From: Burkholderia savannae
Lineage (GTDB): Bacteria; Pseudomonadota; Gammaproteobacteria; Burkholderiales; Burkholderiaceae
DNA length: 64,000 nt
Assembly: GCF_001524445.2 (NCBI RefSeq)
Contig: NZ_CP013417.1
Span: forward strand, 2,232,001-2,296,000
Direction of reading: 5' to 3'
A program made the translations under genes and the position numbers. A model generated the notes under the pieces. The model was given only the letters and a program-made list of their open reading frames with translations. It was not told the origin of the DNA and searched no databases. Below, piece after piece: positions 1 through 64,000 of this stretch. Every line of letters begins with the position of its first letter. Within the stretch, counting starts at the first letter, position 1.

Positions 1-977
1 ACAAGCTATGGAACGCGACGCGCTTCGTGCTGATGAACTGCGAAGGCCACGACTGCGGCTTCGACAAGCCGCAAACCTGCGGCGCGGGCGACTGCGGCCC
101 GGGCGGCTATCTCGACTTCTCCGCGGCCGACCGCTGGATCGTATCGCTGCTGCAGCGCGTCGAGGCGGACATCGCGAAGGGCTTCGCCGACTACCGCTTC
201 GACAACATCGCGAACGCGATCTACAAGTTCGTCTGGGACGAGTACTGCGACTGGTATCTCGAGCTCGCGAAGGTGCAGATCCAGAACGGCACGCCCGAGC
301 AGCAGCGCGCGACGCGCCGCACGCTTTTGCGCGTGCTCGAGACGGTGCTGCGTCTCGCGCACCCGATCATCCCGTTCATCACCGAGGCGCTTTGGCAGAA
401 GGTCGCGCCGCTCGCCGGCCGCCATCCGGCGGGCACCGCGCCAGGCGAAGCGTCGCTGATGGTGCAGGCGTATCCGATCGCCGAGCCGAAGAAGCTCGAC
501 GAGGCGGCCGAACAGTGGGCGGCCGAACTGAAGGCGGTGGTCGATGCATGTCGTAATCTGCGTGGCGAGATGAACTTGTCTCCGGCCACCAAAGTGCCGC
601 TCCTCGCGGCCGGCGACGCCGCGCAGTTGCAGGCGTTCGCACCGTACGTGCAGGCGCTCGCGCGCCTGTCCGAAGTGCGCGTGCTCGCAAGCGAAGCGGC
701 GCTCGACGCGGACGCGCACGGCGCGCCGATCGCGATCGTCGGCGACAACAAGCTGGTGCTGAAGGTCGAGATCGACATCGCGGCGGAACGCGAGCGCCTG
801 TCGAAGGAGATCGCGCGCCTCGAAGGCGAAGTCGTGAAGTGCAACGCGAAGCTCGGCAACGAGGCGTTCGTCGCGAAAGCGCCGCCCGCAGTGGTCGAAC
901 AGGAGCAAAAGCGGCTCGCGGAGTTTCAGAATACGTTGACGAAACTCGGCGCGCAGCTCGCCCGGCTGCCGGCGTAA
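1..977 (+). CDS. valS: valyl-tRNA synthetase, C-terminal part (5' end outside window)
   Basis: Charges tRNA-Val with valine in the cytoplasm. Only about the last 324 codons are present; the reading frame enters at base 3 with the residues [12 protein letters not shown], the typical class I ValRS sequence just beyond the KMSKS loop. An all-helical anticodon-binding domain follows ([12 protein letters not shown], about residues 115-135 of the fragment). The last ~75 residues are charged and coiled ([16 protein letters not shown], then [16 protein letters not shown]), which is the C-terminal coiled-coil arm specific to ValRS. The stop is TAA at 975-977. HIGH and KMSKS motifs are upstream of the window. 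Nothing unusual is seen. Confidence 0.97.
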
Positions 978-1003
978 CAATCCGTAAGGAATCTTGCGTT
1001 CAC

Positions 1004-1009
1004 TATAAT
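1004..1009 (+). promoter_or_regulatory. candidate sigma-70 -10 element for galU
   Basis: A perfect TATAAT lies 54 bases upstream of the galU ATG, in the 86-base gap after valS. No good -35 hexamer is seen at 16-18 bases (981-986 reads TCCGTA), so the promoter call rests on the -10 alone. It would give galU its own leader of about 48 bases. Confidence 0.45.
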
Positions 1010-1063
1010 GCTGCAATCACCATTCGATTCGACCGAATCGATACGAGGAGCAAGGGTTCAATC

Positions 1064-1945
1064 ATGTTGAAAGTCACCAAGGCGGTCTTCCCGGTCGCGG
1101 GCCTGGGCACGCGGTTCCTGCCCGCCACCAAGGCGAGCCCGAAGGAAATGCTGCCCGTCGTCGACAAACCGTTGATCCAGTACGCGGTGGAAGAAGCGAT
1201 TGCAGCGGGCATCACCGAGATGATCTTCGTGACGGGCCGCAGCAAGCGCGCAATCGAGGACCATTTCGACAAGTCGTATGAGATCGAAGCGGAGCTCGAG
1301 GCGCGCGGCAAGGAAAAGCTGCTCGACCTCGTGCGCAACATCAAGCCGAGCCACGTCGATTGCTTCTACGTGCGCCAGCCCGAAGCGCTCGGCCTCGGCC
1401 ACGCGGTGCTGTGCGCGGAGAAGCTCGTCGCGGACAACCCGTTCGCGGTGATCCTCGCCGACGACCTGCTCGACGGCGAGCCGCCCGTGATGAAGCAGAT
1501 GGTCGACGTGTTCGACCACTATCACAGCTCGGTGATCGGCGTCGAGGAGATCCCGCCCGAGGACACGAAGTCCTACGGGATCGTCGACGGCAAGGAATGG
1601 GAAGACTCGATCATCAAGATGTCGGCGATCGTCGAGAAGCCCGCGCCCGAAGTCGCGCCGTCCAATCTCGGCGTCGTCGGCCGCTACGTGCTGAAGCCGC
1701 GGATCTTCGATCATCTGCGCGCGCTCAAGCCCGGCGCGGGCGGCGAGCTGCAGCTGACGGACGCGATCCAGGCGCTTCTCGCGGACGAACAGGTGCTCGC
1801 GTACAAGTATCGCGGCACCCGCTTCGATTGCGGCAGCAAGCTCGGCTATCTGAAGGCGACGGTCGAGTTCGCGCTCCGTCACCCCGAGGTGAAGACCGAG
1901 TTCGAAGCCTATCTGCGCTCGCGCAGCGAAACCCGGCAGCCGTAA
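1064..1945 (+). CDS. galU: UTP--glucose-1-phosphate uridylyltransferase
   Basis: Makes UDP-glucose from UTP and glucose-1-phosphate in the cytoplasm, the precursor for LPS core, capsule and exopolysaccharide sugars. The 293-residue protein has the family's usual length. The N-terminal nucleotide-binding signature is present as [18 protein letters not shown], followed by [20 protein letters not shown], both hallmarks of GalU. A GAGGAG ribosome-binding site at 1045-1050 precedes the ATG at 1064. An upstream extension of the same frame runs back into valS, but it has no homologous sequence and the ATG at 1064 starts exactly at the conserved [10 protein letters not shown]. The gene is convergent with the DUF4136 lipoprotein gene downstream. 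Confidence 0.97.
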
Positions 1946-2016
1946 CCCCGGTCAGGCACGGCGGGCGGCCACGTGCGCCGTCGCCGCGCTTCACGCGCCG
2001 CGCGCCCCGCTGCCGC

Positions 2017-2631
2017 TCAGTTCGAGCGGGCGGGCTTCACCGATACGACGCCGGGAAGCGCGCTCGCGTCGGCCTTCTTCGTTTCCACGAGCCACCCATT
2101 TCCGTCCGCAAACGGCACGCGCGCAAGCGCGCTGCGCACGAGCACGGGCGCCGCCTGCAGCGCATCGGGGCGACGGTCCTGCACGGCCGCCGACACGCGA
2201 TACGCGTCGCGGCCGCTACTGCGCTCGACGAAGCGCAGCGTCAGCACGTGCCGGTAGACCGTGCCCGCGAACGGCAGCCCGAACGGCGCGGGCCCGTCGA
2301 CCGCGACGCACGCCGGCTGCTGCGCGCCGCCGCAGCCCGGCATCGTCAGCGCGACGGACGCCGGCTGCGTCGCATAGGCGATCGACACGCGGTAGCGCGC
2401 CTGCGCGTCGGCCGCTTCGTCGAAGCCGCGCTGCGCGAGCTCGCGGCGCACGAGCGCCTCCACTTGCCCGTAGTCGGCGTTGTCGGCCTGCGCGGCCGTG
2501 CGCGCGAAATCGTAGGTCCGCGCGCCCGCGAGCGCATCGGGTGCGCCCGATGCGCTGACGCCCGTCGTCACCGACGCGCATCCGGACAACAACGCCACCG
2601 CCAGCGCCGCCCCCGCCCACAAGATTTTCAT
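2017..2631 (-). CDS. DUF4136-type lipoprotein
   Basis: A 204-residue predicted lipoprotein. The start MKILWAGAALAVALLSGC gives a short n-region, a hydrophobic core and the lipobox LSGC with lipidated Cys18. The rest resembles the DUF4136 family, whose function is unknown; the region TYDFARTAAQADNADY and the later AYRVSAAVQD region are the family-like stretches. An in-frame ATG 12 bases upstream (2643) would add MGEA. I prefer 2631 because the signal peptide is then of normal form, with GGAGAA just upstream. It lies about 90 bases downstream of the CHASE2 kinase gene on the same strand and could be its distal operon partner. The family assignment is moderate and the lipoprotein call is strong. 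Confidence 0.85.
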   Translation of the reverse strand: MKILWAGAALAVALLSGCASVTTGVSASGAPDALAGARTYDFARTAAQADNADYGQVEALVRRELAQRGFDEAADAQARYRVSIAYATQPASVALTMPGCGGAQQPACVAVDGPAPFGLPFAGTVYRHVLTLRFVERSSGRDAYRVSAAVQDRRPDALQAAPVLVRSALARVPFADGNGWLVETKKADASALPGVVSVKPARSN

Positions 2632-2720
2632 AGCTTCTCCCATATCGCTGTTCGCCCCCGTCCTAGCCATTCGCTCGTGCGCGGGCCCCACCCGCGCCGG
2701 ACGATCGAATCCTGCCGGCG

Positions 2721-5114
2721 TCACGCTGACGGCTCGTCGAGCGTCGGCAGCGACACCGTGATCGCCGTGCCCACGCCCAGCGTGCTGTCCACGCCGACGC
2801 AGCCGCCATGGCGCACGACCACGGTCTTGACGAACGCCATCCCGAGCCCGGACCCGGCGACTTCCGGCCGCTCGTTCGTGTGAAACCGCTTGAAGCGCTC
2901 GAACAGATGCCGCTGATCCTCCGGCGAAATGCCGTAGCCCTGATCGCGGATCGTGCAATGCATGCGCTTCGTGCCCGGCTCGACCGATAGCGTACACGTG
3001 ATCACCGTGTCCGTCGGGCTGTATTTAACCGCATTGTTCAACAGATTCACGAGCGCGCGGGTCATCAGCGAGCGGTCGGCGCCGATCCAGCACGGCTCGT
3101 CGCCAAGCGACGTGTCGATGCGAATCCGCTTCGCCTGCGCCTGCGGCCACACTTCGTCGCTCGCGTCGATCAGCAGATCGGCGAAGCTCACCGCCTCGAG
3201 CTGATACGTCTGCGACTCCGCGCGCGCGAGCTGCACGAACTCGTCGGCGAGCATCAGCGCGCGCTGCGCGTAGCGCTCGATCCGTCCGAGCAGCCCGCGC
3301 GTGTGCTCGGATTCGGCCCGCTGCCGCTCGATCTCGACGAGCGCGAGGATCGACGACTGCGGCGAGCGCATGTCGTGCGACAGCAGATGCAGCGCCTCCT
3401 CGCGCTGCCGCTCGGCCGCGTGCAGCGCGGTCACGTCGACGAGGCTCGCGATCCAGCCCGTCACGCTGCCCTGCGCGTTCGTGCACGGCGCGTAGCGTAA
3501 CAGATGATCGAGGCCGCTCAGGTCGCGAACTTCGATGCCGCGCTCCATCACGTCGTTCGCGTAGTCGCGCGTCGGATCGAGCGCGGCGGGCCAGTGCGCG
3601 CGAAGCTCGACGTCCTGCTCGGCGTTGCCGTCGACCGTCTTCGTGAACGACAGCTCGCCGAACGCGGCGCGCAGCGGCCGCCCTTCCGGCGCCGGCGCGT
3701 TCAGGCGCGCGCAGTAGCGCTTCGCCGCGTGGTTCGCGATCAGCACCGTGCCCGCGAGATCGGTGACGACGACGGGCTCCGGCATGCTGTCGAGGCTGTC
3801 CCAGACGAAGCGCTTCATGTCCTGCACGCGCTGCGCGGCCTGCGCCATCAGCGCCATCTGCCGCTCGAGCACGTCGCCGCCGAATTCGCTGCCCTCGCGC
3901 GGCGCCTCGGGCAGCAGGTGCGGCTCGTCGGCGAGCCGCTGCAGTTCGTAGCGCAGGTACGACATCGTCATCTCGAGGCGCCGCCAGTTCCAGATCGGGT
4001 AGGCCGCGATCAGCCCGAAGATCGCCGGCGCGGGCGACAGCCACAGCCGCGCCTCGTAGAGGAGCGCCGCGCTCGACGCGACCGCGAGCGCGGCAAGGCT
4101 CAGCGTGAGCAGCAGCGAGCGCCACGGCGACAGCATCAGGAAGCCGGCCAGCAGCACGACGAGCGGCAGCAGCGACGCGCTGAACACGAGCCAGCCGGAA
4201 ACGGGCGAGATCGCGCGCCCCGTCATCAGCGTGTCGAGCACGTTCGCATGGATGTAGACGCCGGGCAGCGGACCGAACTCGCCCGAGATCGGCGTCGCGA
4301 AGCGGTCGTAGAGCCCCGACGCGGTCGCGCCGACGATCACGATCTTGCCGCGCAACTGCTCGGGATTCACGCGGCCCGCGAGCACGTCGACGAACGAGAT
4401 CGCCGGATAGTTCTGCGACGCGCGGCTGAACGGAATGAAATAGCGCGCCTCGCCGTTGTCGTCCTGCGCGATGTCGTGCGCGCGCCGCGCGACGGACACG
4501 GGCTGCGCGAGCTTCAGCTGGCCGCTCTCGAGCGCGTGGAACACGGGCACCATCAGCTGCGGCCAGCGGTGCCGGCCGTCGCTCTCGAACAGCGCGACGC
4601 TGCGCACGATGCCGTCCGGGTCGACTTCGAGATTGATGTGGCCCGCGCCCGCGACGTGCTCCGCGAGCACCGGCACGGGCAGATTGACGGTGCGCGTGCC
4701 GTCGCTCTCCTCGGAACTCAGCAGCACCGGCAGGAACGTCGGCGCGAGGTCGAGCGACTTCGCGAGCGCCTTGTCGTCGGCGGAAGGCTCGGTAAACAGC
4801 ACGTCGTAGACGACGGCCGCGGGATGCATCTTCGCGAGCGCGCCGAGGAACTCCGCATGCACGCTGCGCTGCCACGGCCAGCGGCCGAGCGTGTCGAGGC
4901 TGCGATTGTCGATCTCGACGATCGCGATGTTCGACTCGATCGGCACCTTGCGCAGCGTCAGCAAGCGGTCGTAGATGATCCGGTCGACGCTCGCCGTCAT
5001 CCGGCCCGCGACGCCCCCGAGGATCACCGCGACCCCGAGGCAGCCGATCGCGATCCACTCGACGAGAAAGCGGCGGCCGAGCAGCCGCCGCCGTTGCGTG
5101 CGGTCGAATCTCAT
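2721..5114 (-). CDS. CHASE2-domain membrane sensor histidine kinase
   Basis: A 797-residue inner-membrane kinase. A transmembrane helix near residues 18-35 is followed by a large extracytoplasmic CHASE2 domain (about 40-300; note IAIVEIDNRSLDTLGRWPW and GKIVIVGATASGLYD). Three membrane helices come next (about 305-375), then a PAS-like domain (EPVVVTDLAGTVLIANHAA) and a kinase core. The phospho-acceptor is His580 in LLSHDMRSPQSS; the N box reads NLLNNAVKYS, and the G1/G2 boxes are DQGYGI and GSGLGM. All catalytic motifs are present, so it should be active. It starts 10 bases after the LysM/FecR gene, which itself overlaps the response-regulator gene, so the three are probably one transcript. 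The ligand is unknown. Confidence 0.93.
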   Translation of the reverse strand: MRFDRTQRRRLLGRRFLVEWIAIGCLGVAVILGGVAGRMTASVDRIIYDRLLTLRKVPIESNIAIVEIDNRSLDTLGRWPWQRSVHAEFLGALAKMHPAAVVYDVLFTEPSADDKALAKSLDLAPTFLPVLLSSEESDGTRTVNLPVPVLAEHVAGAGHINLEVDPDGIVRSVALFESDGRHRWPQLMVPVFHALESGQLKLAQPVSVARRAHDIAQDDNGEARYFIPFSRASQNYPAISFVDVLAGRVNPEQLRGKIVIVGATASGLYDRFATPISGEFGPLPGVYIHANVLDTLMTGRAISPVSGWLVFSASLLPLVVLLAGFLMLSPWRSLLLTLSLAALAVASSAALLYEARLWLSPAPAIFGLIAAYPIWNWRRLEMTMSYLRYELQRLADEPHLLPEAPREGSEFGGDVLERQMALMAQAAQRVQDMKRFVWDSLDSMPEPVVVTDLAGTVLIANHAAKRYCARLNAPAPEGRPLRAAFGELSFTKTVDGNAEQDVELRAHWPAALDPTRDYANDVMERGIEVRDLSGLDHLLRYAPCTNAQGSVTGWIASLVDVTALHAAERQREEALHLLSHDMRSPQSSILALVEIERQRAESEHTRGLLGRIERYAQRALMLADEFVQLARAESQTYQLEAVSFADLLIDASDEVWPQAQAKRIRIDTSLGDEPCWIGADRSLMTRALVNLLNNAVKYSPTDTVITCTLSVEPGTKRMHCTIRDQGYGISPEDQRHLFERFKRFHTNERPEVAGSGLGMAFVKTVVVRHGGCVGVDSTLGVGTAITVSLPTLDEPSA

Positions 5115-5124
5115 CCGCCGCCCA

Positions 5125-6495
5125 TCAACGCGCGATCGTGAACGCGTTGACCGCGCTGGCCTTCTCGTAGAAACGGCCGCCTTCGTAGCGCTCCGCGATC
5201 ACGGTCCAGTAGTAGTCGCCCGGCTTCAGGTTCGATACGACGATGCGCCCGCCCTGCGCGTCGACCTGGTCGACGATCGGGTTGCTCAGGTCCTTCGATC
5301 CCGACAGCACGAAGCGAAAGCGCGTCGGGCCGGCGGCCGGGCCGCCTTCCGTCGTCGACCAGCGGAACGCGTAGCCGCCGTCGGCGGGCGCCGCCGACAC
5401 ATCGACGCCGAAGCGCCGCCGCTCGAACGCGTAGATGCGCGGCTGGCCTTCGAGGCCGTGCGAATCGATCGCCGAGATCCGGACGAAATAGGTGCCGTCC
5501 GGCACGTCCGCGAAAGCGGCGTGCGGCGTGTTCGCGCGCACTTCCTTGAAGAGATCGTACAGGCCCGCGTCGCGCGCGATCTGCACATGGTAGTTCTGCG
5601 CGCCGTCGAGCGGCACGAGATCGAACGCCACCTGCGGGTCGTCCTGGACCTTCGCCGGATTGACGAGCTGCGGCGCGCCGAGCAGCTCGATCGGGCTGCC
5701 GACGACGCCGCTCGCGCTCGTCACGTTGCCGAAGTTCGCGTGGACGAGCGTGTCGGTCGCGCGCTTCGCGCTCGGCGCGACGCCGACCGTGCCGTCGAGC
5801 ACTTCGACCGTCGTCGACGCGCGGCCGTCCTTGTCGTAATTCACGCGAAAGCGGGTGCCGCGCACGCCGGCGACGACCGACGGCGAGCGGATCTGGAAGC
5901 GGTCGTCCTTCTTCTTCAGATGGGTGACTTCGCTGTCGACCGAGCCGCGCCGCAGATCGATCACGCGCTCGAGCGTGCCCGTCAGCACCGTGCGGCGCAG
6001 CGTCGCGAGGTCGATCTGGCTGTCGGGCGGCAGGCTCAGGTGGGTGCCGTCCGTGAGCTCGAGCGTGACGAATGCGTTCGCGCCCGTGCGCAGGCGATCG
6101 CCTTCCGTCAGCGTCGTGTCGACGGCGACGGGCGAGAACTGCGTCGAGCCGCGCCCCGCGCTCTCGACCGGCCCGTGCGCGGCGATCACGCGCGCCGACA
6201 GCCGCTCCTTGCGCAGCCGCGCTGCGGGCAGCTTCAACGCGATGCCCGGTTGCAGGTGCTTCGGCACCGGCACGTCGTTCAGTTGCGCGACGAGCGGCCA
6301 GTCGTCCGAGCCCTGCAGATAGCGGGCCGCGACGTCGTACAGCGTGTCGCCGTTGCGCGTCGTGTAGTCGACGGTCTGCCCGGACGGATTCTTCGTCTTC
6401 GACGGCTGCGCGGCGGCGTGCTGCGCCGCGAGAGCCGCTGCCGCGGCGCAGCACGCCGTCAGCACGTACTTCGTCACGATCCCGCTGGCACTCAC
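5125..6495 (-). CDS. exported LysM and FecR domain protein
   Basis: A 456-residue predicted periplasmic protein. After a signal peptide (about residues 7-30, ending AQHAAAQ) there is a LysM peptidoglycan-binding domain (about 41-90: VDYTTRNGDTLYDVAARYL ... LQPGIALKLP). A FecR-like domain follows (about 128-222: LTEGDRLRTGANAFVTLELT ... VVAGVRGTRFRVNYD), then two fibronectin-like repeats that end in the ISAID and ERYEGGRFYEKASAVNAF segments. The start is GTG at 6495, whose bases overlap the stop of the response-regulator gene as GTGA, with GGGGG upstream; a second GTG at 6477 would give a more compact signal peptide. FecR domains normally relay signals to sigma factors, but none is encoded here. 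The partners are a response regulator and a CHASE2 kinase. Confidence 0.9.
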   Translation of the reverse strand: MSASGIVTKYVLTACCAAAAALAAQHAAAQPSKTKNPSGQTVDYTTRNGDTLYDVAARYLQGSDDWPLVAQLNDVPVPKHLQPGIALKLPAARLRKERLSARVIAAHGPVESAGRGSTQFSPVAVDTTLTEGDRLRTGANAFVTLELTDGTHLSLPPDSQIDLATLRRTVLTGTLERVIDLRRGSVDSEVTHLKKKDDRFQIRSPSVVAGVRGTRFRVNYDKDGRASTTVEVLDGTVGVAPSAKRATDTLVHANFGNVTSASGVVGSPIELLGAPQLVNPAKVQDDPQVAFDLVPLDGAQNYHVQIARDAGLYDLFKEVRANTPHAAFADVPDGTYFVRISAIDSHGLEGQPRIYAFERRRFGVDVSAAPADGGYAFRWSTTEGGPAAGPTRFRFVLSGSKDLSNPIVDQVDAQGGRIVVSNLKPGDYYWTVIAERYEGGRFYEKASAVNAFTIAR

Positions 6496-7196
6496 TCGGC
6501 ATCCCCCTGCATCACGCGCTCGAGGCGATAGCCGTAGCCGTAGATCGGCGCGAGGCGATAGCCGTTCTCCGGGCGCAGACCGAGCTTCGTGCGCAGCATC
6601 GAGATGTGCGTGTCCATCGTGCGCGACGGAATGTCGGTGGCCTGCTTCCATACGAGATCGAGAATGTGCGCGCGCGACAGCGGCCGGTCGAGGTGCTGGA
6701 ACAACAGCAGCGCGAGCTCGAACTCCTTCTGCGTGAGGCTCACCGGCTTGTCGCCGACGTATGCCTGCTTCAGGTTCGCGTCGAACTTGTAGTTGTCGAA
6801 CTCGCGGATCGACGACTCGGCGTTGACGGGATACGCGCGGCGCAGCAGCGAACCGATCCGCGCGCGCAGGATCGGGCCGGACACGGGCTTCACGACGTAG
6901 TCGTCGGCGCCCGCGTTCAGGATCTGCGTGATGCCCGCCTCGTCGTCGCGGCTCGTCATGAAGATGATCGGCAGGCGATGCTCGACCTGGTTCGCCCGCA
7001 CCCACTTCAATACTTCCTCGCCGGACATGTCCGGCACGTTCCAGTCGAGCACCAGCAAATCGAACGTCTCGCGCTGCAGCCGCTTCTTCAGCGCCTTGCC
7101 TTCCTTGAACGCATAGCACGTATGGCCTGCGGCCGTCAGCGTCTGACTGACAAAATCCGTCTGGGCCTGATCGTCATCCAGTACAGCAATTCTCAT
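6492..7196 (-). CDS. OmpR/PhoB-family response regulator
   Basis: A 234-residue DNA-binding regulator. The receiver domain occupies residues 1-115, with acidic pocket DDD at 7-9, phospho-acceptor Asp51 (LVLDWNVPDMSG), Thr near 80 (IIFMTSRDD) and Lys in VVKPVSG. The C-terminal winged helix (about 135-232) includes LTQKEFELALLLF and RTMDTHISMLRTKLGL. It is the first gene of a minus-strand unit with the LysM/FecR protein (stop and start overlap) and the CHASE2 kinase, which is its likely cognate kinase. The start ATG at 7196 begins the canonical MRIAVLDDD. Confidence 0.95.
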   Translation of the reverse strand: MRIAVLDDDQAQTDFVSQTLTAAGHTCYAFKEGKALKKRLQRETFDLLVLDWNVPDMSGEEVLKWVRANQVEHRLPIIFMTSRDDEAGITQILNAGADDYVVKPVSGPILRARIGSLLRRAYPVNAESSIREFDNYKFDANLKQAYVGDKPVSLTQKEFELALLLFQHLDRPLSRAHILDLVWKQATDIPSRTMDTHISMLRTKLGLRPENGYRLAPIYGYGYRLERVMQGDAE

Positions 7197-7520
7197 AGCA
7201 CCCCGCAAAACGAAATCCATTCGGGCACCCACGCCTGCCGGGCGGCGATGGGCAGGCCTGCACGAGCCCCCGATTCGCATCACTCGCCATTATCGGCCGA
7301 ATGGTGAAGGTTGTCCGGCGCGCCTGCGCGTACCGGTATTCTATGTGATCGATGGCCCCATATCTCAAAAACGGGGCACGCCTGATCGGCGTTTTCATGA
7401 TGGTAGTATGAAAACGGCCGGAGAAATGTGCGTATCGCCGCGTAATTATGTCAACGGCGACCGGATCGCACGCCGCGCCGCCGGCTTTGTGCCCGGCGGG
7501 CGCGGTGGTGAAAACGCCCG
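7197..7520. other. intergenic region upstream of the response-regulator operon
   Basis: No gene is seen in these 324 bases. It should hold the promoter of the response regulator-FecR-kinase operon (minus strand). A TAGAAT hexamer on the minus strand near 7340 is a possible -10 element without a convincing -35. The only clear structure is the inverted repeat at 7390-7416. Confidence 0.6.
7390..7416. promoter_or_regulatory. perfect 9-bp inverted repeat
   Basis: CGTTTTCAT (7390-7398) and ATGAAAACG (7408-7416) are perfect complements separated by nine bases. It lies between the end of the small hypothetical gene and the start of the response regulator, about 195 bases upstream of the latter. It could be an operator or a hairpin; no T-run follows on either strand, which argues against an intrinsic terminator. 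Confidence 0.4.
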
Positions 7521-7907
7521 TCAGACCGGATCGGTCTCGAGAGCGTCACGTGCGACCGCGCGCGGCACGTGTTGCAATGCGTCATGCAGACTCGCCCGCA
7601 CGTGCTCCCAGGCGGCGCCCGCGTAGTCCGGCTGACCGGCTGCCCACGCTTGCGCGAGGTCAAACACGCGCTCGACGGTCGCCGCGCAGCGCGTCAGGTC
7701 TGGCTGCGGACCGCCGAGCGCTTCGCGCATCCATTCGGCGAGCCACGGCATCTCGGCCGCGCTCGAATCCGCGTACGCTTCCAGCGCCGCGCGCGCGTGG
7801 CGGTCATGCTCGGGATCGAGCTCGACGCGCTGGATCGGCCGCCCCCGCTCGCGTGCCCTGCCGTTCGGCTCGAACGGTATCCGAATCGTTCCCGATCTGA
7901 ACAGCAT
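7521..7907 (-). CDS. hypothetical protein, 128 residues
   Basis: I do not recognise this protein. It starts MLFRSGTIRIPFEPNG and is Ala/Arg/Glu-rich, mostly helical in appearance, with Trp residues in EMPWLAEWMREALGG and LAQAWAAGQPDYAGAAWEHV. No signal peptide or membrane helix is visible. The ATG at 7907 is chosen because a very strong purine tract (GGGGGAGG) lies immediately upstream, although the spacing is short; the frame extends a further 28 codons upstream without homologous-looking sequence. It stands alone between two longer gaps. That it is a real gene is likely but not certain. Confidence 0.6.
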   Translation of the reverse strand: MLFRSGTIRIPFEPNGRARERGRPIQRVELDPEHDRHARAALEAYADSSAAEMPWLAEWMREALGGPQPDLTRCAATVERVFDLAQAWAAGQPDYAGAAWEHVRASLHDALQHVPRAVARDALETDPV

Positions 7908-8238
7908 GACCTCCCCCTGTTTGCCGCAACGACACGCACGGGGCATGTCCTTCGCGATGCGTCCCGGCCGCGGCCGCCGTACGCACGGCACGATTCCGCA
8001 GACGAGACTCGACAGCGCAGTATAGGCACCGCGCGGCGAAACTTGGTTTAAGGATTGTTAGACGGATGCGCCGCCCGAGGCCCGCCGGCGGCCGCCAGCC
8101 GCGCTCGCTCGGCCGGCGCGCGACGACATGCGACGACATGCGACGACGTGCGACGACGTGCGACGAAGCGCGAAGAAAAATGCCGCGCCGGGCACGCCCG
8201 CGCGGCATCGGAACGACATGGCGTCGCGGCCGCGCGCG
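7908..8238. other. intergenic region with a 10-bp tandem repeat
   Basis: No gene is seen in these 331 bases. The notable content is the short tandem array at 8121-8170; the remainder is ordinary GC-rich spacer upstream of the hypothetical gene and downstream of the tusA-like gene. Confidence 0.55.
8121..8170. repeat. 10-bp tandem repeat, four full copies plus a partial one
   Basis: Two copies of CGACGACATG are followed by two copies of CGACGACGTG and a degenerate fifth unit (CGACGAAGCG). It lies between the TusA-like and hypothetical genes, outside coding sequence. Such arrays vary in copy number between strains in this group, so it is a candidate VNTR. Confidence 0.85.
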
Positions 8239-8469
8239 TCAGCGGCGGCGCATCAGGAAAACGAACGTCTTGTCCTGCGTCGTCGACGATTCGACGATCT
8301 CGTTGCCCGTCTGTTTCGCGAACGCGGCGAAGTCGCGCTGCGAGCCGGGATCGGTGGCGAGCACCTTCAGAATCTGGCCGCTTTCCATATCGGCGAGCGC
8401 TTTCTTCGCGCGCAGGATCGGCAGCGGGCAATTGAGCCCGCGCGCGTCCACTTCCTTGTGAATGAGCAT
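8239..8469 (-). CDS. TusA/SirA-family sulfur-carrier-like protein
   Basis: A 76-residue cytoplasmic protein of the TusA (SirA/YedF) family, small domains that carry a persulfide on a conserved Cys for tRNA thiolation or other sulfur transfer. The family signature is intact: VDARGLNCPLPILRAKKAL, with active Cys14 in the Cys-Pro-x-Pro motif. Length and the C-terminal beta strand (DKTFVFLMRRR) are typical. No sulfur-relay partner is adjacent, so whether it is TusA proper or a paralogue cannot be told here. Confidence 0.88.
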   Translation of the reverse strand: MLIHKEVDARGLNCPLPILRAKKALADMESGQILKVLATDPGSQRDFAAFAKQTGNEIVESSTTQDKTFVFLMRRR

Positions 8470-8612
8470 CGGCTTTCGACCTTCGAATGGCGCGCCGTCG
8501 CGGCGCTGTCGGAACGACAGATTCTACCGCATGCGCCCCCGTCCGCATCCGCGCGCGAGCGAACGAGCGAACGACTATGCGCGCGGCGCACGGCGGCGGC
8601 GCGCGCGCCGGG

Positions 8613-9650
8613 CTACAGCTCGATCGCCCGCCCGGTCTGCAGCGACTCGCGCAACGCATGGCCGATTCGCGTCGCCTCGAGCGCATCCGCGAGCGTCGCG
8701 CCGCCCGAGCCGCCCTCGCCCCGCACCGCGGCGACGAACGCCTGCGCCTCGATCAGGAACGCTTCTTCGAAACGGTCGAAGAATGTCGGCGTGCAGGTGT
8801 TGCGGATGCCCGCCGCGTCGTAGATCTCGACGCGGTTCGCGCGCGGGTTGCGGCCGATCGCGAGCGCGCCCGCCGTGCCGATCACCTCCGAATGCGTGTC
8901 GTTGCCGTGCGCCATCGTGCGCGACGCGTAGAACATCGCGAGCCGGCCGCCTTCGAACTCGCAGATCGCCACGCCGTTGTCGACGTCGCCGCACGCGCGC
9001 AGCCCCTCGTGCAGCGCCACCGCGCCCGCCGCGTACGCGCGCGTCGCGCGCGGCGCGCCGAGCAGCCACCGCGCGACGTCGATGTCGTGCACCGTGCAGT
9101 CGAGGAAGATGCCGCCCGAGGTCGGCGCGAAGCGCACGAAGAAGCCTTCCGGATCGTTCCGGTCGCAGGTCTGCGAGCGCACGAGGAACGGCCGGCCGAT
9201 CGCGCCCGCCGCGACGCGCGCGTACGCGTCGCGATAGCTCGGATCGAAGCGGCGCATGAAGCCGATCGTCGCGACGAGATGCGGCCGCGCGCGCGCCTCG
9301 GCGAGCACCCGTTCGCACTCGGCGAGATCGAGCGACAGCGGCTTCTCGCAGAACACGTGCTTGCCCGCGGCGAGCGCCGCGACGATCTGGTCCGCGTGCA
9401 ACGCCGACGGCGTGACGAGCCACAGCGCATCGAGCCCCGGATCGGCCGCGAGCGCGTCGAAATCCTCGTAGACGCGCGGCACGCCGAGCGCGTCGCGCGC
9501 CCACGCGCATTCGTCGGCGATAGGGCTGCACGCGGCCGCGAGCTCGGCGCCCGCGACGCGGCGCGCGAGGTTCTCCGCATGGCGCCGGCCGAGCCGGCCG
9601 AGCCCCGCGATGCCGATGCGCACGCGCGCGGCGCTGTGGCTGACTGTCAT
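8613..9650 (-). CDS. Gfo/Idh/MocA-family NAD-dependent oxidoreductase, inositol dehydrogenase-like
   Basis: A 345-residue cytoplasmic dehydrogenase. The N-terminal Rossmann fold shows GIAGLGRLGRRHAEN, followed by the family's EKP motif (GKHVFCEKPLSL) near residue 100. The C-terminal domain carries FMRRFDPSY and the GGIFLDCTVHDIDVARWLLG active-site segment with the conserved Asp and His. It starts 12 bases after the adjacent iolG-type gene on the same strand, in the inositol locus. It may oxidise a second inositol stereoisomer such as scyllo-inositol; this role is inferred from context only. Confidence 0.88.
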   Translation of the reverse strand: MTVSHSAARVRIGIAGLGRLGRRHAENLARRVAGAELAAACSPIADECAWARDALGVPRVYEDFDALAADPGLDALWLVTPSALHADQIVAALAAGKHVFCEKPLSLDLAECERVLAEARARPHLVATIGFMRRFDPSYRDAYARVAAGAIGRPFLVRSQTCDRNDPEGFFVRFAPTSGGIFLDCTVHDIDVARWLLGAPRATRAYAAGAVALHEGLRACGDVDNGVAICEFEGGRLAMFYASRTMAHGNDTHSEVIGTAGALAIGRNPRANRVEIYDAAGIRNTCTPTFFDRFEEAFLIEAQAFVAAVRGEGGSGGATLADALEATRIGHALRESLQTGRAIEL

Positions 9651-9662
9651 CGCGCCGCTCCT

Positions 9663-10697
9663 TCAGGCCGCCGTTTCGCCGAGCTTCACGGCGCGCCCTT
9701 CGCGCCACGACAGCGTCGCCGCCTCGGCGAGCTCGAGCGCCTTCACGCCGTCGGCGACCGTCGTGCGCACGGGCTCGCCGTTCGTCACCGCCGCGAAGAA
9801 ATGCTCGATCTCGCGCGCGTACGCGGCGCGATAGCGTTCGAGGAAGAACGCCTCGGGCAGATCGGTCGACACCGCCTTCGCCGAATAACCCGTCACCTCG
9901 GTCGGCCGCAGGTTGCCCGCCTGCAGCATCCCGTCGCTGCCGAGCACCTCGAAGCGCTGGTCGTAGCCGTACGCGGCGCGGCGCGACGTGTTGATCTGGC
10001 AAAGCCGGCCGCGCTTCGTGCGGATCGTGACCGCGGTCGAATCGATGTCGCCCGCGTCGGCGATCGCCGGATCGGTCAGGCAGCTGCCCGTCGCGTGCAG
10101 CGTGTCGGCGTCGTCGCCCAAGATCCAGCGGAAGATGTCGAAATCGTGGATCAGCATGTCCTTGAAGATCCCGCCCGAGCGCCTGATGTAATCGACGCCC
10201 GGCGCGCCCGGATCGCGGCTCGTCACGACGAGCATCTCCGGCGTGCCGATCTCGCCCGCGTCGATGCGGCGCTTCGCCGCCTCGAAGGTCGGATCGAAGC
10301 GGCGCTGGAAGCCGATCATGCAGACGACGTTCGCGTGCGCGACGGCCGCCTCGCACGCGCGCGCCCGCGCGAGCGTCAGGTCCACGGGCTTCTCGCAGAA
10401 CACGTGCTTGCCCGCGCGCGCGGAGCCCGCGATCAGGTCGGCGTGCGTGTCGGTGCTCGAGCAGATCACCGTTGCGCCGACCGACGCGTCGCCAAGCGCG
10501 CCGTCGACGTCGGCAACCCGCGCGCCGTGCTGCGCGGCGAGCGCGGCCGCCGCGTCGCGGTTCACGTCGACCACGTACTTCAGGCGCACGCCGGGCCGGC
10601 GCGCGAGATTGCCCGCGTGGATGCGGCCGATCCGCCCCGCGCCGAACACGGCGACGTCGATCGTCGGCGCTGCGATCGTCCGTGCTGCATTAGTCAT
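9663..10697 (-). CDS. iolG: myo-inositol 2-dehydrogenase (Gfo/Idh/MocA family)
   Basis: Catalyses NAD-dependent oxidation of myo-inositol to 2-keto-myo-inositol (scyllo-inosose), the first step of inositol catabolism. The 344-residue protein has the nucleotide-binding motif VAVFGAGRIGRIHAGN, the EKP motif in GKHVFCEKPVDL, FQRRFDPTF and the catalytic segment GGIFKDMLIHDFDIFRWILGD with the conserved Asp and His. The ATG at 10697 lies inside the last codons of the upstream rpiR-type regulator gene (8-base overlap), with GGAGG at good spacing, so translation is coupled. The partner genes iolC, D, E and B lie on the other side of the divergent promoter region. Confidence 0.92.
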   Translation of the reverse strand: MTNAARTIAAPTIDVAVFGAGRIGRIHAGNLARRPGVRLKYVVDVNRDAAAALAAQHGARVADVDGALGDASVGATVICSSTDTHADLIAGSARAGKHVFCEKPVDLTLARARACEAAVAHANVVCMIGFQRRFDPTFEAAKRRIDAGEIGTPEMLVVTSRDPGAPGVDYIRRSGGIFKDMLIHDFDIFRWILGDDADTLHATGSCLTDPAIADAGDIDSTAVTIRTKRGRLCQINTSRRAAYGYDQRFEVLGSDGMLQAGNLRPTEVTGYSAKAVSTDLPEAFFLERYRAAYAREIEHFFAAVTNGEPVRTTVADGVKALELAEAATLSWREGRAVKLGETAA

Positions 10698-11571
10698 CGT
10701 ATCCTCCAGTGTCCTTGACTTCCTCGACGTTCAATTCCAGCCGGTACGCGAGCGCGATGAAAAGCGCCTGGCACAGGCAGATCGTGCTTGTCAGCGAGCG
10801 GAACGCGAACGCGCTGCCCTCCTTCACGAGCAAATGGGCGTTCGCGTCGCGCGCGAGCGGCGACAGGCGGCTGTCGGTGATGACGAGCGTCTGCGCATGG
10901 TTGTGGCGCGCGGCGCGCAGGCAGTACTGCGTTTCCTTGCCGTACGGCGCGAAGCTGATCGCGATCACGACGTCGCCCTTCTTCACGCTGCGGATCTGCT
11001 CGCGGTACATGCCGCCGAGGCCGGACACGAGGTGCACGCGCTTGGCCGTGTGCTGCAGCGCATACACGATGTAGCTCGCGACCGGGAACGACCGGCGCAC
11101 GCCGACCACGTAAATGTTCTCGGCGCGCTCGAGCATCGTGACGGCCGCGTCGAACTGGTCGTCGTCGAGGCCCGCCGCGAGCTCGTCGAGCCCCGCGCGC
11201 GACGCGTCGATGAACTGCCGCGCGACCGCGCCGCCCGTCATCGGGCCCGCCTTGCCGTCGATCAGGTTGCGGATTCGCTGCTGGTAGCTCTGCACGCTCG
11301 GGTTCTGGCCCGTGTACGCGTCCTTGAACACGGCCTGCAGATCGGAGAAGCCGGAGAAGCCGAAGCGCTGCGCGAAGCGCACGACGGCGGACGGATGCAC
11401 GCCGCAGCGCTCGGCGATGTCGCCCGTGCGATCCATCATCACGCTCGAGCGGTGCTCGTCGATATACGAGGCGATGCTCTTCAGCTGGCGCGGCAGCGCG
11501 TCGTACGCGTCGGCGATCCGCTGCAGGAGCTCGTCGACGGCGGGCGTCTCCGGTTGTGTCGTGTCGTCCAT
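10690..11571 (-). CDS. iolR: MurR/RpiR-family transcriptional regulator, probable inositol repressor
   Basis: A 293-residue regulator. An N-terminal RpiR helix-turn-helix domain (about 15-90: LPRQLKSIASYIDEHRSSVM ... HPSAVVRFAQRFGFSGFSDL) is followed by a SIS sugar-phosphate-binding domain (about 135-265: IYVVGVRRSFPVASYIVYAL, then ISFAPYGKET). RpiR proteins control inositol genes in alpha- and beta-proteobacteria, and an operator-like palindrome lies just upstream, overlapping this gene's predicted promoter. The ATG at 11571 is preferred; the frame continues upstream into non-homologous residues. The gene overlaps iolG. The symbol is by context, not proven. Confidence 0.88.
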   Translation of the reverse strand: MDDTTQPETPAVDELLQRIADAYDALPRQLKSIASYIDEHRSSVMMDRTGDIAERCGVHPSAVVRFAQRFGFSGFSDLQAVFKDAYTGQNPSVQSYQQRIRNLIDGKAGPMTGGAVARQFIDASRAGLDELAAGLDDDQFDAAVTMLERAENIYVVGVRRSFPVASYIVYALQHTAKRVHLVSGLGGMYREQIRSVKKGDVVIAISFAPYGKETQYCLRAARHNHAQTLVITDSRLSPLARDANAHLLVKEGSAFAFRSLTSTICLCQALFIALAYRLELNVEEVKDTGGYDD

Positions 11572-11657
11572 GTCCGTTCCGGCCGGCGGGCGCTGCTCCG
11601 CGCCGCGCGTCGCACGCGGCGCGACAGGCAGCCGGCGCCTTGTCTTGTCGTGAACCG

Positions 11658-11698
11658 AGTATAGGCACTTCGGATGCAAAATGGAACAAATTTTCCAT
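11658..11698. promoter_or_regulatory. probable IolR operator overlapping the iolR promoter
   Basis: ATGGAACAAATTTTCCAT at 11681-11698 is a palindrome with 6-base arms and contains GGAA-N6-TTCC (11683-11696), the motif I recall being reported for RpiR-type IolR in Sinorhizobium. On the minus strand TTCCAT of the same element could serve as a -35, spaced 17 bases from TATACT (complement of 11658-11663), so it would overlap the regulator's own promoter. A looser inverted repeat, AGAAAA at 11701 and TTTTCT at 11716, lies beside it. The position fits control of both divergent operons. Confidence 0.65.
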
Positions 11699-11812
11699 CA
11701 AGAAAATTAATAAACTTTTCTTTGCAATCGGCCGCGAGTTGACCTAACCTTGCTCGTGAACGCGGCCCGAGCGGCGTTCGCCCGATAACGACACACAGAG
11801 AAAGGTGGAGAC

Positions 11813-12862
11813 ATGAGACTTTGCACCGGCAAGGCCGTCCTGCGCGCGTGCGTCGCCGCGATCGCCGTCGCGGCGGGCGCGCTCGCCGCGGCCCCGGCGG
11901 CCCACGCGGCGGACGCCCGGTTCGTGCTGATCAGCCACGCGCCGGATTCCGATTCGTGGTGGAACACGATCAAGAACGCGATCAAGCAGGCGGACGAGGA
12001 CTTCAACGTCACGACCGACTACCGCAATCCGCCGAACGGCGACATCGCCGACATGGCGCGCCTGGTCGAACAATCGGCCGCGCGCGACTACGACGGCGTG
12101 ATCACGACGATCGCCGACTACGACGTGCTGAAGAACTCGATCAAGAAGGTCGCCGCGAAGAAGATCCCGCTCGTGACGATCAACTCCGGCACCGAGGAGC
12201 AGAGCGCGCAACTGGGCGCGATCATGCACGTCGGCCAGCCCGAGTACGTCGCGGGCCTCGCGGCGGGCGAAAAGGCGAAGGCCGCGGGCGTGAAGCGCTT
12301 CGTCTGCGTGAACCACATCGCGACCAACAGCGTGTCGTTCGACCGCTGCCGCGGCTTCGCGGACGCGATCGGCGCCGACTACAAGAGCTCGACGATCGAC
12401 TCCGGCCAGGACCCGACCGAAATCCAGTCGAAGGTGAGCGCCTATCTGCGCAACCATCCGGACACGCAGGCGATCCTCACGCTCGGCCCGGTGCCCGCCG
12501 CGGCGACGCTGAAGGCGGTCCAGCAGATGGGCCTCGCGAACAAGCTGTTCTTCGCGACGTTCGATTTCTCCGACGACATCGCGAAGGCGATCCAGAGCGG
12601 CGCGATCAAGTTCGCGATCGACCAGCAGCCGTACCTGCAGGGCTACATCCCGGTCGCCGTGCTCGCGATCGCCAAGCAGAACAAGACGGCCGATCCCGCG
12701 AAGATCCGCCAGATCCTCGAGGCGAACCCGAAGTTCCAGGCGCGGCTTTCGACTTACGGGCTGCAGCCGTCGTACGGGCCGAAGAACATCCGCTCGGGCC
12801 CGGGCTTCATCACGAAGGAAAACATCGACAAGGTGCTCAAGTACGCGGGCCAGTACCGCTAA
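11813..12862 (+). CDS. sugar (probable inositol) ABC transporter, periplasmic binding protein
   Basis: A 349-residue periplasmic binding protein of the ribose/inositol type (peripla_BP_4). The signal peptide covers about the first 33 residues and ends AAPAAHA. The mature protein begins ADARFVLISHAPDSDSWW and shows the family fold: ITTIADYDVLKNSIKKVAAKKIPLVTINSGTEEQ, then ILTLGPVPAAATLKAVQQMG and FAIDQQPYLQGYIPVAVLAI. AGGTGGAG precedes the ATG. It is the first gene of the plus-strand inositol operon, directly after the divergent operator, with permease and ATPase genes following. Inositol as ligand is inferred from the neighbouring iol genes. Confidence 0.9.
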   Translation: MRLCTGKAVLRACVAAIAVAAGALAAAPAAHAADARFVLISHAPDSDSWWNTIKNAIKQADEDFNVTTDYRNPPNGDIADMARLVEQSAARDYDGVITTIADYDVLKNSIKKVAAKKIPLVTINSGTEEQSAQLGAIMHVGQPEYVAGLAAGEKAKAAGVKRFVCVNHIATNSVSFDRCRGFADAIGADYKSSTIDSGQDPTEIQSKVSAYLRNHPDTQAILTLGPVPAAATLKAVQQMGLANKLFFATFDFSDDIAKAIQSGAIKFAIDQQPYLQGYIPVAVLAIAKQNKTADPAKIRQILEANPKFQARLSTYGLQPSYGPKNIRSGPGFITKENIDKVLKYAGQYR

Positions 12863-12962
12863 CGTCCATCGCATCGATTCGTACGACGCGCGGCGCTCGC
12901 CCGCGCGCTTTACCGGCGAAGCGGGGCCGAACGCGCCGAGCGCCGGGCATCAAGGAGACATC

Positions 12963-14108
12963 ATGGGTGTAGTCGGCAAGCACATGTCAGCGCATGCACA
13001 CGAGAAGCCGCAGCCGGGCGCCGCGTCCGACGAGCGGCTGCGCGGCGAGGCGTGGTTCCAGCGCTTTCTCAATCGCCCCGAGTTCGCCGCGATTTCCGGC
13101 GCCGCGCTCGTGTTCGCGGTGTTCGCGTTCGGCGCGGGCGGCTCCGGGATGTTCAATCTCGACGGCATCATGAACTGGTCGCAGGTCGCGGCCTACCTCG
13201 GCATTCTCGCCGTCGGCGCGTGCCTGCTGATGGTCGCGGGCGAGTTCGACCTGTCGATCGGCTCGATGATCGGCTTCGCCGGGATGATGGTCGCGATTCC
13301 GACCGTCTACTTCCAGTGGCCGATCTGGCTCGCGGTGCTGTTCGCGTTCGCGGGCTCGATGGCGCTCGGCGCGCTGAACGGCTATCTCGTGATGCGCACG
13401 AAGCTGCCTTCGTTCATCGTCACGCTCGCGTTCCTGTTCATCCTGCGCGGCTTGACGCTCGCGCTCTCGATCATGTTCGCCGACCGCACGATCGTCTCGG
13501 GCCTCGGCGACTACGCGCATGCGGACCCCGTCGTGCACCTGCTGTTCCAGGGCGTCGCGTTCCACGACCTGTTCCGCTGGCTCGCGCACGCAGGCGTCGG
13601 CCAGGTGCTCGACAACGGCGAGCCGCTCGTGCCCGGCGTGCCGAAGGTGCTGCTGTGGTGGCTCGCCGTCACCGCGATCGGCGCGTTCGTGCTCGCGAAG
13701 ACGCGCTACGGCAACTGGATACTCGCGTCGGGCGGCGACGCGCACGCGGCGAAGAACGTCGGCGTGCCGGTGCGCCGCGTGAAGATCTCGCTGTTCGTGC
13801 TCACCGCGTTCTGCGCGTGCCTGTTCGCGGTGCTGCAGGTGGCCGACATCGGCTCGGCCGCGGCCGACCGCGGGCTGCAGAAGGAGTTCGAGGCGATCAT
13901 CGCCGCGGTGATCGGCGGCACGCTGCTCACGGGCGGCTACGGATCAGTGATCGGCGCGGCGTTCGGCGCGCTCATCTTCGGCGTCGTGCAGATCGGCATC
14001 ACCTACACGAACATCAGCTCGGACTGGTTCCGCGTGTTCCTCGGCGTGATGCTGCTCGTCGCCGTGCTGTTCAACCACTACGTGCGCCGCCGCGTGTCGC
14101 AATCGTAA
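12963..14108 (+). CDS. sugar ABC transporter permease (RbsC type), probable inositol importer
   Basis: A 381-residue inner-membrane permease of the ribose/galactoside family. About 40 hydrophilic N-terminal residues are followed by eight to ten hydrophobic segments. The family motif appears in YLGILAVGACLLMVAGEFDLSIGSMIGFAGMM, and the C-terminal coupling region in AIIAAVIGGTLLTGGYGSVIGAAFGALIFGVVQ. A 100-base gap separates it from the binding-protein gene, with AAGGAGACATC just before the ATG. It should form the channel as a homodimer with the ATPase encoded 12 bases downstream. Confidence 0.92.
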   Translation: MGVVGKHMSAHAHEKPQPGAASDERLRGEAWFQRFLNRPEFAAISGAALVFAVFAFGAGGSGMFNLDGIMNWSQVAAYLGILAVGACLLMVAGEFDLSIGSMIGFAGMMVAIPTVYFQWPIWLAVLFAFAGSMALGALNGYLVMRTKLPSFIVTLAFLFILRGLTLALSIMFADRTIVSGLGDYAHADPVVHLLFQGVAFHDLFRWLAHAGVGQVLDNGEPLVPGVPKVLLWWLAVTAIGAFVLAKTRYGNWILASGGDAHAAKNVGVPVRRVKISLFVLTAFCACLFAVLQVADIGSAAADRGLQKEFEAIIAAVIGGTLLTGGYGSVIGAAFGALIFGVVQIGITYTNISSDWFRVFLGVMLLVAVLFNHYVRRRVSQS

Positions 14109-14120
14109 CGGAGTTCAAGC

Positions 14121-14921
14121 ATGTCCACCTCAGCATCCAACGATACGATTCTCTCGCTCGAGAACGTCAGCAAGTATTTCGGCAAGGTGATCGCGCTGTC
14201 GGGCGTCACGCTGCGCTTGAAGCGCGGCGAGGTGCATTGCCTGCTCGGCGACAACGGCGCCGGCAAGTCGACGCTCATCAAGACGCTCGCGGGCGTGCAC
14301 CAGCCGTCCGACGGGCAGTACCTCGTCGACGGCGAGCCGGTGCGCTTCGCATCGCCGAAGGACGCGCTCGATCTCGGCATCGCGACCGTCTATCAGGATC
14401 TCGCGCTCGTGCCGCTGCTGTCGGTCGCGCGCAACTTCTTCATGGGCCGCGAGCCGCGGAAGAAGCTGTTCGGCTTCGTCAACGTGATGGATCTCGATGC
14501 GAGCGCGCAGATCGCCCGCGCGAAGCTCGCCGAAATGGGCATCAACGTGCGCGACGCGCATCAGCCGATCGGCACGATGTCGGGCGGCGAGCGGCAGTGT
14601 CTCGCGATCGCGCGCGCGATCCACTTCGGCGCGCGCGTGCTGATCCTCGACGAGCCGACCGCCGCGCTCGGCGTCAAGCAGAGCTTCAACGTGCTGAAGC
14701 TGATCCACACCGCGCGCGCGAAAGGGATCTCGGTGATCTTCATCACGCACAACGTGCATCACGCGTACCCGATCGGCGATTCGTTCACGCTGCTCAACCG
14801 CGGCCGCTCGCTCGGCACGTTCACGAAGGACACGATCAGCAAGAACGAGGTGCTCGACATGATGGCGGGCGGCGCCGAGATGCAGAAGATGATCGCCGAA
14901 CTCGACGGCGCGACCATTTGA
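14121..14921 (+). CDS. sugar ABC transporter ATP-binding protein, probable inositol importer
   Basis: A 266-residue ATPase with a single nucleotide-binding domain. Walker A is [12 protein letters not shown] (about residues 40-51), the signature motif is [15 protein letters not shown], and Walker B is [11 protein letters not shown] with the H-loop at FITHN. Most sugar ABC ATPases of the RbsA type have two fused domains of about 500 residues; this is the short single-domain form, so two copies are needed per transporter. It starts 12 bases after the permease gene and is followed 13 bases later by iolC. Confidence 0.93.
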
Positions 14922-14934
14922 TCCAGGACTCGCG

Positions 14935-16953
14935 ATGACTTTCCCTACTCTCCCCCTTTCGCAGAATCGCCCGCTCGACGTGATCTGCATCGGCCGCGTC
15001 GCCGTCGATCTCTACGCGCAGCAGATCGGCGCGCGGCTCGAGGATGCGTCGAGCTTCGCGAAATATCTCGGCGGCTCGTCGGGCAACATCGCGTTCGGCT
15101 GCGCGCGGCTCGGCCTCAAATCGGCGATGCTCTCGCGCGTGGGCCACGATCACATGGGCCGTTTCGTGCTCGAGACGCTCGCGCGCGAAGGCTGCGACAC
15201 GAGCCGCCTGCGCACCGATCCCGAGCGCCTCACCGCGCTCGTGCTGCTCGGCCTGAAAGATCGCGACACGTTTCCGCTCATTTTCCATCGCGAGAACTGC
15301 GCGGACATGGCGCTCGACGAAAGCGACTTCGACGAGGCGTTCATCGCGTCGTCGAAGGCGCTTCTCATCACCGGCACGCACTTCTCGACCGAGCGGGTGA
15401 TGCGCGCGAGCCGCCGCGCGCTCGACTACGCACGCCGCAACCAGGTGCGCACGGTGCTCGACATCGACTATCGCCCCGTGCTGTGGGGCCTGACGGACAA
15501 GGCCGACGGCGAGACGCGCTTCGTCGCGAACGAAGGCGTGACCGCGCACCTGCAGCGGATCTTGCCGCTGTTCGACGTCGTGATCGGCACCGAGGAGGAA
15601 TTCCGCATCGCGGGCGGCAAGGACGCGCTGCTCGACGCGCTCGCGATGGTGCGCGCGGTGACGAGCGCTGCGCTCGTCGTCAAGCGCGGGCCGCTCGGCT
15701 GCTCGATCGTCGACGGCGACGTGCCCGCGACGCTCGACGCGCTGCCGATCATCCGCGGCGTCGAAGTCGAGGTGATGAACGTGCTCGGCGCGGGCGACGC
15801 GTTCGCGTCGGGCTTCCTGTCGCAATGGCTGCGCGGGCGGCCGTTCGCCGAGGCGGCGCGCGCGGCGAACGCGTGCGGCGCGCTCGTCGTGTCCCGGCAC
15901 GGCTGCTCGCCCGCGATGCCGACGCCCGCCGAGCTCGCGCGTTTCCTCGGCGAGGCGAAGCGCGATCCGGCGCGGATGCGCCGCCCCGACCTCGATCCGA
16001 CGCTCGCGCGGCTGCACCGCGTGACGCCCGCGCGCACGCCGCGCGACGAGGTGCTCGGCTTCGCGTTCGATCATCGCAATCAGTTCTTCGAGCTCGCGCG
16101 GCAAACGGGCGCGAGCGTCGCGCGCATCGAAGCGCTCAAGCGCCTGTTCGTCGAGGCGGTCGCGCAGACGCAGGCGCAGCTCGGGCTCGCCGGCCGGATC
16201 GGCGTGCTGATCGACGACCGCTACGGCCAGGACGCGCTCAACGACGCGACGGGCCGCGGCTGGTGGATCGGCCGCCCGGTCGAGCTGCCCGGATCGCTGC
16301 CGCTCGAATTCGATCACGGCCGCTCGATCGGCACGACGCTCGTGTCGTGGCCGCAGGAGCACGTCGCGAAGTGCCTCGTTCAATACCATCCGGACGAAAC
16401 CGCCGAGCAGCGGATCGAGCAGGAAACGCAGCTGCGCGCGCTGTACGACGCGGTGCAGGCGAGCGGCCACGAGCTGCTGCTCGAAGTGATCCCGCCGCGC
16501 CGCGCGGATCTGCCGCAGGCGGCCGACACCGTGCACCGCGCGCTCAAGCGCCTGTACAACCTCGGCATCCAGCCGGAATGGTGGAAGCTCGCGCCGCTCG
16601 ACGCCGCGCAATGGCAGGCGATCGACGCGCTGATCGCCGAGCGCGATCCGCACTGCCGCGGCGTCGTGCTGCTCGGCCTGTCCGCGCCCGTCGACGAGCT
16701 CGTCGACGGCTTCAAGGCGGCGGCCGCGTCCGCCACGTGCCGCGGCTTCACGGTCGGCCGCACGATCTTCCACGAGCCGAGCCGCGCGTGGCTCGCCGGC
16801 GAGATCGGCGACGCCGAGCTGATCGCGCGCGTGCGGCGGACGTTCGAGACGCTGATCGGCGCGTGGCGCGCGGCGCGCGCGCAAAGCGGCGCGCGCGACG
16901 GGCACGCGGCCGCGCGGCGCGCGGCGCGCGGCCGCCTAGGAGCCTGCGCATGA
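14935..16953 (+). CDS. iolC: fused 5-dehydro-2-deoxygluconokinase / DUF2090 aldolase-like protein
   Basis: A 672-residue two-domain protein. The first half (about 1-335) is a PfkB/ribokinase-type sugar kinase with GGSSGNIAFGCARLGL near the start and the catalytic NVLGAGDAFASGF near 285, matching IolC, which phosphorylates 2-deoxy-5-keto-gluconate. The second half (about 345-650: EVLGFAFDHRNQFFELARQ ... DDRYGQDALNDATGRGWWIG ... PEWWKLAPLD) is the DUF2090 domain that in proteobacterial IolC fusions is taken to perform the IolJ aldolase step to DHAP and malonate semialdehyde. Its stop overlaps the iolD start as ATGA. The last ~25 residues are Ala/Arg-rich and look unstructured. Confidence 0.92.
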   Translation: MTFPTLPLSQNRPLDVICIGRVAVDLYAQQIGARLEDASSFAKYLGGSSGNIAFGCARLGLKSAMLSRVGHDHMGRFVLETLAREGCDTSRLRTDPERLTALVLLGLKDRDTFPLIFHRENCADMALDESDFDEAFIASSKALLITGTHFSTERVMRASRRALDYARRNQVRTVLDIDYRPVLWGLTDKADGETRFVANEGVTAHLQRILPLFDVVIGTEEEFRIAGGKDALLDALAMVRAVTSAALVVKRGPLGCSIVDGDVPATLDALPIIRGVEVEVMNVLGAGDAFASGFLSQWLRGRPFAEAARAANACGALVVSRHGCSPAMPTPAELARFLGEAKRDPARMRRPDLDPTLARLHRVTPARTPRDEVLGFAFDHRNQFFELARQTGASVARIEALKRLFVEAVAQTQAQLGLAGRIGVLIDDRYGQDALNDATGRGWWIGRPVELPGSLPLEFDHGRSIGTTLVSWPQEHVAKCLVQYHPDETAEQRIEQETQLRALYDAVQASGHELLLEVIPPRRADLPQAADTVHRALKRLYNLGIQPEWWKLAPLDAAQWQAIDALIAERDPHCRGVVLLGLSAPVDELVDGFKAAAASATCRGFTVGRTIFHEPSRAWLAGEIGDAELIARVRRTFETLIGAWRAARAQSGARDGHAAARRAARGRLGACA

Positions 16954-18965
16954 ATCGCAGAGCAACGGATGACGAAACCCGACGGGATTCCAGCGTGAAC
17001 GACATCATCGACGATCCGGCCGCGAACGCGCGCGGCACGATCCGGCTGACCGCCGCGCAGGCGCTCGTGCGGTATCTGGCCGCGCAGCGCATCGCGGCGA
17101 ACGACGACGGCGACGGCGGCGGCGGCCGGGCCGACGGCGGCGCGCCCCTCTTCGGCGGCGTGTTCGCGATCTTCGGGCACGGCAACGTCGCCGGCCTCGG
17201 CGAGGCGCTCCATCAGCACCGCGACGCGTTGCCGACCTACCGCGCGCACAACGAGCAGGCGATGGCGCACAGCGCGATCGCCTACGCGAAGGCGCACTTG
17301 CGCCGCCGGATGATGGCCGTGACGACGTCGATCGGCCCCGGCGCGACGAACCTCGTCACGGCGGCGGCGCTCGCGCACGTGAACCGTCTGCCGGTGCTGC
17401 TGCTGCCGGGCGACGTGTTCGTGTCGCGCGCGCCGGACCCGGTGCTGCAGCAGATCGAGGATTTCCACGACGGCGGGCTTTCGGCGAACGACGCGTTCAA
17501 GGCCGTGTCGCGCTATTTCGACCGGATCGTGCACCCGGCCCAGTTGCTGAGCGCGCTGCCGCGCGCGCTGCGCGTGCTGACCGACGCGGCGCTCTGCGGC
17601 CCGGTCACGCTCGCGTTGCCGCAGGACGTGCAGGCGATGGCGTACGACTATCCGGCCGAGTTCTTCGCGCCGCGCGTCGTCACGTTCCATGCGCCCGCGC
17701 CCGTCGAAGCGGAGCTCGACGCGGCGCTCGCGCAATTGCGCGCGGCGAAGCGCCCGTTCATCGTCGCGGGCGGCGGCGCGCTGTACAGCGAGGGCGGCGC
17801 GGCCGCGCTCGCCGCGTTCGCCGAGCGGCACGGCATTCCGGTGGGCGAGACGCAGGCCGGCAAGAGCGCGCTGCCGTGGGATCATCCGCTGAACGCGGGC
17901 GCCGTCGGCGTGACGGGCTCGCCCGCCGCGAACGCGCTCGCGAACGACGCCGACTGCGTGATCGCGCTCGGCACGCGGCTGCAGGATTTCACGACGGGCT
18001 CGAACACGCTGTTCGCGCAGGCGCGCGTCGTCGGCATCAACGCGAACGCATTCGATGCGCTGAAACACCGCGCGTCGATCGTGCAGGCCGACGCGCGGCT
18101 CGCGCTCGACGCGCTCGGCGCGCGCCTCGAAGGCTGGCGCGCCGACGCCGCGTGGACGGCCCGCGCGCGCACGCTCGCGAGCGAATGGCGCGACGCGGTG
18201 AACGCGCTCACGCACGCGCCGCAGCGCGCGGGCGCGCTGCCGTACGACGCCGACGTGATCGGCGCGGTGCAGCGCTCGGCGCCCGACTCGGCCGTGCGCG
18301 ACATCGCCGTGTGCGCCGCGGGCACGCTGCCCGCCGAGCTGCACAAGCTCTGGCGCGCGGCGGCGCCGGGCGGCTATCACGTCGAATACGGCTATTCGTG
18401 CATGGGTTACGAGATCGCAGGCGGCCTCGGCGCGAAGCTCGCCAGACCCGCGCGCGAAGTGATCGTGATGGTCGGCGACGGCAGCTATCTGATGATGAAC
18501 AGCGAGATCGCGACGTCGGTGATGCTCGGCGCGAAGCTCGTCGTCGTCGTGCTCGACAACCGCGGCTACGGCTGCATCAACCGGCTGCAGCAGGCGTGCG
18601 GCGGCGCGCCGTTCAACAACCTGTTCGACGACTGCGTGCAGGGCCCGCTCGGCGCGCCGCGCATCGATTTCGCCGCGCACGCGCGCGCGTTGGGCGCGCA
18701 CGCGGAGCACGTCGCGGACGTCGCCGCGCTCGAAGCGGCGATGGCGCGCGCCCGCGCGTCCGATCGCACATACGTGATCTGCATCGACACCGACCCCGCC
18801 CGCACGACGCCCGACGGCGGATGGTGGTGGGAAGTCGCGGTGCCCGAAGTGTCGCCGCGCGACGCGGTGCGCGACGCGCGCGCGAACTACGAGCGGCGGC
18901 TCGCCGCGCGCGCCGGCGTGGCCCCCGCTTCGCCTTCGACCTCTACCCCGGAATCATCGACATGA
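16950..18965 (+). CDS. iolD: 3D-(3,5/4)-trihydroxycyclohexane-1,2-dione acylhydrolase
   Basis: A 671-residue thiamine-diphosphate enzyme that opens the ring of trihydroxycyclohexane-1,2-dione to 5-deoxy-glucuronate. The fold is that of acetolactate synthase: an N-terminal PYR domain with the catalytic Glu in YRAHNEQAMAHSAIAYAK, a central domain (PFIVAGGGALYSEGG) and a C-terminal ThDP-binding motif VMVGDGSYLMMNSEIATS. The ATG at 16950 overlaps the iolC stop. A GTG at 16995 is an alternative start. An acidic Gly-rich insertion (NDDGDGGGGRADGG) near residue 50 is not typical of the family. The stop overlaps the iolE ATG as ATGA. Confidence 0.95.
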   Translation: MNRRATDDETRRDSSVNDIIDDPAANARGTIRLTAAQALVRYLAAQRIAANDDGDGGGGRADGGAPLFGGVFAIFGHGNVAGLGEALHQHRDALPTYRAHNEQAMAHSAIAYAKAHLRRRMMAVTTSIGPGATNLVTAAALAHVNRLPVLLLPGDVFVSRAPDPVLQQIEDFHDGGLSANDAFKAVSRYFDRIVHPAQLLSALPRALRVLTDAALCGPVTLALPQDVQAMAYDYPAEFFAPRVVTFHAPAPVEAELDAALAQLRAAKRPFIVAGGGALYSEGGAAALAAFAERHGIPVGETQAGKSALPWDHPLNAGAVGVTGSPAANALANDADCVIALGTRLQDFTTGSNTLFAQARVVGINANAFDALKHRASIVQADARLALDALGARLEGWRADAAWTARARTLASEWRDAVNALTHAPQRAGALPYDADVIGAVQRSAPDSAVRDIAVCAAGTLPAELHKLWRAAAPGGYHVEYGYSCMGYEIAGGLGAKLARPAREVIVMVGDGSYLMMNSEIATSVMLGAKLVVVVLDNRGYGCINRLQQACGGAPFNNLFDDCVQGPLGAPRIDFAAHARALGAHAEHVADVAALEAAMARARASDRTYVICIDTDPARTTPDGGWWWEVAVPEVSPRDAVRDARANYERRLAARAGVAPASPSTSTPESST

Positions 18966-19915
18966 GCACACCCGAGATCCGTATCGGCATCAATCCGCTG
19001 TCGTGGATGAACGACGACTTGCCGTCGCTCGGCGGCGAGACGCCGTTGTCCGTCGCGCTGACCGAGGGCCGCGAGATCGGCTATGAAGGCTTCGAGCTCG
19101 GCAACAAGTTTCCGCGCGAGCCGCAGGCGCTGAAGGCGCTGCTCGCGCAATACGATCTGTCGCTCGTGTCCGGCTGGCATTCGGGCCGGCTCGCCGAGCG
19201 CGGCGTGCAGGAAGAGATCGACGCGGTCGGCCCGCACCTGGAGCTGCTCGCGAAAAACGGCGCGAGCGTGATGGTCTACGGCGAAGTGGCGGGCACGATC
19301 CAGGGCTCGCCCGCGCCGCTCTACCAGCGCCCGCGCTTCGTCGACGACGCGCGCTGGGACGCGTACGCCGAGCGCGTCGACGCGTTCGCGCGCTACACGC
19401 GCTCGCAGGGCGTGCGGCTCGGCTATCACCATCACATGGGCGCATACGTCGAATCCCCGGCCGACGTCGACCGGCTGATGGCGAGCACGAGCGACGCGGT
19501 GGGCCTCCTGTTCGACGCCGGGCACATGACGTTCGGCGGCGGCGATCCGGTCGCCGAGCTCGCGAAGCACATCGGCCGCGTGTGCCACGTCCATTGCAAG
19601 GACGTGCGCCCGGCCGTGATCAGGCTCGCGCGCAACCGCGACTGGAGCTTCCTCGACGCGGTGATCGCCGGCGCGTTCACGGTGCCGGGCGACGGCGCGA
19701 TCGATTTCCCGACGATCGTCGGCATGCTGAAGCGCCACGGCTATCGCGGCTGGCTCGTCGTCGAGGCCGAGCAGGACCCGGCCGTCGCGCCGAGCTACGC
19801 GTACGCGCAAAAGGGCTATCGGACGCTGCGCGCGCTCGTGGACGCGCCGCTCCCGCCCGTCGATCCCGTCGATCCCGTCGATCCCGTCGATCCCGTCGAC
19901 CAGGAGGCCGCTTAA
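18962..19915 (+). CDS. iolE: myo-inosose-2 dehydratase
   Basis: A 317-residue TIM-barrel enzyme that dehydrates scyllo-inosose to trihydroxycyclohexane-1,2-dione. Family features include RIGINPLSWMNDDLPSLGG at the N terminus, YHHHMGAYVESPADVDRLM, LLFDAGHMTFGG and CHVHCKDVRP, which contain the metal-binding acidic and His residues of the xylose-isomerase-like fold. Start and stop are tightly packed: ATGA overlap with iolD, and TAA immediately before the iolB ATG. The extreme C terminus is extended by five Pro-Val-Asp units encoded by a 9-bp tandem repeat. Confidence 0.95.
   Translation: MSTPEIRIGINPLSWMNDDLPSLGGETPLSVALTEGREIGYEGFELGNKFPREPQALKALLAQYDLSLVSGWHSGRLAERGVQEEIDAVGPHLELLAKNGASVMVYGEVAGTIQGSPAPLYQRPRFVDDARWDAYAERVDAFARYTRSQGVRLGYHHHMGAYVESPADVDRLMASTSDAVGLLFDAGHMTFGGGDPVAELAKHIGRVCHVHCKDVRPAVIRLARNRDWSFLDAVIAGAFTVPGDGAIDFPTIVGMLKRHGYRGWLVVEAEQDPAVAPSYAYAQKGYRTLRALVDAPLPPVDPVDPVDPVDPVDQEAA
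19856..19900 (+). repeat. 9-bp tandem repeat in the 3' end of iolE, five copies
   Basis: Four perfect CCCGTCGAT units and one CCCGTCGAC unit encode Pro-Val-Asp repeats just before the end of IolE. The period is a multiple of three, so copy-number change lengthens or shortens the tail without a frameshift. Confidence 0.9.
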
Positions 19916-20719
19916 ATGAGTCTGCTCGTGAAGGGCGCGGCCGACGGCGCGTCGATCGCGCGCGTCACGCCGGAATCGGCGCACTGGAAGCACGTCGGCT
20001 TCGCCGCGTATCGGCTGAAGGCGGGCGAGGCGCTCGCGCTCGCCGAGGCCGCGCGCGAGATGTGCATCGTCGTGCTGACGGGCACCGTCGACGTCGAGGC
20101 GGACGACGGCACCCGCTGGACCGGGCTCGGCTCGCGCGACAGCGTGTTCGACGGCGTCGCGCCGTACGCGCTGTACCTGCCGCCGATGCGACCCGTCGCC
20201 GTGCGCGCGTCGCGCGACGCGGAGCTCGGCGTCGCGAGCGCGCCCGCGGCCGGACGCTATCCGGCGCGGCTCATCAAGCCGTCGCAGATGCGGCGCTCGG
20301 TGCGCGGCAGCGGCGCGAACACGCGCTACGTCTGCGATATCCTGCCGCAGACCGAGCCCGCCGAGTCGCTCCTCGTCGTCGAGGTGCGCACGCCGTCCGG
20401 GCATTCGTCGAGCTATCCGCCGCACAAGCACGACACCGACAACGTGCCCGCCGAAAGCGCGCTCGAAGAGACGTACTACCACCGCGTGCATCCGCCGCAG
20501 GGCTTCGTGTTCCAGCGCGTGTACACCGATTCGCGCGACATCGACGAATCGATGGCCGTCTGCGATCACGACGTCGTGCTGGTGCCGCGCGGCTATCACC
20601 CGGTCGTCGTGCCATACGGGTACGAGTCGTACTACCTGAACGTGATGGCCGGGCCGAGCCGCGTGTGGCACTTCAAGAACGATCCGGCGCACGAGTGGCT
20701 GCTGAGCGGCGGGCGGTAA
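19916..20719 (+). CDS. iolB: 5-deoxy-glucuronate isomerase
   Basis: A 267-residue cupin-type enzyme that converts 5-deoxy-glucuronate to 2-deoxy-5-keto-gluconate, the IolC substrate. The two-cupin architecture shows in the metal-binding segment HSSSYPPHKHDTDNVPAESALEE followed by EETYYHRVHPPQGFVFQRVY and later PRGYHPVVVPYGYESYYLN. AGGAGG at the end of iolE is its ribosome-binding site, and the ATG directly abuts the iolE TAA, so translation is coupled. It is the last gene of the plus-strand inositol operon; no clear terminator follows, only the 11-bp repeat array before the convergent livF gene. Confidence 0.95.
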   Translation: MSLLVKGAADGASIARVTPESAHWKHVGFAAYRLKAGEALALAEAAREMCIVVLTGTVDVEADDGTRWTGLGSRDSVFDGVAPYALYLPPMRPVAVRASRDAELGVASAPAAGRYPARLIKPSQMRRSVRGSGANTRYVCDILPQTEPAESLLVVEVRTPSGHSSSYPPHKHDTDNVPAESALEETYYHRVHPPQGFVFQRVYTDSRDIDESMAVCDHDVVLVPRGYHPVVVPYGYESYYLNVMAGPSRVWHFKNDPAHEWLLSGGR

Positions 20720-20748
20720 CGGCGAAACCGCGGCGGCTGCCGGGCGGC

Positions 20749-20843
20749 CATTCGGTGGACATTCGGTGGACATTCGGTGGCCGGCCGGAGACCAATCGGC
20801 GGCCATTTGGCGGCCATTTGGCGGCCATTTGGCGGCCATTTGG
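20749..20843. repeat. 11-bp tandem repeat array between iolB and livF
   Basis: Three CATTCGGTGG-type 11-mers (20749-20781) are followed after a short spacer by four CGGCCATTTGG 11-mers (20800-20843). The two unit types resemble each other (CATTCGGTGG versus CATTTGGCGG), so this looks like one diverged array. It sits in the gap between the two convergent genes. A period of 11 bases places every copy on nearly the same face of the helix. Confidence 0.85.
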
Positions 20844-20942
20844 CGGCCGGCCGGCGCGCGATCGCCGCTCACGCCGCAAGATCGGCGAACCGCTCGCGCG
20901 AGTTCGACGCGGCCGTCCGCCCCACCGCCCGTCAGCCGACGC

Positions 20943-21647
20943 TCAGCCAACGCTCAGCCAACGCTCGACGATTCCCGCATCGAGCGCATTCGCCGCGCCG
21001 TCGTAGACGATTCTCCCCCGCCCCATCACCGCGACGCGCGACGCGAGCGCGGGCGCGAGCTGCATCCGCTGCTCGATCAGGAGCAGCGCGACGCCTTGCG
21101 CCTTCGCGTCGGCAAGACACGCGCGCACCTGCTCGACCGCGAGCGGCGCGAGCCCTTCGGCCGGCTCGTCGACGATCAGCACGCGCGGCGCGCCGATCAG
21201 CGCGCGCGCGAGCGCGAGCATCTGCTGCTCGCCGCCCGACAGCACGCCCGCCTTCGTCCGCCAGCGCTCGGCGAGCATCGGATAGCGCCGGCGCGCGTCG
21301 GCGAGCGCCGCGCGCGCAGCCGCGCCGGACATGCCGCGCAAGCCGAGCCGCAGATTGTCCTCGACGCTCAGCAACGCAAACACGTCGCGGCTCTCGGCGA
21401 CGTAGCCGACGCCGCGCCGCGCGATCTCGAACGGCGGCGCGCCCGCGACGTCGACGCCGTCGACGCGCACCGTCCCCGCCGCCCGCACGATTCCGATGAC
21501 CGCCTTCGCGAGCGTCGAGCGGCCCGAGCCGTTGCGGCCGACGAGCGCGACGGCCTCGCCCGCCGCGATCCGCAGGTCGACGCCGTCGAGCACCGGCAGC
21601 GCGCCGTATCCGGCACGCACGCCGCGCAGTTCGAGCAACGCGCTCAT
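20943..21647 (-). CDS. livF: branched-chain amino acid-type ABC transporter ATPase (LivF type), Walker A Lys replaced by Arg
   Basis: A 234-residue ATPase resembling LivF: signature LSGGEQQMLALARAL, Walker B VLIVDEPAEGLAP, and the LivF-type region GVGYVAESRDVFALLSVEDNL. Its Walker A reads GRNGSGRST, with Arg43 (codon CGC, 21521-21519) where ATPases have the phosphate-binding Lys. The ATG overlaps the stop of the fused livMG gene by four bases, so it is the last gene of the liv operon. The loss of the Lys predicts weak or no hydrolysis at this site; LivG keeps a normal one. The substrate is unknown. Confidence 0.87.
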   Translation of the reverse strand: MSALLELRGVRAGYGALPVLDGVDLRIAAGEAVALVGRNGSGRSTLAKAVIGIVRAAGTVRVDGVDVAGAPPFEIARRGVGYVAESRDVFALLSVEDNLRLGLRGMSGAAARAALADARRRYPMLAERWRTKAGVLSGGEQQMLALARALIGAPRVLIVDEPAEGLAPLAVEQVRACLADAKAQGVALLLIEQRMQLAPALASRVAVMGRGRIVYDGAANALDAGIVERWLSVG

Positions 21648-23860
21648 CGCTCGAACGCCTCGCCGAGATACGCGGCGCGCACGGCCGCGTTCGCGCGAAT
21701 CGCCGCGGGCGCGCCGGTCGCGACGAGCTCGCCGCGCACGAGCACCGATACGCGATCGGCGAAGCCGAACACCGCGTCCATGTCGTGCTCGATCATCAGC
21801 ACCGTCCTGCCCGCCGTCGCGCGCCGGATCAGCGCGATCGTGCGCCGCGCCTGCTCGCGGCTCATGCCGGCCGTCGGCTCGTCGAACAGGAACACCGACG
21901 CGCCGCTCGCGAGCGCGAGGCCCACGTCGAGCGCGCGCTGCTCCGCGTAGCTCAGGCTGCCCGCGAGCGCGTCGCGATGCGCGGCGAGGCCGATCGACGC
22001 GAGCGCGGCGTCGGCGGCGCGATCGATCTCGGCGGCGCCCGCGAGCCGGTTGCGCCAGCGGCGGCGCTGCCGCGGCGCATGGAGCGCCGCGCAGCGCAGG
22101 TTGTCGTAGACGCTCATCCGCGCGAACACGCTCGTCTGCTGGAAGCTGCGCGCGAGCCCGAGGCGCGCGACCGCATGCGGGCCGCGCCGCCCGAGATCGG
22201 TGCCGTTCAGCTCGATGCGGCCATGCGTCGGCGCGAGCGCGCCCGCGATCAGGTTGAAGAGCGTCGACTTGCCGGCGCCGTTCGGGCCGATCAACGCATG
22301 GCGCTCGCCGGCGCGGATCGTCAGATCGACGCCGACGAGAACCGGCGTCGCGCCGAACGACTTGCCGACGTTCGTCAGGCGCAACGCGGCAGGCGCGGTC
22401 GCCGCGTGGGCGCTCGCGCGCTCGGGATCGGCCGCGGCGGCCGAGGCGCGGGCTGCGAGCGCGGCTGCGTCGTCGGAGGCAACCGCCGCACGGGGCGCAA
22501 GCGCGCTCGCCTTGCCGCCTGCGCCGGCTGCGCCGCTCGCGTACGGCATGCCGGGCGCGCCGGCCGCATCGATGTCCCGAGCATTCGAATCATCCGAGGC
22601 ATTCGCGCGAATCACGCGATCGAAGCGATCCGCGAGATCCGCACGAGCACGATTCGCGCCGCGCCGCCGCGCCGCCTGCGCGAACCCCGCGCCGATCGCC
22701 GCCGCGGCCGCCGCGACCGCCCAGCCTAGCGGCGCGCCTGCATCGAACCGCCAGAGCCCGATGACGGCGCGCCGTGCGTCGTCTTGCGCGAACCGCAGCG
22801 CATACGCGAGCTCGACGACGAACACGATCGCGACGCCGCCCGCGAGCGCCGCGAGCGCGCCGAGCAGCTCGCGCCGCCAGTCGAAGCGCGCGCCGCCGCG
22901 CCGCCGCGCCTCGCGCCGCGCGCGCGGCCAGCCGCTCGCGCCGCCCGGCGCCGCCAGCACGACCGCGACGAACAGCAGCCCCAGATACAGCAGCCACGCG
23001 CGCGACACGCTCGCGACGAACACGCTGAAGAACGTCAGCAGCACCGCGCCGACGGCGGGCCCGAAGAAGCTCGTCGCACCGCCGATCACGGCCGCGAACA
23101 GCACCGCGCCCGAGCGCAGCATGCCGACGCTCTCCGACGTGGCGACCTCGACGTCGATCAGCGTCAGCGCGCCCGACACGCCCGCGAAAAACGCCGCCGC
23201 GATCGCCATCGCGTAGCGTACGCGGCGCGGATCGGTGCCGAGCGCGGCGACGCGCGCCGGGTTGTCGCGCACCGCGTTCGCGAGCCGCGCGAGCGGCGTG
23301 CGCACGAGCGCGCGCATCGCGGCCGCCGCGACGACGCACCAGATCGCGATCAGCGCATACGCCTGCGCCGGCTTGCCGAAATCCCACGCGCCGAGCGCGG
23401 GGCCGCTCGCCCGGTCGATCGACACGCCGCCCGCGCCGCCGAACCAGTCGGGCACGCTCCACGCGGCGGCCGCGACGAGCTCGCCGAGCCCGAGCGTGAT
23501 CATCGCGAACGCGGTGCCCGCGCGCCGCGTCGCGATGAAGCCGAACAGCGCGCCGAAGCCCGCGCCCGCGACGCCGCCGGCGAGCGGCACGAGCGGCAGC
23601 GGCAGGCCGTAGCGATTGAACCCGTGCGCGGCGGCGAACGCGCCGAGCCCGGCGAACGCCGCATGCCCGAACGACAGCAGTCCCGTCGTGCCGAGCAGCA
23701 GGTTGTAAGACAGCGCGAGCACGATCATCGCGGCCGTCTGCGCGAGATAGCCGAGCACCCAGCCGCGCGGCCACGCGAGCGCGGGCGCGGCGAGCAGCGC
23801 GACGAGCGCGAGCCACGGCAGCGCGACGGCCAGACGGCTTCGCACGGCCACGCTAGACAT
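21644..23860 (-). CDS. fused ABC transporter permease-ATPase (LivM-LivG)
   Basis: A 738-residue fusion. The N-terminal ~290 residues are a LivM-type permease (LSYNLLLGTTGLLSFGHAAF is the family signature) with about eight hydrophobic segments. An additional part (about 300-400) with two more hydrophobic stretches and a long Ala-rich, probably flexible linker (about 400-490) precede the LivG-type ATPase. That ATPase has an intact Walker A GPNGAGKST, signature LSYAEQRALDVGLAL, Walker B VFLFDEPTAGM and H-loop MIEHDMDAVF. LivM and LivG are usually separate genes. Its start overlaps the livH stop by eight bases and its stop overlaps livF. Confidence 0.9.
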   Translation of the reverse strand: MSSVAVRSRLAVALPWLALVALLAAPALAWPRGWVLGYLAQTAAMIVLALSYNLLLGTTGLLSFGHAAFAGLGAFAAAHGFNRYGLPLPLVPLAGGVAGAGFGALFGFIATRRAGTAFAMITLGLGELVAAAAWSVPDWFGGAGGVSIDRASGPALGAWDFGKPAQAYALIAIWCVVAAAAMRALVRTPLARLANAVRDNPARVAALGTDPRRVRYAMAIAAAFFAGVSGALTLIDVEVATSESVGMLRSGAVLFAAVIGGATSFFGPAVGAVLLTFFSVFVASVSRAWLLYLGLLFVAVVLAAPGGASGWPRARREARRRGGARFDWRRELLGALAALAGGVAIVFVVELAYALRFAQDDARRAVIGLWRFDAGAPLGWAVAAAAAAIGAGFAQAARRRGANRARADLADRFDRVIRANASDDSNARDIDAAGAPGMPYASGAAGAGGKASALAPRAAVASDDAAALAARASAAAADPERASAHAATAPAALRLTNVGKSFGATPVLVGVDLTIRAGERHALIGPNGAGKSTLFNLIAGALAPTHGRIELNGTDLGRRGPHAVARLGLARSFQQTSVFARMSVYDNLRCAALHAPRQRRRWRNRLAGAAEIDRAADAALASIGLAAHRDALAGSLSYAEQRALDVGLALASGASVFLFDEPTAGMSREQARRTIALIRRATAGRTVLMIEHDMDAVFGFADRVSVLVRGELVATGAPAAIRANAAVRAAYLGEAFER

Positions 23861-24788
23861 CGTCGCGCTCGCCGAGCAGGCCGCGCGCGCGGCACGCGAG
23901 CACCGCGACGAGCAGCAGATACGGAATCAGCGGCGCGAGCTGCGCGAGCGTCAGCGCGCGCCACGCGTCGGGCAACGCGATGCCCGCCCATTCGCCCGCG
24001 TCGCCGAGCGACGCTCGGCTCGCCGTCGCGAACGTCTGCGCGCAACCGACCGCGAGCGACGCGACGAGCGCGCCCGCGAGCGAGCCGAGCCCGCCGATCA
24101 CGATCACCGCGAACACGACCGAGCCGAGCGTCTGCGCCATCGCGGGCTCGATCACCGCGAGCGGCGCGCCGATCACGCCCGCGAGCGCGGCAAGCGCCGT
24201 GCCCGCGCCGAACACGAGCGTCATCACGCGCGGCACGTCGTGGCCGAGCGCCTCGACCGCCGCACGATGCGTGAGCGCCGCGCGCACGACGAGCCCCGTC
24301 TGCGACACGCGCAGCATCGCCCACGACGCGCCGAGCATCGCGACCGACACGATCATCATGAACACGCGATAGCGCGGAAACACCGCGCCGTCGACGGTGA
24401 ACGCGGCGCCGTCGAGCGCGGCGGGCACGGGCGCGGCGAGCGGCGCGAGCCCCCAGACGAGCTTCACGCCCTCGGCGATCAGATACGCGAGCCCGAACGT
24501 GAGCAGCAATTCGTCGAGATGGCCGCTCGCCCTCACCCGCCGCAGCAGCGCGCGTTCGCACAACGCGCCGAGCGCGCCGACGACGAGCGGCGCGGCGACG
24601 AGCGCGACCCAGAAACTCGTGCGCGCGGCAATCGCGTAGCCGGCATACGCGCCGAGCATGTAGAAGCTCGCATGCGCGAAGTTCAGCACGCCCAGCATGC
24701 TGAAGATCAGCGTGAGCCCCGCGCACAGCATGAACAGCAACAGCCCGTAGCTCAGGCCGTTCAGCAGATTGACGACGATCGACTGCAC
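23853..24788 (-). CDS. livH: branched-chain amino acid-type ABC transporter permease
   Basis: A 311-residue inner-membrane permease of the LivH type with about eight hydrophobic segments. Typical motifs are NGLSYGLLLFMLCAGLTLIFSMLGVLNFAHASFYMLGAY near the N terminus and VIVIGGLGSLAGALVASLAVG near the C terminus, the EAA-like coupling region. The start is taken as GTG at 24788, four bases after the thioesterase stop, because the homologous sequence begins at once (QSIVVNLLNG). The operon contains no LivK-type periplasmic binding protein. Confidence 0.88.
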   Translation of the reverse strand: MQSIVVNLLNGLSYGLLLFMLCAGLTLIFSMLGVLNFAHASFYMLGAYAGYAIAARTSFWVALVAAPLVVGALGALCERALLRRVRASGHLDELLLTFGLAYLIAEGVKLVWGLAPLAAPVPAALDGAAFTVDGAVFPRYRVFMMIVSVAMLGASWAMLRVSQTGLVVRAALTHRAAVEALGHDVPRVMTLVFGAGTALAALAGVIGAPLAVIEPAMAQTLGSVVFAVIVIGGLGSLAGALVASLAVGCAQTFATASRASLGDAGEWAGIALPDAWRALTLAQLAPLIPYLLLVAVLACRARGLLGERDDV

Positions 24789-24792
24789 CGCG

Positions 24793-25245
24793 TCAGGCCG
24801 CCTGCGGCGCGGCAAGCGGCGCGAGCGCGGCGCGCAACGGCTCGGGCAGCGGCACCGGACGGCGCGTCGCGCGATCGACGTACACGTGCACGAAATGCCC
24901 TTGCGCGGCGGCCGACGCGTCGCCGTCGGCGAACAGGCCGACCTCGTAGAGCACGCTCGACGAGCCGAGCCGCGCGACCCGCAGCCCCGCTTCGACGCGC
25001 TGCGGAAACACGAGCGGCGCGAAGTAGTTGCACTGCGTCTCGACCACGAGGCCGATCGTCTCGCCGTGCTCGACGTCAAGCACGCCGCGGCGGATCAGGT
25101 ATTCGTTGACGACCGTGTCGAAGTAGCTGTAGTAGACGACGTTGTTCACGTGCCCGTAGACGTCGTTGTCCATCCAGCGCGTCGTGATCGGCAGGAAATG
25201 GCGGTAGGCGCTGCGCGGCAGCGGAACGGGTTTGGCTGAGGACAT
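24793..25245 (-). CDS. acyl-CoA thioesterase, 4-hydroxybenzoyl-CoA thioesterase-like hotdog fold
   Basis: A 150-residue hotdog-fold thioesterase, predicted to hydrolyse acyl- or aroyl-CoA in the cytoplasm. The family signature [21 protein letters not shown] carries the catalytic Asp (the DxxGHVNN motif), followed by [22 protein letters not shown] and [17 protein letters not shown]. The ATG at 25245 is preferred over further upstream in-frame codons, which encode a repetitive Ala/Arg-rich stretch. The gene is translationally close (four bases) to livH, so the transporter and the thioesterase are probably one operon. This suggests an organic acid or aromatic acid route, but the substrate cannot be told. 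Confidence 0.87.
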
Positions 25246-25450
25246 GTCGGCGCGATGCGAAAGGACGGTTGCTTGACGATGGGTTGAGGATGGCCGCACG
25301 GCGGCGCGACGGCGAGGCGGCGCGACGGCGAGGCGGCGGCTGCGCGATCGGGCGGCGTCGCCGCGTCGCCCGGAATCGCCGGTGAACGCGCTGACGAACG
25401 CAACCGCGGACACGCCGCAGAAGATGCCGGCGAAACCGCGCGCGGCGCCG

Positions 25451-26599
25451 TCACAGCGATTCGACGAGCATGCGCCGGTAGTCGTCCGCCGTCGCGACGC
25501 GCGGATTCGTCTTGTGGCAATGATCGACGAGCGCGCCTTCGATCACGTGCTCGAACACGCGCTCGTCGACGCCCATTTGCCGGAGTCCCGTCGGCAGGCC
25601 GAGGCGCGCGGTCATGTCGTGCAGCGCCTGCGGCAGATCCGCGCGCTCGGGCAGATTCATCACGCGGCGCATCCGCGCATAGCGGCGCTCGGCGACCACG
25701 CTCGCCGCGCTTTCGTTGAAACGCAGCACCGCGGGCAGCACGACCGCGTTCAGCGTGCCGTGATGCAGCGACGTCTTGCCGTTCACCTTCACGCCGCCCA
25801 ACGGATGCGACAGCGAATGCACGCAGCCGAGCCCCTTCTGGAACGCCATCGCGCCCTGCATCGACGCGCTCATCATCGCAAGACGCGCGGCGCGGTCGCC
25901 GCCGTCGTGCGTCGCGCGCTCGATGTGCGCCCACGCGCGCTCGAGGCCGTCGAGCGCGATGCCGTCGGCGGGCGGGTTGAACGCCGGCGCGAGGAACGTT
26001 TCGATGCAGTGCGCGATCGCGTCCATGCCGGTCGCGGCCGTGAGGCCGGGCGGCAGGCCGAGCGTCAGCGACGGATCGCAGATCGCCGCCTTCGGCAGCA
26101 GGTGCCACGAATGGAAACCGAGCTTGCGGCCGTCGGTGAGGATCAGGATCGCGCCGCGCGCGACCTCGCTGCCCGTGCCCGAGGTCGTCGGCACCGCGAC
26201 GAGGGGCGCGACGGCCGCGGTGATCCGCTCGCTGCCGCCTTCGATCGTCGCGTATCGCGCGAGCGGCAGCGGATGCGTCGCCGCGATCGCGACGCCTTTC
26301 GCGAGATCGATCGCCGAGCCGCCGCCGACCGCGACGAGCCCGTCGCAGCCTTCGTCGCGGTAGCGCGCCGCGGCGGCGAGCACGGCGGCTTCGGTCGGAT
26401 TCGACGGAGTATCGTCGAACACGGGCAGCGCGCCCGCCCCGAGCGCGTCCAGCGCGCGATCGACGAGCCCCGCCGCCGCGACGCCCTTGTCCGTCACGAC
26501 GAGCGGGCGCGCGATGCCGCTTCGCGCGCATTCGGCCTTGAGCATCGCGAGCGCGTCGTCGCCGAGATGAATGTGCGTCAGGTAATAGATGTAGGCCAC
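25451..26599 (-). CDS. iron-containing alcohol dehydrogenase (group III)
   Basis: A 382-residue NAD(P)-dependent dehydrogenase of the Fe-ADH family. The dinucleotide loop is [14 protein letters not shown] with the neighbouring [16 protein letters not shown]. Metal ligands are visible as [12 protein letters not shown] (Asp and His), [12 protein letters not shown] and LHHGTLNAV. The start is GTG at 26599 with AAGGAGA seven bases upstream, which matches the family N terminus ([13 protein letters not shown]); no in-frame ATG fits. It lies about 200 bases upstream of the thioesterase gene on the same strand and might belong to the same operon. The substrate is unknown. Confidence 0.9.
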
Positions 26600-26814
26600 G
26601 GGAAGTCTCCTTCGGTCGCGCTCGTTCAAATCGCCGGGCGGCACGTTCGCGCGCGGCCGATGCGCCGCCCGGCGCTGGACAAGCGGCCTTCGTCCGGGCG
26701 AACATGCGACGCCGGGCGCGGCGCACGCGGGGCGTGCCGCACAGAAAAGCATAGATTGCGGCAAATTCCAAGAGGCGCGGCGCAAGGTTATTTTCACATC
26801 GAAGAGGAAACATC

Positions 26815-27150
26815 ATGGCAGATCCGCAGCTCATCACGACCGCTTTCGACATTCCGGGCTACCGGATCGAACGCTCGCTCGGCGTCGCGCGCGGCATCGT
26901 CGTGCGCTCGCGCTCGATCGTCGGCACGTTCGGCGCGTCGATTCAAACGCTGTTCGGCGGCAACATCTCGCTCTACACGTCGCTGTGCGAGCGCGCGCGG
27001 CGGGAGGCCTACGAGCGGATGGTCGAAGAAGCGCGGCAGATGGGCGGCAACGCGATCATCGGGATGCGCTACGACGCGACCGAGATCGCGTCGGGCGTGA
27101 CCGAGGTGCTGTGCTACGGCACGGCGGTGCAGGCGGCGCGCGCCGGCTGA
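26815..27150 (+). CDS. YbjQ family protein (DUF74)
   Basis: A 111-residue cytoplasmic protein of the YbjQ/UPF0145 family of unknown biochemical role. Family features are [47 protein letters not shown] and the C-terminal [10 protein letters not shown]. Length and all core motifs are intact. GAGGAA precedes the ATG. It is divergent from the alcohol dehydrogenase gene and convergent with a NUDIX gene; no functional link to either is evident. Confidence 0.92.
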
Positions 27151-27283
27151 CGCCGACCGCCCGGGGCGGCGGGCCGCGCCGGCGCGGCCCGCTTGTTCGT
27201 GGCTTGTTCGCCGCTTGTCCGTGGCTTGTTCGTCGCCTGCCCCCGCTTGCCCGCCGCGGCGCCCAATCCGTTTCCGTGCTTCG

Positions 27284-27820
27284 TTACTGGCCGGGGAACT
27301 CGACGATTTCGAAGTCGAGGCCGCGCGCGCGCATCCAGTCGGCGAGCGCCTGGCCGGTGCCGGCGCGCCACGGCCGCAGCATCGGCGGATCGACGAGCCG
27401 GTATTCGAGCAACTCCGGCGACAGGCGAATCGTCCCGTTCGCGCGCACGTGATACGCGATGATCAATTCGTTCTTGCGAATGAACTCATAAACGCCGACG
27501 AGCTTCACCGATTCCGCGTCGAGCGACGTCTCCTCGCGCACTTCGCGGGCGATGCCCGCCTCGGGCGTTTCGCCGCGCTCGAGGAAGCCGGTGATGAGCG
27601 CGAACACGCCTTCGGGCCACGCGGCGTTGCGCGCGAGCAGGATCTTGCCTTCGTATTCGACGATCGCCGCGACGACGGGCACCGGATTGTTCCAATGGAC
27701 ATAGCCGCAGGTTTCGTCGGGACACGCGCGGCGCACGCGGCCGCCCTCCTCGATGGAATCGACGCGCTCGGTGAGCGCTCGCGCGCAGCGAGGACAGAAT
27801 CGGTAGTCTGCGGTGGTCAT
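27284..27820 (-). CDS. NUDIX hydrolase with N-terminal zinc ribbon
   Basis: A 178-residue pyrophosphohydrolase. The N terminus holds a four-Cys zinc ribbon (Cys9, Cys12, Cys33, Cys38; FCPRC and ACPDETC). The NUDIX box is intact at about residues 78-100 (GFLERGETPEAGIAREVREE). This arrangement resembles NADH pyrophosphatase (NudC), but the protein is shorter (NudC is about 260 residues) and lacks the NudC N-terminal domain and the SQPWPFPxS motif, so the substrate is left open. It is 154 bases downstream of the HtrA-like gene on the same strand. Confidence 0.9.
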   Translation of the reverse strand: MTTADYRFCPRCARALTERVDSIEEGGRVRRACPDETCGYVHWNNPVPVVAAIVEYEGKILLARNAAWPEGVFALITGFLERGETPEAGIAREVREETSLDAESVKLVGVYEFIRKNELIIAYHVRANGTIRLSPELLEYRLVDPPMLRPWRAGTGQALADWMRARGLDFEIVEFPGQ

Positions 27821-27974
27821 TTGTCGGGGATCGGCCGGCGGCTTTGCCCGCTCGCTCGGATACGTCGGGCGCGGCGCGCGAGTCCTGCCGTTTTTTTGGG
27901 TCGGGAAGGCCCAATTCTAGCGAGTTTGGACGATCGAGACGCGCCCGGCGCGGCACGCACTCCCCGCATCGGCG

Positions 27975-29555
27975 CTACCTCGCCTTGACCGACACGAATT
28001 TGCGCTCGCCGCCGCGCTGTATCAGCACCGCGACCACCTTTCCCGCCTTCGCCTCCAACGCAGGCACCATGTCCGGCGTCTCGATCAGCGTGTCGTTGAA
28101 CTCCAGCACGACGTCGCCCGGCTGGATGCCCGCGTTCGCCGCCGGTCCGCGCACCGCGTCGACCACCATCCCGACCGGCAACCCCGTCGAGCGGCGCTCG
28201 TCGTCCGTCAGCGGATGCATCGTCAGGCCGAGGCGATCCGCTCCGCCCGCTTCGCTTCGGCCGGCGCTCGCGCTGCCCGACGAACCGGCGGCCGCCGCGC
28301 CCGCCGCCGGGCCCGATCCGAGCCTCAGCGTCATCGGCGCGCGGTTGCGCACCAGCCTGATCGGCGTGCTTGCGCCGGGCGGCAGCGCCGCCACGTCGCC
28401 GGCGAACTCGGACGAACGGCCGACCGGCCTGTCGCCAACCTGCACGATCACGTCGCCCGGCTTCAAACCGATCGCCGCCCCGGGCGACCCCGGCTCGACC
28501 GCGTTGACGAGCGCGCCCGCCGACCGCGGCAAACCGAACGCCGCCGCGAGCCCCGGGCCGACGTCCTGCACGTCGACGCCGAGCCCGTTCTGCTGCGCCG
28601 CGTACTGCGGCTGCTGGGCCTGCTGTTGGGCTTGCTGTTGGGCTTGCTGCTGGGCTTGCTGCTGGGCCTGTTGCCGCGCCTGCAGCTGAGCCTGTTGTTG
28701 CGCCTGCATCGCCTGCGTGCGCACCTTCACCGCCAGATTGATCGGAATCGCAAACGTCACGCCCGGATTGCGGTCGCCGCTCCCGTAGATCTGCACATCG
28801 ATGCCGATCACCTCGCCGGCGCGGTTGAACACCGGGCCGCCCGAATTGTCGAGATTGCCGGTCACGTCGGTCTGAAAGAACGGGAAGCTGCCGCCGTCCG
28901 GCAGCGTGCGCGACGTCGCGCTGACGATGCCCGTCGTCACCGTGTTCGCGGCGCCGTCCGGCGCGCCGATCGTCAGCACCGGCTCGCCGACGCGCACCCG
29001 CGACGAGTCGCCGAGCCGCACCGTCGGCAGCTTCGTCGCATCGATCTGCAGCACGGCCACGTCGCTCTGGTCGTCGAGCGCCACCACGCGCGCCTTGAAC
29101 TCGCGCCGATCGACGAGGCGGACCGTCACCTCGGTCGCCTGCCCGACCACGTAGGCGGTCGTGAGGATGATGCCGTCCGGGCTGACGATGAAACCGGACC
29201 CCGCGCCCGCCATCGCGCGCGGCGCGTTGTCCTGGGACGTCGGCGGTTGCATCGCGGAGAGCTTGAAGTACGCGAAGAACGGATCGTCGGGGTCGAGCGC
29301 CTCGAGGCCGGACGCCGACATCTGCGGCTCCTGCGCCGGCACGCTCACGTTCACGACGGCGGGCCCGTAACGCTCGACGAGCGTGGGGAAATCGATCGGC
29401 CCCGCAGGGCCCGTCTGCGCGATCCGCTTCGCCTTCAGGGTTTGCGGCAACGTGCCCGCTGCGATCTCCGTCGGCTGCAGGCAGGCAAAGCCCGCAAGCA
29501 CCGCCCCGATCGCTGCAGCGTGAATCAGGGCGCGGCCAAGCGTTTGACGAGACAC
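27975..29555 (-). CDS. HtrA/DegP-like exported protein with a broken catalytic triad
   Basis: A 526-residue predicted periplasmic trypsin-like protein with two PDZ domains. The signal or anchor segment is about residues 8-25. The protease domain covers about 60-285: GAGSGFIVSPDGIILTTAYVV, Asp165 in QSDVAVLQI, and Ser238 in DNSGGPVFN. The position equal to the catalytic His (TNNHVV in DegP) is Tyr135 (codon TAC, 29153-29151), so the triad is incomplete. PDZ1 (about 320-405) and PDZ2 (about 435-520) follow a Gln/Ala-rich repeat linker (about 284-316). The start is GTG with GGAGG six bases upstream. It is probably a chaperone or binding protein rather than a protease. Confidence 0.88.
   Translation of the reverse strand: MSRQTLGRALIHAAAIGAVLAGFACLQPTEIAAGTLPQTLKAKRIAQTGPAGPIDFPTLVERYGPAVVNVSVPAQEPQMSASGLEALDPDDPFFAYFKLSAMQPPTSQDNAPRAMAGAGSGFIVSPDGIILTTAYVVGQATEVTVRLVDRREFKARVVALDDQSDVAVLQIDATKLPTVRLGDSSRVRVGEPVLTIGAPDGAANTVTTGIVSATSRTLPDGGSFPFFQTDVTGNLDNSGGPVFNRAGEVIGIDVQIYGSGDRNPGVTFAIPINLAVKVRTQAMQAQQQAQLQARQQAQQQAQQQAQQQAQQQAQQPQYAAQQNGLGVDVQDVGPGLAAAFGLPRSAGALVNAVEPGSPGAAIGLKPGDVIVQVGDRPVGRSSEFAGDVAALPPGASTPIRLVRNRAPMTLRLGSGPAAGAAAAGSSGSASAGRSEAGGADRLGLTMHPLTDDERRSTGLPVGMVVDAVRGPAANAGIQPGDVVLEFNDTLIETPDMVPALEAKAGKVVAVLIQRGGERKFVSVKAR
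28609..28704 (-). repeat. 12-bp tandem repeat encoding an Ala-Gln-Gln-Gln linker
   Basis: About eight imperfect 12-base units (TGCTGTTGGGCT and relatives on the plus strand) encode the Gln/Ala-rich stretch between protease-like and PDZ domains of the HtrA-like protein. The central four copies are nearly identical; the outer ones have diverged. The period keeps the frame. Confidence 0.85.
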
Positions 29556-29880
29556 AGTGCACCTCCAAGGCAGTCGTTATGCCAGGGGCCCGTTGCGCGG
29601 CGCGCAAAGGACTAGCACGCACTGGTGAATTGATTATTGCATAGCGGCCGACGGCCGGCAGTCCGTGCTTTCACGATATTCGCAATTCGCCGCGGCCTGC
29701 GACGCACGTTCGTCGGATGCGCGTCGGATGCTCGTTGGATGCGCGGCGAGCGCATCGAGAAAAGTGGAAGCGGCGGAACGCGCCGCGTGGGCGCGCAAGC
29801 TCGATGACGATCGATTGCGGCGGTCATTCGGCGCGCGCGGCGCGCTCCGGTCGATGCGCAGGATGCGCGCGCCATGCGCG

Positions 29881-29908
29881 GCAAGCGGCAAGCGGCAAGC
29901 GGCAAGCG
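29881..29908. repeat. 7-bp tandem repeat, four copies
   Basis: Four perfect head-to-tail copies of GCAAGCG in non-coding sequence, downstream of the MFS gene. A short candidate VNTR. Confidence 0.85.
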
Positions 29909-29978
29909 ACGATGCCTCAACACGGACCGTCGCGACGCGGCTCGACAAAAAATCGTGCAGCACCGCGGCGCGGCGACG

Positions 29979-30041
29979 CGGCGGCGGAGGCGGCGAAGGC
30001 GGCGGAGGCGGCGGAGGCGGCAGAGGCGGCAGAGGCGGAGG
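29979..30041. repeat. purine-rich GGCGGCGGA-type array
   Basis: A degenerate 9-base periodic run (GGCGGCGGA, GGCGGCAGA and relatives) spans about 60 bases. The plus strand is almost pyrimidine-poor, which gives spurious long reading frames on both strands. No function is evident. Confidence 0.7.
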
Positions 30042-30201
30042 CCGCGCATTCGACGCGGGAAAGGCGACGCTCGGCAATGCACGCGGCGCGCGCTCCCAAC
30101 GACGCAACGCACGATGCACGTCGAGCACGTCGAGCGCGTCGATGCAGCAGGCGTGCTCGAACGCCCGCAACCGCTTCATCGCGCCATCGCCAGTCGCGCG
30201 C

Positions 30202-31863
30202 TCATGCGACGTCGCGGCCGTGCGTCGTCGCGCGCGAACTCGCCGCTACCGCTGCAAACCCCGCCGCCCCGACGAGCAGCACCGCCGACGCGAGCCAGAG
30301 CGCCGGCGAAAAGGTTCCCGCGCGCGCGGCGAGCGGCGCGGCCGCCAGCGGCCCGGCAATCTGTCCGACGCCATACGACGCGGTCGCATACCCCATCAGG
30401 CCCGCCGCGCGCTCGCCGCGCAAGCGGCGCGCTTCGCGCATCGCGAACAGCGTGATCGCGGTGAACGGCAAGCCGACGAGCGCGCTGCCGAACGCGAATC
30501 CGGGCGCCGTCGGCCAGACGATGCCGAGCGCGACGCCGGCCGCCTGCACCGCGCAGCAAACCGCGAGCAGCAGGCGATTGTCCCAGCGGCTCGGCAGCCG
30601 CGCGCCGACCAGCGCGCCGACGATCAGCGCCGCGCCGAACGTCGGCCAGAACAGATCGGGCCACGGCGAGTGCGCGGGCAACGCGGCGCGGGCGATCACC
30701 GGCAGGAAGGTCGCGGTGATGATGTAGCCGAAGCCGGGCAGGCCGTAGAGCAAGACGAGCCAGAACGCATCGCGCCGGGCGGCGGTGCACGCGTGCGGCG
30801 CGCTTGCGGCCGATGCGGCGAGCGCGCCGCGCTTGCCGGGAATTTGCGCGGACGCGAAATTCTTTGCGGCCGCCGCTGTCGACGCGTTGGACGCGTTGGA
30901 CGCGTTGGACGCGTTGGACGCGTTGGACGCGTTGGACGCGTTGGACGCGTTGGACGCGTTGGACGCGTTGGACGCGTTGGACGCGTTGGACGCGTTGGAC
31001 GCGTTGGACGCGTTGGACGCGTTGGACGCGTTGGACGCGTTGGACGCATCGGGCGTATCGGGCGCGTTGGATACGTCACGCGCATCGGGCACGCCGTACG
31101 CCGAACCCACTCGAATGGCGTCGGCCGATCCGGCCGGCTCGACCGCGCACCTCGTCTCGGCCCGACCGCCCGCCTCTGCCAAGCCGCCCCCATCGCCCGC
31201 GATTTCCGCCCCGCGACGAAGACGCCCGCCGTCCGCATCGCGCATCGGGTCGCGCCCCGTCGCCCCGAACGCGCGCCACACGATCGCCGACAGCACCGCC
31301 GACGCCGCCGCGAACCCGATCCAGCCGAACGCCGCACGCTGCCCCGCCAACGCGGAGCCGATCAGCCCCGTCACGACGATCCCGATCCCCGGCCCGGTAT
31401 AGATCACGCCGCCCCACGCAGGCGCGCCGCGCTCGGCCACGCGCCTCAGGCCCCACTGCGACGCGAACACGAACGTCCACGCGCTGACCGCGCCGCTCGC
31501 GAAGCGCACGAGCGCCCACACCCAGAACGGGCTCGCGACTCCCATCGCGAGCGTCAGCGCGACCGTCGCCGCGAGCCCGGCGCGCACCATCCGCGCCGGA
31601 TCGACGGCGATGCGCGCGCAGGTCATCGCGCCGACGAAATAGCCCGCGTAGTTCGCGGACGCGAGCCAGCCGCCGTGCCGGATGTCGAGCTCGCCGCCCG
31701 CGAGCATCAGCGGCAACAGCGGCGTGAACGCGAAGCGCCCGACGCCGAGCGCGACCGCGAGCGCCGCCGCACAGGCGAGCGCCGCGTCGCGCGCCGCGCG
31801 CTCGCCGGAGAATGGATAGTCGGGCGCGCCGGCCGCGCCGCGTGAAGGAGAAAGGGAGCGCAT
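30202..31863 (-). CDS. MFS transporter, YbfB/YjiJ-like, with an Asn-Ala-Ser repeat insertion
   Basis: A 553-residue inner-membrane transporter. Two sets of about six hydrophobic segments flank a long central loop, as in the major facilitator fold. The N-terminal half begins ALACAAALAVALGVGRFAFTPLLPLM, typical of YbfB-like proteins, and the C-terminal half resumes at FWLVLLYGLPGFGYIITATFLPVIAR. The family is usually about 400 residues; the excess is the central loop (about residues 205-345), which contains 18 tandem Asn-Ala-Ser units (about 275-328). It is divergent from a LysR gene 121 bases away, its probable regulator. The substrate is unknown. Confidence 0.88.
   Translation of the reverse strand: MRSLSPSRGAAGAPDYPFSGERAARDAALACAAALAVALGVGRFAFTPLLPLMLAGGELDIRHGGWLASANYAGYFVGAMTCARIAVDPARMVRAGLAATVALTLAMGVASPFWVWALVRFASGAVSAWTFVFASQWGLRRVAERGAPAWGGVIYTGPGIGIVVTGLIGSALAGQRAAFGWIGFAAASAVLSAIVWRAFGATGRDPMRDADGGRLRRGAEIAGDGGGLAEAGGRAETRCAVEPAGSADAIRVGSAYGVPDARDVSNAPDTPDASNASNASNASNASNASNASNASNASNASNASNASNASNASNASNASNASNASNASTAAAAKNFASAQIPGKRGALAASAASAPHACTAARRDAFWLVLLYGLPGFGYIITATFLPVIARAALPAHSPWPDLFWPTFGAALIVGALVGARLPSRWDNRLLLAVCCAVQAAGVALGIVWPTAPGFAFGSALVGLPFTAITLFAMREARRLRGERAAGLMGYATASYGVGQIAGPLAAAPLAARAGTFSPALWLASAVLLVGAAGFAAVAASSRATTHGRDVA
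30881..31042 (-). repeat. 18 perfect copies of a 9-bp repeat inside the MFS gene
   Basis: GACGCGTTG (plus strand) is repeated 18 times without a mismatch, followed by a few degenerate units to about 31090. On the coding strand it reads Asn-Ala-Ser repeatedly, in the predicted cytoplasmic loop between transmembrane segments 6 and 7. Perfect identity of 162 bases suggests recent expansion and a high chance of length variation between isolates; frame is always kept. Confidence 0.97.
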
Positions 31864-31937
31864 CGTTTCGAGGGCGACGCGGCCGATTCGAGGGGTCGGA
31901 AGCGTCGCGGATTAGCCAAAATCGAATCGATGCTAGC

Positions 31938-31967
31938 TTGACCAACCGTTCTCGAAAAATGAATAAT
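31938..31967 (+). promoter_or_regulatory. candidate promoter of the lysR-type gene
   Basis: TTGACC (31938-31943) and AATAAT (31962-31967) are separated by 18 bases in the AT-richer 122-base divergent gap. A transcript from here would begin about 25 bases before the preferred ATG at 31998. Confidence 0.45.
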
Positions 31968-31997
31968 TGAGATTCGATCCATCCCATGGAGAGAATC

Positions 31998-32964
31998 ATG
32001 GATCTGGCGGCGCTGGCGATCTTTCGCGCGGTCGTGCGCGAGAACGGCGTGACGCGCGCGGCCGCGAAGCTCAATCGCGTGCAGTCGAACGTCACGACCC
32101 GCATCAAGCAGCTGGAGGAACAGCTCGGCGCACCGCTTTTCGTGCGCGACGGCCGCCGGCTCGTGCTGACGCCCGCGGGCGAAACGCTGCTGCCGTACGC
32201 GGAGCGCTTGCTCGCGCTCGCCGACGAGGGCGCGCCACGCGGTCCGCGAGAACCGCCCTCGCGGCCGGCTGCGGCTCGGCGCGATGGAAAGCACCGCGGC
32301 GAGCCGTCTGCCCGCTTTTCTCGCGCGCTACCATCAGGCGTGGCCCGACGTCACGCTCGAGCTCGTCACCGGCACGACCGGCGAGCTGATCAGCCTGGTG
32401 CGCGAATTCGAGCTCGACGCCGCGCTCGTTGCGACACCGGCCGGCTCCGAGGCGCTCGGCGAGCCGTTCGAGACCGCGCCCGCCTTCACCGAGGAACTCG
32501 TGCTGCTGACGCCGCGCGGCCATCCGCGCGTGCGCACGCCGCGGGACGTGCTGCTGCCGACGCTCGTCGCGTTCGAGCGCGGCTGCGCGTACCGCGGTTG
32601 CGTCGAGCGCTGGTATGCCGCATACGGGCTCAAGCCCGGGCGCGTGCTCGAGCTCGGTTCGTATCACGCGATCGTCGCGTGCGTCGCGGCGGGCGCGGGC
32701 GTCGCGGTCGCGCCGCGCTCGGTGCTCGCCGTCCAGCGCGAGCCCGACAGCCTCGGCGTGCATCCGATCGACGACATCGCGCCGATCGACACGATGCTGG
32801 TCTGGCGTCAGGGGCATTTCTCGGCGGCGCTCGCCGCGTTGCGCGACGCGTTGCGCGATGCGGCCGCGGCGGCGAACGCAACCGACATCGCGACGAACGA
32901 AACGGCGAAGGCCACGCGCGGGCGCACGCGGCGCGGCACGGCGGACGAAACGCTGGCCGTCTGA
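31998..32964 (+). pseudogene. LysR-family regulator gene interrupted by a +1 frameshift
   Basis: The first 77 codons encode a normal LysR helix-turn-helix ([20 protein letters not shown], then [28 protein letters not shown]). After ALADE the frame breaks: GGG at 32228-32230 replaces the expected GG, and the proper continuation [20 protein letters not shown] is found one frame over, running to the stop at 32962-32964. Removing one G would give an ordinary 321-residue LysR protein with its effector domain ([29 protein letters not shown]). The ATG at 31998 has GGAGAG upstream. It lies divergent from the MFS gene it would regulate. A sequencing error cannot be excluded. Confidence 0.85.
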
Positions 32965-33365
32965 CGTGCGCGATGCGCGCGTGCATAGCCGGCTCGCCGT
33001 GCGGCGGCGCTGCATCACGCAACGCGAGGCGAGGCAACGCGACATGACGCGCGCCGACGCCATGCGCGCATCGCGCACCGCCGCGCCCGTCATCGAACCC
33101 GAAAGCAAAACGGCCCAGCCGGCGCAAGCCGATTGGACCGTTTCGGTCGTTCGATCATCCGATTTTTGCCGCGACGCTCGCGGAAGTCGAAGAAGCGAAG
33201 CGCGCCGGCATCGCCGCAAGCTCATCGTCCAAGCCCGCGTTCCGCCGCGCGGGCGCACCGCGCACCGCGCCGATACGCCCCCGAAATCGCGTCACCCGCC
33301 GCCGCCGTGCGGCCGCCGTCGCGACGAGAACGGCGAGCCGAATCTCGTCGCGCCGCCCGGCCGCG
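32965..33365. other. convergent intergenic region between the lysR-type gene and alaS
   Basis: No gene is seen in these 401 bases. The two flanking genes converge. The main feature is an imperfect hairpin at 33107-33150 that could terminate alaS transcription. Confidence 0.55.
33107..33150 (-). terminator. candidate terminator downstream of alaS
   Basis: Read on the minus strand, AACGG-TCCA...CGGC pairs imperfectly with GCCG...TGG-CCGTT, and a TTTTGC run follows. The stem has several mismatches. It lies about 215 bases beyond the alaS stop, so it is only a moderate candidate; it might work in both directions. Confidence 0.4.
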
Positions 33366-35990
33366 TCACAGCCGCGCTTCGACCCAGCCCTTGACGCCCG
33401 CGAGCGCCGCCGGCAGATTCGCCGGCTCGGTGCCGCCCGCCTGCGCCATGTCCGGCCGGCCGCCGCCCTTGCCGCCCACTTGCTGCGCGACGAAGTTGAC
33501 GAGCTCGCCCGCCTTCACCTTCTTGCTCGCGTCCGCCGTGACGCCCGCGATCAGGCTCACCTTGCCGCCGTCGACGGCCGCGAGCACGATCGCCGCGCTC
33601 TTCAGCTTGTCCTTCAGCTTGTCGACGGTCTCGCGCAGCGTCTTCGCGTCGGCGCCGTCGAGCGTCGCGGCGAGCACGTGCACGCCGCCGATTTCGACCG
33701 CCTGCTGCGCGAGCTCGTCGCCCTGGCTCGACGCGAGCTTCGACTTCAGCGCGGCGAGTTCCCTCTCGAGCGATTTCACCTGATCCTGCACCTGGCCGAT
33801 CCGCTGGATCAGCTCGGACGGCTGCGCCTTCAGCGCCGCCGCCGCCGCGTTCACGCGCGCGTCGAGCGCCTGCACGTAGCGCACCGCGTTGTCGCCCGTG
33901 ATCGCCTCGACGCGCCGAATGCCCGCCGCGACGCCGCCTTCCGCGACGATCTTGAAGAGGCCGATGTCGCCCGTGCGATGCACGTGCGTGCCGCCGCAGA
34001 GCTCGCGCGAGAAACCGAGATCGAGCACGCGCACTTCGTCGCCGTACTTCTCGCCGAAGAGCGCCATCGCGCCGCCCTTCACCGCGTCGTCGTACGGCAT
34101 CACGCGCACGATGCCGGGCGCGTTCGCGAGCACCTGCTCGTTGACGATGGCCTCGACGCGGCGGATTTCGTCGTCGGTCAGCGGCGCGTTGTGCGCGAAG
34201 TCGAAGCGGGTCTTGTCCGCGTCGACGAGCGAGCCCTTCTGCTGCACGTGCGAGCCGAGCACGTCGCGCAGCGCCTTGTGCATCAGGTGGGTCGCCGAGT
34301 GATTGCGCGCGGTGCGCGCACGGCGCTCGGCGTCGATCTCCGCGCGAACGACGTCGCCGATCTTCAGCGTGCCCTGCTCGAGCGTGCCGTGGTGGCCGAT
34401 CACGTCGGCCTGGACCTTCAGCGTGTCGGCGACCGCGAAGCGCGTGGCCGCGTTCGCGAGCACGCCCTGATCGCCGACCTGGCCGCCCGATTCCGCGTAG
34501 AACGGCGTGTGGTCGAGCACGACGACCGCGCTCTCGCCCGCCTTCACGGCGTCGACCGACGCGCCGTCGACGTACAGCGCGACGACTTTCGCGTCGTCGA
34601 ACGCGATTTCCTCGTAGCCGTGGAAGGCCGTCTTCGCGCCCGAGTAGTCGAGGCCCTGCGCCGCCTTGAACTTGCCCGCCGCGCGCGCCTGCTCGCGCTG
34701 GCGCGCCATCGCGTCGTCGAACGCAGGCTCGTCGACCGTCACGCCGCGCTCGCGGCACACGTCGGCCGTCAGATCGAGCGGGAAGCCGTACGTGTCGTGC
34801 AGCTTGAACGCGAGTTCGCCGTCGAGCGTCTTGCCACCCGCGGCGTCGAGCTCGCCGAGCGCGGCGTCGAGAATCGACATCCCGTGCTCGATCGTCTCGA
34901 AGAAGCGCTCTTCCTCCTGGCGCAGCACGTCGGTCACGCGCTGCTCGGCTTCCTTCAGCTCCGGATAGGCCACGCCCATCTCGGCGACGAGATCCGCCAC
35001 GAGCTTGTGGAAGAACGCCCCCTTGCGGCCGAGCTTGTAGCCGTGGCGAATCGCGCGGCGCACGATCCGGCGCAGCACGTAGCCGCGGCCTTCGTTGCCG
35101 GGGATCACGCCGTCGACGATCAGGAACGAGCACGCGCGGATGTGATCGGCGATCACCTTCAGCGAATTGTTCGCGAGGTCGGCCACGCCCGTTTCGCGCG
35201 CCGACGCCTTGATCAGGTTCTGGAACAGGTCGATCTCGTAGTTGCTGTGCACGTGCTGCAGCACGGCCGCGATCCGCTCGAGGCCCATGCCGGTGTCGAC
35301 GCACGGCTTCGGCAGGCGCGTCATGTTGCCCTGCGCGTCGCGGTTGAACTGCATGAACACGAGGTTCCAGATCTCGATGTAGCGGTCGCCGTCTTCCTCG
35401 GGGGACCCCGGCGGGCCGCCCCACACGTCCGGGCCGTGGTCGTAGAAGATTTCCGAGCACGGGCCGCACGGGCCCGTGTCGCCCATCTGCCAGAAATTGT
35501 CCGACGCGTAGCGCGCGCCCTTGTTGTCGCCGATGCGGATGATCCGCTCGGCCGGCACGCCGACTTCCTTCGCCCAGATGTCGTACGCCTCATCGTCGTC
35601 GTGGTAGACGGTGACCCAGAGCTTGTCGGCGGGCAGCGCGTAGACGGTCGTCAGCAGTTCCCACGCGTAATGGATCGCATCGCGCTTGAAGTAGTCGCCG
35701 AACGAGAAGTTGCCGAGCATCTCGAAGAACGTGTGGTGGCGCGCGGTGTAGCCGACGTTCTCGAGGTCGTTGTGCTTGCCGCCCGCGCGCACGCTGCGCT
35801 GCGAGGTGGTCGCGCGGGAGTACGGGCGCGTCTCGGCGCCGAGGAACACGTCCTTGAATTGCACCATCCCCGAATTGGTGAAGAGCAGCGTGGGGTCGTT
35901 GCCCGGGACGAGGCTCGACGAGCGGACGATCGTGTGGCCCTTCGATTCGAAGAACTTGAGGAATTTCTCGCGGATTTCGGCGGCTTTCAT
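33366..35990 (-). CDS. alaS: alanyl-tRNA synthetase
   Basis: Charges tRNA-Ala in the cytoplasm. The 874-residue length is standard. The class II catalytic domain starts [19 protein letters not shown] with motif 1-like [26 protein letters not shown] and the [13 protein letters not shown] segment. The editing domain holds the zinc site as NHSATHLMH (His564, His568) and CGGTH (Cys665, His669), so deacylation of mischarged tRNA should be intact. A C-terminal oligomerisation/C-Ala domain follows, ending [13 protein letters not shown], a conserved AlaRS motif. The stop is at 33366. Confidence 0.98.
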
Positions 35991-36077
35991 AGCGTGCGGG
36001 GACGGGGTCAGGCCAAAACTGGGTTGAGCGCCGGCCGCTTCGACTCGGCGGACGGCGGCTGGATTCTGAAACGATCA

Positions 36078-36083
36078 ATTATA
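36078..36083 (-). promoter_or_regulatory. candidate -10 element for alaS
   Basis: A perfect TATAAT on the minus strand, 88 bases upstream of the alaS ATG, in the only AT-rich spot of the region. The hexamer 17 bases upstream (GCCGCG) does not resemble a -35 element, so recognition would depend on the -10 or on an activator. The 12-bp repeat array begins 26 bases further upstream and would lie just behind the promoter. Confidence 0.45.
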
Positions 36084-36108
36084 CGGGATAGATCCCCGCT
36101 CGCGGCCG

Positions 36109-36180
36109 GTGGGCGTTGGGGTGGGCGTTGGGGTGGGCGTTGGGGTGGGCGTTGGGGTGGGCGTTGGGGCGGGCGTTGGG
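36109..36180. repeat. 12-bp tandem repeat, six copies, behind the alaS promoter
   Basis: Five perfect GTGGGCGTTGGG units and one GCGGGCGTTGGG unit. The array is non-coding and begins about 26 bases upstream of the predicted alaS -10 element. Copy-number change could shift upstream contacts of that promoter by one helical turn at a time; this is inference only. Confidence 0.95.
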
Positions 36181-37109
36181 CGAACGTTCCGTGGACGGCG
36201 TCGAGGGCCGGCAGCGGGCGACGCGGCCGACTCGGCGTAAGATCGTCGCGGTCCGGAAACGTCCGACGCGCTAGTCGAGGACGGCCGGCAAAGCACGCGA
36301 AATCCACGCCGGAAACACGCGGCCGGGCTCGAACGACGGGTTTGGGGCGACGGGTTTGGGGCGACGGGTTGGGCCAACCGGCCAGGCCGAGTCGAGCCGC
36401 GGCGAGCTGAACTCGGCCGTGACCGGGACCAGAACCGGCGAGTCCGGTCGAGCCGAACGATCGCGCGCGATACGAGCGCGCCGCGACGGCCGCATGGCGA
36501 CGCGTCGAACCCAATGTGGACGATACGCCCGACACGCCGACAATCATGCCGCGGCCACCCCCGAAAGACGCCCGGCCGCCGCGCCATTACCGACCGTTCG
36601 GAGCCATTCGGAGCCATTTTTCGAGGCCGTTGCCGGCTTCCCGGCCATGAGCAGGCCATTGCACCGTTCGAAGCCGTTGCCGAGCGCTCGAGCGCCGTGC
36701 TCGAGCGCCCCGCCGGCTCTCGCTCGACGTCGCAACACGTTCACATCGGCATCTCGTCGGCTTTCGACCGAGCGCATCGAAGCCGCATCGAAGCCGCATC
36801 GGGGCCGCATCGAGACCGCACCCAAGCCGCGCCGGAACCTCGCCCCCAATCCGCTCCGCCGAAGCAGCGCCACGCGGCGAGCGGTCACAACCGCGCCGCG
36901 GGCGCTCGCGGCGGCGGCGCGCGCCTGCATCCGGCCCCGCCGCCGCCCTCGCGCCGCCCGCCTTCGCGACAGCCGCACCCGAATCGCTTTAAGATGCGGC
37001 GGGAGACGACCAACCGGACACGCGCCCGCGCGGCCGCGCCCCGATCGGCGCGACGCCCTTGGGCCGCGCGCCGATCGATGGCACCACCAACAGAGGAGAC
37101 TGAACGAAG

Positions 37110-38330
37110 ATGGGAGCCCTCAGCCATATCCGCGTCCTGGACCTGAGCCGCGTGCTCGCGGGCCCGTGGTGCGCGCAGACGCTTGCCGATCTCGGCGCCG
37201 ACGTGATCAAGGTCGAGCGCCCGGAGAGCGGCGACGACACCCGGCACTGGGGCCCGCCGTACCTGAAAACGCCCGACGGCGCCGACACCCGCGAAGCCGC
37301 GTACTACCTCGCCGCGAACCGCAACAAGCGCTCGGTGACGGTCGACATCGCGACGCCGGAGGGCCAGCGGATCGTCCGCGAGCTCGCCGCGCAATGCGAC
37401 GTCGTGCTCGAGAACTACAAGGTCGGCCAGCTCGCGAAATACGGGCTCGACTTCGAATCGCTGAAAGCCGTGAAGCCCGATCTCGTCTACTGCTCGGTGA
37501 CGGGCTTCGGCCAGACGGGCCCGTATGCGCACCGCGCGGGCTACGACTTCATCATCCAGGGAATGGGCGGCTTCATGAGCATCACGGGCGAGCGCGACGG
37601 CCTGCCGGGCGGCGGCCCGCAGAAGGCGGGCGTCGCGATCGCCGATCTCGCGACGGGCCTCTACTCGGCGATCGCGATCCTCGCCGCGCTCGCGCACCGC
37701 GACCGCACGGGCTGCGGCCAGCACATCGACATGGCGCTCCTCGACGTGCAGGTCGCGCTCCTCGCGAACATGAACACGAACTTCCTCGCGAGCGGCAAGC
37801 CGCCCGTGCGCTGGGGCAACGCGCATCCGAACATCGTGCCTTACCAGACGTTCGAGACGAGCGACGGCTGGATCATCGTCGCGGTCGGCAACGACGGGCA
37901 GTTCCGCAAGTTCGTCGAGGCGGGCGGCCGCGCGGCGCTCGCCGACGACGAGCGCTTCGCGACGAACCCGGCGCGCGTGCGCCATCGCGACACGCTCGTG
38001 CCAATCATCGCGGAGATGACGAAGACGCGCACGAAACGCGAATGGCTCGACGCGCTCGAGGCACTCGGCGTGCCGTGCGGGCCGATCAACGATCTCGACG
38101 AAGTGTTCGACGACGAGCAAGTGCGCGCGCGCGGCATGCAGGTCGAGCTGCCTCATCCGAGCGGCGCGACCGTGAAGCTCGTGCGCAACCCGATCCGGAT
38201 GAGCGAGACGCCGCCCGACGCGCGCAGCGCGCCGCCTCTCCTCGGCGAGCACACGGACGCGGTGTTGCGCGACATGCTCGGCTACGGCGACGCGGCGATC
38301 GCGGCGCTCAGGGACAAGCGCGTCGTGTGA
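37110..38330 (+). CDS. CaiB/BaiF (family III) CoA-transferase
   Basis: A 406-residue cytoplasmic CoA-transferase that moves CoA between carboxylic acids. Family III features are LDLSRVLAGPWCAQTLADLGADVIKVERP at the N terminus, YYLAANRNKRSVTVDIATPEGQ, and the segment KAGVAIADLATGLYSAIAIL, whose Asp is in the position of the family's catalytic Asp (Asp169 of formyl-CoA transferase). C-terminal motifs include GVPCGPINDLDEVFDD. The substrate is not indicated by the neighbours; it stands alone between two long repeat-filled gaps. Confidence 0.93.
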   Translation: MGALSHIRVLDLSRVLAGPWCAQTLADLGADVIKVERPESGDDTRHWGPPYLKTPDGADTREAAYYLAANRNKRSVTVDIATPEGQRIVRELAAQCDVVLENYKVGQLAKYGLDFESLKAVKPDLVYCSVTGFGQTGPYAHRAGYDFIIQGMGGFMSITGERDGLPGGGPQKAGVAIADLATGLYSAIAILAALAHRDRTGCGQHIDMALLDVQVALLANMNTNFLASGKPPVRWGNAHPNIVPYQTFETSDGWIIVAVGNDGQFRKFVEAGGRAALADDERFATNPARVRHRDTLVPIIAEMTKTRTKREWLDALEALGVPCGPINDLDEVFDDEQVRARGMQVELPHPSGATVKLVRNPIRMSETPPDARSAPPLLGEHTDAVLRDMLGYGDAAIAALRDKRVV

Positions 38331-38432
38331 GCGCGGCGCATGGGTGCGATGGCGGGCGCGCGGCTTCGATTGTGCGCCCGCGTTCTTTCTCTCGAGTGTT
38401 GGTTCTTCGCCCCGTCGCCCGCTCGCCCGCTC

Positions 38433-38504
38433 GCCGTTTCGCCGTTTCGCCGTTTCGCCGTTTCGCCGTTTCGCCGGTTTGCCGGTTTGCCGGTTTGCCG
38501 ATTC
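38433..38504. repeat. 8-bp tandem repeat array, nine units
   Basis: Five copies of GCCGTTTC, three of GCCGGTTT and a final GCCGATTC. The array lies just downstream of the CoA-transferase gene and is non-coding. The period is not a multiple of three, unlike the arrays inside genes in this window. Confidence 0.93.
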
Positions 38505-38583
38505 AAACTCGCGAACTTCTATAGCTTCAAGGCTTCGGACGTTGAGCATCGACGGTTGAACTTTTGCGTCGAGCGTCGAGCTT

Positions 38584-38678
<95 letters not shown>

Positions 38679-38874
38679 TTCGAACTCCGCATTTCGCGCG
38701 CCGGAACTTGCCCCCCTCGAAAGCCCGAAATGTCCGCGCGCCGCAACCCGGGATCTCGACGCGCGGCCCGCCCCGTTCACCGCACGCGGCACCCGGCAAG
38801 CGCACCCGGACATCGCCTCGTCACGACCGAACGGTACAAAGCGGGCTTCCACGTTTTCCCTGCGGAGGTCCCGC

Positions 38875-38904
38875 ATGTCGTCGCGTCGCAAGTTTCTCCT
38901 CTAG
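38875..38904 (+). other. orphan twin-arginine-like leader start
   Basis: GGAGG with good spacing precedes ATG and the codons MSSRRKFLL followed by TAG. The SRRKFLL string matches the start of many Tat signal peptides, yet the frame stops after nine codons and no signal-peptide core is found in the other frames downstream. It may be the stub of a lost exported-protein gene, or chance. Confidence 0.3.
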
Positions 38905-39323
38905 CGGGAAAGCGGGATAGCGACAGGAATGATCAACGCCCGACGTCGACCGAAAAACCGCGAACACGAGCGCGTCGCTTCGGCCGCCGACACCCGAAAC
39001 GGTGCCCCCGAACAAACCAGCCGGCGAAGATGCCGATCGCGAGCCCTCGTCGAAGGGCCCCAAAACCCGACGAAATCGTGCCCGCCAACAAAACGGGCGC
39101 GCCTATGGCGCGCCCTGCTGCCCGGCTTGCGACGGGCTGACACATGCATTCGTGCAACGAAGCTGACGAAGGGCGCGAAACCGGCGAATTCGACGCCCCG
39201 GATCTACGATCCGGCACCGCCCCCGGCATTCGCCCGCGCCACCTGCTCGACAGGAGCGCCGTGGCGGCCCCGTCCACCGCTCGGCCGCCGCGTCGAATGC
39301 CCTTTAATGCCCTTCTGCGCCCT

Positions 39324-39533
39324 TTAGCGCACGCCCGCGCCGACGAGGCCGCCCGCCGCCGCGCCCGCGACGGTGCCGATCGGGCCGCCCGTGATCAGGT
39401 AGCCGAGCGCGCCGCCCGCGGCCGCGCCGATGCCGGCGTTGCGCTGCGTGCGGTTCATCGCGCACGCGCTCAAGCTGGCGAGCGCCACGGCGATGACGGT
39501 GGCGCGAACGAGAAAGCTGGTCTTCTTCATCAT
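39324..39533 (-). CDS. small glycine-zipper lipoprotein, OsmB-like
   Basis: A 69-residue predicted lipoprotein. The leader MMKKTSFLVRATVIAVALASLSAC ends in the lipobox LSAC. The mature part consists mainly of a glycine-zipper segment (GIGAAAGGALGYLITGGPIGTVAGAAAGGLVGAG), as in OsmB-type outer-membrane lipoproteins. An ATG three bases further in (39530) is equally possible. It stands alone upstream of the divergent glnS gene. Confidence 0.88.
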   Translation of the reverse strand: MMKKTSFLVRATVIAVALASLSACAMNRTQRNAGIGAAAGGALGYLITGGPIGTVAGAAAGGLVGAGVR

Positions 39534-39797
39534 GATGCTGCCTTCGAAACGTTGCCGCGCAAGGCACGGCGCGGCGGCATGAAACCTGGGTGAGCGCATC
39601 TTAAAAAAGCGCGATCCGGCCGGCAAGGCGATTTACCTCCCGTTACAGCGGCAACACATGCCGCACAAATGCCGGAAAAACGCGCCGCGCCGCCCGCCGC
39701 AAGGTGCGCCGCTCCTCAGGACGGTCGTCCGTCAGGTAGAATTGACGAATTCGAGCGGCGCGGCACGCGCCCTCCCCCTTTTTCTTCCCTGTTCCGC

Positions 39798-41507
39798 ATG
39801 AGCACCGAACGCAACGACGCCACCGCGCCTTCCAATTTCATCCGCAACATCATCGACGACGACAACCGCGCGAGCAAATGGAGCGGCCGCGTCGAAACGC
39901 GCTTCCCGCCCGAGCCGAACGGGTATCTGCACATCGGCCATGCAAAGAGCATCTGCCTGAACTTCGGCGTCGCCCGCGACTACGGCGGCGTGTGCCACCT
40001 GCGCTTCGACGACACGAATCCGGAAAAGGAAAGCGTCGAATACGTGAATTCGATCATCGACGCGGTGCGCTGGCTCGGCTTCGACTGGCAGAAAGACGGC
40101 GTCGACCACCAGTACTTCGCGAGCGATTATTACGACAAGCTCTACGAATTCGCCGAGCTGCTGATCCAGCGCGGCAAGGCGTACGTCGACAGCCAGAGCG
40201 CCGACGAGATGCGCACGAACCGCGGCTCGCTGACCGAGCCGGGCACGCCGTCGCCGTTCCGCGACCGCTCGCCCGAGGAGAACCTCGACCTGTTCCGCCG
40301 GATGAAGGCGGGCGAGTTCAAGGAAGGCGAGCACGTGCTGCGCGCGAAGATCGACATGGGTTCGCCGAACATGAACATGCGCGACCCGGTGATCTATCGC
40401 ATCCGCTACGCGCACCACTACCGCACGGGCGACGCGTGGTGCGTGTACCCGATGTACGACTACACGCACTGCATCTCGGACGCGATCGAGAACATCACGC
40501 ACTCGCTCTGCACGCTCGAATTCGAGGATCACCGCCCGCTCTACGACTGGGTGCTCAACGAGCTCGCCGACGCCGGCGTGTTCGCGCGGCCGCTGCCGCA
40601 GCAAATCGAGTTCTCGCGCCTGAATCTCACGTACGCGATCACGAGCAAGCGCAAGCTGCTGCAGCTCGTGACGGAAGGCCACGTCGACGGCTGGGACGAC
40701 CCGCGGATGCCGACCATCGTCGGCGTGCGCCGCCGCGGCTTCACGCCGCAGAGCATCCAGCTCTTCTGCGAGCGGATCGGCGTGACGAAGGTCGATTCGT
40801 GGATCGACATGAGCGTGTTCGAAGGCGCGCTGCGCGACGACCTCGACGACAAGGCGCCGCGCACGGTCGCCGTGCTTGATCCGCTCAAGCTCGTCATCGA
40901 CAACTATCCGGAAGGCCAGACTGAGGAATGCACGGCGCCCGTGCACCCGCACCATCCGGAGCGCGGGCAGCGCACGTTCCCGATCTCGCGCGAGCTGTGG
41001 ATCGAGCGCGAGGACTTCAACGAGAGCCCGCCGAAGGGCTATTTCCGACTGTTCCCGGGCAACAAGGTGCGGCTGCGCTACGGCTACGTGATCGAATGCA
41101 CGGGCGCCGACAAGGACGAAAACGGCAACGTGATCGCCGTGCACTGCAACTACTATCCGGACAGCAAGTCGGGCACCGAAGGCGCGAACAACTACAAGGT
41201 GAAGGGCAACATCCACTGGGTGAGCGCGCCGCACGCGTGCCCGGCCGAAGTGCGGATCTACGATCGCCTGTTCAAGGAGCCGCACCCGGACGCGGGCGGC
41301 CGCAACTTCCTCGAGGCGCTGAATCCGGATTCGAAGAAGGTCGTCCAGGCCTACCTCGAGCCCGGCGCGCGCGACGCGACGCCGGAGGCGCGCTATCAGT
41401 TCGAGCGCCACGGCTACTTCGTCGCGGACCGTGTCGATTCGAAACCCGGCCAGCCGGTGTTCAACCGGATCGTCGGCCTGCGCGACAGCTGGGGCAAGCC
41501 GGCCTGA
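39798..41507 (+). CDS. glnS: glutaminyl-tRNA synthetase
   Basis: Charges tRNA-Gln in the cytoplasm. The 569-residue protein has the class I signature HIGH at residues 45-48 (PPEPNGYLHIGHAKS) and a TSKRK sequence at 282-286 in place of KMSKS, as in other GlnRS (MSKRK). The C-terminal beta-barrel anticodon domain follows (YFRLFPGNKVRLRYGYVIEC). The ATG at 39798 is chosen because homology begins shortly after it; an upstream in-frame extension is not family-like. An excellent intrinsic terminator lies downstream. Confidence 0.97.
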   Translation: MSTERNDATAPSNFIRNIIDDDNRASKWSGRVETRFPPEPNGYLHIGHAKSICLNFGVARDYGGVCHLRFDDTNPEKESVEYVNSIIDAVRWLGFDWQKDGVDHQYFASDYYDKLYEFAELLIQRGKAYVDSQSADEMRTNRGSLTEPGTPSPFRDRSPEENLDLFRRMKAGEFKEGEHVLRAKIDMGSPNMNMRDPVIYRIRYAHHYRTGDAWCVYPMYDYTHCISDAIENITHSLCTLEFEDHRPLYDWVLNELADAGVFARPLPQQIEFSRLNLTYAITSKRKLLQLVTEGHVDGWDDPRMPTIVGVRRRGFTPQSIQLFCERIGVTKVDSWIDMSVFEGALRDDLDDKAPRTVAVLDPLKLVIDNYPEGQTEECTAPVHPHHPERGQRTFPISRELWIEREDFNESPPKGYFRLFPGNKVRLRYGYVIECTGADKDENGNVIAVHCNYYPDSKSGTEGANNYKVKGNIHWVSAPHACPAEVRIYDRLFKEPHPDAGGRNFLEALNPDSKKVVQAYLEPGARDATPEARYQFERHGYFVADRVDSKPGQPVFNRIVGLRDSWGKPA

Positions 41508-41831
41508 CGGCCGCTTCGGCGCGCTCCGTTACTCGCGCCGCGCAAAAAATGAAATGCCCGGCTCAGGCCGGGCATTTTCGTTTGATGTCCGAGCCGGGAT
41601 GGCAGCCGAGTCGGCTTTCGGCCCGCCGACCGGTCCGGATTGCCGCGGCGCGTGCGGCGTCCGGCGCGCAGGCGCGCGTGACACCGAACCTCGCGCGGAC
41701 GAATCGGCCGGGCGTCGCACGCCGGGCGTCGCACGCGGGGGATCGCGCGCCGAGGCGTGTCATGCGACGTTCGTCATCGGCGACGGGCGGCAAGGCTGTC
41801 GCGCACGCTGGCTGTCGCGCACGCGCGGCGC
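41508..41831. other. intergenic region downstream of glnS
   Basis: These 324 bases between the convergent glnS and NUDIX genes hold the glnS terminator at the left end. Nothing else recognisable is seen. Confidence 0.6.
41552..41580 (+). terminator. intrinsic terminator after glnS
   Basis: A perfect 11-bp stem, AAATGCCCGGC (41552-41562) and GCCGGGCATTT (41567-41577), with a TCAG loop and T-run within the right arm. A-run on the left makes it effective on the minus strand too, so it may serve both convergent genes. Confidence 0.9.
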
Positions 41832-42308
41832 TTACCCCGGCAGCGTCCGATGCAATTGCGCGAGCGACAGCGTCGTCGCGAAAAGCCGCGCGAGGCTGCG
41901 GCTCGCGTACGCCTCCACTTCGCCCGGCTCGGTCCAGCGAAACGCGTCCATCTCCGGAATCATCGTCCCGTCGCGGCGGCTCGGGAACATCGACGTGCAC
42001 GTGCAACGCGACAGGTCCGTCTCGTGCGCGGCGGCTCGCGCGGCGAACAGGTGCAGATCCTTGTCGTGCCGGTAAGCGAACAAGCCGAGATCGGTCAGGC
42101 GCGCGGGATCGAGCACGATGCCCGTCTCCTCGACCAGCTCGCGCAGCGCCGCCTGCTGCGCGGTCTCGCCCGGCTCGTCCTGGCCCTTCGGGATGTCCCA
42201 GTGCGCCGTGTCGGTCGCGTGCGCGAGCAGCACGCGGCCGGCGGAATCGAGCAGCACGATCCCGCAGGACACCGTGCGCGGCCGGCCGCGCGGCTTCATC
42301 GCGCTCAT
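41832..42308 (-). CDS. NUDIX hydrolase
   Basis: A 158-residue NUDIX protein. The box is GQDEPGETAQQAALRELVEETGI, with all conserved Gly, Glu and Arg residues (G-x5-E-x7-REUxEE). HWDIPKGQDEPGE is typical of diadenosine polyphosphate or MutT-like members, and the C-terminal FRWTEPGEVEAYASRSLARLF fits the family. It lies 18 bases before a small exported-protein gene on the same strand, probably as a unit with it. The substrate is unknown. Confidence 0.9.
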   Translation of the reverse strand: MSAMKPRGRPRTVSCGIVLLDSAGRVLLAHATDTAHWDIPKGQDEPGETAQQAALRELVEETGIVLDPARLTDLGLFAYRHDKDLHLFAARAAAHETDLSRCTCTSMFPSRRDGTMIPEMDAFRWTEPGEVEAYASRSLARLFATTLSLAQLHRTLPG

Positions 42309-42326
42309 CCGCGCGTCAGGCCCGCG

Positions 42327-42713
42327 TCAGCGCCTCTGCAACTGCCACTTGCCGGCCTCGGTCTTGCAATAGAGCGGCCGCAGCGTCATCGACTGCCCCT
42401 TCGCCTCGATTTCCGTCTTGATCTCGCGGCACGTGCGGCCTTCCTGCTCGGTCGTGCTCGGCGTCAGCTTCGCCGCGAGCTTCGTGCCGCGGCCTTCGTT
42501 CATCCAGTCGACGGTTTCGCCGTCCTTGCCTTCGTCGCGAACCTTCTGCACGGCCTTCGCGAGCGACGCGGTGTCCGCCTTGCTGAAATAGCTGATCGGC
42601 GTGTCGTTCAGGAAGTTCAGGTTGTTCTGCGCGTGCGCGGCAAGCGCGGCCGCCGCGCACGCGGCGCCCGCCAGCGCGCGCGACAGGATCGAGACACGGG
42701 CTCGCATCGTCAT
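42327..42713 (-). CDS. small exported protein, DUF-type surface/periplasmic protein
   Basis: A 128-residue protein with a clear signal peptide (MTMRARVSILSRALAGAACAAAALAAHAQ, cleavage after AHA near 28). The mature part NNLNFLNDTPISYFSKADTASLAKAVQKVRDEGKDGETVDWMNEGRG and CREIKTEIEAKGQSMTLRPLYCKTEAGKWQ resembles the RT0821/Lpp0805-like surface protein family. Two Cys near the C terminus could form a disulfide. AAGGAGA lies six bases upstream of the ATG. No enzymatic motif is seen. Confidence 0.82.
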   Translation of the reverse strand: MTMRARVSILSRALAGAACAAAALAAHAQNNLNFLNDTPISYFSKADTASLAKAVQKVRDEGKDGETVDWMNEGRGTKLAAKLTPSTTEQEGRTCREIKTEIEAKGQSMTLRPLYCKTEAGKWQLQRR

Positions 42714-42955
42714 GTTGTTCTCCTTTGGAAGCGATCGAACGTCCGGCGCGCGGCTTCGGCCGCGCGCCGCAAGAGCGCTCAAGGATAACTGCAACGAACG
42801 GTATTTGAAACCGATCCGGCGGCGCGACGCGGCCTCGCGTGGGCCGCGCCGCAGAAAATCGACGGCGAAACCGCTTCGGGCGGCGCGCGGCGATCGGCCG
42901 CGCCGCCAGCCGCGCGCATCGCCGCAGCGCCGCGTCGCGGCCGGCGCTCGGCTCC

Positions 42956-45001
42956 TCAGTACTGCAAGCCGAAGCCGCGCGAATAGCGCAGCGGCCCCGT
43001 CGATCCGTCCGCGTTCAGCGCATGCACCGCGACCGGCAGCTTGCCGACCGGCCGCTCGACGCCCAGCATCGCGTCGACGGCGGCGAACAGCGACGGGCCG
43101 CGCAGCCCGCCTTCGTAGCCGTAGTACGCGTACGTCGCGAGCGCCGCGTCCGCGACGTCGTCGTAGCTGATCACGTCGTACGGCGCACGCATCGTCACGT
43201 GAATCACGGTCTTGCGCCGCGCCTTCGCGTAATCCATCGCGTCGCGCATCTGCTGCGCCTCGTTCGGCACCGCGACGGCGAGCACGCTGCGGCGCGCGCG
43301 GACATCCGCGCCCGCCCCCGCGCCCGCGTCGACGTGATCGAAGATCACCGAGCCCGCCTCCTCGCCGTTCGCGGGCGCCGTCTGCCGCATCAGCGCGGGC
43401 GCGGGCGGCACGATGCGCGCGCTCGGATCGCCGTTGTGCTCGACGGGCGTGACGCCCGTCGACAGCGTGCCGACGATCACGACATCCGCCGCGTCGATCG
43501 CCTGCTGCTGCTCGGGCCACGTGATCGCGCTCAGCTTCGCGCCCGTCACGAGCGGATGGCCGAGCTCGGCGAAACGGCGCCGCATCGCCTCCGCCTGCTC
43601 GCCCCACGGCGTCAGGATGAAGATGCGCCGGCCTTGCGCCTGCAGCGGCAGCGTGCCGTTCTCGTTGCGCAGCAGCGTGATCGACTTGCGCGCGATGTCG
43701 CGCTCGACCGCGCGATGCGCGGGCCCGCCGATCGACGCCAGTTCGTCGATCGGCCTGCCGCGGTCCGCCGCGACGATGCCGTTGCGCAGCTTGGTCAGCA
43801 CGATCCGGCGCACCGAGCGATCGAATTCGGCGCGGTCGATCCGGCCCGCATCGACGGCTGCCGCGACGCGATCGACCAGCGCCGTCAGCCGGCCGGCGTC
43901 GGCCGCGGTGCGAAACTCGACGGGCATCAGCGCGATGTCGACGTCCGCCTGGAACACCTTGACGACCGCATCGTCCTCGTCGAAGAAATCGGCGATGCCC
44001 TTCATGTCGAGCGCGTCGGTGATCGTCACGCCCTGATAGCCGAATTCGCCGCGCAGGATGTCGTGCTGGATGCGTCGCGACATCGTCGCGGGCGCGATCA
44101 TCTGCTCGCCCGTGCGCGTCGCGACGCGCGTGTCGTCGAGCGACGGATACTGGATGTGCGCGGTCATGATCATGTCGGGCGCCTCGCCCGAGTCGATCGC
44201 CTGCCGGTACGGCGCGAGATCGATCGCGTACGCGTCGGCGCGCGACTTGATCACGACGGGCAGCCCGTAGTGCGAATCGGTGTCCGTGTCGCCGTGCCCC
44301 GGGAAATGCTTGAACGTGCCGATCACGCGCTCGCTCTTCATTCCCTGCACCATGCGCCGGCCGAGCAGGCCGATCGTCGCCGGATCGTCGCCGAACGAGC
44401 GCACGTTGATGACGGGGTTGAGCGGATTGCTGTTCACGTCGACATCCGGCGCGAAGTTCACGTTGAAGCCGACCGCCGCGATCTCCGCCGCGAGCACGCG
44501 GCCCATGTCGTATGCGAGCCGGTCGTCCTTCGTCGCCTCGTAGGCCGCGCCGAGCGCCATGTTGCCGGCGAACGCCGTCGCCTCCACGCGCGGCAGGCGG
44601 AACACGTTGCCGCCCTCCTCGTCGATGCCGACCATCAGGCCGACCGGGCTGTCGGCCGCGGGCGCCGCGCGGATTCCGTCGATCAGCCGGCGCGTCTGCT
44701 CGATGCCCGTCAGGTTGTTCGAGAACAGGATCACGCCGCCGATGCCGTTCTCACGCAACGCGTCGCGCGCGGCGTCGGGGAATTCGGTCATGCCGCTCGT
44801 GCAGGCCGGCTGCCCGTCCGGGCACCAGTACCGGAACGCCATCATGATCTTCTGGCCGACCTTCTGCCGGGTCGACATGCGCTCGACGATCGCGTCCGCG
44901 CGTGATTCGATCGTCGCGTCGTCGTCGCCCGACGAGCAGGCGCCGAGCGCCGCCGTCACCGCCAGCGCGACGGGGAAATGAACCAAGCTTTTCTTGCGCA
45001 T
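42956..45001 (-). CDS. glycoside hydrolase family 3 lipoprotein (beta-N-acetylhexosaminidase/glucosidase-like)
   Basis: A 681-residue exported GH3 enzyme. The leader MRKKSLVHFPVALAVTAALGAC ends in a lipobox-like LGAC. The catalytic barrel (about 35-390) has the NagZ-type motif KHFPGHGDTDTDSH and the probable nucleophile Asp329 in TITDALDM. A GH3 C-terminal domain follows (about 430-680: ARKSITLLRNENGTLPLQ). NagZ is about 340 residues and cytoplasmic; this protein is longer and exported, closer to two-domain GH3 enzymes. A role in cell wall or chitin oligomer turnover is likely. The frame extends 28 codons upstream, but the lipoprotein start at 45001 is preferred. It is divergent from an M15 peptidase gene. 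Confidence 0.9.
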   Translation of the reverse strand: MRKKSLVHFPVALAVTAALGACSSGDDDATIESRADAIVERMSTRQKVGQKIMMAFRYWCPDGQPACTSGMTEFPDAARDALRENGIGGVILFSNNLTGIEQTRRLIDGIRAAPAADSPVGLMVGIDEEGGNVFRLPRVEATAFAGNMALGAAYEATKDDRLAYDMGRVLAAEIAAVGFNVNFAPDVDVNSNPLNPVINVRSFGDDPATIGLLGRRMVQGMKSERVIGTFKHFPGHGDTDTDSHYGLPVVIKSRADAYAIDLAPYRQAIDSGEAPDMIMTAHIQYPSLDDTRVATRTGEQMIAPATMSRRIQHDILRGEFGYQGVTITDALDMKGIADFFDEDDAVVKVFQADVDIALMPVEFRTAADAGRLTALVDRVAAAVDAGRIDRAEFDRSVRRIVLTKLRNGIVAADRGRPIDELASIGGPAHRAVERDIARKSITLLRNENGTLPLQAQGRRIFILTPWGEQAEAMRRRFAELGHPLVTGAKLSAITWPEQQQAIDAADVVIVGTLSTGVTPVEHNGDPSARIVPPAPALMRQTAPANGEEAGSVIFDHVDAGAGAGADVRARRSVLAVAVPNEAQQMRDAMDYAKARRKTVIHVTMRAPYDVISYDDVADAALATYAYYGYEGGLRGPSLFAAVDAMLGVERPVGKLPVAVHALNADGSTGPLRYSRGFGLQY

Positions 45002-45121
45002 TTTCACCGAGTCCTTGCCGCGCGCATTCGCGGCATTTACGTCATTTGATTCGTGATCCGGAATTCCCTTCGGCTTTCGGTTCATCGGTACTCCGGAACT
45101 TCATGCATATCCATTCACTCT

Positions 45122-45142
45122 GAATTCGCATGCATCGAATTC
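45122..45142. promoter_or_regulatory. inverted repeat between divergent GH3 and M15 genes
   Basis: GAATTCG (45122-45128) and CGAATTC (45136-45142) are perfect complements around a CATGCAT centre that is itself self-complementary apart from its register. It lies 18 bases before the M15 ATG and about 120 bases from the GH3 start, a place where a shared operator could act. No regulator is encoded nearby. Confidence 0.4.
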
Positions 45143-45160
45143 GTCAAATCAGTGATCGAC

Positions 45161-46012
45161 ATGCGACTTCTGCCGCGAACATTCGCGCCGATTCGGCAGT
45201 GCGCGCAGCATAGCACGGCCCTTTTCACGCTGCTTTCGGTTTTCGGCACGACCAATGCGATTGCCGATATCAACCGAATCACGGCCGCGCAATGCGCGAA
45301 TATGCATGCCGAACGCGCAATGAGCGATCGTTCGCCGGTTCAATGCGGACGATTGAGAAACGTGTCGTTCGATTACGTGAATTTCGACGGCCAAACGCAA
45401 AAAGGCGAAGTCGTCGTGCTCGATGCGGTTGCCGAGCGCGTGCAGACGATCTTCAACACGCTCCGCCGGATGCGCTTCCCGCTGAACAAGGCCGTGCCGA
45501 TCGAGCGCTATCGCGGCGACGACGTCGCGTCGATGAACGACGACAACACGTCGGCGTTCAACTCGCGGCCCAAAACGGGCAGCGACGAGTGGTCGATGCA
45601 CGCGTACGGCGTCGCGATCGACGTCAATCCTTTGCGCAACCCGTACGTGTCGTTCGGCGGCGACGGCGGCGCGCGCGTGCTGCCCGAGTCCGCCGCGAAG
45701 GCGTCGATGAACCGGCTCGACGAACGGCCCGGCAAGCCGCCGAGGCCCGGCATGGCCGAGCGCGCCGTCGACGTGTTCGCGAACAACGGCTTCCTGCGCT
45801 GGGGCGGCTATTGGGACGACCCGATCGACTATCAGCACTTCGAAGTGGGCTCGCGCGCGCTCGTCGCGCAGATGGTCGGCGCGCCGCCCGATGAAGCGCG
45901 CGAAATGTTCGAGCGTTACGTCGCGTCGTATGCGGATTGCCTTACGGATACGACGCACGAGAATCATGCGGCGGCGCGCGCCGCGTGCGTCGAAGACGCG
46001 CTGCGCGAGTGA
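45161..46012 (+). CDS. M15-family D-Ala-D-Ala carboxypeptidase-like protein
   Basis: A 283-residue protein. The zinc site of the M15 (VanY/CwlK-like) peptidases is complete: His147 and Asp154 in SMHAYGVAIDVNP, and His226 in DPIDYQHFE. A hydrophobic segment at about residues 18-34 after MRLLPRTFAPIRQCAQ suggests an exported protein. It should cleave peptidoglycan peptides in the envelope. The ATG at 45161 is chosen; the frame is open for 36 more codons upstream, including a GTG at 45152. It is divergent from the GH3 gene, another probable wall hydrolase. Confidence 0.87.
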   Translation: MRLLPRTFAPIRQCAQHSTALFTLLSVFGTTNAIADINRITAAQCANMHAERAMSDRSPVQCGRLRNVSFDYVNFDGQTQKGEVVVLDAVAERVQTIFNTLRRMRFPLNKAVPIERYRGDDVASMNDDNTSAFNSRPKTGSDEWSMHAYGVAIDVNPLRNPYVSFGGDGGARVLPESAAKASMNRLDERPGKPPRPGMAERAVDVFANNGFLRWGGYWDDPIDYQHFEVGSRALVAQMVGAPPDEAREMFERYVASYADCLTDTTHENHAAARAACVEDALRE

Positions 46013-46054
46013 CGCCGGGCGGTGGCGTCGCGCAGCCCGCCCGTTGCGCGCGTC

Positions 46055-47425
46055 TCAGCGATTGCCGAGCGCCGGCTTCGCTTGCGCGTCGTAGCCGTCG
46101 GTGAGCGTGCCGAGGAACGCGATCACGTCCTTGATCTCCGCGTCGGTCATCGCGGGCGGATCGCCGCGCTTGCGGTCGAACGGCGGCTCGTCGTTCAGGT
46201 TCTTCCAGTAGCGCTTGGGCAAGTCGTCGAACTTCTGGACGACGCCGTTCTTCACCGGATAGAACTTCTCGGGATGCGTGTCGCGTTGCGCGTAGAAGCG
46301 CATCACGTCCTCGAGCGAGTGATAGATGCCGTTGTGGAAGAACGTCTTCTTCAGCGCGACGTTGCGCAGCGTCGGCGTGCGGAACAGCCCGCAGAACTCG
46401 TCGCGCCCCTTCAGGTCCCGGCGTTCGGGCCCGCATGCGCCGAGATCGCGGAACGCCGGATTCCGGTTCACGGCGAGCTCGCGATTGCGCGGCACGCCGA
46501 GCGCGATCAGGCCGAAATCGCTGAACTGCGGCGGCGTGCCGTCGAGTCCGCGCCGGCTCACGTGGCAGCTCGCGCAGTTGCCCTTCTTCTCGTCGTTGAA
46601 GACCTGCAGCCCGTGCAGCTCGGCGCTCGTGAGCTGCGCGCGGCCCGCCAGATAGGCGTCGTACTTGCTCGTGTACGGATAGAACACGTCGGGCGTCTGC
46701 TCGAACGTGCCGAGCGCCTGCAGCACCGCGTCGAACGTCGCGCGGTCGTCGTCGAGCACGCGCGAGCCGAACGCGCGGCGAAACGCGTCCGCGTACGGCG
46801 CGGCCCGCACCGCGCGCGCGACCTTCGCGGGCGTGCCGTTCATCTCGAACGGCGACGTGAGCGGCACGCGCGCCTGCTCCGCGCCGCTGTCGACGCGGCC
46901 GTCCCACGTGAGGCCGCCCGTCGGACCGGCGTCGACGCTCTCGTCGCCCTCGTCGTCCGACTCGTGATAGTGCTCGCTGAACGCGGGCACCTTCTGCAGG
47001 TACTTGAGCGTCGGCACCGCGCGAAAGCCCTGCTGGCGCAGATCGTCGCCGCCGAATTGCGCGGGCAGCGCGTTCGGCGGCCCGAACGCGTGCTGCGGGC
47101 TGTGACACGACGCGCACGCGAGCTTGCCGCTGCCCGACAGCGACGGATCGAAGAACAGCTGCCGGCCGAGCGCCGTCATCTGCGTCACCGCTTCGTACAC
47201 CTGCGCGCGCGTCTGCGGCCGGCGCTCGACGACGGCGGGCGCACCCGCCTGCGCGGCGGGCGCCGAAGCGGATACCGCAGCGGGCGCCGAAGCGCGCGTC
47301 TCGGCGGGGCCGTTCGCATCGCAGGCGGCGACGCTTGCCGCGAGCGCGGTCGCCGCCGCGAGCGTGCGCAGCGCGGCGAAGGTCGAACGATTCCGGGTGG
47401 CGTGTCGCAGCGGGCGGCGCATCAT
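46055..47425 (-). CDS. di-heme cytochrome c peroxidase (MauG/CcpA family), lipoprotein
   Basis: A 456-residue periplasmic redox protein with two CxxCH haem-binding sites, at 104-108 (CASCHS) and 284-288 (CASCHV). The leader ends in a lipobox-like VAAC with Cys35. Family motifs include LGRQLFFDPSLSGSGKLACASCH, TWDGRVDSG near 175 and FRTPTLRNVALKKTFFHNG near the C terminus. Such proteins reduce hydrogen peroxide or oxidise other partners. It is divergent from the AcpA-like phosphatase gene; the shared promoter region has Pho-box-like direct repeats, one set oriented toward this gene. Confidence 0.92.
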   Translation of the reverse strand: MMRRPLRHATRNRSTFAALRTLAAATALAASVAACDANGPAETRASAPAAVSASAPAAQAGAPAVVERRPQTRAQVYEAVTQMTALGRQLFFDPSLSGSGKLACASCHSPQHAFGPPNALPAQFGGDDLRQQGFRAVPTLKYLQKVPAFSEHYHESDDEGDESVDAGPTGGLTWDGRVDSGAEQARVPLTSPFEMNGTPAKVARAVRAAPYADAFRRAFGSRVLDDDRATFDAVLQALGTFEQTPDVFYPYTSKYDAYLAGRAQLTSAELHGLQVFNDEKKGNCASCHVSRRGLDGTPPQFSDFGLIALGVPRNRELAVNRNPAFRDLGACGPERRDLKGRDEFCGLFRTPTLRNVALKKTFFHNGIYHSLEDVMRFYAQRDTHPEKFYPVKNGVVQKFDDLPKRYWKNLNDEPPFDRKRGDPPAMTDAEIKDVIAFLGTLTDGYDAQAKPALGNR

Positions 47426-47461
47426 CGATTCGGCGGTGTCGAGTGGGAAAGGCGCGAGCGT

Positions 47462-47501
47462 ATGTCACGAGAATGACAAATCGATGACGATAAATCGACA
47501 G
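47462..47501 (-). promoter_or_regulatory. candidate PhoB-binding array facing the di-heme peroxidase gene
   Basis: Four heptamers start exactly 11 bases apart at 47462, 47473, 47484 and 47495: ATGTCAC, ATGACAA, ATGACGA, TCGACAG. Read on the minus strand the last three are TTGTCAT, TCGTCAT and CTGTCGA, close to the Pho-box half-site CTGTCAT with its 7-4-7 spacing. The array is 37-76 bases upstream of the peroxidase ATG and in its orientation. Confidence 0.55.
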
Positions 47502-47562
47502 CTGAACGAAAGCATTACAACATGTTGCTGTCAAACGCTCCTTACACAATCCGCGCAGCCGG

Positions 47563-47580
47563 CTGTCAAAGCACATTCAT
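47563..47580 (+). promoter_or_regulatory. candidate Pho box facing the phosphatase gene
   Basis: CTGTCAAAGCACATTCAT is two half-sites, CTGTCAA and CATTCAT, separated by four bases, as in the PhoB consensus CTGTCAT-N4-CTGTCAT. It lies 79 bases upstream of the AcpA-like phosphatase ATG in the same orientation. An isolated further CTGTCAA is at 47528. Confidence 0.55.
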
Positions 47581-47658
47581 GCCGCACGCCGCTTCGCGCG
47601 ACGCGCGCCGGCCGGCCCCTCGATACCCACACCCCTCGTGCGACAAGAGAGATAACGG

Positions 47659-49242
47659 ATGAACAAGCATTGGATTCGCGTGACGCCGATCGCGCTGGCG
47701 GCCGCCTTCGGCCTCACCGCGTGCGGCGGGGACGACGTCACGTCGCCCGGCCTGTCGGCAGTGAAGAACGTCGTCGTGATCTATGCGGAAAACCGCAGCT
47801 TCGACAACCTGTACGGCAACTTCCCCGGCGCGAACGGCCTGCAGAACGCGACGGCCGCGAGCGCGCAGCAGGCCGACCGCGACGGCACGCCGCTCGCGAC
47901 GCTGCCGAAGATCTGGAACGGCCTGACGGCGGCGGGCGTGTCGCCCGCGGTGACGGAGGCGATGACGGCGAACCTGCCGAACTCGCCGTTCGCCATCGAC
48001 GATCCGAACGGCTTCAACACGCCGATGAGCGTGACGACGCGCGACCTCGTTCACCGCTTCTACGAGAACCAGATGCAGATCGACGGCGGCAAGAACGACA
48101 AGTACGCCGCGTGGTCCGACGCGGGCGGCCTCGTGATGGGCCACTACACGGCCGATCCGTCGAAGCTGCCGCTCTGGAAGCTCGCGCAGCAATACACGCT
48201 CGCCGACAACTTCTTCATGGGCGCGTTCGGCGGCTCGTTCCTGAATCACCAGTACCTGATCTGCGCGTGCGCGCCGTATTACCCGAACGCCGACAAGAGC
48301 CCGGCCGCGAGCCAGATCTCGGTGGTCAACCCGGACGGCGTGACGCTCACGACGGCCGCGAATTCGCCCGCTTCCGCGCTGTCGGGCCCGCCGAAGTTCG
48401 TCAAATCGGGCGGCCTCACGCCGGATTTCTACGCGGTCAACACGATGCAGCCGCCGTATCAGCCGAGCGGCAACGCGGCCGCATCGGGCGGCGATCCGAA
48501 CCTCGCCGATCCGTCGAACCCGTCGACGCTGCCGCCGCAGACGCAGCAGAACATCGGCGACCTGCTGACGAACTCGGGCATCTCGTGGGCCTGGTACGGC
48601 GGCGCGTGGGGCGCGGCGCTGCAGGCCGCGCAAAGCAACACGTCGGGCGTGATCTACGGGCCGAACATGACCTCGCCGAACTTCCAGCCGCATCACCAGC
48701 CGTTCAACTATTACGCGAACCAGGCGCCCGGCAGCGCGAGCCGCGCGCAGCACCTGCTCGACGCCGGCTCGAACGGCACCACGCTCATCCAGGCGATCGA
48801 CGCGGGCAAGCTGCCGCAGGTCACGTTCTACAAGCCGCAGGGCAACCTGAACGAGCACCCGGGCTACACCGACGTCGCGTCGGGCGACCAGCACATCGCC
48901 GACGTGATCTCGCACCTGCAGAAGAGCCCTCAGTGGAACAACATGGTCGTGATCGTCACGTACGACGAGAACGGCGGCTTCTGGGATCACGTCGCGCCGC
49001 CGAAGGGCGACCGCTGGGGCCCGGGCACGCGCATTCCGGCGTTCGTCATCTCGCCGTTCGCGAAGCAAGGCTTCGTCGACCATACGCAATACGACACCGC
49101 GTCGATCCTGCGCTTCATCACGCGCCGCTTCTCGCTGCCGAAGCTCGCGGGCCTCAAACAGCGCGACGACGCGCTCGTCGCGAACGGCCTCAAGCCGATG
49201 GGCGACCTGACGAACGCGCTCACGCTGTCGACGGGCAACTGA
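47659..49242 (+). CDS. acpA: AcpA-like acid phosphatase / phospholipase C family phosphoesterase, lipoprotein
   Basis: A 527-residue exported phosphoesterase. The leader MNKHWIRVTPIALAAAFGLTAC ends in the lipobox LTAC (Cys22). VVVIYAENRSFDNLYGNFPG carries the Glu44-Asn45 pair that corresponds to metal ligands in Francisella AcpA, and IVTYDENGGFWDHVAPP holds the second metal-binding Asp cluster. The central part ISWAWYGGAWG is typical of the family. It should release phosphate from organic esters in the envelope. Candidate Pho boxes upstream fit phosphate-starvation control. A strong terminator follows. Confidence 0.9.
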   Translation: MNKHWIRVTPIALAAAFGLTACGGDDVTSPGLSAVKNVVVIYAENRSFDNLYGNFPGANGLQNATAASAQQADRDGTPLATLPKIWNGLTAAGVSPAVTEAMTANLPNSPFAIDDPNGFNTPMSVTTRDLVHRFYENQMQIDGGKNDKYAAWSDAGGLVMGHYTADPSKLPLWKLAQQYTLADNFFMGAFGGSFLNHQYLICACAPYYPNADKSPAASQISVVNPDGVTLTTAANSPASALSGPPKFVKSGGLTPDFYAVNTMQPPYQPSGNAAASGGDPNLADPSNPSTLPPQTQQNIGDLLTNSGISWAWYGGAWGAALQAAQSNTSGVIYGPNMTSPNFQPHHQPFNYYANQAPGSASRAQHLLDAGSNGTTLIQAIDAGKLPQVTFYKPQGNLNEHPGYTDVASGDQHIADVISHLQKSPQWNNMVVIVTYDENGGFWDHVAPPKGDRWGPGTRIPAFVISPFAKQGFVDHTQYDTASILRFITRRFSLPKLAGLKQRDDALVANGLKPMGDLTNALTLSTGN

Positions 49243-49643
49243 GCGCGCTACCGGATCACGACGACGCGACATCGCTTCATTGGGCGGCTTCGGCCGCCCT
49301 TTTTTTCGGCCCGCGCGCGGCGCACTCGGCGCGCCGCATCCGATCGGATGCAAGCATTCGCACGCGTGCGGCCGGGCGCGCACGGGACGCTCGCATGCGA
49401 TGCCGCGCGCCGCGATGTCCGCCGCCCGATTCATCGCGTGCGGCACTCCCGCGGCACTCCGGTGCCGATCTGCATCGATCCGCGCCGATCCGGCGCCGAT
49501 CCCGCACCATCCGCTCCGCCTGCCGCGCATTCCGGCCGCCGCCGCGCGCGCCGTCCGCCCTCGCGAACGCATGGCCCGCCGCGCGCCTCGTTTAGAATGC
49601 ACGCTCCCTTTCCGACCGTCCCTGCCATCCAAGCGAGACCGCC
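49243..49643. other. intergenic region between the phosphatase and fabV
   Basis: These 401 bases hold the phosphatase terminator at the left. At 49593-49598 TAGAAT is a possible fabV -10, but the hexamer 17 bases upstream does not look like a -35. No gene is seen. Confidence 0.5.
49282..49306 (+). terminator. intrinsic terminator after the phosphatase gene
   Basis: GGGCGGC (49282-49288) and GCCGCCC (49293-49299) form a perfect stem with a stable TTCG tetraloop, followed by seven T residues (49300-49306). A textbook rho-independent terminator 40 bases after the stop. Confidence 0.95.
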
Positions 49644-50837
49644 ATGATCATCAAACCGCGCGTACGCGGCTTCATCTGCGTCACCACCCATCCGGCCGGC
49701 TGTGCGGCGAGCGTGCGCGAGCAGATCGCCTACGTCGAGCGCGGCGGCCCGATCGGGCACGGGCCGAAGAAGGTGCTCGTGATCGGCGCGTCGACGGGCT
49801 ACGGGCTCGCCGCGCGCATCGCGGCCGCGTTCGGATCGGCGGCCGCCACGCTCGGCGTGTTCTTCGAGCGCGCGCCGGGCGACGCGAAGCCCGGCACCGC
49901 AGGCTGGTACAACAGCGCCGCCTTCCATGAAGAAGCGGCCGCGCGCGGCCTGTATGCGGCGAGCATCAACGGCGACGCGTTCTCCGACGAGATCAAGCAA
50001 AAGACGATCGACGCGATCAGGCGCGATCTCGGCCAGGTCGACCTGGTCGTCTACAGCGTCGCCGCGCCGCGCAGGACGCATCCGAAGACGGGCGAGACGT
50101 TCCAGTCGACGCTCAAGCCGATCGGCCGCGCGGTGCGGCTGCGCGGGATCGATACGGACAACGAGGCGATCAAGGAAACGCTGCTTCAGCCGGCGACGCC
50201 CGACGAGATCGCCGGCACGGTCGCCGTGATGGGCGGCGAGGACTGGCGGATGTGGATCGACGCGCTCGACGCGGCGGGCGTGCTCGCCGACGGCGCGAAG
50301 ACGACCGCGTTCACGTATCTCGGCGAGAAGGTCACGCACGACATCTACTGGAACGGCTCGATCGGCGAGGCGAAGAAGGACCTCGACCGCACCGTGCTCG
50401 CGATCCGCGACAAGCTCGCCTCGCGCGGCGGCGACGCGCGCGTGTCGGTGCTGAAGGCCGTCGTCACGCAGGCGAGCTCCGCGATTCCGATGATGCCGCT
50501 GTACCTGTCGCTGCTCTTCAAGGTGATGAAGGCGCGCGGCACGCACGAAGGCTGCATCGAGCAGGTCGACGGCCTGTTCCGCGACAGTCTCTACGGCGCG
50601 CATCCGCATGTCGACGCCGAAGGCCGGCTGCGCGCCGACGGGCGCGAGCTCGATCCCGCCGTGCAGGCGCGCGTGCTCGAGCTGTGGGACCAGGTGACGG
50701 ACGACAATCTGTACACGCTCGCCGATTTCGCCGGCTACAAGACCGAATTCCTGCGTCTGTTCGGCTTCGAGATCGACGGCGTCGATTACGACGCGCACGT
50801 CGACCCGAACGTGCGGATGGCGAATCTGATCGACTGA
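49644..50837 (+). CDS. fabV: trans-2-enoyl-ACP/CoA reductase FabV
   Basis: NADH-dependent reductase of the last step in fatty acid elongation. The 397-residue protein shows [21 protein letters not shown] (dinucleotide fold) and the FabV catalytic pair Tyr235-x8-Lys244 in [11 protein letters not shown], identical in numbering to the characterised Burkholderia mallei FabV. Segments [18 protein letters not shown] at the start and [20 protein letters not shown] near the end are family-typical. FabV enzymes are refractory to triclosan, a known trait of this class. It is a single-gene unit. Confidence 0.96.
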
Positions 50838-50933
50838 TTCGCGAATCGGGCAGCCGCCTCTTCGCACGGCGCCAGGCCCGGCGCCCCCGGCATCGGCATC
50901 GCGCGATGCGATGCCTGCGTCCCTGCGCGCCCG

Positions 50934-51566
50934 TCACACGAGCCCGTTCTCCGACGCGTACATGAACAGATCGACGTCGGACTTCAGCCCGAGCTTGCCC
51001 ATCGCATTGTGCTTGTGCGTGCTGACCGTCTTGATGCTGCGGCCATAGCGGTGCGCGATGTCGGTCATCGTCATGCCGGTCGCGCAGAGGCGCACGACCT
51101 CGATCTCGCGCGGGCTCAGCTGCGGCGGCGCGTCCGTCGCGCGCATCGCGAGCCCGCTCGCCGCGCCCGCGTGCGTGCCGACGAATGTCCGCCCCTGGCA
51201 CACGGCGGCGAGCGCGCGCGGCAGCTCGTCGAGGTCGCCCCGCTTGCTCAGCACCGCGAGCGCGCCCGCCTGGCGCATCGTGCGCATCAGCACCGGGTTG
51301 TCGAGCATCGTCAGAACGATCACGCGCACCGAAGGATGGCCGTCGCGGATCGCGGTCAGCATCGCGAGGCCGTCCGCGGCCGGCTGGTCGGGCATCGCGA
51401 AATCGGTGATGACGATGTCGCACGGCGTGGCCGCGAGCCGCGCGAGCAGCCCCGCCGGATCGTGCGCCTCGCCGACGATCGACACGTCGGCCATGTCCGC
51501 CAGCATGTGACGCACGCCCAACAGCACGAGCGGATGGTCGTCCGCGATCAACACTTGAACGCTCAT
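50934..51566 (-). CDS. RcsB-like NarL/FixJ-family response regulator
   Basis: A 210-residue regulator. The receiver domain spans residues 1-120, with acidic residues DD at 9-10 in VLIADDHPLV, the phospho-acceptor Asp in IVITDFAMPDQP near 55, and SKRGDLDE bearing the conserved Lys. The LuxR-type helix-turn-helix (about 145-205: LSPREIEVVRLCATGMTMTDIAHRYGRSIKTVSTHKHNAMGKLG) closely resembles the RcsB DNA-binding domain. Its ATG immediately follows the TAA of the hybrid kinase gene, so the two are coupled, and it is the last gene of the block that follows the Csu pilus operon. It may regulate that operon. Confidence 0.93.
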   Translation of the reverse strand: MSVQVLIADDHPLVLLGVRHMLADMADVSIVGEAHDPAGLLARLAATPCDIVITDFAMPDQPAADGLAMLTAIRDGHPSVRVIVLTMLDNPVLMRTMRQAGALAVLSKRGDLDELPRALAAVCQGRTFVGTHAGAASGLAMRATDAPPQLSPREIEVVRLCATGMTMTDIAHRYGRSIKTVSTHKHNAMGKLGLKSDVDLFMYASENGLV

Positions 51567-53642
51567 TTACCTTCCTCCTTTTGGATCGCCGCGATCGCGC
51601 GATTGCGCCGGATGCGCAACGCAGCGCAGCAGATGGTTCACCATCGCGAGCGTGTCCCGGACCGCGCCGCGGATCGCGCGGGCGTCGCCCGCCGCGAGCA
51701 GATGGTGGAATTCGTCGAGCAGCGCATCGACGTGCGCCTGGCCGAACAGGCCGTACGTGCCGCGCGCCGTGTGGCACCACGCGCGCAGCTCGCGCTCGGA
51801 CAGGCCGTCGCGCAAATGGCGCGTCAGCGCATCCCGGTCGCGCTCGAGCGCGCGGCGGCACGCAAGCAGGATCGCGTCGCGCGCCGCGCCGTGCGCGGAC
51901 GACGCGCCGAATCCCGCGAGCAGGCGCGTCGCGTCGATGCGCGACGGATCGAAGCGCAGCGCGGGCGCGGGCTCGATCGCATCGACGAGCGCGCGCTCGA
52001 GCGCGTCGAGCGTCGTCGGCTTGCCGATGCACAACGTCATGCCGGCCGCGACGCAGCGCGCGTATTCGGCGTCCGACACGAGCGCCGTCACGCCGACGAC
52101 GGGCGTCGCGCGCACGCGCGCATCCGGATGCGCGCGGATCGCCGCCGTCAGCGCGACGCCGTCCATGCCCGGCATCCGGCAGTCGGTGAGCACGACGTCG
52201 AACGCGCCCGCCTCGAGCGCGCGCAACGCTTCTTCGCCGCCGCCGCAGAGGCGCGCGCGATGGCCGAGCGCGTCGAGCTGGTAGCCGATCACGACGCGGT
52301 TCATTTCCTGATCGTCGACGACGAGCACGCGGTACGCGCGCGGCTCGCTTCCCGTCGCCGCGCGTGCGCACGCCGCATCCCGCGCGTCGAGCGCGGCGCG
52401 CAGGCTCTCGGTGAACGCGCGCCAGCCGAGCGGGTTGCTGCTCAGCCGCACGTGCGTGCCGTCGTCGAGCCAGCCGGCGGGCTGCGCCGCGTCGGTCACG
52501 CCGACCCAGCCGATCTGCGGCCGCGCCGCGTCGACGCGCGCCTCGTCGCACACCACCGCGTCGACGTCCGTCGCGCCGCGCGCGGCGAGCCGCACGCCCG
52601 CGGCGCGCGCGTAGGCGGCGAGCGTCGCCGCGGCCGCCGGATCGCCGACGTCGATCGACACCACGCGCCCGGCGAGCGCATCCGGCGCGTAGCCGCGCGC
52701 CGCGACCGCGCAGCGGATGCGCGCCGTCGCCGTCGTTCCCCTGCCTTCCTCGCTTGACAGCGTCACGTCTCCTCCCAGCAATCTCGCGAGCTTGCGCGCG
52801 ATCGCAAGCCCGAGCCCCGTTCCCGATTCCGTGCGCCGCGCGCCGCGCGCCGCGCGCACGAACGGCGTGAAGAGCCGCCGCAGCTCGTCGGCGGCGATGC
52901 CGATTCCCGTATCGACGATCGTCGCGACGATCTCGACCGAGCCGTCGGCCTCGTGCGCCGCGCGCACGCGCACCGACACGCTGCCGCGCTCCGTGTACTT
53001 GATGCCGTTGCCGATCAGGTTGACGAGAATCTGCCGCAGCCGATTGCCGTCCGTCAGCACGGCGGCCGGCACGTCAGCGTCGACGTATAGCCTGATTCGC
53101 AAGCCTTTGCGCTGCGCCTGCACCGCGAGCATCGCGGTCACGCTGTCGACGAGCTCGCGCACGTCCACGCGCGTCTTCTCGATCGCGAACTGCCCCGCCT
53201 CGATGCTCGCGTGATCGAGAATGTCGTTCAGCACGCGCGCGAGCGACTGCCCCGAGTCCTGCACGAGACTCAGCAGCCGTTGCTGCTCCGGCGCGAGCAG
53301 CCCCTTCTTCAGCAGCTCGACGAGCGCGAGCATGCCGTTGACGGGCGCGCGCAGCTCGTGGCTCGCGGTCGCGAGCGAGCCCCGGCTCGCGCGCAGCGCC
53401 GCCTGCAGGCGCTTCAGATCGCGGTGCGCCCATCCGTAGCTCAGCAGCGCGACGAGCACGTGGCTGCCTCCCCAAAGCAACGGGTACAGATGCGTCCACT
53501 TGCAGGGCGTCGCCGCGATCAGCATGCTGTCCTGCACCCGCGCGGAAGCCTGCGGCAGCGTCAAGAACGCGAGCGCTGCTGCGGAGATGCACACCAGTAT
53601 GCGTCGACAGAATTTGCCTCCGCAAAAGCCGTCGCTTTTCAT
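51567..53642 (-). CDS. hybrid sensor histidine kinase with receiver and Hpt domains (BvgS/EvgS-like)
   Basis: A 691-residue inner-membrane hybrid kinase. A signal or anchor segment (about 13-33) and a second hydrophobic segment (about 53-70) enclose only a short periplasmic loop, so a classical sensor domain is missing. The kinase core follows, with His95 in ATASHELRAPVNG, N-box NLIGNGIKYTERG and G-boxes DTGIGI, GTGLGL. A receiver domain starts near residue 438 (VLVVDDQEMN; TDCRMPGMDG), and an Hpt domain near the C terminus has the His in ELRAWCHTARGTYGLFG. The phosphorelay would pass to the adjacent RcsB-like regulator. It lies 414 bases downstream of the pilus operon. Confidence 0.92.
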   Translation of the reverse strand: MKSDGFCGGKFCRRILVCISAAALAFLTLPQASARVQDSMLIAATPCKWTHLYPLLWGGSHVLVALLSYGWAHRDLKRLQAALRASRGSLATASHELRAPVNGMLALVELLKKGLLAPEQQRLLSLVQDSGQSLARVLNDILDHASIEAGQFAIEKTRVDVRELVDSVTAMLAVQAQRKGLRIRLYVDADVPAAVLTDGNRLRQILVNLIGNGIKYTERGSVSVRVRAAHEADGSVEIVATIVDTGIGIAADELRRLFTPFVRAARGARRTESGTGLGLAIARKLARLLGGDVTLSSEEGRGTTATARIRCAVAARGYAPDALAGRVVSIDVGDPAAAATLAAYARAAGVRLAARGATDVDAVVCDEARVDAARPQIGWVGVTDAAQPAGWLDDGTHVRLSSNPLGWRAFTESLRAALDARDAACARAATGSEPRAYRVLVVDDQEMNRVVIGYQLDALGHRARLCGGGEEALRALEAGAFDVVLTDCRMPGMDGVALTAAIRAHPDARVRATPVVGVTALVSDAEYARCVAAGMTLCIGKPTTLDALERALVDAIEPAPALRFDPSRIDATRLLAGFGASSAHGAARDAILLACRRALERDRDALTRHLRDGLSERELRAWCHTARGTYGLFGQAHVDALLDEFHHLLAAGDARAIRGAVRDTLAMVNHLLRCVAHPAQSRDRGDPKGGR

Positions 53643-54056
53643 ACCTTTATCCCATATGGAACCTCGTCAGAATACGCATCTCTTCCGTTTCCGGAAAAAA
53701 CTCGCACCTCCTTTTTCTTGTCGCCGTTCCATTTATGGGTAGGGTCGTTTATCCCATCGCACGTGCGCTTTCTCCGATTCCTCGATTCGATGGCGCGCAG
53801 CGCAGAGCGGCGGCGTCCGCCCGCGGCCGGCCCGGAACGAAAATGGGACGGCCGACACGCGAAAGTCGGCGATCAACGCATGCGCAGGGCGATATTCTCG
53901 CGCCCGAATTGGCCGTTTCGGGCTTCGCACATCGTCAAATCTACGCTTCGTTCGAAAACGAAAAAAACTGTTCCGGCTTTTCCGCTCACCTCCATATCCC
54001 CCCGTCCGACTCGATTCGCATGTCCGAAACGATTTTCAGAAAACGCCGATTTTCGG
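53643..54056. other. intergenic region between the csuE-like gene and the hybrid kinase
   Basis: These 414 bases hold the promoter region of the kinase-regulator pair. Features seen are TTTCCGGAAA, a small palindrome at 53688-53697, a GCCGAC/GTCGGC hairpin near 53851-53870 and the weak terminator of the pilus operon at the right end. No gene is seen. Confidence 0.5.
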
Positions 54057-54057
54057 C
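54040..54057 (-). terminator. weak candidate terminator of the pilus operon
   Basis: On the minus strand GCCGA-AAA-TCGGC is followed by GTTTTC, starting at the last base of the csuE-like stop codon. The stem is only five base pairs, so transcription could read through into the kinase gene. Confidence 0.35.
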
Positions 54058-55022
54058 TAATAGCGCACGTCGATCACCACACTGTCCGTATACGTGCCGA
54101 CGGCGGGCGTCTGCTGATCCGAGTAGATCCGCGCGGTGTACGGAAACTGCTGCGCCGATCGGCCGTCGGCCGCCGCGCCGCTGCCCGCGCGGTTCGTCGA
54201 CTGCCCCCACACCGCGCCGCCGCCCGAGCCGAAGATGTCGTACTGCAGCCGGTTCGCGCCGTTCGCCATCTGCCGGCGCCCGCTCGCGTGCGGATTCGCG
54301 CCGCTGGTGAGGCCGACCGTGTAGACCATCCCCTTCGTGCAGGTGAGCGACACGCTGCCCGTCACCGGCGCGAAGCTCGCGACCGTCGGCGCGGAACCGA
54401 AGTTCACGTCGGGCGCGACGATCACGCAATCGTTCGTCACGGTGAGCGTGACCGGCACGACGGCCGTGCCCGAGCCCCGGTCGCGGCCGAGACAGAGGCC
54501 GAGAATGCCGATCCCGCTGCAGTAGTCCCAGCTCCACGCGATCGTCAGCGTGTCGGCGTACGTGCCCGCCGCGACATTGCTGCCCTGGATCGTGCGGAAA
54601 TACAGCGGCAGCGTCTTCGCGGGGCCGCCGAAGATCCCGAGCAGGTTCAGCAACTGCCCGCTCGCCCAGTTGTAGGTCGTGCTGTAGTCGAGCTTGATCG
54701 AATAGTTCTGGTCGGCGAACGCCGCGTACGGCACCGCGTCCCCCGTCGGGCCGACGAGCTTGCCGCCGTTGGCCGACGTGATCGTCGCGTTGATCTGGTC
54801 GCCGATCACGAACAGGCCGAGCAGCGCGCCCGAGCACGACAGGCCGCTGCTCGTCGTCGACGTCGACTGCGGCTGGCTCGCGGCGACGAACGACGTGACC
54901 GTGCCGAACGACGCGGGGGCCGCGCTCACGACCGAGCACGTCGCGTGCGCGTGCATCGCCGCGAAAAGACCGAGCGCGAGCGCCGCCGCGACGCGCACGA
55001 CGAATTGGCAGAATGGCTTCAT
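54057..55022 (-). CDS. csuE: spore coat U domain tip-adhesin-like protein (CsuE type)
   Basis: A 321-residue secreted subunit of the Csu-type pilus. The signal peptide covers about the first 27 residues (ending AMHAHA). Two SCPU-like domains are visible: CSVVSAAPASFGTVTSF ... GTYADTLTIAWSWDYC (about 29-160), and NDCVIVAPDVNFGSAPTV ... GTYTDSVVIDVRY to the end. The duplicated architecture and last position in the operon match the tip adhesin CsuE of Acinetobacter. It begins 15 bases after the usher stop. The symbol is by analogy and its binding target is unknown. Confidence 0.87.
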   Translation of the reverse strand: MKPFCQFVVRVAAALALGLFAAMHAHATCSVVSAAPASFGTVTSFVAASQPQSTSTTSSGLSCSGALLGLFVIGDQINATITSANGGKLVGPTGDAVPYAAFADQNYSIKLDYSTTYNWASGQLLNLLGIFGGPAKTLPLYFRTIQGSNVAAGTYADTLTIAWSWDYCSGIGILGLCLGRDRGSGTAVVPVTLTVTNDCVIVAPDVNFGSAPTVASFAPVTGSVSLTCTKGMVYTVGLTSGANPHASGRRQMANGANRLQYDIFGSGGGAVWGQSTNRAGSGAAADGRSAQQFPYTARIYSDQQTPAVGTYTDSVVIDVRY

Positions 55023-55037
55023 CGATGAATCCTGTCG

Positions 55038-57455
55038 TTATTCGCCGCACGCGAGCGGGCCGATGCGGTTCATCCTAGCCGCGTCGACGTCGGCATCGAA
55101 CGTCGCTCGGCACGTGCGGCCGTCCGGCGTCGTCACGCGCAGATGATTGACCGCGGACAAGCCTTCGAAATAAGTCTCGCCCTGCCAGCCGACGAGCGCG
55201 GTCTGGCCGCTCTCCTCGTGCAGCACGCGCGAGCCGATGCCGATCGGCCGGCCCGCGGCGTCGACGAGCGAGATTTGCGCGGAGACGATCTTCTCGATCG
55301 GGAACGTGACGAGCGCGCCGCCGCGGTCGCGCACGGCCACGCGCTGCTCGACGACCGGCACGCGCACGTTGCTCGGCAGCTCGAGCGGATCGATTTCGTA
55401 CTTGCCCGCGTAATACGACGGCGCCCACGGCACGAGCAGATGGCCGCCGCCGTCCGTCTTGCCGACGAGCTGGTTCTCGTAGCGCACGGGCACGCCCTTG
55501 CGGCCTTGCGTGTCGATCAGCACGAACGCGTCGTCGACGCGATTCGCGGGCAGCATCGCGCCGTCCATCACGACGACCGAGCCCTGCATCTCGCCCCAGC
55601 GCGCATAGCCGCGCCCCGCGCCGTAGCCGTACGCGCCGCCCTGCACCTGGAAGTAGCGGTTGCGCCACGTCGCGTCCGCCTGCTGATAGTGCGAACCGCC
55701 CCCCGCGTACGCGAGGTTCCAGCCGAAGCCGCCGTCGCTCGGCACGCTGCGGCTGTACTGCACGCGCTCGCTGACGCTGTTGTTCTGATCGCGCGCGAGC
55801 GAGCCCGTCACGACGCCCTTGTCGCCGAGCGGCACGATCAGTTGCACTTGCGCGGCGAAGCCGTGGTCGCCGATCGTCTTGTTCACCGACGCGTAGAGCG
55901 TCGCGCGCCGCAAGATCGGACGCGTGTACGACAGGTTCGCGATCCGCGTGCGCGCGCCGTCGGCGCCGCGCACGTCGAAATAGCCGGCGCCGAGCGTGCC
56001 GCCGATCGCGCCGAGATTGAGCGCGCCCGTGGCCTGCGTGCTGCTGCGCACGAGCCGGTACGCGACGTCCGAAGGCAAGTCGTAGACCGACAGATCGCGA
56101 AACCCGTCGGTGCGCTGAATCCGTTGCAGCGCCACGCTGAAGCGCTGCGACGAATAGCTGTAGCCGAACGCGTACTGCCGGCCGGACGCGCCGGCGAGAC
56201 GGCTCTGCGTCGCCGCGACGTTGAGCACGCCGAACATGCCGACGCCGACGTCGAACCCGAGGCCGCCGAGCGCGAAGCGTTCGCCGCCCTCCGCATGGCC
56301 TTCGATCGTCAGGTAATCGGTGAGGCCGTAGCGCGCGGTGCCCGACGCCGCGAACTTGCCGTACGAGAACGAGCGGATGCCATAGTCGCGCCGCATCGCG
56401 CCGACCGACAGCGAATAGTCCGAGAGCCCCTTCTGCAGCAGCGTGTTCGCGACGTAGAACGGAATCGTCGTCGCGACCCGGCGGCCGAGCGCGTCGGTCG
56501 TCACGACGGTCGCCTCGCCCGCGCCGTTGATGAACGGCACGTTGTTCAGCGTGAACGGCCCCGGATTCACCTGCCCCGTCGTCGTCTTGCTGCCGTTGAT
56601 GAAGAGATCGACGGCGGTCGGCACCGCGGCCTGGCCCGAGAACTGCGGCAGCGGATACGTGACGATGTCGGGGCGCACCTTGAAGTCGCGCTCGATCGAC
56701 ACGCCGCCCAGACGCACCGCGCTCGACCACGACAGCGCGCCCGTAATCACGTCGCCCGCCGTGTACGTGAGCATGCGGTCCTGATCCGAGTAGCGCCAGG
56801 ACGTGTCGTAGCGCAGATAGCGGTTGCTCGCGACGCCGCCGCTGCCGCCGTAATCGCGCCGATAGACACCCGTGTTCGTCACGGTGCCCCACTTGTCGAA
56901 CAGCCGCGCTTCGGTCCATGCGGACGTGTAGCTCGTGCCGAGCGTCGGCGAATTCGCGTACACGTCGTAATTGAACAGGAGCCCGAAGCTCACGGCCGCG
57001 GGCGTGCGGTCGTACAGCCGCCGCGAGCCGACCGCCTGCTGCGGCAGCCAGTCGGGCGGCACGCTCAGCTTCAGGCGCTGCTCGCCGCTCTCGTATTCGA
57101 CTTGCACGCCGTCGAGCGTCGACAGATCGACGAGCGCGTCGGGTTCGGCGTGCGTGCGCACCGACGCCTGCGCGAGATCGCCCGCGCGCGCGTAGTAGAC
57201 GCCGTCCCGATAGCGGATCGGCACGATCCGCCCGGTCGACAGCTCGTTGACGACGAGCTCGAGGTACAACGTGCCGCGCGTCGCCGCGCCGCCCGCGGGC
57301 GGCAGCGCGCGGCCGAAGCTCTCCGCGAGCGTCATCGGCTCGTTCGCGTGCACGTCCCCCGCCGCCGCGAACGCCATTCCCACCGCCCACGCCGCCGCGC
57401 GCCGTCGCGGCAGTCTTCTCGTTCTGTGTTCGTTGTACCCGTTGTACCGCTTCAA
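55038..57455 (-). CDS. csuD: archaic chaperone-usher pilus outer-membrane usher (CsuD/FimD-like)
   Basis: An 805-residue outer-membrane usher with the FimD-type beta-barrel. Homology includes YLELVVNELSTGRIVPIRYRDGVYYARAGDL (N-terminal domain), FLINGSKTT-like VDLFINGSKTTTGQVNPGPF, and the plug and C-terminal domain ending AVNHLRVTTPDGRTCRATFD. The best start is TTG at 57455, with GGGGA six bases before it, which gives the signal peptide ending GDVHA; no suitable in-frame ATG exists nearby (the first is in GMAFAAAG). It lies 44 bases after the chaperone stop. Confidence 0.9.
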   Translation of the reverse strand: MKRYNGYNEHRTRRLPRRRAAAWAVGMAFAAAGDVHANEPMTLAESFGRALPPAGGAATRGTLYLELVVNELSTGRIVPIRYRDGVYYARAGDLAQASVRTHAEPDALVDLSTLDGVQVEYESGEQRLKLSVPPDWLPQQAVGSRRLYDRTPAAVSFGLLFNYDVYANSPTLGTSYTSAWTEARLFDKWGTVTNTGVYRRDYGGSGGVASNRYLRYDTSWRYSDQDRMLTYTAGDVITGALSWSSAVRLGGVSIERDFKVRPDIVTYPLPQFSGQAAVPTAVDLFINGSKTTTGQVNPGPFTLNNVPFINGAGEATVVTTDALGRRVATTIPFYVANTLLQKGLSDYSLSVGAMRRDYGIRSFSYGKFAASGTARYGLTDYLTIEGHAEGGERFALGGLGFDVGVGMFGVLNVAATQSRLAGASGRQYAFGYSYSSQRFSVALQRIQRTDGFRDLSVYDLPSDVAYRLVRSSTQATGALNLGAIGGTLGAGYFDVRGADGARTRIANLSYTRPILRRATLYASVNKTIGDHGFAAQVQLIVPLGDKGVVTGSLARDQNNSVSERVQYSRSVPSDGGFGWNLAYAGGGSHYQQADATWRNRYFQVQGGAYGYGAGRGYARWGEMQGSVVVMDGAMLPANRVDDAFVLIDTQGRKGVPVRYENQLVGKTDGGGHLLVPWAPSYYAGKYEIDPLELPSNVRVPVVEQRVAVRDRGGALVTFPIEKIVSAQISLVDAAGRPIGIGSRVLHEESGQTALVGWQGETYFEGLSAVNHLRVTTPDGRTCRATFDADVDAARMNRIGPLACGE

Positions 57456-57499
57456 GGCATTTCCCCGTCGCGACGTCGTCGCTTGTGTCGTGATGCGGA

Positions 57500-58339
57500 T
57501 TACCGGTTCGAAGCGGCGCCGTCCACGTCGATCGCGAGATCGGCCACGCCGTTGACGGTGGCGACCAGCTTGGAATTGGAATTGAGCTTCATGCTCTCGG
57601 GCAGCGCCCAGCGCATCTGCGCGCCGGGCAGCACGTAGCCGAGCAGGCCGCGCGCCAAATCGGCGCGCGAGCCGTTCGATTCGAACGCCGCGCGCGTGAT
57701 CCGCGCATGCACGGGGCCGCGGTTCGACACGACGAGCCAGCGCTTGCCGCCGTCGTGCACGATGCGCCACCGGAGGGCGGGCCGCCCCGCCGTCGCAGGG
57801 TCGCGACGCTCGTCCGGGTTCTCCTTCGTCCACAGGCCGTCGCCGTACACGAAGAGCGGCACCGAGTAATGCATCTGGAACTTCACGCCCAGCGCCGTCT
57901 CGTTCGCGGCGTTCCGCGCGTCGTCGTCCGGCTGCGGGATCTCGTCGATCAGCACACGGTACGCCTCCTCGGTGCCGGGCGCGGCGTCCGCGAGGCGGGT
58001 CAGCCGGATCAACTGGCGCTTGCCGGGCGGCACAGTCGCCATCGGCGGGCTGCCCGCGATGCGCTGCTGGCTCTCGTCGTAGACATCCTCGCCGTTCGCT
58101 TCGCGCCAGCCGAGCACGCGCACCTGCAGCGTCACCGGCCGGCGATCGCGGTTCTCGAGCCATAACGCCGCCGCGCGCTGATCGCTGTCGATCACGGGAT
58201 CGATCGGCCAGATCATCACGGACGTCGCCGCATGCGCGTGCGGCGCGACCAACGCCGCCGCGGCCGCCGCGCCGACGAGCGCGCGGCGCAACATGCGTGC
58301 GGCTCGCGCCGGCATGCCGGGCGATCTCGAAACTTTCAT
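57500..58339 (-). CDS. csuC: pilus periplasmic chaperone (CsuC/PapD-like)
   Basis: A 279-residue periplasmic chaperone. The signal peptide is about the first 37 residues (ending APHAHA). The immunoglobulin-like fold of PapD-type chaperones shows in TSVMIWPIDPVIDSDQRAAALWLENRDRRPVTLQVRVLGW, the QRIAGSPPMATVPPGKRQLIRLTR strand (G1-like) and EEAYRVLIDEIPQP, a chaperone signature. AGGAA precedes the ATG at 58339. It delivers subunits to the usher encoded next. The length is a little above the usual 240-250. Confidence 0.9.
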   Translation of the reverse strand: MKVSRSPGMPARAARMLRRALVGAAAAAALVAPHAHAATSVMIWPIDPVIDSDQRAAALWLENRDRRPVTLQVRVLGWREANGEDVYDESQQRIAGSPPMATVPPGKRQLIRLTRLADAAPGTEEAYRVLIDEIPQPDDDARNAANETALGVKFQMHYSVPLFVYGDGLWTKENPDERRDPATAGRPALRWRIVHDGGKRWLVVSNRGPVHARITRAAFESNGSRADLARGLLGYVLPGAQMRWALPESMKLNSNSKLVATVNGVADLAIDVDGAASNR

Positions 58340-58356
58340 CACGGATTCCTGATTGA

Positions 58357-58890
58357 TTAATAACTGAGCGTGACCTGCGCGGTGTCGGTGTACGTGCCGG
58401 CGGGCGCGCCGCCGCCCGGCAGCGTCAGCGCGCCGTAGATCGGCAGCGTGATCGTCCCGGACACGGGCAGCGACACCGCCTGCCCGATCGCGATCGCCTG
58501 CGTGTGTCCGGCGTCCGAATACAGCTGATATGCGACGCGCGCGCCGCCGCTCGCCAGATTGCGCTGCGTGTTGCCCGCGCTCGCGTTCGCGCCGCCGTCG
58601 ATCGTCATCTTCAGCGTCGAGCCGGGCGAGCATTCGATCTGCAATGCGCCGCCGCCGACCGCCGCGCTCGCCTGCCCCGTCGCGACGGCCGGATGCGCGC
58701 CGAAATCGAGCGTGCCGAAGCTCAGGCCGCTCGTCGGCCCGCCGCCCGCGACGCCGCAGCCCGCGACAATCTGCGCGCTGACCGTGAAGGCCTGGGTTCT
58801 GGGCAACAGCGTGTCGGCCCGGCCAATCGCCGGAACAACCGGCAGCAACGCGGCGCACAGCAGGAAAACCACTCGCTCAAAGGTCGACAT
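58357..58890 (-). CDS. csuB: spore coat U domain pilus subunit (CsuB-like)
   Basis: A 177-residue secreted SCPU-domain protein. The signal peptide ends near VPAIGRA (about residue 25). The domain features are FGTLDFGAHPAV, CSPGSTLKMTIDGGANAS and the terminal APAGTYTDTAQVTLSY, a C-terminal strand pattern (Gly-Thr-Tyr-x-Asp) common to this family and important for donor-strand packing. It ends 17 bases before the chaperone gene. The operon order matches Acinetobacter csuB. Confidence 0.87.
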   Translation of the reverse strand: MSTFERVVFLLCAALLPVVPAIGRADTLLPRTQAFTVSAQIVAGCGVAGGGPTSGLSFGTLDFGAHPAVATGQASAAVGGGALQIECSPGSTLKMTIDGGANASAGNTQRNLASGGARVAYQLYSDAGHTQAIAIGQAVSLPVSGTITLPIYGALTLPGGGAPAGTYTDTAQVTLSY

Positions 58891-58971
58891 GACGATCGGA
58901 ATCTGGGATCGCCTCGCGGCTTGCTCGTATGCGCGCCGCGAGGCCGGACTGAACGGAGTCGATGCGCTCGC

Positions 58972-59532
58972 TCACCAGCCGAGCGTGACGTTCAGCACAT
59001 CGACGTACGTGCCCGCGGCGAGCGCCGACGAGCTCGTCTTGTTGACGACACCGTAAAGCGGCAGCTCGAATGCGGCGCCCGGCGTCGGCACCGACACCGA
59101 TTGCGGCGTGCCCGCGACGTAGTGCTGCGAGTGGCCCGCGTCCGCATAGACTTCGTACGGCACGAAGCTCGCGCCGTTCGCGAGCGCGCGCGTGCCCGTG
59201 CCGACGGCCGCGCCCTTCGACGCGTTCTGGCCGCCGTCGATCGTCACCTGGATCGACGTGACGTCCGGCGAGCACGTGACTTGCGTCGACGTCGAGCCGC
59301 CGCCCTTCGCCGCGCTCGAGAGCTGGCCCGTGAAGCCGCTCGGCTGCGTGCCGAAGTCGAGCGTGCCGAAGTTCGTCGCGCCGACAGAACCGCCGCCCGT
59401 ATCGACCGCGCAGCCCGTCGTCAGCACGAGCTGCGAGTTGACCGTCCCCGTGAGCGGGCTGGTTTGCGCCTGCACGCCTGCGCAAACCGACACGCAGGCG
59501 ACGGCCGCCCAGACTTTCCAGTGAGCCTTCAT
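58972..59532 (-). CDS. csuA: spore coat U domain pilus subunit (CsuA-like)
   Basis: A 186-residue secreted SCPU-domain protein with a signal peptide ending CAGVQAQ (about residue 23). TTGCAVDTGGGSVGATNFGTLDFG, CSPDVTSIQVTIDGGQNAS and the terminal ALAAGTYVDVLNVTLGW show the family fold. It is most similar in pattern to the downstream 177-residue subunit. It probably serves as a minor shaft or adaptor subunit. Confidence 0.87.
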   Translation of the reverse strand: MKAHWKVWAAVACVSVCAGVQAQTSPLTGTVNSQLVLTTGCAVDTGGGSVGATNFGTLDFGTQPSGFTGQLSSAAKGGGSTSTQVTCSPDVTSIQVTIDGGQNASKGAAVGTGTRALANGASFVPYEVYADAGHSQHYVAGTPQSVSVPTPGAAFELPLYGVVNKTSSSALAAGTYVDVLNVTLGW

Positions 59533-59585
59533 CTTGTTTCCTTCTGTGTGGTGAAAAAGAACTGTTGCTGCTTACCCGCTCCGGA

Positions 59586-60131
59586 TCACCAGTCGAGCGT
59601 GATCCCGAGCAAATCCTCGTAGGCCCCGGACGGCATCGCGCGCGTCATGCCGTTGACGACGCCGAAGAGCGGCAGCGTCACGTCGTCCTGCCGCCCATCG
59701 ACGAGAAACGACTGCGGCATGAGCGGCACGTATGGCACGCTGCGCGCCGCGTCGCGGTACACGTGGTACGGAATCCGGCCGACGACGCGCCCGTGCGCGC
59801 CGCGCGTCACCAGATAGCGGGCCGACTGGTCCCCGTTGCGGCCGCTGTCGATCGAGACCAGAAAGCCGTCGACGTCCGGACTGCACACGACGCGCACCGC
59901 GCCGTTCGACGTCGCGCGGCCGTCGGCCGCCAGGTAGTCGGACCAGAGCGGTCCGTGCGCGCCGAAATCCAGCCGGCCCAAATCCGCGCTTCCGGCAACG
60001 CCCGCGACCTCGCATCCGCGACTGACCTGCAAATTCACCTGCATCGCGCCGGTCAGTTGCCCGGCCGAGACGGTCGCGAAAGCCAGCATGAATGCCGCCC
60101 CGCCCATCGTCTGCACCACACGCTTGCGCAT
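59586..60131 (-). CDS. spore coat U domain pilus subunit, first gene of the operon (CsuA/B-like position)
   Basis: A 181-residue secreted SCPU-domain protein, signal peptide about the first 24 residues (ending ATVSAGQ). SRGCEVAGVAGSADLGRLDFG, CSPDVDGFLVSIDSGRNG and the terminal SGAYEDLLGITLDW match the family. The ATG at 60131 has GGAGAG five bases upstream. As first gene it occupies the position of the major subunit CsuA/B in Acinetobacter. The frame continues upstream to 60305 without signal-peptide or family sequence. Confidence 0.85.
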   Translation of the reverse strand: MRKRVVQTMGGAAFMLAFATVSAGQLTGAMQVNLQVSRGCEVAGVAGSADLGRLDFGAHGPLWSDYLAADGRATSNGAVRVVCSPDVDGFLVSIDSGRNGDQSARYLVTRGAHGRVVGRIPYHVYRDAARSVPYVPLMPQSFLVDGRQDDVTLPLFGVVNGMTRAMPSGAYEDLLGITLDW

Positions 60132-60958
60132 TTCGCTCTCCACACGATCGCCCGTTGATTTCGTCGTTGTTTTTCGATGGCCCAATCGCCGCGCGCCGGC
60201 CGCGCGCGGCGGCCCCGTCGCCTTGCGCGCGATACATGCGCCGCCGCCCGGCACTCGGCTCGCGCCGCCATGCGTTCGGACGAGCGCGGACCAACGGCGG
60301 CGCATCGCGCGCCGCCGCCGCGGCAGGCAAGATCGGATTGGAATTCGGCCGGCTCGGTTTTAATTGGTTGAAGCCGATCCGATTGGTCTACTCGATTGCG
60401 GTTATTTCGGAACCGCGCCCCGATTCCATCGAAAATATAATTGAATGGATGATGAATGGTTAGAGTAATTGTTACCATCGGAATAATCCGAGTTTAGGTA
60501 AATTTGACAATATTTAAAGATTCATTCTGGCGCGCCAAATCTCGCATTTGAAACGCGATCGGCTCGACCGGCGCCGCGTTAGGCGCGGCACGCAAGCGTC
60601 ATCGAACGATCGGAAACGAAACAAGAGAAATTGGATTTATGCGACGGGAAATATCGAATTCCGCCGATTCGGGTTCGCATCACCAAAAGATACCGTGCGC
60701 ACGAAAGACCATCTATTTTGGCGAGACCAAAATTTTCGCCCGCCCAATCGATAGGGAAACCGAAATATTAAATCTTGACTTTCGCAGGCCGAAATTTCGC
60801 ACATCAATTCGAATCACGAATTAATTTCCGAAATTCGTATATTGAGCAATTCGAATATTCCGACATCCGGACGATCAGCGGCGCGGGCGCGACGCGTCGC
60901 GTCGCGCCGTCGAAGACAGGCCGCGCGCGCGCCGCAGCCGGCCATTTCGCCCGCCCGC
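60132..60958. other. AT-rich regulatory region upstream of the pilus operon
   Basis: No gene is supported in these 827 bases. From about 60370 to 60850 the DNA is markedly AT-richer than the rest of the window, with runs such as GAAAATATAATTGAATGG. It should contain the pilus promoter. It includes direct repeats of GAATGG 11 bases apart (60443 and 60454) and the RcsB-box-like palindrome at 60478-60491. The composition suggests silencer binding or acquired DNA. Confidence 0.6.
60478..60491. promoter_or_regulatory. RcsB-box-like palindrome upstream of the Csu operon
   Basis: TCGGAATAATCCGA has perfect TCGGA/TCCGA arms around ATAA and matches the enterobacterial RcsAB-box consensus TAAGAATATTCCTA at ten of 14 positions by eye. 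It lies about 350 bases upstream of the first subunit gene. The operon is followed by a regulator gene with an RcsB-like DNA-binding domain. Confidence 0.45.
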
Positions 60959-61852
60959 TCAGTTCGGCTGGAACTGAGGCAGCAGTTCGGCGAACCGGTC
61001 GGCGAGCGTTCGGCGCGATCGCTTCGGCCAGATGGCCGTCAACGGAAATTCGGGCAGCGCCTGCCCATCCGAGACCGGACTGAACTCGACGCCCTCGAAC
61101 GTCAGCGTGCGGATCGACGACGGCAGCAGCGACACGCCGCAGCCCGCCGCGACGCACGCGATCACGGTCAGCGTGCGGTTCACGTCCTGGACGATCTCGA
61201 TCGGATGGCCGGCGAGCCGGAACGCGCTGAGGATCGCCGCGCGTATCGACGGCAGTTGCTCGTGCGGGAACCAGATGAGCCCGGCGCGCGACAGCTCCCG
61301 CAGCGTGATCGTGCCGTCCGGCTGGCGCGGAAACGACTTCGGAATCACCGCGATCAGCGGATCGCGCCGGATCAGCTTCTCGTTGACGGGACCGCCGATC
61401 GCGACGGGCGTGTGCAGAATGCCGATGTCGATCTCGCCGCGCTCGAGCGCGACGACCTGCTCCGCATTGCTCATCTCGCGCATCACGAGATCGACGCGCG
61501 GCGTGGCCGCGCGCAACGCGCACACCGCGGAAGGCAGCGTATCGAACAGCGCGGCGGACACGAAGCCCACGCTCAGCCGCCCCGCCCGCTGCGCGCCGAT
61601 CTCGCTCGCGCGCCGCGCGGCGGCGTCCATCCGCGCGAGGCTCAGGCGAATGTCGTCGACGATCGCTTCGCCCGCCGTCGTCAGCGCCGCGCCGCGCCTC
61701 GAACGCTCGAACAGCTTCACGCCGAGCTCGCGCTCCATTTTCGTCAGCGCGTGACTGAGCGCGGGCTGCGCGACGCCCAAGCGGATCGCCGCGTGAGTCA
61801 GGCTGCCCGTGTCCGCAATCGCAAGGAAGTATCGAAGATGCTTGGATTCCAT
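60959..61852 (-). CDS. LysR-family transcriptional regulator
   Basis: A 297-residue regulator. The N-terminal winged helix-turn-helix is MESKHLRYFLAIADTGSLTHAAIRLGVAQPALSHALTKMERELGVKLFERSRRG. The effector domain follows (about 90-290: GRLSVGFVSAALFDTLP, LVMREMSNAEQVVALERGEIDIGIL). The ATG at 61852 starts the canonical sequence. It is divergent from an MFS transporter gene with an amidohydrolase gene, its likely targets; the 416-base gap contains a palindrome with the T-N11-A form. Confidence 0.93.
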   Translation of the reverse strand: MESKHLRYFLAIADTGSLTHAAIRLGVAQPALSHALTKMERELGVKLFERSRRGAALTTAGEAIVDDIRLSLARMDAAARRASEIGAQRAGRLSVGFVSAALFDTLPSAVCALRAATPRVDLVMREMSNAEQVVALERGEIDIGILHTPVAIGGPVNEKLIRRDPLIAVIPKSFPRQPDGTITLRELSRAGLIWFPHEQLPSIRAAILSAFRLAGHPIEIVQDVNRTLTVIACVAAGCGVSLLPSSIRTLTFEGVEFSPVSDGQALPEFPLTAIWPKRSRRTLADRFAELLPQFQPN

Positions 61853-62272
61853 AATCACGCAGCGCCACGAGATTGCGTTCCGACGGCCGCGCCGCCGCAT
61901 CGCCGAGACGATGGACACGTATTGCGAATACACGATTTCATTCCGCGCCCGCCTTCAATAGACGAATTCGGCCGGCGCATTTTCAATCTCATCATCATTC
62001 AACCAAACAGAATTATTCGACGAACAATTTCAAATATCCGAATCAATCGTACCAAAACGATCCTGAATCCACAGACGCCGACGCCACGCAAACGTTCGCG
62101 CAACATTTCGCCTCACGCGATCGACGTCACGGCGAAATACGCAATCATAATTTTCTTTTATCAATAATGCTCGACTTCGTGATGCATATATCGTTTACCT
62201 CTCGATAAAATATGACGATATGATGCGGGCTTTTTCCAATCGCTTATGGCGACATCATTCCGGAGAGCATGA
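61853..62272. other. divergent AT-rich regulatory region
   Basis: No gene is supported here. The central part (about 61960-62170) is AT-rich. It contains the LysR-type palindrome at 62012-62028 and should carry both divergent promoters; on the plus strand the MFS ribosome-binding site is GGAGAG at 62262-62267. Confidence 0.55.
62012..62028. promoter_or_regulatory. LysR-type operator candidate
   Basis: ATTATTCGACGAACAAT is an interrupted palindrome (ATT-x-TTCG-x-CGAA-x-AAT) containing T-N11-A, the generic LysR-box form. It lies between the divergent LysR and MFS genes, about 160 bases from the regulator ATG. Confidence 0.5.
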
Positions 62273-63538
62273 GTGAGCTGGTACAAAGAAATATCGCCCG
62301 TTGAAAGACGTACATTCAAAGGATGTTTTTCCGGCTGGGCGCTCGACGGCGTCGACACGCAGATGTTCAGCCTCGTCATCCCCGCATTGCTGACGTCCTG
62401 GGGCATCGGCAAGGGGCAGGCGGGCCTCATCGGCGGCGCGACGCTCGCCGCGGGTGCGATCGGCGGATTGCTCGCCGGCGCGATCGCCGATCGCTTCGGC
62501 CGCGTGCGCGCGCTGCAGATCACCGTGTGCTGGTTCTCGCTGTTCACGTTCCTCAGCGCGTTCGCGCAGAACTTCGAGCAACTGCTGGTGCTGAAGGCGC
62601 TGCAAGGGCTCGGCTTCGGCGGCGAATGGACGGCGGGTGCCGTGCTCCTGAGCGAGACGATGCGTGCGCGGCACCGCGGCAAGGCAATGGGGATCGTGCA
62701 GAGCGCCTGGGGCTTCGGCTGGGGCGGCGCGGTGCTGCTCTATACGCTGATCTTTTCGTGGCTGCCGCCCGAATGGGCGTGGCGCGTGCTGTTCGCGATC
62801 GGCGTGCTGCCCGCCCTGCTCGTGCTGTACATCCGGCGCGCCATTCCCGAGCCGCCGCGCGCCGACACGATCGCGTCGGCCGCCGACGCGGCGCCCGCGC
62901 AACCGGCAACGAGCATCTTCGATCCGTCCGTGCTCAGGATGACGATCGTCGGCGGCCTGATCGGCGTCGGTGCGCACGGCGGCTATCACGCGATCACGAC
63001 CTGGCTGCCGACCTATCTGAAGACCGAGCGCCATCTGTCGGTGCTCGGCACGGGAGCGTATCTCGCCGTGATCATCGTCGCGTTCATCGTCGGGTGCATG
63101 ACGAGCGCGTACTTGCAGGACCGCATCGGCCGCCGCAAGAACCTGATGCTGTTCTCCGCCTGCTGCGTCGTGACGGTCAATCTGTACGTGCTGCTGCCGC
63201 TCGACAACCTCGCGATGCTGCTGCTCGGCTTTCCGCTCGGCTTCTTCGCTGCCGGCATCCCGGCCACGCTCGGCGCGCTCTTCAACGAGCTCTATCCGAG
63301 GAACGTGCGCGGTCGCGGCGTCGGCTTCTGCTACAACTTCGGCCGCGTCGCATCGGCGATCTTCCCCGTGCTCGTCGGGCACATGGGGACGTCGATGCCG
63401 CTCGGCCTCGCGCTCGGCATCGACGCGGGCATCGCTTACGGGCTCGTGTTCATCGCCGCCTGGTTCCTGCCCGAAACGCGCGCGCGCGATTTCCAGTCGC
63501 CGCAGCCCGACCCGCGCATCCGCGAAGCGGCGCTGTAG
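62273..63538 (+). CDS. MFS transporter, aromatic acid/sialate symporter-like
   Basis: A 421-residue inner-membrane transporter with 12 predicted helices. The aromatic acid:H+ symporter pattern appears in FSGWALDGVDTQMFSLVIPAL (Asp in TM1), the loop GAIADRFGRVRAL between TM2 and TM3, the ALQGLGFGGEW motif, and QDRIGRRKNLMLF in the second half. The start is GTG at 62273 with GGAGAG six bases upstream; the nearby ATG at 62269 is in another frame. It probably imports an organic or aromatic acid for the amidohydrolase encoded after it. Its regulator is the divergent LysR protein. Confidence 0.9.
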   Translation: MSWYKEISPVERRTFKGCFSGWALDGVDTQMFSLVIPALLTSWGIGKGQAGLIGGATLAAGAIGGLLAGAIADRFGRVRALQITVCWFSLFTFLSAFAQNFEQLLVLKALQGLGFGGEWTAGAVLLSETMRARHRGKAMGIVQSAWGFGWGGAVLLYTLIFSWLPPEWAWRVLFAIGVLPALLVLYIRRAIPEPPRADTIASAADAAPAQPATSIFDPSVLRMTIVGGLIGVGAHGGYHAITTWLPTYLKTERHLSVLGTGAYLAVIIVAFIVGCMTSAYLQDRIGRRKNLMLFSACCVVTVNLYVLLPLDNLAMLLLGFPLGFFAAGIPATLGALFNELYPRNVRGRGVGFCYNFGRVASAIFPVLVGHMGTSMPLGLALGIDAGIAYGLVFIAAWFLPETRARDFQSPQPDPRIREAAL

Positions 63539-63582
63539 GAGCCGGCCGGCATGCCGGGCGCCCGTCATTTCGTGGGTTTTTC

Positions 63583-64000
63583 ATGGATCAGGCAAGCAAC
63601 GATCCGGCAGTCGAAACGACGGGCCGCACCTGCGCCACGCGCGCACGACACATGCGCGACACGCACGACGCGCGCGATCCGCTCGTCGATGCGTGGTACG
63701 GCGACGGCATCGCGCCGATCGAAGCCGTCGATTCGCACGCGCACGTGTTCCTGCGAAGCCTGCCGCGCATTCCGAGCGCGCGGCACTCGCCGGAATACGA
63801 CGCAACGCTCGAATCGTATGTCGCGCATCTGAACGCATCCGGCGTCACGCACGCGGTTCTCGTTCAGCCGAGCTTTCTCGGCACCGACAATCACTTCTTC
63901 GTCGACGTGCTGGCACGCTATCCGCAGCGCTTTCGCGGCGTCGCGGTCGTGAACCCGTGCATGGCCGAGGAGGAATTCGCGCGGCTCGAGGCGACCGACG
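63583..64000 (+). CDS. amidohydrolase-family protein, N-terminal part (3' end outside window)
   Basis: About 139 codons of a TIM-barrel metal hydrolase (amidohydrolase 2 / 2-pyrone-4,6-dicarboxylate lactonase-like). The metal-binding motif is VDSHAHVF near residue 52, followed by VAHLNASGVTHAVLVQPSFLGTDNHFFVDVLARYPQRFRGVAVVNP, a typical barrel strand-helix pattern. The frame starts at ATG 63583, 45 bases after the MFS stop, and is open to the window edge; an in-frame ATG at 63652 is an alternative. It probably degrades the compound imported by the transporter. Confidence 0.85.
   Translation, partial: MDQASNDPAVETTGRTCATRARHMRDTHDARDPLVDAWYGDGIAPIEAVDSHAHVFLRSLPRIPSARHSPEYDATLESYVAHLNASGVTHAVLVQPSFLGTDNHFFVDVLARYPQRFRGVAVVNPCMAEEEFARLEATD

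What the first reader, a model, noticed from the sequence alone, without database searches (positions are those of the whole stretch)
50934..60491. Complete Csu-type archaic pilus operon next to an RcsB/BvgS-like phosphorelay
Three spore-coat-U subunits, chaperone, usher and a two-domain tip protein are in the same order as Acinetobacter csuA/B-A-B-C-D-E. They are followed on the same strand by a hybrid kinase with receiver and Hpt domains and an RcsB-like regulator. The gene products and order are read from the sequence, and the family parallels are established knowledge. That the phosphorelay controls the pilus is inference from adjacency.
Basis: partly seen in the sequence, partly recalled or inferred. 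Interest (0 to 1): 0.7.

Follow-up and report, generated by a model that had tools for sequence, protein, structure and literature searches.

The report
Csu pilus operon with built-in regulator
A Burkholderia gene cluster for thin sticky pili carries its own sensor-regulator pair, a pairing already shown in a close relative to switch the pili on for biofilms, and a conserved 14-letter DNA site in front of the cluster is very likely where that regulator binds.

Summary
In detail: six archaic chaperone-usher (Csu-type) pilus genes followed on the same strand by a hybrid kinase and an RcsB-type regulator, window 50934-60131 (-). The kinase is RcsC/BarA-like; no BvgS sensor domain was found. My additions are computed. 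(1) Linkage: 14 of 65 genomes of the genus hold the orthologous usher and 11 of these 14 have the regulator beside it. (2) A palindrome, TCGGAWTATTCCGA, resembling the RcsAB box, lies upstream of the pilus operon (up to 1 mismatch) in 11 of 11 testable loci with the pair and in 0 of 5 without it. The pattern was derived from 9 of the 11. The own genome (7.43 Mb) has 2 exact places, 6 in all with up to one mismatch. I propose it as the BfmR operator. (3) The other exact own-genome site lies before a dCache-GGDEF gene, and a one-mismatch site before a classical fimbrial operon. The 2025 paper names no binding site. System: known. Operator and regulon: predictions.

The parts
60478..60491 (-). 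Predicted BfmR operator, TCGGATTATTCCGA (palindrome TCGGAWTATTCCGA, RcsAB-box-like), 346 bp upstream of the csuF ATG
   Evidence: Most conserved 14-mer in the 600 bp upstream of csuF across 9 loci (0.944, median 0.579); up to 1 mismatch in 11 of 11 testable loci with the pair, 0 of 5 without; 2 exact places in 7.43 Mb
60434..60439 (-). Possible -10-like TATATT, 38 bp 3' of the palindrome; weak
   Evidence: Read by eye; no start site mapped; inference
59586..60131 (-). First spore-coat-U subunit (csuF of B. thailandensis; position of Acinetobacter csuA/B), 181 aa, start chosen by eye
   Evidence: Pfam SCPU 1.4e-21 (with a 9-codon longer reading); best PDB CsuA/B 7zl4 3e-15; start
58972..59532 (-). 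Second SCPU subunit (csuA), 186 aa
   Evidence: SCPU 1.1e-26; best PDB 8cio 8.5e-17
58357..58890 (-). Third SCPU subunit (csuB), 177 aa
   Evidence: SCPU 3.2e-29; best PDB 8cio 1.2e-17
57500..58339 (-). Periplasmic chaperone (csuC), 279 aa
   Evidence: PapD_N 1.2e-13; PDB CsuC 5d6h 2.3e-35 (with the stretch 57560-58360); start
55038..57455 (-). Outer-membrane usher (csuD), about 805 aa, start uncertain (TTG)
   Evidence: Usher 1.3e-30 and PapC_C 5e-11; start
54057..55022 (-). Two-domain tip protein (csuE), 321 aa
   Evidence: Two SCPU stretches, 2.6e-51; PDB CsuE 6fjy 1.2e-22
53643..54056 (-). 414-bp csuE-kinase gap; only 57-86 bp in L018, L019, L027 and L028
   Evidence: in B. thailandensis this gap has no active promoter (PMC12124856)
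51567..53642 (-). Hybrid histidine kinase (bfmS), 691 aa: two hydrophobic segments, HisKA (H95), HATPase, about 130-aa linker, receiver (D487), divergent Hpt-like domain (H624)
50934..51566 (-). RcsB/NarL-type response regulator (bfmR), 210 aa, D55 conserved, RcsB-like recognition helix
   Evidence: Pfam; RcsB 155 bits against cut-off 235; PDB RcsB 9.3e-39; D55 invariant in 11 of 11 aligned csu-linked regulators

Best explanation
This is the csuFABCDE-bfmSR biofilm locus. The kinase BfmS, which has no recognisable sensor domain, autophosphorylates on H95 and passes phosphate along receiver D487, Hpt H624 and BfmR D55. BfmR-phosphate binds the palindrome TCGGAWTATTCCGA upstream of csuF and activates one promoter that reads through csuFABCDE into bfmSR, so the pair amplifies itself while making adhesive archaic pili. 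Shown by others in B. thailandensis: need for BfmS, BfmR and D55, BfmSR-dependent Pcsu, no active promoter before bfmS. Computed here: gene identities, conserved linkage, the operator-like palindrome and its co-occurrence with the pair. Inferred: order of phosphotransfer, BfmR binding to the palindrome, activation position, membrane topology, signal.
For: Gene content and order. Linkage 11 of 14 in the genus; the 11 csu-linked regulators used form one branch of a 71-row regulator tree, SH-aLRT 99. Palindrome with up to 1 mismatch in 11 of 11 testable loci with the pair and 0 of 5 without, best match there at least 3 mismatches. It is rare: 6 places with up to 1 mismatch and 0 for the reversed control in 7.43 Mb. 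It is the conservation peak of the intergenic region. BfmR's recognition helix shares 12 of 18 residues with RcsB's (counted), and the palindrome matches the RcsAB consensus TaAGaatatTCcta (PMC4325325, Fig. 3 legend) at 10 of 14 in the window and 11 of 14 in the form TCGGAATATTCCGA. A similar site with its GAA essential is reported for P. aeruginosa RcsB at cupD1 (PMC3842833, section 9). Direct genetics in B. thailandensis (PMC12124856).
Against: The pattern was derived from 9 of the 11 positive loci, so only L027 and L028 and the 5 negatives are out of sample. The 11 loci are about 5 lineages and the 5 negatives about 3 (my grouping; lineage-level Fisher p 0.018). 3 of 14 csu operons in the genus lack the pair. 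Exact copies of the palindrome occur in 5 genomes without a BfmR orthologue. None of 80 named relatives' loci has the palindrome with up to 1 mismatch. The Hpt domain is below detection in the window's kinase, and a profile of 13 such domains found no Hpt in the PDB by sequence. A weak promoter-like match, no more than chance expects, places the palindrome over a -10, which would fit repression better. No sequence of B. thailandensis E264 was fetched by name, so orthology to it rests on gene order and domain positions, not on an alignment.
Confidence: 0.85

Rival explanations
1. BfmSR controls the pilus, but through another site or indirectly; the palindrome is the operator of a different factor that happens to be lost together with the pair.
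For: No binding data for BfmR were found. A second conserved block, CTTTAAATATTGTCAAAT with a few changes, lies just upstream of the palindrome in 8 of the 9 aligned loci. Exact palindromes also occur in 5 genomes where no BfmR orthologue was found, G002, G010, G022, G058 and G062.
Against: Co-occurrence 11 of 11 against 0 of 5; RcsB-like DNA-binding helix and RcsAB-like site.
Confidence: 0.12
2. The palindrome overlaps the -10 and BfmR, or another RcsB-type regulator, represses from it (overlaps in part with the rival above).
For: Scan hit TTGTCA-16-GATTAT overlapping the palindrome, but 1 found against 1.1 expected by chance in the scanned 12 kb.
Against: BfmSR is required for Pcsu activity in B. 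thailandensis (PMC12124856). A TA-rich -10-like stretch lies about 38 bp downstream of the palindrome, seen by eye.
Confidence: 0.06
3. The pair is an unlinked passenger whose adjacency is accidental.
For: 3 of 14 csu operons in the genus lack it, and one other genus has a different, OmpR-type pair there (L054).
Against: Linkage across about 5 lineages with different flanking genes and published genetics.
Confidence: 0.02
4. BfmS is a BvgS-like sensor of a small ligand.
For: Hybrid kinase with receiver and Hpt-like domain, as recalled for BvgS.
Against: No SBP_bac_3 or PAS match in the window's kinase with the limit set at E 10 (the program's filters drop most matches above about 0.1); an outside relative, L034, does have both.
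Confidence: 0.03

Closest known systems
csuFABCDE-bfmSR of Burkholderia thailandensis E264 (BTH_I2681-BTH_I2674; PMC12124856)
   Same: Gene content and order including an upstream LysR gene and an MFS gene (MFS in the window is my reading), unorthodox kinase without sensor domain, D55 regulator, domain boundaries within about six residues
Acinetobacter baumannii csuA/BABCDE
   Same: Six-gene order subunit x3, chaperone, usher, two-domain tip; chaperone and tip closest in the PDB to CsuC and CsuE, first subunit to CsuA/B
   Different: A. baumannii BfmRS (recalled: OmpR-type, not linked to csu) is not the same family as this BfmSR despite the name; not tested here
Pseudomonas aeruginosa RcsCB/PvrSR-cupD and Roc systems (PMC3842833 passages and section 9; PMC2696094 listing only)
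   Same: Kinase with Hpt + RcsB regulator beside a fimbrial operon; RcsAB-like site needed at cupD1
   Different: cupD is recalled as a non-archaic pilus; a second sensor and an EAL regulator there, none seen here. Those proteins were not aligned here
P. aeruginosa PprAB-cupE (PMC3510237, PMC6821963, PMC10104325; search listing with abstract starts only)
   Same: Two-component control of an archaic pilus
   Different: PprB and PprA were not compared here
Enterobacterial Rcs phosphorelay
   Same: RcsB-like regulator, RcsAB-like site
   Different: RcsB equivalog cut-off not met (155 of 235 bits); RcsA, RcsD and RcsF were not sought

Membership tests
Archaic (Csu/CupE-type) chaperone-usher pilus | SCPU-domain subunits | tested here: met
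   Four of four subunit and tip genes
Archaic (Csu/CupE-type) chaperone-usher pilus | Chaperone and two-domain tip of CsuC and CsuE kind | tested here: met
   PDB matches 2.3e-35 and 1.2e-22
Archaic (Csu/CupE-type) chaperone-usher pilus | Usher and gene order as in csuA/BABCDE | tested here: met
   which product each Acinetobacter gene makes is recalled
Archaic (Csu/CupE-type) chaperone-usher pilus | Thin zigzag fibre on the cell | not testable with these tools
   Needs imaging
BfmSR of B. thailandensis | Downstream of csuE, unorthodox kinase then NarL-type regulator with D55 | tested here: met
   against PMC12124856 sections 6 and 9
BfmSR of B. thailandensis | Sequence identity to BTH_I2675/BTH_I2674 | not tested
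   No locus named as that genome was fetched
BfmSR of B. thailandensis | Activates Pcsu | not testable with these tools
   Published for E264
Unorthodox (H-D-H) kinase | HisKA, HATPase and receiver domains | tested here: met
Unorthodox (H-D-H) kinase | Hpt domain | tested here: inconclusive
BvgS | Venus-flytrap and PAS sensor domains | tested here: not met
   No match reported with the limit at E 10
RcsB (NCBIfam equivalog NF008098) | Score at or above 235 bits | tested here: not met
   155 bits; resembles, is not a member
RcsAB box | Match to TaAGaatatTCcta, all five capital positions | tested here: not met
   10 of 14 in the window, four of five capitals (G for A at position 3); resembles it (consensus, compared by eye)

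The most novel reading that the evidence does not exclude
The palindrome TCGGAWTATTCCGA is the BfmR operator and marks a small regulon that joins the archaic pilus, its own regulator genes, a dCache-GGDEF diguanylate cyclase and a classical FimA fimbria. It arose when one regulator of a family that elsewhere often sits near classical fimbrial operons was captured once by an archaic pilus operon, and operator and pair are gained and lost as a unit.
Probability: 0.4. Interest if true: 0.6.

Novelty: already known. Interest (0 to 1): 0.4.

Why it matters
What else BfmR controls is stated as open in the 2025 paper (full regulon 'currently unknown'), and no binding site is given there. A named 14-bp site with two further candidate targets in this genome makes both testable with one reporter and one binding assay, and suggests a link from pilus control to c-di-GMP.

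Tried and rejected
Kinase-receiver linker as copies of a domain: lengths of 46-52, 126-141, 269 and 383 aa (11 kinases) suggested 0-3 copies, but in L027 and L028 the long linkers are low-complexity tandem repeats without significant similarity to the window's linker, so rejected.

Diguanylate cyclase as a firm second target: the site is in 3 of 5 orthologues (59-100% identity) from genomes with the pair, the three closest species only, and in 0 of 4 from genomes without. A further 21 relatives at 45-46% identity (L092-L112) showed no site, but that script did not handle genes on the minus strand, so this count is not used. Suggestive only.

Fimbrial one-mismatch site (C3:327471): the same 14-mer in G021 (L071) is not in front of a fimbrial operon among the genes called there, so this target rests on one genome.

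Site in the wider regulator family: none of 80 named relatives' loci has it with up to 1 mismatch. Usher genes lie in 41 of these 80 loci, only one archaic (L113, apparently the same contig as L029); of 24 outside-genus Burkholderiaceae places, from 22 genomes, 2 have an usher.

Hpt by sequence profile in the PDB: no hit.

Usher tree: deep forks open, state of the pair needs 2 changes; whether L024-L026 lost it or never had it is not settled.

Regulator tree: 36 of the 80 named loci were used (L114-L149).

Papers: PMC12124856 abstract, sections 6, 9, 11, 13 and found passages; PMC3842833 found passages and section 9; PMC4325325, PMC5829831 and PMC5651002 found passages; all others search listing with abstract starts only. 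'Operator not in print' rests in an open-access library; the 2014 B. pseudomallei paper cited in PMC12124856 (Tabunhan et al.) was not seen.
Full report
WHAT IS THERE. On the minus strand of the window, six pilus genes run from 60131 down to 54057: three spore-coat-U subunits, chaperone, usher, two-domain tip. They are followed by a 691-aa hybrid kinase (53642-51567) and, directly abutting it, a 210-aa regulator (51566-50934). The subunits, chaperone and tip have their closest solved relatives among CsuA/B, CsuC, CsuE and the SCPU protein 8cio. The gene order equals csuA/BABCDE. A LysR gene lies upstream and fabV downstream; an MFS-like gene and a phosphoesterase-like gene lie further out (my reading).

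ALREADY PUBLISHED. A paper on B. thailandensis E264 describes csuFABCDE, a small ORF, and bfmSR, with LysR and MFS genes in the same subregion (PMC12124856). Pcsu-gfp is at background in bfmS or bfmR mutants, bfmS, bfmR and D55A mutants form no efficient biofilm, and no promoter is active between csuE and bfmS. In L018, L019, L027 and L028 the csuE-kinase gap is only 57-86 bp against 414 bp here, which fits one operon. The words 'binding site', 'motif' and 'palindrom' do not occur in the paper's main text.

LINKAGE. In 65 genomes of the genus, own included, an usher at 63-100% identity occurs in 14; the next matches are at 36-39%. The regulator at 57% identity or more occurs in 11 of 65, the next by E-value being at 43%. 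Ten of these 11 are beside the usher. The eleventh, G057, lies on a 5.6-kb contig with tip, kinase and regulator (L029). In G025 the contig ends inside the regulator, which one search missed and one search found (50 residues at 66%). So 11 of 14 usher genomes have the regulator beside the usher, and G005, G058 and G061 have neither kinase nor regulator there. In 398 genomes of the family the usher at E up to 1e-150 was found in 15, 13 of them of the genus. The other two are G179, which has an OmpR-type pair instead (L054), and G332, with no match to either protein in the stretch held (L055). The regulator at E up to 1e-50 occurs in 32 of the 398, 22 of them outside the genus; none of these 22 genomes is among the 15 with the usher. 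The 11 csu-linked regulators used form one branch of a 71-row tree, SH-aLRT 99. Regulators of the wider family often lie near classical ushers: 41 of 80 named loci hold an usher, one of them archaic.

THE SITE. Aligning 600 bp upstream of the first subunit in 9 loci with the pair shows one peak, TCGGATTATTCCGA in the window (60491-60478), mean conservation 0.944 against a median of 0.579. With up to one mismatch to TCGGAWTATTCCGA it is present in 11 of 11 testable loci with the pair: 6 exact, 5 with one mismatch. In the 5 csu loci without the pair the best match in the upstream stretch (230-910 bp) has at least 3 mismatches. The pattern came from 9 of the 11, so L027, L028 and the 5 negatives are the out-of-sample part. 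Fisher p is 0.0002 by locus and 0.018 if loci are merged into 5 and 3 lineages, my own grouping. The window's genome holds 2 exact places and 6 in all with up to one mismatch, none for the reversed pattern. In 65 genomes there are 13 exact places in 12 genomes, 6 of them at csu. Five of the other seven are in genomes where no BfmR orthologue was found (G002, G010, G022, G058, G062), so the sequence also occurs without BfmR.

WHY BfmR. Its recognition helix reads RSIKTVSTHKHNAMGKLG against RSIKTISSQKKSAMMKLG in RcsB, 12 of 18 identical. The RcsAB consensus printed in PMC4325325 is TaAGaatatTCcta; the window's site matches 10 of 14 letters and four of the five most conserved, the form TCGGAATATTCCGA 11 of 14. 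In P. aeruginosa an RcsAB-like site was needed for RcsB-driven cupD1 expression (PMC3842833). The RcsB model cut-off is not met, so BfmR resembles RcsB without being filed as RcsB.

OTHER CANDIDATE TARGETS. The second exact own-genome site is 134 bp before a dCache-GGDEF gene; the site is kept in G021 and, with one mismatch, in G017, but not in G052 or G025, nor in 4 orthologues from genomes without the pair. A one-mismatch site is 155 bp before a FimA-FimA-PapD-usher operon, in this genome only as far as seen. The other three one-mismatch places were looked at and suggested no target. In the nearest outside relative, L034, an exact site lies 196 bp before a YadA-type adhesin gene, and a one-mismatch site 372 bp before an EAL gene. 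The theme is adhesins and c-di-GMP enzymes; it is a prediction.

VERDICT. Observation confirmed; interpretation supported and already shown in a close relative; system known. New here are a predicted operator with strong co-occurrence, and a short list of further targets.

Noticed in passing
L027:147-2645 and L028:11645-14482 (G025, G052): The kinase linker before the receiver is a long tandem low-complexity repeat (269 and 383 aa), a possible length-variable region; in L023 and L029 it is only 46-52 aa.
   Followed up: partly
L054:13029-14989 (G179): A csu operon of another genus has a divergent OmpR-type regulator and HAMP kinase next to it instead of the RcsB-type pair.
   Followed up: partly
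L030 (G000:C1:2920000-2939000): A second archaic pilus operon in the same genome, usher 38% identical, with a divergent tip-like gene; the four neighbours scanned downstream are not two-component genes.
   Followed up: partly
L041, L046, L047: Related kinase-regulator pairs in other Burkholderiaceae sit beside polyphosphate kinase genes rather than pili.
   Followed up: no
L067 and L070 (G010, G062): Exact palindromes 403-411 bp upstream of what looks like the same gene (flhB by my reading) in two genomes without a BfmR orthologue.
   Followed up: no
L027, about 7990-8508, and L028, about 5529-6258: The first subunit gene seems absent or degenerate upstream of csuA in these two loci.
   Followed up: no
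window 49644-50837 (+): fabV enoyl-ACP reductase gene lies downstream of the regulator in window, L016 and L017, but was not seen in the stretches of L018 and L019.
   Followed up: no
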